Below are positions 1 through 24,759 of a DNA stretch of 24,759 nucleotides, in pieces. This DNA comes from a virus. How positions within the stretch are numbered: position 1 is the stretch's first letter; every line of letters begins with the position of its first letter. Below the pieces are notes generated by a model that had not been told where the DNA came from, did no database searches, and was given only the letters and a program-made list of their open reading frames with translations. The DNA lies in IMG/VR virus record IMGVR_UViG_3300041809_000500, positions 1 to 24,759 of that record. One strand, written 5' to 3'. Both the position numbers and the translations under genes were made by a program.

Positions 1-30
1 TATAAACCCGCCGCCTGCTACACTGGAACG

Positions 31-210
31 CTACGCCCAGAACGGTAGGTAGCGCGCCAACCTCCTCGATTCACCGACCGTTTCGTCCGGCTTGATGACT
101 TCGTGACACGTGGGCTCACCGGCAACGACTTCCTGCTCATTGCGACCTGCATACAGCGTCTGCCCCTTCTCGATGAGAAAGACATCGCCAACTCGGAGTA
201 GTCTGCTCAT
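31..210 (-). CDS. Small hypothetical protein, 59 aa
   Basis: No family recognised. The ATG at 208-210 is chosen because GAGGAG lies 5 nt upstream. An upstream in-frame start at 231 would have no such site and would run into the neighbouring gene. The protein is a soluble 59-aa chain containing RVGDVFLIEKGQTLY, the kind of short beta-strand segment seen in many small phage proteins. It ends with a TAG stop at 31-33. It follows the 49-aa membrane protein at 219-368 by 8 nt and is probably cotranscribed with it. The function is unknown. Confidence 0.6.
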   Translation of the reverse strand: MSRLLRVGDVFLIEKGQTLYAGRNEQEVVAGEPTCHEVIKPDETVGESRRLARYLPFWA

Positions 211-218
211 AATTCTCC

Positions 219-368
219 TCACATCACCCACGATACGGGGATGATTCCTTCGTGAACCAAGAACGCCACCGTGAAAACAGCAACGGTCGCAATAGCCGAC
301 AGCACCATCACACCGTACAGAAGGCGCTGCAATACGGGGTCCATCGACTTGTTCATATCGCCAATCAT
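219..368 (-). CDS. Tiny single-pass membrane protein, 49 aa
   Basis: This short ORF starts at ATG 366-368 and stops at TGA 219-221. The first 15 residues are polar. They are followed by about 23 hydrophobic residues (LLYGVMVLSAIATVAVF and onward to FLV), one clear transmembrane helix, and a short tail HEGIIPVSWVM. There is no Shine-Dalgarno sequence. A TATACT box ends 6 nt before the ATG, so the message may be leaderless. It lies upstream of the 59-aa gene and downstream of tRNA-Leu(TAG). Small phage membrane proteins of this type often act in lysis, superinfection immunity or host takeover, but nothing here decides between these roles. Confidence 0.5.
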   Translation of the reverse strand: MIGDMNKSMDPVLQRLLYGVMVLSAIATVAVFTVAFLVHEGIIPVSWVM

Positions 369-374
369 AACCCT

Positions 375-380
375 AGTATA
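375..380 (-). promoter_or_regulatory. Putative -10-like box (TATACT) just before a start codon
   Basis: On the minus strand GTATACTAGGGTT leads directly into the ATG at 366-368, so the hexamer is 6 nt from the start codon. It is a variant of the GTATTAG motif found ahead of other genes here. No clear TTGACA-like -35 element is seen about 17 nt upstream. The promoter role is inferred. Confidence 0.35.
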
Positions 381-422
381 CGGGGGTGTAGGGGGTTTTG
401 GCTAGTATTTTGGAGAATTTTT

Positions 423-507
423 TGGTGCCCGGAGGGGGACTCGAACCCCCACGCCTTTCAGCATACGGTTCTAAGCCGTACGCGGCTACCAATTACGCCA
501 TCCGGGC
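423..507 (-). tRNA. tRNA-Leu(TAG)
   Basis: The cloverleaf is complete. The acceptor stem is GCCCGGA/TCCGGGC with discriminator A and an encoded CCA. The D arm is GCG/CGC. The anticodon stem TACGG/CCGTA holds loop CTTAGAA (anticodon TAG, reads CUA). The variable arm is long (about 13 nt), as expected for class II leucine tRNA, and the T arm is GGGGG-TTCGAGT-CCCCC. The 5' end overlaps the last 15 nt of the DUF4031 gene. Confidence 0.93.
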
Positions 508-756
508 ACGTATTTCGCGAAGCTTCTGGATAAACGGGCGCTTATCCAATTCTATGGCTCCGAGCCTCACCGCTGCTTCGCGTCTGAACCTCAAAAGGTC
601 ATAATGCGGAAAGGACTTTGGTTGGAACCACTCACTACGCATACCGATAGCCGAAGCCATGGTGTGCAATTCTTCTACCGTATCCGCAATCATGTGGCAA
701 GCGTACCTCCACCGGCCATACTCTACTTCGCGGATAGGATCAACGTAAACGCTCAA
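493..756 (-). CDS. DUF4031 family protein, 87 aa
   Basis: The sequence fits the DUF4031 family common in phages and bacteria. The N-terminus is MSVYVD, followed by GRWRYACHMIADTVEELH, then a tryptophan-containing segment and HYDLL, and then AVRLGAIEL. The biochemical function of the family is not established. The start is TTG at 754-756, overlapping the TGA stop of a small upstream ORF (TTGA), which suggests translational coupling. No strong Shine-Dalgarno sequence is present. The TAA stop (493-495) lies inside the 5' part of tRNA-Leu(TAG), so RNase P cleavage of the tRNA precursor would remove the 3' end of this mRNA. Confidence 0.8.
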   Translation of the reverse strand: MSVYVDPIREVEYGRWRYACHMIADTVEELHTMASAIGMRSEWFQPKSFPHYDLLRFRREAAVRLGAIELDKRPFIQKLREIRARMA

Positions 757-863
757 CGTAGGCGACCAAACCGTCTGTGAATGTTTCCGTGTACTACCTT
801 ACAATGAGTCTCACAGTAGTTGTCCCCCGCAAGAGCAAATTCCGAGCCCACTCCAATAGCCAT
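753..863 (-). CDS. Possible small Cys/His protein, 36 aa
   Basis: This ORF starts at ATG 861-863. Its TGA stop overlaps the TTG start of the DUF4031 gene. The segment YCETHCKVVHGNIH carries two Cys and three His residues and could bind a metal. Open frame continues upstream past the ATG until a stop near 906, so a non-ATG start is possible. There is no convincing Shine-Dalgarno sequence. The TTGA coupling and the Cys/His pattern support it, while its size and a competing ORF in another frame (811-912) weaken it. Confidence 0.4.
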   Translation of the reverse strand: MAIGVGSEFALAGDNYCETHCKVVHGNIHRRFGRLR

Positions 864-895
864 GCGGCAATCTCTGAGGAGATATTCTCCTTTTA

Positions 896-973
896 AGAGG
901 CTCCGTTACCATCTCTTTATTAGCTAGCGTCCTGAGACTGGTAGCTGAATGGTTGAAAGATGTTGGAGCCTCT
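896..973. other. Long nested stem-loop (possible structured RNA)
   Basis: Four nested stems form one extended hairpin. AGAGGCTCC (896-904) pairs with GGAGCCTCT (965-973) over 9 bp. CATC and TTT (910-918, with a 2-nt bulge) pair with AAAGATG (956-962). TTAGCTA (920-926) pairs with 942-948 with one wobble. GTC (929-931) pairs with GAC (936-938) around the loop CTGA. No poly-T tract follows on either strand, so it is not an ordinary terminator. A second short hairpin (GGAGA-TAT-TCTCC, 878-890) lies beside it. It sits between tRNA-Ser and the DUF4031 gene. The strand is unknown because the structure is nearly symmetrical. Confidence 0.45.
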
Positions 974-1021
974 ATAGAAAGAGAAGGGACGTTTCAGTTT
1001 TGCCTTTGCTGCTTTTGCCAT
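920..1021 (-). CDS. Possible small basic peptide, 33 aa
   Basis: The ORF runs from ATG 1019-1021 to TAA 920-922. The N-terminus MAKAAKAKLKRPFSF is strongly basic and the rest is polar. There is no Shine-Dalgarno sequence. A TATTAA box (1027-1032) ends 5 nt before the ATG, the same arrangement as at the RuvC-like gene, which is the main support. Much of the ORF lies inside the stem-loop at 896-973, so the region may instead be a non-coding RNA. Confidence 0.3.
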   Translation of the reverse strand: MAKAAKAKLKRPFSFYRGSNIFQPFSYQSQDAS

Positions 1022-1026
1022 GCAGC

Positions 1027-1032
1027 TTAATA
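1027..1032 (-). promoter_or_regulatory. Putative -10-like box (TATTAA)
   Basis: GAGTATTAAGCTGC precedes the ATG at 1019-1021 on the minus strand, with 5 nt between hexamer and start codon. It lies just upstream (5') of the 896-973 structured element and just after tRNA-Ser(TGA), so it could restart transcription after the tRNA genes. Confidence 0.35.
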
Positions 1033-1041
1033 CTCAAAATT

Positions 1042-1126
1042 TGGTGGGCGAGATGGGAGTCGAACCCACAAACAACATCACAGCCTTCTCAGGACTGCCG
1101 CTTTACCTAAGTTTGCGTACTCGCCC
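1042..1126 (-). tRNA. tRNA-Ser(TGA)
   Basis: The acceptor stem is GGGCGAG/CTCGCCC with discriminator A and an encoded CCA. The D arm is CGC/GCG. The anticodon stem CAGTC/GGCTG holds loop CTGAGAA (anticodon TGA, reads UCA). The variable region is about 11 nt, short for class II but longer than class I. The T arm is GTGGG-TTCGACT-CCCAT with one G-U pair. Confidence 0.88.
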
Positions 1127-1136
1127 AATAAATTGT

Positions 1137-1217
1137 TGGTGCGTGAGACAGGACTCGAACCTGCAAAAACTCATATTCTGAGTATGAGATGTCTGCCGAA
1201 AATTGCATCACTCACGC
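1137..1217 (-). tRNA. tRNA with Leu anticodon CAG but short variable loop
   Basis: The acceptor stem is GCGTGAG/CTCACGC with an encoded CCA, and the T arm is GCAGG-TTCGAGT-CCTGT. The anticodon stem TCATA/TATGA holds loop CTCAGAA (CAG). The variable loop is only about 6 nt (GTTTTT), unlike the long arm of normal leucine tRNA, and the D stem is only 3 bp. A second, standard class II tRNA-Leu(CAG) lies at 1754-1839. The charged amino acid is therefore uncertain despite the anticodon. Confidence 0.8.
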
Positions 1218-1303
1218 ATGTTAGTGCTTCACATTTTTGCCACAGTAAGTATCCGTTTGAGCATGACATATTTTTAAGGCAATAAATGTGCCTATGCCAT
1301 AAT

Positions 1304-1381
1304 TGGTAGCCGGGATGGGATTCGAACCCACACTGTACGGTTTTTGAGACCGTCGCCTCCTGCCAATTGCGCTACCCGGCC
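1304..1381 (-). tRNA. tRNA with Leu anticodon CAA on a class I scaffold
   Basis: The acceptor stem is GGCCGGG/CCCGGCT (terminal G-U) with an encoded CCA, and the T arm is GTGGG-TTCGAAT-CCCAT. The anticodon stem ACGGT/ACCGT holds loop CTCAAAA (CAA, reads UUG). The variable loop is 5 nt, so this is class I. The anticodon arm differs little from that of bacterial tRNA-Trp (loop CTCCAAA). D-stem pairing is imperfect. Leucine identity follows from the anticodon only. Confidence 0.8.
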
Positions 1382-1389
1382 AAATTCAA

Positions 1390-1502
1390 TCACTCATAGT
1401 CGAAGTTAATCCACGTCGGCTGCACGCCAGTTCTCCGTACTCAACTGCGGGTTCTTCGCACTCCTACCGGCTCATGTGCAGTAACCGGACGAGTATGAGT
1501 GA
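1390..1502. repeat. Inverted repeat flanking a 124-nt gene-free gap
   Basis: TCACTCATA (1390-1398) and TATGAGTGA (1494-1502) are perfect inverted copies. After one mismatch the match continues inward for 3 more bases (TCG/CGA), giving 12 of 13 matching. They bracket the gap between tRNA-Leu(CAA) and the 78-aa gene. No convincing ORF or tRNA is visible inside. It could be a remnant of a lost insertion or an RNA-folding element. Confidence 0.4.
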
Positions 1503-1505
1503 ATC

Positions 1506-1742
1506 TTACCTCTCGGTTCGTTGACTTTTCGGAAGATCGAGACCCCACTTGCGATGCTCAATGTCTTCCGACTGCTGTCTTGTGACGTACAGTTCCGCAA
1601 CCCGCCATTCACCACTTTCAGGATTGTCCTTGAGTGTAATCACGGAGCCCTTTTTCACTCGGGGGTCTACCGGAATCCAAGCAATCTGTGCGTGAATACC
1701 TTTTTCCTTGCGTTGATGAAGCAATGTTTGAACAACTTCCAT
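1506..1742 (-). CDS. Small hypothetical phage protein, 78 aa
   Basis: Start ATG 1740-1742 is chosen because AAGGAAA lies about 7 nt upstream, immediately after the CCA of tRNA-Leu(CAG) at 1754. Longer in-frame starts would lie inside the tRNA. The core IAWIPVDPRVKKGSVITLKD followed by GEWRVAELYVT looks like the short 'AWIP...GEWRV' proteins seen in many phages, which have no known function. Fine spacing after the tRNA implies expression from the tRNA-containing transcript. Confidence 0.7.
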   Translation of the reverse strand: MEVVQTLLHQRKEKGIHAQIAWIPVDPRVKKGSVITLKDNPESGEWRVAELYVTRQQSEDIEHRKWGLDLPKSQRTER

Positions 1743-1753
1743 TTCGATTTCCT

Positions 1754-1839
1754 TGGTGCCCCCGAGAGGATTTGAACCTCCACCCCGTTGCCGGGACATG
1801 GACCTGAACCATGCGTGTCTGCCGTTCCACCACGAGGGC
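1754..1839 (-). tRNA. tRNA-Leu(CAG)
   Basis: The acceptor stem is GCCCTCG/CGGGGGC with one G-U pair, discriminator A and an encoded CCA. The D stem is GTG/CAC. The anticodon stem CATGG/CCATG holds loop TTCAGGT (CAG, reads CUG). The long variable arm CCC-GGCAAC-GGG is typical class II leucine, and the T arm is GGAGG-TTCAAAT-CCTCT. The GIY-YIG gene ends 4 nt upstream of its 5' end. Confidence 0.93.
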
Positions 1840-1843
1840 ACAT

Positions 1844-2482
1844 CTAAATTCTACCCCTTCTCCAACCATTCAAAATGTAAGGGGTCAAATCATCTTGTTT
1901 AACCTTGATGGCTTTTCCACCATCCGTAATCCAGCAGGTCCCATACTGTGAGTTTTTCTCTCCTGCTCTGTCTGTTAATGCCATTTTCGCTTTAGTCTCA
2001 GGTCTATGTTTTCTTCCAGTCCAAGTGCGCTTAGTGGCCCCCGAAATTTTGGCTGATACTTCAGGTTCAACGCCGTGTTCTTGAATCTGCTTTGCCCGAA
2101 CATCACTCATCATTTTATAATGTTGAGGGTCTCGATGACTCTGAGGACTATGCGATACCTTAGCTGCATTAACATAGTCCGCCAATCCTTCCCGGTTGAT
2201 GTAATCAAACCCACCTGAACCACCTTTACGAAGATTCATGCAAAGTGGATGCCATCGCCAACATTGAATCAATTCATCCTCTTTACCAAATGCTGACTCA
2301 GCATCGAGGTAAATGAACAGGACTTCCTTGCGGAAGTTTTGTTCTCCATATTTCGCAACGGCTCGTTTGATGTATGTACCAGAACCGAGGTACCCATCAT
2401 CGGGATTCTCGGTCTTGTGAACCCCGAAGTAGAACTTACCGTTAAGCAAGTTTACCGTTTTGTACACGGTATAGTATGTCAT
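1844..2482 (-). CDS. GIY-YIG homing endonuclease (Seg-like), 212 aa
   Basis: The N-terminus YYTVYKTVNLLNGKFYFGVH matches the GIY-YIG nuclease fold of T4 Seg-type free-standing endonucleases. VYK stands for GIY and YFG for YIG. GYLGSG and an acidic helix follow. The middle (GRKHRPETKAKM) resembles the NUMOD3 DNA-binding repeat, and the C-terminus carries a WITDGGKAIKV module often found in these enzymes. Such proteins cut a neighbouring allele and spread their own gene by recombination. The gene is inserted in the tRNA array, 4 nt from tRNA-Leu(CAG). Start ATG 2480-2482 has a weak AGG signal at the base of a 9-bp hairpin (2487-2518), which may restrain translation. Confidence 0.85.
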   Translation of the reverse strand: MTYYTVYKTVNLLNGKFYFGVHKTENPDDGYLGSGTYIKRAVAKYGEQNFRKEVLFIYLDAESAFGKEDELIQCWRWHPLCMNLRKGGSGGFDYINREGLADYVNAAKVSHSPQSHRDPQHYKMMSDVRAKQIQEHGVEPEVSAKISGATKRTWTGRKHRPETKAKMALTDRAGEKNSQYGTCWITDGGKAIKVKQDDLTPYILNGWRRGRI

Positions 2483-2486
2483 GAAC

Positions 2487-2518
2487 CTATCAGTACCCTC
2501 TACATAAGATACTGATAG
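2487..2518 (-). promoter_or_regulatory. Stem-loop ahead of the GIY-YIG start codon
   Basis: CTATCAGTA (minus strand, 2518-2510) pairs perfectly with TACTGATAG (2495-2487) around a 14-nt loop containing GTAGAGGG. The ATG follows 4 nt after the stem. The GATAGG signal is partly inside the stem and the loop holds another purine-rich site. This resembles the hairpins that hide the ribosome-binding site of T4 I-TevI. The function is inferred. Confidence 0.55.
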
Positions 2519-2527
2519 TCACGAATG

Positions 2528-2612
2528 TGCATGGAGTAGGATTCGAACCTACGTAGCCCCAAGGAGCGGGAGTTTTACAGACTCCTAGTTTTAACCACTC
2601 ACTCATCCATGC
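2528..2612 (-). tRNA. tRNA-Tyr(GTA)
   Basis: The acceptor stem is GCATGGA/TCCATGC with discriminator A. CCA is not encoded (ACAT follows). The anticodon stem GGAGT/ACTCC holds loop CTGTAAA (GTA). The variable arm of about 16 nt fits class II tyrosine tRNA. The T arm is GTAGG-TTCGAAT-CCTAC. Confidence 0.92.
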
Positions 2613-2618
2613 AAACTT

Positions 2619-2712
2619 TGGTGCGTCCGACAGGATTCGAACCTGTTGTGTTCACCGCTTTGGGTCTTCGGGTTACAGCCGAATGCCACTCCGCCATCGT
2701 GACCGCGAACGC
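2619..2712 (-). tRNA. Second tRNA-Tyr(GTA)
   Basis: The acceptor stem is GCGTTCG/CGGACGC (one G-U) with discriminator A and an encoded CCA. The D arm is GTCAC/GTGGC. The anticodon stem TTCGG/CCGAA holds loop CTGTAAC (GTA). The long variable arm contains ACC/GGT, and the T arm is ACAGG-TTCGAAT-CCTGT. Position 8 appears to be C rather than the near-universal U. The sequence differs clearly from the neighbouring tRNA-Tyr. Confidence 0.8.
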
Positions 2713-2721
2713 ATTTTCAAA

Positions 2722-2753
2722 CAAAACAAAAGCCGCCCAACTCGGGGGCGGCT
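2722..2753 (-). terminator. Rho-independent terminator, minus strand
   Basis: On the minus strand AGCCGCCC (2753-2746) pairs with GGGCGGCT (2738-2731) and is followed by TTTTGTTTTG. The next feature downstream is the second tRNA-Tyr, whose 5' end lies about 10 nt past the T tract. The terminator therefore separates the short unit at 2780-2891 from the tRNA array. Confidence 0.8.
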
Positions 2754-2779
2754 TCGTAATCCTTCGGACTATCGAGTGT

Positions 2780-2881
2780 TTACTCGTGAAGCCCATCGGA
2801 CACGGAGCCGTCGCTAAGCAAGTAATACAGGCTTAGGGACAGGTTCGAGTTGTTCGACAGGCGGTTCATAAATGTCCTCAT
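2780..2881 (-). CDS. Possible small ORF between promoter and terminator, 33 aa
   Basis: The ORF can start at ATG 2879-2881 (33 aa) or at ATG 2867-2869 (29 aa). The second has AGGA 5 nt upstream. It ends at TAA 2780-2782, 27 nt before the terminator at 2722-2753. The composition (MNRLSNNSNLSLSLYYLL) is unremarkable. An alternative frame across the same DNA reads as an acidic, proline-rich end (DIYEPPVEQLEPVPKP) but has no start codon. It may be a peptide, or the unit may be a small RNA. Confidence 0.3.
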   Translation of the reverse strand: MRTFMNRLSNNSNLSLSLYYLLSDGSVSDGLHE

Positions 2882-2885
2882 CTAC

Positions 2886-2891
2886 ATAATA
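2886..2891 (-). promoter_or_regulatory. Putative -10-like box (TATTAT)
   Basis: GGGGTATTATGTAG on the minus strand matches the GTATTAG-type motif of this phage. It lies 4 nt before one possible ATG (2881), with the terminator about 130 nt downstream. It would drive a very short transcript divergent from the plus-strand operon starting at 2967. Confidence 0.35.
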
Positions 2892-2966
2892 CCCCGGAAG
2901 TTGGTTTTTTGGCAACTGTTTTTCAATTTATTTTTGAATTTCCTTTCCTCTCTGTAGGAGGAACCT

Positions 2967-3749
2967 ATGCCACTGATGAAACTCGGTCGAAAGGCTGTAA
3001 AAACCGACTCAAGAACTCTGAAACTAGCTCCTTACATGAAGACGCTTGCTCCACCGCCATCACTGGTAGATTGGCTGAGGGGCGTCAAATCGTGGGGCAT
3101 GATGCTCAACGGTCCCGACTCCAACGCTCCGGCTGGAGTTCCCTCTGATGGCCTCGGGGATTGCACCATCGCCGCTGTAGGTCATGCGGTTCAAGTGTGG
3201 AGCGGAACGGCAGGAGACAGAGAAATAACTGTAGCCGATTCAGTCATACTCCAATACTACGAACAGTGGGATGGATATGTACTCGGAAATACCTCAACGG
3301 ACAACGGTGGAATTTGCCTTGACGTTCTCAACAACTGGAAAGCCCAAGGATTCCATGGTCACATGCTAACCGCCTTTGCTGACCCGGTGGTCACTAACCA
3401 CACTGAGGTCATGCAAGCGATATATCTCTTCGGTGGTGTCTATATCGGGATGAACGTCCCCAACTACATCATGAACGGTGACACGATTCCAACACTTTGG
3501 AACACTCCCAAAGCCGGGGATGACACAACCATCGCTGGTGGTCATTGTGTGTTCGCTGCTGCCTATAACAATGTTGGGGTGACATTCATTTCATGGGGTG
3601 GTGTCTACAAAATGACGTGGGCTTTTTGGGACATGTTTGTGGATGAAGCACATTGCCTTCTCGCACCAAATTGGATAACCACCAAGGGAGTAACAGTGAA
3701 GGGGTTTAATCTTGCACAACTACAAACAGACCTGTCTCAAATTACCTAA
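2967..3749 (+). CDS. Papain-like fold protein, copy 1, 260 aa
   Basis: This is the first of two tandem paralogues on the plus strand. It starts at ATG 2967 with TAGGAGGAACCT in front. GDCTIAAVGHAVQVW (Cys66) resembles the catalytic Cys helix of papain-like enzymes. GGHCV (His193) followed by VTFISWG resembles their His and Trp region. There is no signal peptide or transmembrane segment. The N-terminal block MKLGRKAVKTDSRTLKL is shared with the second copy. No exact family is recognised. A cysteine peptidase, amidase or transglutaminase-like activity, or an inactive relative, are all possible. Orientation, spacing and terminators mark it as a separately controlled accessory gene. Confidence 0.75.
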   Translation: MPLMKLGRKAVKTDSRTLKLAPYMKTLAPPPSLVDWLRGVKSWGMMLNGPDSNAPAGVPSDGLGDCTIAAVGHAVQVWSGTAGDREITVADSVILQYYEQWDGYVLGNTSTDNGGICLDVLNNWKAQGFHGHMLTAFADPVVTNHTEVMQAIYLFGGVYIGMNVPNYIMNGDTIPTLWNTPKAGDDTTIAGGHCVFAAAYNNVGVTFISWGGVYKMTWAFWDMFVDEAHCLLAPNWITTKGVTVKGFNLAQLQTDLSQIT

Positions 3750-3766
3750 CGAAAGGACAACACAAA

Positions 3767-4504
3767 ATGGCAAACTTGAAGCTAGGCCGGAAGGCCGTTA
3801 AAACGGACTCACGCACTCTGAAACTATCCCCTTATATGAAGACCCTCGCCCCGCCCCCACCTTCGGTGGACTGGACAAAAGGCATTACATCGTGGGGGAT
3901 GATGCTGAATGATACCCTCGGTTGCTGCACAATTGCTGGAGCGGCCCACGCAGTGCAAGTCTGGAGTGCAGAAGTCGGCGGTGAGGTTACCGTACCTGAC
4001 TCAACCGTTCTCCAATACTACGAACAGTGGGACGGATATGTGAACGGTGATTCTTCAACCGACAACGGGGGCATCGAACTCGATGTGCTCAACGATTGGA
4101 AGAAGAGCGGTTTCGCAGGTCACAAACTCATCGCTTACGCCGACCCGCACGTTTACAACCACACCGAAATCATGCAAGCCATCTATCTTTTCGGTGGCGT
4201 CTACATTGGAATGAATGTGCCGAACTACATTATGAGTGCCATCCCGACGCTTTGGGAAGTCCCCACAGCCGGTCAGGATGCCAACATTGATGGTGGGCAC
4301 TGTGTGTTCGTCTGCGGTTATGACAGCGTTGGAGTAACCTTCATCTCGTGGGGCAGCATCTACAAGATGACATGGGCTTACTGGGACATGTTTGTAGATG
4401 AGGCACACTGCATCCTTTCACAGGATTGGATAAACCCCAAAGGTGTAGACGTGCAGGGCTTCGCTCTCGCCCAACTTCAAACCGACCTATCGCAAATCAA
4501 CTAA
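3767..4504 (+). CDS. Papain-like fold protein, copy 2, 245 aa
   Basis: This is a paralogue of the preceding gene with long identical blocks: KLGRKAVKTDSRTLKL, LQYYEQWDGYV, MQAIYLFGGVYIGMNV, and LAQLQTDLSQI at the end. The putative catalytic Cys is Cys54 (GCCTIA) and His is His178 (GGHCV). It lacks the roughly 14-residue insert (DSNAPAGVPSD region) before the Cys that copy 1 has. It starts at ATG 3767 with AAAGGA upstream, 17 nt after copy 1, so both are one operon. The copies have diverged at the DNA level while keeping the active-site region, which suggests selection on both. A terminator follows. Confidence 0.75.
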   Translation: MANLKLGRKAVKTDSRTLKLSPYMKTLAPPPPSVDWTKGITSWGMMLNDTLGCCTIAGAAHAVQVWSAEVGGEVTVPDSTVLQYYEQWDGYVNGDSSTDNGGIELDVLNDWKKSGFAGHKLIAYADPHVYNHTEIMQAIYLFGGVYIGMNVPNYIMSAIPTLWEVPTAGQDANIDGGHCVFVCGYDSVGVTFISWGSIYKMTWAYWDMFVDEAHCILSQDWINPKGVDVQGFALAQLQTDLSQIN

Positions 4505-4519
4505 CCCCACAAACAGTGA

Positions 4520-4545
4520 GGCCACCCAAATCCGGGTGGCCTTTT
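4520..4545 (+). terminator. Rho-independent terminator, plus strand
   Basis: GGCCACCC (4520-4527) pairs with GGGTGGCC (4534-4541) around AAATCC and is followed by TTTT. It closes the two-gene plus-strand operon and faces the convergent minus-strand gene ending at 4571. Confidence 0.9.
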
Positions 4546-4570
4546 CACGTACAAGACGTGTGAGTGAACC

Positions 4571-4855
4571 CTAGCAATAGGGGTGATGGTGGTGATGGTG
4601 ATGGTGCTTGTGATGCCATTCCGTGTGATGAATGTGACGCCAGAAATCTTCACAGATTACTTCAGCGTGCTCAGGGTATGCTTGAACGAACCGAGCCCAT
4701 GCACGTTCCCTAGCTTCTTCACTGTCCGCATCACAAATCCAACCGTAGGCGATGGTTTCCCAGTATTCAACATCGTCCACCTTTGAACTAGAAGCCGGGG
4801 GCGCATCAACAGGCGGATTCTTGCTCTTCTTGTTCTTTTTGCCAAAAATGCCCAT
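4571..4855 (-). CDS. Hypothetical protein with natural polyhistidine tail, 94 aa
   Basis: Start ATG 4853-4855 has AGGAGGT 8 nt upstream, which overrides a longer in-frame start at 4909. The N-terminus is basic (MGIFGKKNKKSK), followed by a Pro/Ser/Ala linker and a short conserved-looking acidic domain (YWETIAYGWICDADSEEARE...). The C-terminus is extraordinarily histidine-rich: HIHHTEWHHKH and then a run of eight His before PYC. Such a tail can bind Ni, Zn, Co or Cu. The function is unknown. The basic N-terminus could contact nucleic acid. It is the last gene of its minus-strand block, just after the 47-aa membrane protein. Confidence 0.75.
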   Translation of the reverse strand: MGIFGKKNKKSKNPPVDAPPASSSKVDDVEYWETIAYGWICDADSEEARERAWARFVQAYPEHAEVICEDFWRHIHHTEWHHKHHHHHHHHPYC

Positions 4856-4881
4856 GTGTCTTACCTCCTCACTTAGTGATT

Positions 4882-5025
4882 CTATAGTCGGTATCTTCTC
4901 CAGACCCAAAAACAGTATCCAGCCATGACAAACTCAATGCCTGACATAACTGGGTGCCCGTTTGACAATACAATCAAACCAGCGCCACACAAAAACACCG
5001 AGATATACAGAGCCATGTTTCTCAT
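4882..5025 (-). CDS. Tiny hydrophobic membrane protein, 47 aa
   Basis: The start ATG (5023-5025) overlaps the TGA stop of the 325-aa gene (ATGA), indicating translational coupling. AAGGGG lies upstream. Residues 4-22 (MALYISVFLCGAGLIVL) form one hydrophobic helix and residues 27-43 (VMSGIEFVMAGYCFWVW) a second. The tail RRYRL is basic. It is probably an inner-membrane protein with two short helices. The family is unknown. It lies between the 325-aa protein and the polyhistidine protein. Confidence 0.6.
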   Translation of the reverse strand: MRNMALYISVFLCGAGLIVLSNGHPVMSGIEFVMAGYCFWVWRRYRL

Positions 5026-5999
5026 TCTCTAACCCCTTCCGCGAGTTCCAGATTTGGGTACTGTGCTTTCAGCTTTTCAAAGGCCCGCTTCAGGTGCAAC
5101 CCGTATTGGTCGGTCACAATTAACACTGAATTCATGCGGGGGATCATGATGCACATCTCCGATGTAATGTCATGAGCCGCGAAGACCTCAGCCATAATCT
5201 TCCGAGCGAAAAGGACCTCTTGAAGGATGTCACCCCCTGATTTAGAGAAGAAGGTGTAAGGAATTCCTTCAACGCTAAAGCAGGTACCAACCTCACCGGG
5301 GCGAGGGTCAATCCTATATTGGGGCTTCCCCATGGCTGGTGATGTACCCGGAGCCCAGTGAATGTAGAACGCCTTGAGATTGGGCAGTGTCCGCAGATAT
5401 TTATCCCCACCGACGCCAATCATGGAAACATTGCGACTATCGGCGAACGCCGGGGTGGTGCCGATTGGTGAGAGGCGAAAGCTTACCTGTGGAGTGAACT
5501 GTGAGATGATTTTCAAAGACTTCAACGTGCTGAGGATATTGTTGTGCTGCTTTTCCTCATCTGTCGCCGCATTCTTTACCATCTTGGCTTTGGGCTCGAA
5601 CGGGTTTAGCTTGGCATCCTTCGGCCACGCAGCCTTCAGTTTGTCCATCTCATCGGCTGCGTCCTTGGTGAGATATGCCATGCCAGTGTACGACTGAAGG
5701 TTGAGGAGCACTTGAGTGAACAGGGCGTAATCAAGTTGATGGTAGAGACAACGGAGCACCGCCAGCTTGTCATAGCCGGTTGGCTCCGATTTAATCTCTG
5801 GTCCAGAGGATTGCCAGCAATCACGAAACATTTTTGAGAGCAGGGTGGAACCGTGTGCCGTTCTATCAAAATCGAGATGTTCAAAAGTTTTGCGAAATTC
5901 AGTTTGCATAGACTCTTCGCTCAAGAACACTTCATGGACTCTAATAGCAAACGCATCTGCTACCCGTTGATAGACTTCTTGCATTTCATTCAATCCCAT
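5022..5999 (-). CDS. Hypothetical protein, 325 aa
   Basis: No family recognised. It is soluble, with helical N- and C-terminal parts and a central beta-rich segment containing RIDPRPGEVGTCFSVEGIPY and a C-terminal SEMCIMIPRMNSVLIVTDQY. There is no signal peptide. Start ATG 5997-5999 has GGGG about 11 nt upstream. An alternative ATG at 5984 is also possible. The 5' end overlaps the stop of the small HNH-like gene by 14 nt and the 3' end overlaps the 47-aa membrane protein by 4 nt, so it sits inside a continuous transcription unit. Confidence 0.75.
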   Translation of the reverse strand: MGLNEMQEVYQRVADAFAIRVHEVFLSEESMQTEFRKTFEHLDFDRTAHGSTLLSKMFRDCWQSSGPEIKSEPTGYDKLAVLRCLYHQLDYALFTQVLLNLQSYTGMAYLTKDAADEMDKLKAAWPKDAKLNPFEPKAKMVKNAATDEEKQHNNILSTLKSLKIISQFTPQVSFRLSPIGTTPAFADSRNVSMIGVGGDKYLRTLPNLKAFYIHWAPGTSPAMGKPQYRIDPRPGEVGTCFSVEGIPYTFFSKSGGDILQEVLFARKIMAEVFAAHDITSEMCIMIPRMNSVLIVTDQYGLHLKRAFEKLKAQYPNLELAEGVRE

Positions 6000-6291
6000 T
6001 TTGTTTCAGCCCCATCACTAACTGTTCGAGTTCTTTGGTTTTAGCATCCCTCTTTAAGTTGTTTGCCCTAAAGCTAATCACCCAAACATTACCCTTGACA
6101 TAACCCAATACCGGGGTCTTCCTATCAAGTGTCGGGCTGGCGTCCGTAAAAACGCCCACACCTACTTGCAATGGGATGCCCATTAGAGGACAGACAAGAG
6201 GAATTTCAATATCTCCTACCTGAATATCAAAGGGTATGTTTTTCTTTTTAGCTCTACCCTTAGCGGATGTGCAAATCTTTGAATCGTTCAT
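5986..6291 (-). CDS. Small HNH/endonuclease VII-like phage protein, 101 aa
   Basis: The pattern AKGRAKKKNIPFDI, then LVCPLMGIPL, then SPTLDRKTPVLGYVKGNVWV and ISFRANNLKRDA, matches a widespread phage family annotated as HNH or endonuclease VII-like. LDR and GYVKGNV correspond to the core of the nuclease motif. The usual second CxxC seems absent, so activity is uncertain. The start at ATG 6289-6291 has no clear Shine-Dalgarno sequence. It overlaps the end of the mini-GIY-YIG gene by 32 nt. Coupling from that gene is likely. Confidence 0.65.
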   Translation of the reverse strand: MNDSKICTSAKGRAKKKNIPFDIQVGDIEIPLVCPLMGIPLQVGVGVFTDASPTLDRKTPVLGYVKGNVWVISFRANNLKRDAKTKELEQLVMGLKQNGIE

Positions 6292-6448
6292 GGAGGACTT
6301 TTTCTTCAGCTTCGTCACCCTCCATGATACCCGCAAGAACCAGTTCATTTGGATTCCCCACCCTTAACTCAGCAAGTCGTTTCTTGGGGTCATTGCTGTG
6401 CCCAATTTTGATGGCTTCAGATTTGATGTCTGCAATAAAATACACCAT
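6260..6448 (-). CDS. Minimal T5orf172/GIY-YIG-like domain protein, 62 aa
   Basis: VYFIADIKSEAIKIGHSNDP, KRLAELRVGNPNEL, and EEKVLHERFKDLHIR match the T5orf172 (MUG113) branch of GIY-YIG domains. Family members usually continue with a G-E-W-F segment, but here a stop follows LHIR, so the domain is cut short at the C-terminus. Start ATG 6446-6448 lies one base after the PhoH stop, and GGAAG about 9 nt upstream may serve both. Longer in-frame starts would lie inside phoH. It could be a decaying mobile nuclease or a stand-alone DNA-binding protein. Confidence 0.7.
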   Translation of the reverse strand: MVYFIADIKSEAIKIGHSNDPKKRLAELRVGNPNELVLAGIMEGDEAEEKVLHERFKDLHIR

Positions 6449-6449
6449 G

Positions 6450-7202
6450 CTACTCTTCTTCCTTCTCTTCGTCATACAGACGGCAAATCTCCTGCACAAG
6501 CGGGTGACGAACAATATCCTCTTCTTCAAAATACTGAAAAAGGATGTTGTTCGAGCGCCCCTCCAAAATCTTTTCCGCATGAAGGAGCCCGGATTGATAG
6601 CGACCCTCCCCTTCCTGAAGCGGCGGGTCAATTTGTGTCACATCGCCATTGATGACCATCTTGGAGTTCTCACCAATGCGAGTGAGCATCATCTTCATTT
6701 GTTCTTTAGTGCTGTTTTGCGCCTCATCGAAGATGACAAAACTATTGCTCAACGTGCGACCACGCATGAATGCCAACGCAGCGATTTCAATCTTGCCATT
6801 GTCGATGTAGTGCTCAACCTGTTGTGGCGGCATCATGGCATAGAGAGCGTCATAGATAGGGCGGAGGTAGGGGTCAACCTTCTCCTGCATGGTGCCGGGG
6901 AGGAAGCCAAGTTTCTCACCAGCCTCAACAGCAGGACGGACGAGGACGAGGCGGTTCTCCCTGTGAGCTAACCACTGCACGGCCTTGGCGACTGCGAGGA
7001 ATGTCTTCCCGGTGCCAGCCGGTCCGATAGCGAAGACCATATTCGCAGCCTCAATAGCATCGAGGTACGCTCTTTGATTGACAGTCTTCGGTACGACCTT
7101 CAAAACACCGAGACGGGCAGGAGAGTGGTGTGGAACCTCAATCTCTTCCTCTTCGGTTGTCTTCTTTCTTGCAGCTATCTTTTTCTTGTATGAGTTACCC
7201 AT
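6450..7202 (-). CDS. phoH: PhoH-like ATPase, 250 aa
   Basis: This is a typical PhoH-domain protein. Walker A GPAGTGKT is at residues 60-67 and Walker B VIFDEAQN at 156-163. The family signatures [16 protein letters not shown] and [11 protein letters not shown] are present. PhoH proteins are RNA-associated ATPases or helicases found in bacteria and very often in marine and other phages. Their exact role during infection is unsettled. The length is normal for phage members. The N-terminal 25 residues are basic then acidic ([15 protein letters not shown]). The ATG at 7200-7202 overlaps the upstream gene's stop by 8 nt. The protein ends with an acidic tail EEKEEE. Confidence 0.92.
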
Positions 7203-7545
7203 TCAAACGAATCCGTATCTCATCCGCGATAGATGCAACGATGTTGAAAGTGTTGAGATAAAACCTATCGCCGGTTTCAAGGTAGGCTTGCATCCCATAG
7301 CTTAAGTAATCAAGGAGTTCCTGATAGGAATCCATCGCGGCGTTGCGACCGTTGTTGATTTTTAAGCGTTGACCATATTTCTTCTCGCCGAAGGCGATAC
7401 GGGATTCATGGTCGGCGGCAACCTCAGGCAGTCTCGGGCACGGCCCCATCGGTGCTGTAAGATACTCTACTACCGCACGACCGACATCAGTCGAATCTTC
7501 AGTAGCTGTAGGTAATTGTTGAATGACAGTAGGGTCTAGGGACAT
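7195..7545 (-). CDS. MazG-like hypothetical protein, 116 aa
   Basis: The segment [43 protein letters not shown] resembles short phage proteins related to MazG-type nucleoside triphosphate pyrophosphohydrolases (GxxKYGxxL, NGRxAxxDxYxELLD, then Tyr/Gln). It lacks the full EExxE plus ExxD metal set of canonical MazG, so the assignment is tentative. Start ATG 7543-7545 has CTGGAGGATTGC upstream. A CTAATAC motif lies at 7561. It overlaps the start of phoH by 8 nt. Confidence 0.7.
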
Positions 7546-7560
7546 GCAATCCTCCAGACC

Positions 7561-7566
7561 CTAATA
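7561..7566 (-). promoter_or_regulatory. Putative -10-like box (TATTAG)
   Basis: ACAGTATTAGGG lies in the 27-nt gap before the 116-aa gene, with 15 nt to the ATG that include a good Shine-Dalgarno sequence (GGAGGA). Here the transcript would have a short leader, unlike the leaderless arrangement at 17284. It could start the MazG-like/phoH transcription unit. Confidence 0.45.
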
Positions 7567-7572
7567 CTGTAG

Positions 7573-7797
7573 TTAGGTGTTGTTGTACCACTCCGGGTCA
7601 ACTTTTTCAAGCGCCTTGCCCAATTTGTTTGGGTAGACCACGGCGTATTCTTCGTCACCAGACACAAGCGTATCGTGATTCACCGTTAGGTCGGCCACAG
7701 CCCGGTAGAACGCTTCCAATTTTTGCAAACGCTCCCGCTGATTGCGTTCCTCAAAAATGTTGCTTTGGTCGTCATTTCCCCAACTCAGAAGGCTCAT
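7573..7797 (-). CDS. Small hypothetical protein, 74 aa
   Basis: Start ATG 7795-7797 overlaps the TAA of the metallophosphoesterase gene by one base (TAATG) with GGAGGG just upstream. A longer ORF start at 7845 would sit inside that gene. The protein begins MSLLSWGNDDQSNIFEE, has a charged helix (RNQRERLQKLEAFYRAV) and ends with YPNKLGKALEKVDPEWY. The family is unknown and no membrane segment is seen. Confidence 0.65.
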   Translation of the reverse strand: MSLLSWGNDDQSNIFEERNQRERLQKLEAFYRAVADLTVNHDTLVSGDEEYAVVYPNKLGKALEKVDPEWYNNT

Positions 7798-8402
7798 TAC
7801 TCTACCCTCCCCGAGCCCTTCAAAGACTCGCGGTAAGCCTCCCATGCTGGCATCTTGGTAGCCATCTTAGCCTTCACTTCCTCGATGCTAACCGGGTAGA
7901 AATCCCAACAATCCACACCCACGTCGAACGAGAGGGATTCAGGAATTTCAGGCAGCATCCCATGGCTGTGCCCGTACAGATGCCACGAGCCGTGGAAAGA
8001 ATTCTTCCACACCCGCATAGCGTAGTGGCAAAGAGCAATAAGCTGCTTGTCCCCCTCAAAGTATGGTGCGCCGAGGGTGATTTCCTCAAGCGAACGATAC
8101 CAAACGTACAGGTGCTCTTGCACCAGCCGTTGAGCAATATAGTCAGGAGAAATCTCGAAGTGGTTGGCAGTGTATGCGCCGTCGTCCTTCGCCATCTTTT
8201 CCAGAACTTGGTCGTGGTTGCCTTTGATTGCAAAGAACTGACCATTCATCCGGCGACGATAAGCGAGTGCCTTTTCGAGTGTGCTCTTCACAAAAATGTC
8301 GCCGAGGTCATACACAAGGTCGCCCTTCCGCACACGCTCATTATGGCGGGAGATAATACACTCATTCATCTCTTCCACAGTCGTGAACATCGGACGAGGC
8401 AC
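7797..8402 (-). CDS. Metallophosphoesterase (calcineurin-like), 5' end disturbed
   Basis: This is a calcineurin-like phosphoesterase. DLVYDLGDIF (motif II), IKGNHD (motif III), CHYAMRVW and YGHSHG are visible. In this frame coding continues upstream of the GTG at 8402 to about 8480 without a stop. That stretch encodes FRADDHLDH, the missing first metal motif (DxHxxH), so the functional protein must extend there. No ATG, GTG or TTG precedes it. The only candidate is a rare ATT (8478-8480, giving a start like MSEHFFF) just before a run of ten T on the minus strand. The HNH gene stop lies 3 nt further on. The 5' end was probably altered by the HNH insertion. Family function: hydrolysis of phosphomonoesters, phosphodiesters or nucleotides. 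Confidence 0.8.
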   Translation of the reverse strand: MPRPMFTTVEEMNECIISRHNERVRKGDLVYDLGDIFVKSTLEKALAYRRRMNGQFFAIKGNHDQVLEKMAKDDGAYTANHFEISPDYIAQRLVQEHLYVWYRSLEEITLGAPYFEGDKQLIALCHYAMRVWKNSFHGSWHLYGHSHGMLPEIPESLSFDVGVDCWDFYPVSIEEVKAKMATKMPAWEAYRESLKGSGRVE

Positions 8403-8483
8403 ACGCTGACCGGGAATCCCTTTGATGAAGAACTCGTGATCTAAATGATCGTCCGCTCTAAAAAAAAAATGTTCGGAAATCCC

Positions 8484-9257
8484 TTAAGGATGTTCACCGT
8501 TTACTCCTAGTCGTAGATGTTGGTGTACTCGTTGTACCCATCCCTTGAATTCTTCTAGGGTTTGGGCATTCTTCGCCTGATTACAAATTTTACAACACGG
8601 GACGACATTCGTCAAGTAGTAGCCCTGCAAACTATCTACTCTATCAACCCCGTTATACCCGCTCACTCGATGCCCACGACTACTTGGTTTTTTGTAGTTT
8701 TGCAATTCGGGTGCAGAGGCACCACAATAGTGACAGGGTTGTATAACAATTGACTTGAATTGGCTCTCGGTTAGTTTCCATTCTTTATGAGCTATTTTAG
8801 CATTTCTCTTGTAATACTGAATCATCAAATGAATCCGAATCTCTTCATCTGATAGTTTTCTAGCCCTCTTTAGCTCCATTGAAAGGCAACCGCAGCTACG
8901 GGTATTACCACTATAGAGGTTCCCGTAAGGGCGAACGATAGTCGTCCCACAATCGCAAATACACCTATAGTTGTTGACATGTGGCGTAGAGGATTCGGGG
9001 TTATACACATGAACTAACTCAACCACCTTCAGTCGCCCATACCGTTTACCCACCAAAGTACGACGAACCGGACGGCTGTGAGAGCGGCGTTCATCCCCTG
9101 TCAATGGATACCCAGTTAGCCATTTGTGGCAGGTTCCTCTATTCACACCCAACTTCTCAGCAATCAGATAGGTGGGTAGCCTATTTTCTATTCGAAGTTT
9201 CACTGCTTCTTGCTTTATTGCTCTGAGTCTCTCCAGTTTGAATGTTGACTTAGACAT
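8484..9257 (-). CDS. HNH homing endonuclease, 257 aa
   Basis: There are three parts. The N-terminal helix-turn-helix (residues about 25-50: LPTYLIAEKLGVNRGTCHKW) is followed by a central zinc-ribbon-like module (GKRYGRLKVVE, CICDCGTTI, SGNTRSCGCL). The C-terminal HNH nuclease has CHYCGA, GVDRVDSLQGY, NVVPCCKICN, then FKGWV. This is the usual layout of free-standing phage HNH homing enzymes. The start is ATG 9255-9257 with AGAGGATGG upstream. The ATG lies inside a 9-bp stem (9254-9292), which probably limits translation. The gene sits directly 5' of the metallophosphoesterase and ends in the same frame as it, 3 nt from its likely start. Confidence 0.88.
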   Translation of the reverse strand: MSKSTFKLERLRAIKQEAVKLRIENRLPTYLIAEKLGVNRGTCHKWLTGYPLTGDERRSHSRPVRRTLVGKRYGRLKVVELVHVYNPESSTPHVNNYRCICDCGTTIVRPYGNLYSGNTRSCGCLSMELKRARKLSDEEIRIHLMIQYYKRNAKIAHKEWKLTESQFKSIVIQPCHYCGASAPELQNYKKPSSRGHRVSGYNGVDRVDSLQGYYLTNVVPCCKICNQAKNAQTLEEFKGWVQRVHQHLRLGVNGEHP

Positions 9258-9292
9258 TTTGTTACCATCCTCTATAAATAGTTACAAAATGT
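9254..9292 (-). promoter_or_regulatory. Stem-loop burying the HNH start codon
   Basis: ACATTTTGT (minus strand, 9292-9284) pairs perfectly with ACAAAATGT (9262-9254), with two more pairs after one mismatch. The 3' arm contains the ATG (9257-9255), and the loop holds the Shine-Dalgarno AGAGGATGG and a CTATTTATAG stretch that may be a promoter. A transcript starting inside the loop would lack the 5' arm and be freely translated, as described for T4 I-TevI. Confidence 0.6.
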
Positions 9293-9305
9293 TGGGGTCT
9301 ACTTG

Positions 9306-9620
9306 TCAATTGCTCCGGTCAACCCACTCGTCGGGAAAGGAGTAGTTGTTGTTCCCCCAAAAGCACACACCGCCGCAGAATACGCACTGCTGAGCCACCA
9401 TGCGCGTCTGTACCCCGTACCCGCTGTCATACTCCCAAGGGTAGTCCCGTGTCTCCGGATGGTCACAGATACCCCTGAGTTCCTTAATCAGAGCGGAGGT
9501 CTCTGCTTCAATCGGCCTAGCCCGGTCATAGATTTTCTTGACCCGAGCATGGTTCTTGACAATCCTCCGCTGTATTGCCGTGGCCTCACTCAGCTTCTTC
9601 ATGTTCAATAGCTTTTTCAT
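9306..9620 (-). CDS. Hypothetical protein with CxxC motif, 104 aa
   Basis: Start ATG 9618-9620 (MKKLLNMKKLSEA) is preferred over an ORF start at 9746, because the upstream part is another gene's frame. A second ATG at 9602 is possible. The helical N-terminal half (QRRIVKNHARVKKIYDRARPIEAE) is followed by a Cys/His-bearing C-terminal half (ICDHPET..., QQCVFCGGVCFWG) that may bind zinc. The family is not known. It overlaps the end of the zinc-ribbon gene by 35 nt. Confidence 0.65.
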   Translation of the reverse strand: MKKLLNMKKLSEATAIQRRIVKNHARVKKIYDRARPIEAETSALIKELRGICDHPETRDYPWEYDSGYGVQTRMVAQQCVFCGGVCFWGNNNYSFPDEWVDRSN

Positions 9621-9756
9621 CGTATCCACAGTGGTCACATTGAATGATACCGGGCTTCTCATTGAACACACAGCGATATTTGCTGCCGCACTTGGGACAA
9701 GGTTCACAGCCGTACATGTTGGCAGTCGGCGAGTAGATGTCAACAAGGTTGCTCAA
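9586..9756 (-). CDS. Small zinc-ribbon protein, TTG start, 56 aa
   Basis: The frame encodes CEPCPKCGSKYRC and QCDHCGYDEKA, two CxxC knuckles of a zinc ribbon, ending in an acidic tail EHEEAE. The start is TTG 9754-9756, overlapping the upstream TGA (TTGA), with GGAGAT about 8 nt upstream. Without TTG the first ATG (9717) would give a shorter protein still containing the ribbon. Such ribbons usually bind nucleic acid or recruit partners. It overlaps the 104-aa gene downstream. Confidence 0.65.
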   Translation of the reverse strand: MSNLVDIYSPTANMYGCEPCPKCGSKYRCVFNEKPGIIQCDHCGYDEKAIEHEEAE

Positions 9757-10175
9757 CTATCAATCTCCACATCAACATACAATTTGCCATCAGCGTCTTT
9801 GTTGACATAAACCGGGCAACAGGAATTGCCGCCGCGCTTCAGCCATTCCTCAGGTACGTGATACACCAGAGGATACCCATCAACCTCATTTGTCTCAAGG
9901 GGGTATTCAACCCCCGCGAAAAAATAACGACCAAGGCTTCCACATTCGTGAGGTCCGACTCGTGTGACTTTCAATATTGGGTTTTCGTAAGTACCAGTAA
10001 TCTCGGCCTCCAAATCTTCTTGGTTAATCTTTATACCAACAAGGTTAGGCAGCGGCTTGAATTTCACCTTGGTGTTCATGAATTCGTATCCTTCGGGTGG
10101 AGTGGTTGATGGGCGTCGAGACTCTTCTTCAAGCATCTTGTTGATTTTGTCTTGTACGTCCACGATGTGCGTCAT
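9753..10175 (-). CDS. Hypothetical protein, 140 aa
   Basis: No family recognised. It is a soluble protein with a short N-terminal helix (DVQDKINKMLEEESRR) followed by a beta-rich domain (VKFKPLPNLVGIKI, NPILKVTRVGPHECGSLGRYFF) and an acidic end (DGKLYVDVEIDS). The ATG overlaps the TGA of the SbcD-like gene (ATGA, 10172-10175), so the two are probably coupled. A TTG-initiated zinc-ribbon gene follows in the same way. Confidence 0.7.
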   Translation of the reverse strand: MTHIVDVQDKINKMLEEESRRPSTTPPEGYEFMNTKVKFKPLPNLVGIKINQEDLEAEITGTYENPILKVTRVGPHECGSLGRYFFAGVEYPLETNEVDGYPLVYHVPEEWLKRGGNSCCPVYVNKDADGKLYVDVEIDS

Positions 10176-11176
10176 AGTTCACACAACTCCTTCACGAGAT
10201 TCAATAGCGGCTGTTCATCTGGAGGGCAGAGTAGTTTGAGAACCTCACCGGGGTCAGTGGCTTCAATATCGCTTACCTGTTCATCCATCGCGATGAAAAA
10301 CTCTTTGATTTCATCTGATTTGGAAACATCCTCTACAGGCTTATCCACTGCCTTGAACGCAATGTTCAATGGGCTAACGGGAATTTCTTTTTCCTTGTAA
10401 CGGATGCCGTCTGTAGCAAAGGAAAGGATGGTGGCGACAACCGGACGATCTATCTCGTCGTAATCGTACGCAGCCCGAGCGAGAGAACCAAGATTGACGT
10501 GAGTGATGTTTCCAACTTCAACCGTTTCGTGCCGTGAGTGGTCATGACCCCACAGGAAGAAATCGTAATCCAAATCCTCCACCTGATTGTACCCGATGGC
10601 TTCACCGAACATGCCGCCGCCATTACCCGGCTCTCCATAAGCGTGTACGATACCGATTCGATACTGAGCCTCAGGTGGGCGCTTGCCAGTTGCTTGGAGA
10701 ATAGACAATGCCTCCGCGCCTGTGTGCGCGTAAGGAAAGGTTTCCACGAGCACCTTTACGCTCTCGTCTTCATTAACAAACAACACTGGCTCATCATTGA
10801 GGTTGTAGTATGCCCCAGCAGCGACAAGAATACCCAGCGGTTGATGGGAGAGAGAATCCATACGGTCGTACGTCAGGTCGTGATTACCAATAGAGCCGTA
10901 GACCTGACCAGTTGGAAATTTTCGGAGCAGCCGAAGCAGGGGGAACAGCAGGGAAAAGCCATTAGCTTGAGACTTGGGATTCTTTACGTGGAAGACATCG
11001 CCGCCGCATAGACCAACAGCGTGTATCTTGTGTGCAAGGTCGCAGACAAACTGCACCTTATTTAGGATGGCACTTTGATAATCATCCTGACGGCGACCGG
11101 GGGGTTTAGTGGAAGCGTGCCAGTCAGTGCTGTACACGAAATTCACTTTGTCATGATTCAGCTTGATTGTCTTCAC
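10172..11176 (-). CDS. sbcD: SbcD/Mre11-like nuclease (T4 gp47-type), 334 aa
   Basis: This is a metallophosphoesterase of the Mre11/SbcD/gp47 family. Asp18 and His20 lie in STDWHAS, Asp60 and His63 in GGDVFH, and Asn98, His99 and Asp100 in GNHD. A later IVHAYG and GHDHSRHE complete the metal site. The length is close to T4 gp47. With an SbcC/gp46 ATPase it would resect double-strand ends for recombination and break down host DNA. It differs from T4 in being separated from the SbcC-like gene by seven small genes. The start is ATG 11174-11176, with ATGA overlaps at both ends. Confidence 0.92.
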   Translation of the reverse strand: MKTIKLNHDKVNFVYSTDWHASTKPPGRRQDDYQSAILNKVQFVCDLAHKIHAVGLCGGDVFHVKNPKSQANGFSLLFPLLRLLRKFPTGQVYGSIGNHDLTYDRMDSLSHQPLGILVAAGAYYNLNDEPVLFVNEDESVKVLVETFPYAHTGAEALSILQATGKRPPEAQYRIGIVHAYGEPGNGGGMFGEAIGYNQVEDLDYDFFLWGHDHSRHETVEVGNITHVNLGSLARAAYDYDEIDRPVVATILSFATDGIRYKEKEIPVSPLNIAFKAVDKPVEDVSKSDEIKEFFIAMDEQVSDIEATDPGEVLKLLCPPDEQPLLNLVKELCEL

Positions 11177-11376
11177 TGTTCAAACCCTATTTGTCGTAGC
11201 CGCCCTTGGGCCTCTTTAACACGGCTCCAAATCTCCTGCCCCGACTCACAGATTCCTGCCTCATCGTTACATATAGTGCAGGTCTCCAAGTGAGCCTTCA
11301 TGTCTTCATATTCTGCAAGAGAATGCTCAATAATATCGAGTTTCTTGGAAGCCGAGATGCGTAACCGATGACTCAT
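11173..11376 (-). CDS. Small hypothetical protein, 67 aa
   Basis: Start ATG 11374-11376 overlaps the TAA of the DUF1937 gene by one base. The TGA overlaps the SbcD start. It is predicted to be helical (KKLDIIEHSLAEYEDMKAHL) with three Cys in ETCTICNDEAGICE, possibly a metal site, and a basic end (RLRQIGFEQ). No family recognised. Its place directly before SbcD may point to an accessory role, but this is only context. Confidence 0.65.
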   Translation of the reverse strand: MSHRLRISASKKLDIIEHSLAEYEDMKAHLETCTICNDEAGICESGQEIWSRVKEAQGRLRQIGFEQ

Positions 11377-11810
11377 TATCTGACCTCGGGACTAGCAAAG
11401 CCCCACCCGACTCGTGCATAACTCCCGTCATCTTGCGGATAGAGATACCACAAATCCACGCCAAGTTTTTTGGCAAGTTCTATCTCGGCGTTCACACCCT
11501 TGGACTCTTCCACGCCGTCTAAACACAGAATCCAAATTTCTTGGCAGCGTGAGAGCATGGCCTCATCGTATCTCTTCCAATACTCCCAATGACCGGGAAG
11601 CTTGCACAAAGTAGCAATTGGATGCGTGTGACAAATAGGAGAGAAAAACGAAAGGTCCGGGTATTCATTCATGAGCCAGCCCATGGCGACAGCAACGTTG
11701 ATGTTGCGTGTCTCTTCAACCGCCCGAATGGGGCTGGTGTAAGGACTAGCGACATAAATGAGTTTACCCAGTGGCTGCGGCAAGTTCCCTCTCCCATTCT
11801 CCGCTCTCAT
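11376..11810 (-). CDS. DUF1937 protein (nucleoside deoxyribosyltransferase-like), 144 aa
   Basis: LIYVASPYTSP, then a long helix, FSPICHTHPIA, WEYWKRYDEAMLSRC, IWILCLDGVEESKGVNAEIELA, and VDLWYLYP fit DUF1937. This family is related to nucleoside 2-deoxyribosyltransferases and other Rossmann-like nucleotide-binding enzymes. GV-AEIE corresponds to the conserved acidic helix. The reaction in phages is not established. The ATG at 11810 gives 15 extra residues before the fold and overlaps the upstream gene by 47 nt. A TTG at 11783 with GAGAGGG before it is an alternative start. Confidence 0.8.
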   Translation of the reverse strand: MRAENGRGNLPQPLGKLIYVASPYTSPIRAVEETRNINVAVAMGWLMNEYPDLSFFSPICHTHPIATLCKLPGHWEYWKRYDEAMLSRCQEIWILCLDGVEESKGVNAEIELAKKLGVDLWYLYPQDDGSYARVGWGFASPEVR

Positions 11811-12087
11811 TCATGTAGTAATCGACTCTGAGAGCCTTGTCTTCATTGTCCAACGTCATCTTGCCTTTGCTGCCAAAGTCACAGTTGTTGCAACGACTGC
11901 TTGACCTAACGAAGAACCGATGACCGTTGCTACAACTTGCATTCGACCACGATGAGTTCGGATCGTGCCGGTGATACTTGCCTTCCTCGTCATAGTAGGT
12001 CTCAAACCCCATACAGGTTGAATCCCACCACTCCGGTGGGTACCACCGACTTGTCTTACCTTCCTCAACACACGCAGGGCATTTCAT
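11764..12087 (-). CDS. Zinc-ribbon hypothetical protein, 107 aa
   Basis: MKCPACVEEGKTS supplies the first CxxC, CSNGHRF a Cys/His pair, and CNNCDFGSKGKM a last CxxC, so one or two zinc sites are likely. Between them lies an aromatic, charged stretch (WYPPEWWDSTCMGFETYYDEE). The function is unknown. The start is ATG 12085-12087, without a strong Shine-Dalgarno sequence. It overlaps the DUF1937 gene and may pair with it functionally. Confidence 0.7.
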   Translation of the reverse strand: MKCPACVEEGKTSRWYPPEWWDSTCMGFETYYDEEGKYHRHDPNSSWSNASCSNGHRFFVRSSSRCNNCDFGSKGKMTLDNEDKALRVDYYMNESGEWERELAAATG

Positions 12088-12088
12088 C

Positions 12089-12274
12089 TTAGTTTATGAA
12101 ACTCCCATTGACAGTAGAGGCACGGGTGATTACGTAGTTCTCGTAAAATCGTGGAGCACGATTCAGTTTCTTTTGTGCCCTCTCAACTGCCACTTGCAAT
12201 GAATCACAAGTGAACAGCCACTTCTCTGTGGAGAACAGTCCGTTTGAAACCACTATTTCGTATACAGCTTTCAT
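12089..12274 (-). CDS. Small hypothetical protein, 61 aa
   Basis: Start ATG 12272-12274 has GGAAGGACACT upstream, a good Shine-Dalgarno sequence. The fold looks like alternating strand, helix and strand (AVYEIVVSN, QVAVERAQKKLN, NYVITRAS). No family recognised. It sits 1 nt before the zinc-ribbon gene and 11 nt after the 156-aa repeat protein, so it is part of the recombination operon. Confidence 0.7.
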   Translation of the reverse strand: MKAVYEIVVSNGLFSTEKWLFTCDSLQVAVERAQKKLNRAPRFYENYVITRASTVNGSFIN

Positions 12275-12285
12275 AGTGTCCTTCC

Positions 12286-12756
12286 TTACTCCGGCACGAC
12301 AACCTTGGCTGACGTGTCGATGACAATATCCTTGCCAACCTTGGCCGAAGTGTCGATAATGGTTTCCTTACCAACCTTAGCGGACGTATCAATGTGAGCA
12401 GCCTTCTCAATCCGATTCTTCACGTTGGCAGTGAACGTCTCGACCTTGTTTTGCAGGTCAGCCTTGGAGGGTGGAGTGTCAGTCACGTTGCCGCCAGTCA
12501 AGTCCTCAATGAGGGACGCCGCGATGGCCCCCGCCTTTGTCGTCTTCAATTGCTCGACTTCTTTGGTCAGGTTGGCGGTGACTTCAGCAATCAAAGCCTC
12601 GGCGTGCGCTTTCAACTTCCGCTTGATGTCAACATATTCAGCCGCGAGAGTCTCAGTCGGAAAGTTAATGGTTGCAACGATGGTGTTGTTGTAAATCAGT
12701 TGAACATCATAGTTGCCTTCAACCGTCTTTTTCCATTGAATGTCTGTGAATTCCAT
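12286..12756 (-). CDS. Hypothetical protein with C-terminal 12-aa repeats, 156 aa
   Basis: The N-terminal 35 residues form a beta-hairpin-like domain (WKKTVEGNYDVQLIYNN). A long helical, coiled-coil-like part follows (LAAEYVDIKRKLKAHAEALI and onward), and the end has three tandem copies of IDTSAKVGK-type sequence (residues 122-156). The start is ATG 12754-12756 with CAGGAG upstream, overlapping the preceding TAA by one base. The repeats resemble neither a known DNA-binding nor a secretion signal. The family and role are unknown. Confidence 0.7.
   Translation of the reverse strand: MEFTDIQWKKTVEGNYDVQLIYNNTIVATINFPTETLAAEYVDIKRKLKAHAEALIAEVTANLTKEVEQLKTTKAGAIAASLIEDLTGGNVTDTPPSKADLQNKVETFTANVKNRIEKAAHIDTSAKVGKETIIDTSAKVGKDIVIDTSAKVVVPE
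12289..12393 (-). repeat. 36-nt tandem repeat encoding IDTSAKV units
   Basis: Three in-frame units: IDTSAKVGKETI, IDTSAKVGKDIV and a final IDTSAKVVVPE. The unit is 12 residues (36 nt). Third-position differences between units show the repeat is not newly formed. Confidence 0.8.
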
Positions 12757-13058
12757 TACGTAGTCTCCTGCAATTCGTTGTACTTCTGCATTAGTTCTTC
12801 ACCCTTCGCCAGTTGGTCTTCGACCGCGACGAGTTTCTCTTCAAGTTGGGCCTTGGAAGAAACTTCCAAAGTCCTCAACTCTTTGATAGTCAAATTCTCC
12901 GGGTTCTCAATTCCTGAGTCCTTGAGATTGCTGTATGCCTGTTTCAACTGCTGTTCCTCAACACGGGCGTCACCGATGATCTTTTCTCGATTAGAGTTGA
13001 GCGCCTTGACTTTTGCCTGTGCCGTACGCAGTCTGTCTTGAATTGAAAGGTCTGACAT
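12756..13058 (-). CDS. Coiled-coil hypothetical protein, 100 aa
   Basis: Almost the whole protein is predicted to be charged alpha-helix with heptad-like spacing (QDRLRTAQAKVKALNSNREK, AQLEEKLVAVEDQLAKGEEL). There is a break at GIENPENLT. It starts at ATG 13056-13058 overlapping the upstream TAA by one base. Its position next to an SbcC-like gene that lacks its C-terminal half is notable, but it has no Walker B or signature motif and so cannot be the missing half. Confidence 0.65.
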   Translation of the reverse strand: MSDLSIQDRLRTAQAKVKALNSNREKIIGDARVEEQQLKQAYSNLKDSGIENPENLTIKELRTLEVSSKAQLEEKLVAVEDQLAKGEELMQKYNELQETT

Positions 13059-13309
13059 TACTTTTCATCCTCATGTTCAGTCAGTTCAAAACGGTCGATG
13101 CGGTGTAGTGGGATGAACACATCTCCAGTACCCTCCCACGAAAAGTTGCCATCCATAATCCCGGCGTGCCACTGAGGGGTGCTGCCAGACCAGTAACCTC
13201 CCGAGGAAAGCACAAACCCAACAAACTTCCGAGCTAAGATGCGAGTGTCAAAATCGTAGTCGAAGTTGTAATCACCACCGTGATCTTGAATAAAAACGCT
13301 CACTGACAT
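13058..13309 (-). CDS. Small hypothetical protein, 83 aa
   Basis: Start ATG 13307-13309 has GGAG 5 nt upstream and lies inside the 3' end of the SbcC-like gene (10-nt overlap). The sequence is beta-rich and aromatic (SVSVFIQDHGGDYNFDYDF, GGYWSGSTPQW, WEGTGDVFIPLHRIDRFEL). No family recognised and no signal peptide. Confidence 0.65.
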   Translation of the reverse strand: MSVSVFIQDHGGDYNFDYDFDTRILARKFVGFVLSSGGYWSGSTPQWHAGIMDGNFSWEGTGDVFIPLHRIDRFELTEHEDEK

Positions 13310-14517
13310 ACATGCTCCATGGACTTTCCACACTTGGGACAAGCCCCCGACTTGATTTTCTTGGCTTCGTTCGCCGCGAATTCTTGCCGTACAGTTTCCA
13401 ACTCAGCCTCAGCAACTTCAAGTTGAGAGGCTAGTTCAGTAAGCTGCGAGGTAAGGTTCTCATGAGCCTGACGAGCCGTCGCAGCAACCGCTAAGTATGC
13501 AATACTGCTATTCAGGACTTTCACTTCAGTCAATTGTGTTTCGGCCTGTTCAATAATTGAAGTCAGGCGGTCGGAATACTCAGTGCGGTAGACCCTAGCT
13601 TTATCCAGAAGAACAAGTAATTCTCCCACGTTCTTATTTTGCTTGTAGGGGACCATCAAGTCATCCCATGCGGCAGATACAGAATCTAAAGCAGCCTCGA
13701 CCCTGCGAAGAAACCGGGAAGCCATCAGGGCTTGCCCCGCCGCTTCCAATCCCTCTACTACCTGAAGTAGGGTACCCGCTTCGGTAAGGTCAGGTAGAAC
13801 AAGAGTATCCAGAATCTCTTGCAGAGGCTGTAGACGGGCTTGGTGGTAGAGAACCGCGTCTAACTGCCCCACAGTCGTCTCATCGTCTCTAATGCCCCTC
13901 TCTAGGGCGAGAATGGCGTCTGCAATGACCGTGGCTTTCCCAGTAATATCCAGCAAGGATGCACTGCGTTCCTCAGCGGAGCGAATCTCTGAGGCGAGTG
14001 TGTTAGCTTCACTTTTTCGTTGGGTAATACGAAGGTTAGCTTCCTTCTTCCCGGCATCCAATTTCTCTGTGCTGGAGAACGCCCCGAGAATGGCGTTTAG
14101 CTCCTGAGGTTTCCATTGGTCGTCATCAATAAGAAACTGAGCCTTGTTCTGTTTGGCGAAAATGGGGTCAACTCTATAGTCCCCAATCTTCATCTCACCG
14201 TACTTCAGCTTCTCAATCTCGTCGGGTACTTTACCTCCAAGACTAGTGTACGTCTTACCATCAAGGACATACTTAGTCGAGCCACCACGCTTACGGGTGA
14301 CTTTGATGTTATGACCATCGACTTCGAGTTCGATTTCGAGGGGCTCTTCCTGATTGTTTCGAATGAATCCCTCAGGAATATCGTTACGGAGAATTCCCTT
14401 GAGAGCCCGAAACAGGGAAGATTTACCCTTGTTTGATGGGCCAACCAAAACGGTCAGCCCATCAATTTCTAGGTCAAACTCAGCCCAAGGCTGGAAGTTT
14501 TTGCCCTTCAGCCTCAT
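13300..14517 (-). CDS. SbcC/Rad50-like ATPase (gp46-type), short form, 405 aa
   Basis: The N-terminal ABC-type ATPase lobe has Walker A GPSNKGKSS (residues 26-34) and a Q-loop-like region (FAKQNKAQF). About 250 residues of coiled coil follow, then a zinc-hook-like CPKCGK (Cys393, Cys396) near the end. The protein stops 9 residues after the second hook Cys. The returning coil, ABC signature, Walker B and D-loop of canonical SbcC/gp46 are absent. It may work as a half-ATPase, have its other half encoded elsewhere, or be a known short phage variant. It starts at ATG 14515-14517, overlapping the UvsX stop (ATGA). Expected partner: the SbcD-like protein. Confidence 0.85.
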   Translation of the reverse strand: MRLKGKNFQPWAEFDLEIDGLTVLVGPSNKGKSSLFRALKGILRNDIPEGFIRNNQEEPLEIELEVDGHNIKVTRKRGGSTKYVLDGKTYTSLGGKVPDEIEKLKYGEMKIGDYRVDPIFAKQNKAQFLIDDDQWKPQELNAILGAFSSTEKLDAGKKEANLRITQRKSEANTLASEIRSAEERSASLLDITGKATVIADAILALERGIRDDETTVGQLDAVLYHQARLQPLQEILDTLVLPDLTEAGTLLQVVEGLEAAGQALMASRFLRRVEAALDSVSAAWDDLMVPYKQNKNVGELLVLLDKARVYRTEYSDRLTSIIEQAETQLTEVKVLNSSIAYLAVAATARQAHENLTSQLTELASQLEVAEAELETVRQEFAANEAKKIKSGACPKCGKSMEHVCQ

Positions 14518-15785
14518 ACAAGGTCGTCATCTTCCTCTTCGATGTTGAGGGTGGACGTACCGCCTTTGTCATCAAGAAACTCAATCTCTTCCTTAGACAC
14601 GTCGGCGGCGAACATATCGAGCCGGTCATCCACCGATTCGTAAACCAATGAACGCAGCTTGCCAAGAACGTCTGCATCCCGTTTTACGACCAGTGCTTCA
14701 AGCGCCTCGGTCTTGTTCGGGTAGGTGGCGAAAGCATCTTCCTTGGTTTTCCCAACGAACCACTTTGCACCGGAGTTTGTGATGAACCCAAACTGACGAG
14801 CGAGTTCAAGGATGTTCACACTCTCGTCAATTCCACGACCGGGGCGAATGTAAATGTTGCCCTTGCGGAAACCAGCACCTGTGACCTTGTTCTTCAAAGT
14901 ACGAACGCGGACGCGGCTCATGGACGGATCAGGTTTGGTTCCGGGTTCAGCAACGTCAACAACGAACAAGTCGTCGGACTCCATCTTAGCGATTTCCATA
15001 GGAGCCATTGCCTTCTCCAAAGTCTCCTCAATCATGATTGAGGGCATGAAGCGGCACATGCGACCACCGGGAAGCGTGTAAATGCGGTTGATGTAATCGT
15101 ACTTGGTGGCGTACATTGCTTCACGACTGTTGTCAATACGGTCACGAGTTTGATTGACCATGAACAACGTGGCATCGAACTCCTGCAAGTATGGGCGGAG
15201 CGTCTTGTAGAAGAGGGCCATGGACTTGGCGTTGCCACCATAGTTAGCCTTGGCAAACTTGCCGCTCTTGATGTCCTTCTTCTCAACCTTCGCATCCATA
15301 AAGGGAATCGAGTCATTGATGAAGAAACGAACACCCAGTTCATCCATAAGACGAACATGCTCCCACACAGCCGTTTGAACGCTGGCTGGGCGCATGAGAT
15401 GGCAGAATGTCATGTCGATACCAAGGAGCGTCAGGTACTCGGCGCTGGTGGTGCCCTCATAGTCAAAGAAGGCGATGGGCTCTCCGGTTTGCTGCTGATA
15501 CTGTGCAGCGATGCACGCAGTGGTGGTTGATTTACCGGCTCCCTCATCCCCGTGTATCTGCATAACCGTGCCGTGATGGGCAATGCCCTTCAGACCAAGA
15601 ACACGGTCAAAGATGATGTGGTTGTAAGGTATAAGAGTCTCTTGAAAATCGGACTCAATGACCTGATAGTCTGCGGTTGCAGATTTACGTGCCATAGCAA
15701 ATGCGTTACGGCGTTGTTCAGGTGTCCAGTTACGGGCGTGTCCGCTTGGGGCAGACGTAGGTTGTGCTACCTTTTTTGGTGGCAT
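14514..15785 (-). CDS. uvsX: RecA/UvsX-like recombinase, 423 aa
   Basis: This RecA-family ATPase has Walker A GDEGAGKST (residues 79-87), AFFDYEGTTSAEYLTLLG as the Walker A-linked acidic segment, FFINDSIPFM as Walker B, and a loop with LFMVNQTRDRID. It forms filaments on ssDNA and drives strand exchange in recombination-dependent replication. It is somewhat longer than T4 UvsX, with a basic/proline N-terminus and a strongly acidic C-terminus (EEEDDDLV), as in RecA-type proteins. GGAGGAA lies about 9 nt before ATG 15783-15785. SbcC-like follows with an ATGA overlap and a HNH gene precedes it by 57 nt. Confidence 0.92.
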   Translation of the reverse strand: MPPKKVAQPTSAPSGHARNWTPEQRRNAFAMARKSATADYQVIESDFQETLIPYNHIIFDRVLGLKGIAHHGTVMQIHGDEGAGKSTTTACIAAQYQQQTGEPIAFFDYEGTTSAEYLTLLGIDMTFCHLMRPASVQTAVWEHVRLMDELGVRFFINDSIPFMDAKVEKKDIKSGKFAKANYGGNAKSMALFYKTLRPYLQEFDATLFMVNQTRDRIDNSREAMYATKYDYINRIYTLPGGRMCRFMPSIMIEETLEKAMAPMEIAKMESDDLFVVDVAEPGTKPDPSMSRVRVRTLKNKVTGAGFRKGNIYIRPGRGIDESVNILELARQFGFITNSGAKWFVGKTKEDAFATYPNKTEALEALVVKRDADVLGKLRSLVYESVDDRLDMFAADVSKEEIEFLDDKGGTSTLNIEEEDDDLV

Positions 15786-15842
15786 AGTGTGTGCTTCCTC
15801 CGATTTACCTTTCCATCCTCTTAGACCTTTGCAAAAATGCAG

Positions 15843-16403
15843 TCATGGGATGCAGGTATGGATGCTTCTAGTTAATACTCTACTTTTAAGTTCCTCAATT
15901 AGCTCATCAAATGAAAAGCAGGAAAGGGCCCCATATTTTCTACGGTTCTCGGCTTGCTGTGCGGGAGTAGCCCACCGACAGTTTCTCGGCTCGTAATTGC
16001 CATTTACGTTTACCCTATCTAATGTATGAATTGGCGAGGGTTTTGTACCCATGCTATTCATGAAAGAAGAAAATGAATGTCTCCACTCATCGCAAACCAC
16101 TATTCCGCGCCCACCATACCGCTTGTAACCTCTACACTTAGGGTTATAACAACGAGTTATCATAGCGGACCAACTGTAATATTCAGAGGGTCTTAAACCT
16201 GTAGCTAAATATCCGTGCTTATACACCCTACATCCGCAACTGGTTCTATGCCCTGAGACTAGCTCAGAACCAACGATAATACGGGATGCACCACAGGCAC
16301 ACTGACAAACCCAAGCGATTTTTCGATTCACTCGTTTGGGGGATTCATGAAGAACCACCAACCTACCGAACTTCTGACCATTAGTTATATTCAAACGCCT
16401 CAC
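15843..16403 (-). CDS. HNH-type homing endonuclease, 186 aa
   Basis: The N-terminal module GQKFGRLVVLHE, CQCACGASR, SGHRTSCGC (zinc-ribbon-like) is followed by YSWSAMITRCYNPKCRGYKRYGGRGIVVCDEW, FSSFMNSMG, THTLDRVNVNGNYEPRNCRWAT-type residues and QAENRR. This is a common phage family related to HNH/AP2 endonucleases. LDR and N-Y-RNCRW are the catalytic-type motif. The start GTG 16401-16403 overlaps the TGA of the RuvC-like gene. It is inserted between ruvC-like and uvsX. Unlike the other endonucleases here it has no strong hairpin before its start. Confidence 0.85.
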   Translation of the reverse strand: MRRLNITNGQKFGRLVVLHESPKRVNRKIAWVCQCACGASRIIVGSELVSGHRTSCGCRVYKHGYLATGLRPSEYYSWSAMITRCYNPKCRGYKRYGGRGIVVCDEWRHSFSSFMNSMGTKPSPIHTLDRVNVNGNYEPRNCRWATPAQQAENRRKYGALSCFSFDELIEELKSRVLTRSIHTCIP

Positions 16404-17278
16404 AGAGTGTAGACTCGTCTCTCTAATTTATGATATGTAGAAGAAGCGTCCGCAACAACTAAAGTATATTCTTTACGTTGATACAGATACCAATATTCTC
16501 GTCTATGTAACAAACCCTTCGTAATGATCTTAGAGTTTCGTCCTTTACCTTTCATTTCCTGCGAAGCGTTACACAGAGCAATTAGAAAACGTTCTGGAAC
16601 CTCTTCAGGATGACCCAACAAAACGGAACTCACATACCGCGCCATCATTGTCATCAAAACAGCGTCACAGGCATCCGTATCCAATTTCGGGTACGCAGCC
16701 TTGTCAATGTATTCGTAGGCCCGGTCAATGTTTTCAGCCTTGTTCTTCGCTCCCTTTTTGGTAAGGTTCATCAGCGACCGGAGCGTTGCCGCGTTGGTAG
16801 TTAATACTCGAACCGTGGCGAATTTCTTCCACAGGTCGGTCTCAAAGAAAACCAAGTGGATGATGCGATTGAGAGCGACGAGAAAGTCATTCATCGGCGT
16901 TGGGTATTCCATGCTGATAATGAGCCCCAAATTCGCCGCGTTCGGATCGTATGGGTCTTTGGGGTCATAATCCCAAATAGCTTCATTCATACTGGCAAAC
17001 GTTTTGTTAATGATGTCGTCCGCCGCGCTCTCCAACAGGTGCCGAAGATGAAGAGCCATCATCTTCCCGCGTATCCAGATAGGGTCGGCGGAGGACTCAG
17101 GCTTGATAGACCCCACCTTCAACCATGTGGCCTTCGTCACGGAATCCTCTGGACGAACGCGCATAAGAGCGAATCCGGTACGACTCATAGAAGGGTCGAT
17201 GCCAAGGATGAGCCACTGCCGTATTTCAGGGAGTGGGTCGGGAACTGTGATGGGTATCTTTCTCTTACTTGCCGCCAT
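16400..17278 (-). CDS. RuvC-like Holliday junction resolvase, 292 aa
   Basis: The RNase H-fold core shows LILGIDPSMSRTGFAL (Asp28), SMEYPTP (Glu124) and KLDTDACDAVLM (Asp200/202/205), the acidic residues expected for a RuvC-type resolvase. NAATLRSLMNLTKKGAKNKAEN fits the substrate-binding loop. It is longer than bacterial RuvC (about 170 aa), with an added C-terminal domain of about 80 residues. It would cleave branched DNA from recombination before packaging. The ATG at 17278 is preferred to the GTG at 17284. No Shine-Dalgarno sequence exists. TATTAG ends 5 nt before the ATG, so the message may be leaderless. Confidence 0.85.
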   Translation of the reverse strand: MAASKRKIPITVPDPLPEIRQWLILGIDPSMSRTGFALMRVRPEDSVTKATWLKVGSIKPESSADPIWIRGKMMALHLRHLLESAADDIINKTFASMNEAIWDYDPKDPYDPNAANLGLIISMEYPTPMNDFLVALNRIIHLVFFETDLWKKFATVRVLTTNAATLRSLMNLTKKGAKNKAENIDRAYEYIDKAAYPKLDTDACDAVLMTMMARYVSSVLLGHPEEVPERFLIALCNASQEMKGKGRNSKIITKGLLHRREYWYLYQRKEYTLVVADASSTYHKLERRVYTL

Positions 17279-17283
17279 GTACA

Positions 17284-17289
17284 CTAATA
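17284..17289 (-). promoter_or_regulatory. Putative promoter box (TATTAG) at the resolvase start
   Basis: TTTCCAGTATTAGTGTAC precedes ATG 17276-17278 on the minus strand. The 5-nt gap matches the usual distance from a -10 box to the transcription start, so the RNA would begin at or next to the start codon. CTGTCA, weakly like a -35 element, lies about 16 nt upstream. It would drive resolvase, HNH and possibly uvsX. Confidence 0.5.
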
Positions 17290-17296
17290 CTGGAAA

Positions 17297-17725
17297 TCAG
17301 CTATTGACAGTGTGTTTATCATCCACGGGCGGAGGCGGAGCGCAAGTCTTCAGCTTCAAGGATACGCGAGAGTTGGCGACCTCAACAAACCCAACATATA
17401 ATTCGTCCTCACGGTTCTGAACAAGGGAATCCTGACCACTTGGAAGGTTACTGTACGCCTCTTCCAAATTATCTGTCTCTGCGTTTAGAGCGGTCGCAAC
17501 CACTGTCGGGTCGGAGTCGCATGGCAAGTTCATGTAGTTATCCAACGCAACGTTGGCCTTATCTATTTGTGCCATGTATTGTTGTTCAGTCGTGGGGGTG
17601 GTAGCAGTCGGTGGTTGGGTTTGTTTAGCGTGCAGGGAATCCGCAAACCAAGATTGGACGAGCAGGGTACTCGCCATAAAGATGACAGCCCCCACCTTAA
17701 TCCCCAGTTTAGACAAGAATGTCAT
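17297..17725 (-). CDS. Exported hypothetical protein, 142 aa
   Basis: The N-terminus has a short basic start, then a hydrophobic core (VGAVIFMASTLLV) and a likely signal peptidase I site after SLHA (about residue 33). This predicts export to the periplasm, or anchoring through the uncleaved helix. The mature part is soluble with a Thr/Pro linker and two Cys (Cys69 region and near the end), which could form a disulfide. AAGGAG precedes the ATG at 17723-17725. No family recognised. Possible roles include lysis control or envelope modification; neither is shown. Confidence 0.65.
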   Translation of the reverse strand: MTFLSKLGIKVGAVIFMASTLLVQSWFADSLHAKQTQPPTATTPTTEQQYMAQIDKANVALDNYMNLPCDSDPTVVATALNAETDNLEEAYSNLPSGQDSLVQNREDELYVGFVEVANSRVSLKLKTCAPPPPVDDKHTVNS

Positions 17726-17779
17726 GAGGTCTCTCCTTGTAGAAAAGACCCATAACTCACCTTTTCTTGATTTACGGGG

Positions 17780-18523
17780 TTAATATACCCCTTCCGGTAT
17801 GCGGTCCATTTTGGTGAGCAGGAAACCCATCGACTTAGCCTCCGCTGCCTCGGCTTCGAACTTGTGTTCCTTCATCTTCTTCATCCAGAATTGAAACTTA
17901 TTGCCGATGTAATAGGGGAAGTAAGAGCGTTCCTTCGCCCAATCCTTACTCTCGAAGGGCAATGTCAACCGCACACCAATAGTGGGAATCTTGGAGTAAG
18001 CAACAACCTCTTCGATAGAATACCTGTCAAGTATAGTAAGAGTAGTCAATGTATCGGAGAGGGCTTGATGCGGAAACGGGTTAAGGAACCCGTGATAAGC
18101 TGCGAGACAAGTTAGTTGGCGGCTCCACTTTTTTGGGTACTCGATGTCAGTCAGGGTATCGACCCATGGCTTGTCTTCAACAAAGTCCAATCCACACGAA
18201 GTTATCCAAGCTTGCAGAAATGGGCGGTCGCAGGTTGTGCCATTGTGAGCGACGATGACATCCGCTTGCTCGTACATGAAGAGAAGTTGGCGAAGACCCT
18301 TGACCGACTCCTTGCCGTATTTGGCAATCAGAGCAAGCGGAAGGCCGGTGGCTTTCAACGCCTCTTCTTCATAGGGAGCATTTTCGGGAACCTGCACGAG
18401 GTACCCCATGGACAGAACGGCGCGATGATAGTCTGTGTCCCACAGAACTGCGCCCACTTCGCAGACAGCATGAACCTCGGGGTCTAGTCCAGTGGTCTCG
18501 AAGTCAATTGCGAGTAAAAGCAC
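17780..18523 (-). CDS. DnaQ-like 3'-5' exonuclease (DEDDh), 247 aa
   Basis: The DEDDh motifs are complete: Asp7 and Glu9 in AIDFETTGL, Asp99 in AHNGTTCDRPF, and His152 plus Asp157 in HQALSDTL. It belongs to the DnaQ/epsilon/exonuclease superfamily and would remove 3' nucleotides from DNA or RNA in proofreading, repair or degradation. A C-terminal extension of about 75 residues (FESKDWAKERSYF and onward) has no recognised domain. The start is GTG 18521-18523 with GGGGTG upstream, placed 3 nt after the stop of the HNH gene. Confidence 0.88.
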   Translation of the reverse strand: MLLLAIDFETTGLDPEVHAVCEVGAVLWDTDYHRAVLSMGYLVQVPENAPYEEEALKATGLPLALIAKYGKESVKGLRQLLFMYEQADVIVAHNGTTCDRPFLQAWITSCGLDFVEDKPWVDTLTDIEYPKKWSRQLTCLAAYHGFLNPFPHQALSDTLTTLTILDRYSIEEVVAYSKIPTIGVRLTLPFESKDWAKERSYFPYYIGNKFQFWMKKMKEHKFEAEAAEAKSMGFLLTKMDRIPEGVY

Positions 18524-18526
18524 CTG

Positions 18527-19174
18527 TCACCCCCCATATTTCAAAGTCGTCTCATTGTTAATACAACGTTTTAACCAATTACAATTAGAACAAAGAAGCT
18601 GATACCCAAAAGAATTGTTTAGTACCTTCTTGAGGTAGGCTTCAACATGAAGCTCTTTTCTTTCGCGATAGCCCCCTCCATTCACGTGGTCTATCTGTAA
18701 TAGACGTTCATCAGTACAGCCGGTTGAGCCATCATCATTAACCCAGCGGCAGTTAGGAGAGGAGCATTTTCCTCCCATTTTTTGTATTACCTCATGTCTA
18801 AGTTTTTGCCTCCGCCGTTGATTATTCAACGCTCGATTACTCAAATACTTCTTATCATATTCCTTCACCTGTTCTGGATGAGAAACTAACCAATTTTTGG
18901 TGTGTTGTTGTTTTTGCTGTTTTCTTTCCTCAGGGGTTCGGTCTTCTCCGGTTCGAGATTTACTTATTTTTGCTCTCGTTTCCTCTGAATGAGACTTACC
19001 AAAGAAAGGATTTTTCTCTCCGGTGCGTTGCCTACCAATCTTTGCCAACCTACATCGTTGCTCATCCGTCTGTTTCCATCCCCGACCCTGCGTACCCCGC
19101 TCTTTACGGGTCAATGCAGTTATCCGTGCCTTCTCTATTATTTCTGGTGTTCTAATATACTTTCCCGCTGGCAT
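18527..19174 (-). CDS. HNH homing endonuclease with NUMOD3 motifs, 215 aa
   Basis: NUMOD3-type DNA-binding repeats occur twice (GWKQTDEQRCRLAKIG and GEKNPFFGKSHSEETRAKIS). The C-terminal HNH nuclease has KCSSPNCRW, LLQIDHVNGGGYRER and YQLLCSNCNWLKRC, with the DH and N residues of the beta-beta-alpha-metal site. It lies between the exonuclease and the Nudix gene. The start ATG 19172-19174 is directly after a hairpin (19181-19199) whose 3' arm contains the only Shine-Dalgarno sequence (AGGGG), so translation is probably restrained. Confidence 0.88.
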   Translation of the reverse strand: MPAGKYIRTPEIIEKARITALTRKERGTQGRGWKQTDEQRCRLAKIGRQRTGEKNPFFGKSHSEETRAKISKSRTGEDRTPEERKQQKQQHTKNWLVSHPEQVKEYDKKYLSNRALNNQRRRQKLRHEVIQKMGGKCSSPNCRWVNDDGSTGCTDERLLQIDHVNGGGYRERKELHVEAYLKKVLNNSFGYQLLCSNCNWLKRCINNETTLKYGG

Positions 19175-19200
19175 AAATAAAGCCCCTATTAAAGGGGCTC
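19175..19200 (-). terminator. Hairpin: terminator of Nudix gene and RBS block for HNH
   Basis: AGCCCCT (19199-19193, minus strand) pairs with AGGGGCT (19187-19181) around TTAAT, followed by TTATTT and then the HNH ATG. As a GC stem with a T-rich tail it can terminate the Nudix transcript. As RNA it hides AGGGG, the only ribosome-binding site of the HNH gene. Confidence 0.7.
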
Positions 19201-19230
19201 ATAGTCGTGTTTCAAAATTAAAGCCTAGAA

Positions 19231-19968
19231 TTAGCTTTTCCCATCAATGTCGGGAGTTTTGAAACGCCATGGTCTGTTCGGGTAAATCCATGTGTCTGTA
19301 CGTTTGATGTCCAGTTCCCGCTCATACTCCAACATAGAAGTGAGCAACATCCCCGTGTGCATCCACATAGGCTCAGGAAGCACAGTGGGGTCAACCCACT
19401 TCCACTCTTCTACCTTCTCCGGCTCCATCGTTTTCAGGTCCTGAGGATTGATAGCCTCGGCGATGTAGTAGAGGGTGATGTAGTGCTTGCCTCGGTCGGG
19501 AAAGTAATCGTTGGTAATCTTGCCCGTGAAGTAAATGTCTTGGAGGTCAAGATTTGTTTCTTCCTTAATCTCACGCATGACAGTCGCAAAAGGAGTCTCT
19601 GCGAAATCAATCTTTCCACCGGGGATGGCGTACTGACCCCCACCAAGTTCTCCCTTGCGTTTACCGAGGAGAATACAGCCATTCGTGGGATGTTGAATCA
19701 CCACGCCGATTGCTACGCCGGGATAATCCATGCTCTGAGGGAGCAGGGGAATGTTAGTAAAATTGACGGGGCACCTTGGGCAGAAATAGTCGATACCGGG
19801 GGCAAGTTCCATATCCCCGCCGCACTCAGAACAAGAGGGGAAGCAGGGGCGATTACAGCCCTTCTCGCACCAAGGATCAAGCCCTTGCTCTACGTGTAGT
19901 TCGCTTCCGCACTTCTGGCACTTGTTGCGGAGCCACGGGCGCTGCTTTGGGCTTTTTCTCCTGCTCAC
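19231..19968 (-). CDS. Nudix hydrolase with N-terminal zinc ribbons, 245 aa
   Basis: Two Cys-rich knuckles (CQKCGSELH...CEKGC and CSECGGDMEL...CPRC) precede a Nudix domain. The Nudix box reads GKIDFAETPFATVMREIKEE, then TNL, where Asn replaces the usual Gly. Zinc ribbon plus Nudix recalls NudC (NADH pyrophosphatase and NAD-RNA decapping), but NudC-specific residues cannot be confirmed. Other substrates, such as dNTP derivatives, are possible. The start GTG 19966-19968 is chosen for AGGAG 7 nt upstream and overlaps the winged-helix gene by 92 nt. Reading further upstream gives a basic sequence that mirrors the other gene. Confidence 0.82.
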   Translation of the reverse strand: MSRRKSPKQRPWLRNKCQKCGSELHVEQGLDPWCEKGCNRPCFPSCSECGGDMELAPGIDYFCPRCPVNFTNIPLLPQSMDYPGVAIGVVIQHPTNGCILLGKRKGELGGGQYAIPGGKIDFAETPFATVMREIKEETNLDLQDIYFTGKITNDYFPDRGKHYITLYYIAEAINPQDLKTMEPEKVEEWKWVDPTVLPEPMWMHTGMLLTSMLEYERELDIKRTDTWIYPNRPWRFKTPDIDGKS

Positions 19969-20311
19969 GTTCTTTCTCCTCTTGCTTCTGTTGCCGTCCC
20001 GCCTCTTCTCTTTCCAGCTTTTGCTGTTCACGCTTTTTCTTGCGTGCGGCTGTCATGAGGGGGCGTGGGCCTTTGCACCCGTTTGCGACGTACTCTTCCG
20101 GGTCGTATACATCTACTATACTACGCTCTTCCAAGGTGTCCATCAAACGGACAGAATCGGCGTAGGAGATGTGAAATTCTTTCATCAGTTCAAAACAGGA
20201 AGCGTGCCCCCGTTTCCGCACAAACGCTAAGACCTCAGCGTAGTGTTCTTCAAACCGCATCTCAGCGGCGAGGTCATGGTCAATCGGTACGATTTGTAGT
20301 TCTTGTCCCAT
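19877..20311 (-). CDS. Winged-helix (FtsK gamma-like) protein with charged tail, 144 aa
   Basis: Residues about 25-65 (VLAFVRKRGHASCFELMKEF, then HISYADSVRLMDTLEERSIV) fit a winged-helix DNA-binding domain similar to FtsK gamma domains. The C-terminal half is a long Lys/Glu/Gln-rich helix (REQQKLEREEAGRQQKQEE) ending in a basic tail (RKRTTRRARA). No translocase ATPase is present. It may recognise phage or host DNA, or act as a regulator. The ATG at 20309-20311 is 1 nt after the stop of the GIY-YIG gene, which may have been inserted just ahead of it. Confidence 0.7.
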   Translation of the reverse strand: MGQELQIVPIDHDLAAEMRFEEHYAEVLAFVRKRGHASCFELMKEFHISYADSVRLMDTLEERSIVDVYDPEEYVANGCKGPRPLMTAARKKKREQQKLEREEAGRQQKQEEKEREQEKKPKAAPVAPQQVPEVRKRTTRRARA

Positions 20312-20312
20312 C

Positions 20313-21155
20313 TCAACGCTCTTGCATTATGTTGGTACAGGCAGCGACCTTGAAACATTGAGGCATTAAACACCCGCATCCTTTTGTGTTACCACTTCGA
20401 AGATTGTCTCCTGATGTGACAAAAGAATTACCACAATGGCAACAGCAGAGCCAACGTGCTTTACCAGATTTGCTGCTTTCTACTCTTTCTAATACTGTAA
20501 CCCCATTGATGGTCTGCCCAATCATATCTACTCTATTTGGAGCGGTGCGACCTTTCAATGAAGCACTGAATTTTTGTATAGTTTCTTTTGAGTGTTTATA
20601 TCCCTCGGGTAAGCCCGAATGGTGATTAGCTAAAACTTTCTGCCAAACCTCTCGCTGTTTCTCTGACCGAGGGGTATTTCTAATAGTCTCTGTCCTCTTC
20701 ATTATGTTCTCAGGGAGTTGACACAATTCAAGACTCCTCAATTGAGCCTCATTTTTCGGCAGGGCCTTCATCTTTACAATGGTCTCAGGGGAGAAGACGC
20801 GACCTGTCATCTTCACCCGCATCATCTGCCTCCATTCCTCTGTATGTTTGCCAGTAAACCCTTCACCCCCTTTACAGATATTGTAACCAACTTCTGGATT
20901 TCTTGTGTCGTAAAGAGCAATGAGCAATCGCTCTAATCGGTCTAGTTCTTCTCGTGTTTGAACCCCCTCAAAAATAGGTTCAATCGGCCACACATCTTTG
21001 GGATGTTTACGCATGGAAGAGAAAAGAATGGACTTCCCCCTTCTGTACTTAGCATGGGACAGCTTATCCTGAAGGTACTTCTTCAGGTTGTGTCCTTTGT
21101 GTTGACCGATATAAACCTTGCCTGTATCTGAATTAGTGATGACGTAGATAAACAC
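20313..21155 (-). CDS. GIY-YIG homing endonuclease, 280 aa
   Basis: The N-terminal GIY-YIG nuclease (FIYVITNSDTGKVYIGQHKG) continues with an acidic helix (EELDRLERLLIALYDT) and NPEVGYNICKGGEG. The middle has NUMOD3-like segments (GKHTEEWRQMMRVKMTGRVF and YKHSKETIQKFSASLKGR). The C-terminus carries the zinc-ribbon-like module seen in the HNH enzymes of this window (WLCCCHCGNSF, SGNTKGCGCL), a mosaic architecture. The start is GTG 21153-21155. Its ribbon of G (Shine-Dalgarno) lies inside the 3' arm of a 13-bp hairpin. It is inserted between the ssDNA-binding and winged-helix genes. Confidence 0.85.
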   Translation of the reverse strand: MFIYVITNSDTGKVYIGQHKGHNLKKYLQDKLSHAKYRRGKSILFSSMRKHPKDVWPIEPIFEGVQTREELDRLERLLIALYDTRNPEVGYNICKGGEGFTGKHTEEWRQMMRVKMTGRVFSPETIVKMKALPKNEAQLRSLELCQLPENIMKRTETIRNTPRSEKQREVWQKVLANHHSGLPEGYKHSKETIQKFSASLKGRTAPNRVDMIGQTINGVTVLERVESSKSGKARWLCCCHCGNSFVTSGDNLRSGNTKGCGCLMPQCFKVAACTNIMQER

Positions 21156-21193
21156 AAACCCCCCTGTAACTGATACTGTCTACAAGGGGGTTT
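21156..21193 (-). promoter_or_regulatory. 13-bp stem-loop sequestering the GIY-YIG ribosome site
   Basis: AAACCCCC (21193-21186) pairs with GGGGGTTT (21163-21156). The stem extends by a T-G wobble and TGTA/TACA around a 12-nt loop GACAGTATCAGT. The GGGGGG Shine-Dalgarno run is in the 3' arm and the GTG start follows immediately. The T-containing tail (TTTGTGTTT) means it could also end the transcript of the ssDNA-binding gene, whose stop is 22 nt upstream. Confidence 0.65.
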
Positions 21194-21214
21194 GATAGTT
21201 GAAATTTCGACTCG

Positions 21215-22111
21215 TTACATGTCGTCAATGTCTTCAAGTGAAGCTTCCTTACCGGAAGCTGCTTGTAGACCGGACAACAGAGCACGCCATTCGATAGCGG
21301 TCAGCTTGCGGCCCAGCTTGCTGTTCAGCTTCTTGCCGCCGTCCTTGACGAACTTCTGAGCCGCAGCTTCAACTTCAGCCGCGAGTTCAGGGTTCTGCTT
21401 CCACTTTGCCTTCGTGGTCTTCGCTACAAACTCGTAGCCAATGCCGCTGGTCTTCTTCGACATCACGATGTCAATGTCATACACCGAGGAGTCTTCAGGG
21501 GTCAGCGCGGAGACCGAGCGGAAATTGGAACGGGACAAATCGACATAGCCGACCTCCCACTCAATCGGGGTACCCTTCACATACATGCCCGTCTTGGAAT
21601 CGGCGTTCACATAGTGGATGGCAAGTGCAACGACATGCACCATTCCCTCTGCATCCAACTTCTGGCAGCAGTAGGGGGTTTCGTCCTCGGACTTGACTGG
21701 GGCGCAGCGGAAGGTGCCCTTCTTGTCCTTGATGTCAACGAAGTGAGACTTACCCATCAAAGCAAGCGGTTTACCATCCTTACCCTTGAGAAAGGGCAGA
21801 AGAGCAAAACGGGCAACCTTTTCCTTATCCGGGCGGATACGGTTCAGGCCGTCGCTGCGTGAAATCAGCTTCTGGTCGCCGAATTCCACACTCTCGAAAA
21901 CTTCATCTTCTTCAGGAGTGGGCTTGGCGTGGGATTTTACTGCGGGAACCTCGTCGTCATCTTCCAACTCATCCTTGACGGATGTGGTTACAACGGCGGG
22001 AGCGATTGCGACTTCTTCAGCTTCGTCTTCAGTTGCAGTCGCGGTTGTAGTTGCTGGCTTACTGGAAGCCACGGGTAGTTCATCCAATTCGTCATTCGCG
22101 AATTGCTTCAT
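21215..22111 (-). CDS. Putative single-stranded DNA-binding protein (gp32-type role), 298 aa
   Basis: The N-terminal 80 residues are acidic and low-complexity. The core contains GLNRIRPDKEKVARFALLPF, KSHFVDI, TFRCAPV and PYCCQKL. A His and three Cys here could bind zinc, as in T4 gp32. EWEVGYVDLSRSNFRSV, DIDIVMSKKTSGIGYEF and AKWKQNPELAAEV follow, and the end is acidic (EDIDDM). The aromatic and basic beta-strand-rich core and acidic tail fit phage ssDNA-binding proteins, but no OB-fold signature is certain. GAGGAAACTAT lies before ATG 22109-22111. The context of HU, exonuclease and UvsX supports a replication/recombination role. Confidence 0.6.
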   Translation of the reverse strand: MKQFANDELDELPVASSKPATTTATATEDEAEEVAIAPAVVTTSVKDELEDDDEVPAVKSHAKPTPEEDEVFESVEFGDQKLISRSDGLNRIRPDKEKVARFALLPFLKGKDGKPLALMGKSHFVDIKDKKGTFRCAPVKSEDETPYCCQKLDAEGMVHVVALAIHYVNADSKTGMYVKGTPIEWEVGYVDLSRSNFRSVSALTPEDSSVYDIDIVMSKKTSGIGYEFVAKTTKAKWKQNPELAAEVEAAAQKFVKDGGKKLNSKLGRKLTAIEWRALLSGLQAASGKEASLEDIDDM

Positions 22112-22188
22112 ATAGTTTCCTCTTTTCGTGTTCGTCGTTTCGTTTTTCGAGTGTCTTTACTGCATTGGTGTTGCTTTGCTGAACGAGG

Positions 22189-22527
22189 TCACTCACTTGC
22201 TACTACAGCAGCCTCATCCTTCGCGACTTCGAGTTGCCGAAGCTTCCCGAGAGCCACAAACTTTACCTTGCGTTTGGCGTTGGTCATCTTGGTTTCGCCC
22301 GTGAAAGGTATCTTTCTATAAATACCCGGTTTGTGGCGAATGCTGAACTTGCCAAAGCTATTTAATTTCATGGAAAAACTGTCGGTGCCGAGATTGTCAA
22401 TCAGGGTATCTTCAATGCATGTGATAACCTTGTTGACGAGTTCCTCAGCCTCCTTCTTGGTTGATAAGTTCAAGACCTGCTGAACCCGACTTATCAACAA
22501 CTCCCGGCCTATACGTGAATTTGCCAT
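22189..22527 (-). CDS. HU/IHF-like DNA-bending protein, 112 aa
   Basis: The sequence follows the HU family: an N-terminal helical dimerisation part (RELLISRVQQVLNLSTKKEAEELVNKV), then FGKFSIRHKPGIYRKIPFTGETK, where GKF and RK-P-TGE match the DNA-binding arm (HU: G-N-P-K-TGE), and KVKFVALGKLR. A 16-residue tail (EVAKDEAAVVASE) is added. It would bend and compact DNA. GAGG precedes ATG 22525-22527. A GTATTAG box lies at 22579-22584, about 50 nt upstream. Confidence 0.9.
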   Translation of the reverse strand: MANSRIGRELLISRVQQVLNLSTKKEAEELVNKVITCIEDTLIDNLGTDSFSMKLNSFGKFSIRHKPGIYRKIPFTGETKMTNAKRKVKFVALGKLRQLEVAKDEAAVVASE

Positions 22528-22578
22528 CGTTGACTAACCTCAAACCTATGGTGTGTGCGCGAAGTACACTATCACCAT

Positions 22579-22584
22579 CTAATA
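22579..22584 (-). promoter_or_regulatory. Putative promoter box (TATTAG) for the HU gene
   Basis: GTTCAGTATTAGATGG lies in the 142-nt gap between the exported-protein gene and HU. The gap also holds the terminator of that gene (22622-22649). The remaining leader of about 45 nt carries no ORF. It would start the HU/ssDNA-binding transcription unit right after a terminator. Confidence 0.5.
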
Positions 22585-22619
22585 CTGAACTCCGTAGCTA
22601 TAATTCCGCAGTATTTACG

Positions 22620-22649
22620 GCAAAATAAAAGACCCGCCGTAGCGGGCCT
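22620..22649 (-). terminator. Rho-independent terminator after the exported protein
   Basis: On the minus strand AGGCCCGC pairs with GCGGGTCT around a TACG tetraloop (one wobble), followed by TTTTATTTTG. It lies 20 nt after the stop at 22670. Confidence 0.9.
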
Positions 22650-22669
22650 TCTACTTGGTTATAGGTGGA

Positions 22670-23296
22670 TTACTTCACAGATGCAGCGGCGGTGTCTTCC
22701 TGCGCCTTGAGGCTCTGGCGAATCTTGGAACGAACCAGCATACGTTTTACAGCAAGATTCTGACTGGCCTGTGGGTTGAAGAAATACACCAACCCGCTTG
22801 ACGCTGTATAGAAAGTCTGTGCTCCGACGCGACCGATACGAAAGTCAATCGTACTCCACGAAATATTTGGAGTAAGCCGGTAGTTGCTCCCAGCACCAAA
22901 GAGGAAGGTAAACTTGTTTGGCGTAGAGTTGGCAAATGTGGTGTTTCCGGCAGCACCTTCCACAAACACCCCAAATTGGTCAGAGGGGATATTGGTGTGC
23001 TTCACAAGACTGGAAACGTCCGGTACAAAATGAACACCGCCGAGATAGCTACTGAAGCCGCCGCCAGAAGCGAGAACGGTGTACTCCGCAGCGGACAGGC
23101 TGTTGCCCTTCGACGCGCCGAAGTCAAACACATCCAATGACACGGTGGTGATGTTAGCTGGACCCCACGCATTATTGAAGTGAAGGCCGACAGCTTCAGT
23201 CGAGGTTGAAACTACAAGTCCATTGGTTGTTTGTGCTGATAGCGCACCAGCCAAAGAAAGAACTCCTGCAAGGAGCAAAGCAAAATACTTCATCAT
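22670..23296 (-). CDS. Exported beta-rich protein, 208 aa
   Basis: A classic signal peptide (MMKYFALLLAGVLSLAGALSA, cleavage after residue 21) precedes a Gly/Ser/Ala- and Phe-rich body with alternating polar and hydrophobic residues. The repeated strand patterns (VVSTSTEAVGLHFNNAW, FTFLFGAGSNYRLTPNISW, IDFRIGRVGAQTFYTASSG) look like an outer-membrane beta-barrel or a secreted beta-sandwich. The C-terminus is basic and helical (VKRMLVRSKIRQSLKAQED). GGAG lies before the ATG at 23296. It has its own promoter-like box and terminator, so it is a single-gene unit. It could change the host surface, for example for superinfection exclusion, but this is a guess. Confidence 0.75.
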   Translation of the reverse strand: MMKYFALLLAGVLSLAGALSAQTTNGLVVSTSTEAVGLHFNNAWGPANITTVSLDVFDFGASKGNSLSAAEYTVLASGGGFSSYLGGVHFVPDVSSLVKHTNIPSDQFGVFVEGAAGNTTFANSTPNKFTFLFGAGSNYRLTPNISWSTIDFRIGRVGAQTFYTASSGLVYFFNPQASQNLAVKRMLVRSKIRQSLKAQEDTAAASVK

Positions 23297-23331
23297 GAGA
23301 GTTAATCTCCAAGAGCCAGTGGGCTCTCATA

Positions 23332-23337
23332 CTAATA
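23332..23337 (-). promoter_or_regulatory. Putative promoter box (TATTAG) for the exported protein
   Basis: CCTAGTATTAGTATGAG lies directly after the TAG of the upstream gene. The 35-nt leader holds a GAGCC/GGCTC hairpin and a GGAGAT ribosome site. Together with the terminator at 22620-22649 this makes the gene an independent unit. Confidence 0.5.
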
Positions 23338-24132
23338 CTAGGATTTCCAGATATTCGATACACGAAAGGCGCAGATGTAGGGATCGTTACGCTTGGTACG
23401 CCACAAATCTAATACCTCAATCGTGTCATGCACTTTGCTGTAATCCAGCTTTAACTTCTTGAAGAACTTGACCTTTGAGGGTGATGGGTGAAGTCCCGCT
23501 TTCCTCAAGGTAGAATCCTCATCCACCTGAACTAGAGTATAGGCAGTTAGGTCAAGATACAGACTGTGCAGCCGGTGTTCTGGAGTAACGCCGGGGATTG
23601 AGAACCACAAGTTATTCTCCCATGGTTGCGGCCAACGCTTACTCTCGGGTGGCATAGGCCCGGTCAGGAGCCACACAGCCGTCCATAGAGCTACGCGGAT
23701 GTCCTCGATGGTGCCAGATGATGCCAGCGTATCTGCGAGTCGCTCTACGAGGTCTTTCTCGGGTTTGTCCATGTCCAATAGAATGGCAGCATAACGCACG
23801 ATAGCATTCGCCCCTGCTGACCCCCTTTCAATTGGGTCAAGCGACCAAAACGCGGTGTTGTCTTTTACTTGAGGGGATAGTGTAGCAGTTTTCGAAGAGA
23901 GAACACGAAACAACTTTGGGGTGTCATCCACCAAAAGGTCGGCATCGGTGATGGCTTCAGCGACGACACAAGGAATGCCAAGAATTTGTTCAGCTAACCG
24001 TTGCTGAACAAAATCTTCGCCAACAAGAACATTGAACCGCTTGTGTACTTTGGAAGCCAACATGACAGGCACCGGGTTGAACTCCGATACTCGCTTGCCG
24101 GGTCTAAACTTGGTTTTGGGTTTGTCCGTCAC
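23338..24132 (-). CDS. Hypothetical protein, 264 aa
   Basis: No family recognised. It has a basic N-terminus (KPKTKFRPGKRVSEF) and a mixed alpha/beta body (FNVLVGEDFVQQRLAEQILGIPCVVAEA, ANAIVRYAAILLDMD, ALWTAVWLLTGPMPPES), with several Trp. It ends TIEVLDLWRTKRNDPY and onward. It starts at GTG 24130-24132 without a Shine-Dalgarno sequence. A GTATTAG box ends 6 nt before it, so the message may be leaderless. Its neighbours suggest a DNA-metabolism role, but nothing in the sequence shows it. Confidence 0.7.
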   Translation of the reverse strand: MTDKPKTKFRPGKRVSEFNPVPVMLASKVHKRFNVLVGEDFVQQRLAEQILGIPCVVAEAITDADLLVDDTPKLFRVLSSKTATLSPQVKDNTAFWSLDPIERGSAGANAIVRYAAILLDMDKPEKDLVERLADTLASSGTIEDIRVALWTAVWLLTGPMPPESKRWPQPWENNLWFSIPGVTPEHRLHSLYLDLTAYTLVQVDEDSTLRKAGLHPSPSKVKFFKKLKLDYSKVHDTIEVLDLWRTKRNDPYICAFRVSNIWKS

Positions 24133-24138
24133 ACAGGA

Positions 24139-24144
24139 CTAATA
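24139..24144 (-). promoter_or_regulatory. Putative promoter box (TATTAG), leaderless arrangement
   Basis: ACTGGGTATTAGTCCTGT runs directly into the GTG start at 24132 with 6 nt between. It fills most of the 17-nt gap between two genes. Confidence 0.45.
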
Positions 24145-24149
24145 CCCAG

Positions 24150-24440
24150 TCAGGGCTTCTTTTTCTTAGCTGCCTTTTTCTTTACGGGCGGCTTCTTCGC
24201 CTTCGCTTTAGCCGTTCGTTTCACCTTCTCAACCTTGGGTTGTTCAACTGAAGGAGCAGCCAACAACTCCGCTACTTGCTGTTGAAACACCTTTACTGGT
24301 TCAAGGTCTGGTTCTGGTTCCGGTGTTAAATCCACATTGATGAACGCTGGTGTGGGCTCAGGCTGGTACTTGTACTCCACAGTGACTTCAGGCTCAGGTT
24401 TCTTCTTGCTCTTGAAAAGGTTTGTTAGGAACTCAAACAT
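24150..24440 (-). CDS. Basic-tailed, proline/glutamate-rich protein, 96 aa
   Basis: Start ATG 24438-24440 (MFEFLTNLFKSKKKP) has AGGGGGAT about 9 nt upstream and is preferred over an in-frame ATG at 24470. The middle has Pro-Glu motifs (PEPEV, QPEPTP, PEPEPDLEP). The last 30 residues are Lys/Ala/Pro-rich (VKRTAKAKAKKPPVKKKAAK and onward), like the tail of histone H1 or of bacterial histone-like proteins. Nucleic-acid binding is likely. The N-terminal amphipathic helix could associate with membrane or protein. No family named. Confidence 0.65.
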   Translation of the reverse strand: MFEFLTNLFKSKKKPEPEVTVEYKYQPEPTPAFINVDLTPEPEPDLEPVKVFQQQVAELLAAPSVEQPKVEKVKRTAKAKAKKPPVKKKAAKKKKP

Positions 24441-24454
24441 ATACGGAAATCCCC

Positions 24455-24460
24455 CTAATA
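24455..24460 (-). promoter_or_regulatory. Putative promoter box (TATTAG)
   Basis: CACTTATTAGGGGGATTTCC lies upstream of ATG 24440, overlapping an AG-rich ribosome site. It also overlaps the upstream gene's stop region only loosely (stop at 24467). It is the weakest match, with C-T before the hexamer. Confidence 0.35.
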
Positions 24461-24466
24461 AGTGGT

Positions 24467-24697
24467 TCAATAATGGATAAATTTCCGTTCTCCCTTGATA
24501 GTGGTGTACTCAAGACGCATCAGGATTTCAGCCTCTTTCTCACTAATCTCTTTGCGCTCCAGCCATTTTATGACTCGTTCCCGACTGAACACGCAATCCG
24601 CTGTGGGCTCCCATTGACCAAGGAACTGTTCACGCCATGAAGCCACGGGGAGTTTTCTCCCCTCTGTCCAAGGGATGTATGGTTGGTCGTCTCTCAT
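24467..24697 (-). CDS. Hypothetical protein, 76 aa
   Basis: Start ATG 24695-24697 overlaps the TGA of the upstream partial gene (ATGA). The N-terminal WTEGRKLPVASWREQFLGQW is followed by a helical part (RVIKWLERKEISEKEAEILMRL) and a basic end. It has no signal peptide. No family recognised. Confidence 0.6.
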   Translation of the reverse strand: MRDDQPYIPWTEGRKLPVASWREQFLGQWEPTADCVFSRERVIKWLERKEISEKEAEILMRLEYTTIKGERKFIHY

Positions 24698-24759
24698 GTC
24701 ATACTCAATTTCGGTTTGGCGGTTTGAAACTTTGCATGGGCCTTCGTCATGTCTTCCAC
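24694..24759 (-). CDS. 3' end of a gene cut by the window edge
   Basis: The frame is open from the window edge to TGA 24694-24696 and encodes at least 21 residues (...VEDMTKAHAKFQTAKPKLSM-T). Its stop overlaps the next start as ATGA, the usual junction here, which supports it. Too little is visible to name it. Confidence 0.5.
   Translation of the reverse strand: MEDMTKAHAKFQTAKPKLSMT

Follow-up and report, generated by a model that had tools for sequence, protein, structure and literature searches.

A plus-strand gene pair among minus-strand viral genes

What do two adjacent and similar genes encode that lie on the plus strand of a viral DNA otherwise read from the minus strand, and what might they contribute to the virus? 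We analysed the whole stretch of 24,759 nucleotides (IMG/VR record IMGVR_UViG_3300041809_000500; hereafter the window) and compiled the positions of the two genes, their signals and their active-site residues in the table below. Both ORFs, gene A and gene B, are present as given in a preliminary description of this DNA, with an intergenic gap of 17 bases. Its claim of own ribosome binding sites and a terminator also holds: each gene is preceded by such a site, and the pair is followed by a hairpin with a 9-10 bp stem and a T run, whose stability is well above that of shuffled sequences. The sequence CTCTGTAGGAGG is kept 5' of the single homologous gene of the related phage contig L005 and a similar hairpin is found 3' of that gene; the terminator is probably usable in both directions. 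The pair had further been called the lone plus-strand operon of the window. All remaining window ORFs with family matches and all six tRNAs are indeed on the minus strand, whereas a sigma-70 promoter scan of the plus strand 5' of gene A found no separate promoter. The immediate neighbours of the pair are tRNA-Tyr genes and minus-strand genes.

Features of the gene pair with their positions in the window and the basis of each assignment.
Feature	Position	Strand	Basis
Gene A (260 aa), papain-fold protein, long active-site loop	2967..3749	+	ORF; PHROG 19005; model
Gene B (245 aa), papain-fold protein, short active-site loop	3767..4504	+	ORF; PHROG 19005; model
Ribosome binding site AGGAGGA, gene A	2956..2962	+	sequence; CTCTGTAGGAGG upstream kept in L005
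Ribosome binding site AAAGGA, gene B	3752..3757	+	sequence
Terminator hairpin	4519..4545	.	fold z -5.0 (+), -3.5 (-); hairpin kept in L005
12-residue insert GPDSNAPAGVPS of A, after Asn48 and before the DGLGDC motif	3111..3146	+	A-B alignment; family counts
Asn48 of A, papain Gln19 position, oxyanion side	3108..3110	+	invariant in family
Cys66 of A, papain Cys25 position	3162..3164	+	alignment
His193 of A, papain His159 position	3543..3545	+	alignment
Ile208 of A, papain catalytic Asn175 position	3588..3590	+	xylellain alignment, family counts
Trp210 of A, papain Trp177 position	3594..3596	+	alignment
Asn48 of B, papain Gln19 position	3908..3910	+	104/104 relatives
Cys54 of B, papain Cys25 position, start of helix 54-69	3926..3928	+	104/104; model
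His178 of B, papain His159 position, GGH motif	4298..4300	+	104/104; xylellain GGH aligned
Ile193 of B, papain catalytic Asn175 position	4343..4345	+	Asn 0/104, Asp 8/104
Trp195 of B, papain Trp177 position	4349..4351	+	104/104; xylellain NSWG aligned

Among the other features of the window, a 29-codon ORF (MNRLSNNSNLSLSLYYLLSDGSVSDGLHE; 2780-2869, minus strand) lies upstream of gene A, adjoins a terminator-like hairpin and is kept in L005 with mostly synonymous changes; it possibly encodes a small phage protein. Five minus-strand ORFs (1844-2482, 8484-9257, 15843-16403, 18527-19174 and 20313-21155) resemble GIY-YIG or HNH homing endonucleases by eye, and the six tRNA genes are four for tRNA-Leu and two for tRNA-Tyr.

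Fold and family

AlphaFold2 models of both proteins were confident (pLDDT 93.3 and pTM 0.90 for B, pLDDT 91.0 and pTM 0.90 for A), and the top match in Foldseek was xylellain (3ois, E 7e-13). Using VIA-align, xylellain was superimposed on B with Z 21.9 over 204 residues at 2.5 A and on A with Z 20.8 over 209 residues at 2.7 A, and the next fold matches of both models were papain and cathepsins, many of them proforms, with Z of about 14-19. A PDB search with a profile of 76 relatives returned 3ois as the sole significant match (E 2e-6), in an alignment that pairs the Cys, GGH and SWG motifs. Structure prediction and profile search thus both give xylellain as the best match, and together with the residue conservation reported below they bear out the earlier view of papain-like proteins with a paired Cys and His. 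We regard the papain fold of A and B as practically certain. Given this fold and the xylellain match, neither of the findings that would have refuted this view, a wide separation of Cys and His or a structural family, was obtained. The core helix starts, in both models, at the cysteine equivalent to papain Cys25. In structural alignments, model residues 1-29 (KLGRKAVKTDSRTLKL...) pair with the ends of propeptides, the mature enzymes starting near position 30, which suggests that these residues may form a short pro-segment.

Both proteins match PHROG 19005 over their full length (A with E 7.8e-29 at residues 5-257, B with E 1.3e-33 at residues 3-242), a family without an assigned function in the library. 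The preliminary description had recognised no known family, and this no longer stands in view of the PHROG match and the kinship with xylellain. Pfam gave no family for A or B at E 10, Peptidase_C1 included, and only chance matches for 17 family members; NCBIfam gave no useful match for the proteins. Peptidase_C39_2 was matched weakly (E 0.08) in only two of the 17 members, and C39, NlpC/P60 and transglutaminase folds are absent among the listed fold matches, an absence there that does not exclude them. We class A and B with the papain-like superfamily, as relatives of xylellain but not as canonical C1A peptidases, because neither the Pfam match nor two of the residues that define C1A were found. 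A prohead or other structural protease was considered and dropped, as the best fold matches are of papain type and no recurrent link with capsid genes was seen. ADAR-like and interferon structures matched by protein A in the PDB were rejected as chance matches (E about 0.5 or worse). A literature search found no paper on the PHROG 19005 papain-fold family; the literature also mentions a "permuted papain-like amidase" in Alteromonas phage V22.

Active site

Conservation was counted over 104 non-redundant relatives from phage and bacterial chromosomes, with identities down to about 30%. Eleven columns are invariant, including those of Asn48, Cys54, His178 and Trp195 (numbering of B), and the probability that four given positions would all lie by chance within a set of 11 out of 245 is about 2e-6. 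The C1A features equivalent to Cys25, His159 and Trp177 are present in all 104 sequences and aligned with those of xylellain. The Cys (66/54) and His (193/178) positions named earlier for A and B are correct. His61, seven residues past the Cys, is also invariant in the 104 and is unaligned in the relatives from ctsHD2 and from the cultured Komagataeibacter phage phiKM1 (BCZ76003.1). At the oxyanion position of Gln19, Asn is found in 104/104, about 12 residues further from the Cys in the insert-bearing members. The Asn175 position is occupied by Ile (53), Val (21), Leu (11), Asp (8) or other residues and never by Asn, being hydrophobic in 89 of the 104 relatives. The outlying relatives, namely the second, downstream copy of L063 and L128, keep this Asn in an ANSWG motif, and its loss is therefore probably derived. 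As Asn175 is missing throughout the 104 and Gln19 is replaced by Asn, activity could be weak or altered. A and B are nevertheless likely to be active cysteine hydrolases or transferases, and we lean towards their being peptidases.

One relative, L014, carries an intein-like insert directly after the active-site His (L014:5713-7236). The insert starts with Cys, ends with HN, shows a weak LAGLIDADG match and lies between GGH and CVFVPKY. Inteins favour the most conserved sites, and it seems unusual to find one inside an accessory protease of a phage.

Duplication and the active-site loop

The A and B proteins are 70% identical over 259 columns and, as had been noted, the copies differ by an insert before the Cys; it spans 12 residues and lies between Asn48 and the Cys, and two short indels separate the copies as well. 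Their nucleotide differences by codon position are 42/41/133 over 245 codons (dN 0.18, dS saturated), and the corresponding values are 53/41/131 between A and L005 and 40/18/118 between B and L005. This bias towards third positions shows that both genes have been maintained as proteins, and A and B are under purifying selection. The L005 gene is a single copy without the insert, 82% identical to B, and its flanks match the window sequence upstream of A and downstream of B. Among 24 other phage and virus records searched whole (16-463 kb), 23 carry one copy; the sole two-copy record is that of L063, where the second copy is a distant form (L063:5968-7808 is a second tandem pair of the family). 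Thus the A/B pair arose by tandem duplication in the window lineage, or one copy was lost in L005. Duplication as an assembly artefact was ruled out by the divergence between the copies, which amounts to 29% of the aligned bases, and by the single-copy arrangement with the same flanks in L005.

The loop before the Cys occurs in two forms, the short form of B (NDTLGCC) and the long form of A (N-GPDSNAPAGVPS-DGLGDC). Inserts of the type NGPDxNNPPxAPDGLGDC, in which DG replaces DT after the insert, are found in 11 of the 104 members. On a tree built with the insert columns removed, the presence of the insert changes seven times, at least four of these changes being forced by well-supported branches, and the insert DNA differs from clade to clade, which rules out a recent transfer. 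The other phages have one loop form each, and the window pair combines both. In the family tree the branch leading to A (0.26) is longer than that leading to B (0.076). The longer active-site loop of A and its faster divergence suggest that A and B have different substrates, and our guess is that the loop sets specificity. A further idea, which we consider quite unlikely, is that the tandem pair is a two-specificity unit of Asn-less papain enzymes with an Asn oxyanion residue, directed at two targets late in infection.

Distribution and genomic neighbourhood

Relatives were found in four GenBank phages, 72 IMG/VR loci and 42 bacterial genome contigs, many of the latter from Acidobacteriaceae. 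In this family, to which one carrier MAG belongs, nine of 100 genomes gave a strong single match, and several of the copies share one neighbour, a radical-SAM gene of the CofH/MqnC type, next to further ordinary genes. With such surroundings the Acidobacteriaceae gene has the look of a chromosomal resident, not of an obvious prophage gene. A plasmid search with two chromosomal members returned no relatives. In Caudoviricetes, short xylellain-type C1A peptidases have been reported as horizontal acquisitions (PMC10380794).

Some features of individual members were also recorded. In L106 (4701-5957) and L118 (4136-5299), chromosomal members lie 3' of a nucleoside-phosphorylase-like gene (PNP_UDP_1), and the PNP_UDP_1 protein of L118 ends near FKLGRLPR, which resembles the FKLGR start of the papain-fold protein. 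In one clade (L060, L063, L072, L073, L075, L077 and L078) the papain domain is followed by a proline-rich C-terminal tail, which in some members leads to a short conserved end, and several members of the clade have Asp at the Asn175 position. The window itself encodes a secreted-looking protein of unknown family (22673-23296, minus strand), whose homologue in L040 and L042 lies directly 3' of the papain-fold gene and before a lysozyme-like gene.

The genomic context of the relatives is variable and the single-copy carriers are very different phages, in agreement with the earlier comparison to a moron or accessory cargo. All-against-all clustering of the neighbours gave no conserved partner gene, so the earlier idea of an undescribed system finds no support. 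The defence or counter-defence reading fared no better: none of 17 members matched a PADLOC model at E 1, and among 150 neighbour genes no listed PADLOC model matches more than one, leaving no recurrent defence gene. On the viral contigs, TM-like genes make up 41 of 150 close same-strand neighbours and 7 of 99 farther genes (p 3e-5); the latter, which served as the control, come from those contigs too and were called with a simple ORF picker. The close neighbours include phage lysozyme and LLH holin families and also glycosyltransferases and sulfotransferases. An Amidase_2 endolysin and small membrane proteins are encoded 5' of the papain-fold gene in L051, a GH25 endolysin near it in L049, and lysozyme-like genes 3' of it in L042 and L031; an amidase gene overlaps it in ctsHD2, and in three Komagataeibacter phages the overlap, of 4 nt, is with a lipoprotein-like gene. 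Taken together, these neighbourhoods make a late role near lysis or on the envelope the leading guess, and a tentative one. The family is not lysis-specific, because its chromosomal relatives in Acidobacteriaceae sit among ordinary genes.

Proposed function and alternative explanations

We propose with moderate confidence, from sequence comparison and predicted structures, that A and B are clan CA papain-fold cysteine hydrolases, relatives of the xylellain-type C1A peptidases, carried as phage accessory cargo. Both would be cytoplasmic enzymes (no signal peptide is apparent by eye) in which residues 1-29 may act as a short pro-segment. The Cys (54/66) would attack the peptide bond with the His (178/193) as base, Asn48 and the backbone of the Cys would hold the oxyanion, and the Cys-His dyad would suffice in these intracellular accessory cysteine peptidases. 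After their origin by duplication, A and B would cleave different substrates, as late accessory endopeptidases acting around lysis or on the envelope.

A narrower form of this explanation makes the proteins dedicated parts of the lysis cassette, which would cleave, for example, proteins of the envelope or a partner such as a spanin or holin. The enrichment of small membrane proteins and of holin and lysozyme families among the neighbours speaks for it, as do the lipoprotein gene overlap in the three Komagataeibacter phages and the amidase overlap in ctsHD2, but the window copies and several relatives lie far from lysis genes and chromosomal homologues exist, and we consider a role in lysis only to be rather unlikely. 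Another Cys-His chemistry, that of an amidase, a transglutaminase-like or an acyl-transfer enzyme with substrates such as the peptides of peptidoglycan, the side chains of glutamine or small amides, would agree with the location of several relatives next to lysis-cassette genes, with the oxyanion and third catalytic positions that differ from those of true peptidases, and with a papain superfamily that includes amidases and acyltransferases, in which dyad sites with the full core occur (PMC10318531). The closest of the listed fold and profile matches, however, are all C1A peptidases and not amidases or transglutaminases, and in the sequence alignment a conserved DxG/NGG motif falls on the same segment of xylellain. 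This segment is where C1A enzymes bind the substrate backbone. We therefore consider a non-peptidase unlikely.

The hydrophobic Asn175 position (89/104) and the replacement of Gln19 by Asn in all members could also point to a pseudoenzyme, an inactive papain fold that serves as a binding or inhibitor domain and traps a host protein or inhibits a host cysteine peptidase. This is improbable, as a dead enzyme would not have to keep both the Cys and the His, and neither varies in the 104 relatives despite identities down to about 30%; moreover, the family grades into the full triad through the ANSWG-bearing L063 second copy and L128, and papain-like enzymes that are active with a dyad have been described (PMC10318531). 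An equally low probability is given to a protease for anti-defence or host takeover, with one particular defence or regulatory protein of the host as its target. The stand-alone accessory operon with its own ribosome binding sites and terminator would suit such a protease, and a duplication followed by divergence in this loop of the active site would be compatible with an arms race, but the proteins lack a PADLOC match, their neighbours lack a recurrent defence gene, and in some Acidobacteriaceae the gene is a stable chromosomal one.

With the accessory cysteine hydrolase favoured here, a family without a PHROGs function or a Pfam model gains a fold and a testable active site. Furthermore, its members form a natural set of papain relatives in which Asn and Gln are replaced while Cys, His and Trp are fixed, and this set could be used to ask how much of the triad is needed. 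The link to lysis, if true, would suggest that proteolysis takes part in lysis in the carrier phages.

Comparison with known systems

PHROG 19005 is the same family as A and B; it is function-less in PHROGs, and a fold and an active site are proposed for it here. Among its deposited members, UOF82311.1 of the phage isolate ctsHD2 (MW202816), annotated by its depositors as "cysteine protease and beta", is a homologue with 31% identity that keeps the C54, H178 and W195 positions; unlike A and B, it is a single copy, its gene overlaps that of an amidase, and it has Lys at the Asn175 position. With papain and the cathepsins (C1A), A and B share the complete fold and the Cys25, His159 and Trp177 positions, and they differ from them by the change of Gln19 to Asn, by the loss of Asn175, by the missing Pfam Peptidase_C1 match and by having only about 29 residues before the mature start. 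The best fold match of both proteins is xylellain, the C1A peptidase of Xylella fastidiosa, for which no substrate is known either (PMC12090721). A and B share with it the motifs Cys, GGH and SWG at 15-20% identity. They differ from it at the oxyanion position, which is Gln in xylellain and Asn in the A/B family, and at the residue before SWG, which is Asn in xylellain and Ile, Val, Leu or Asp in the family.
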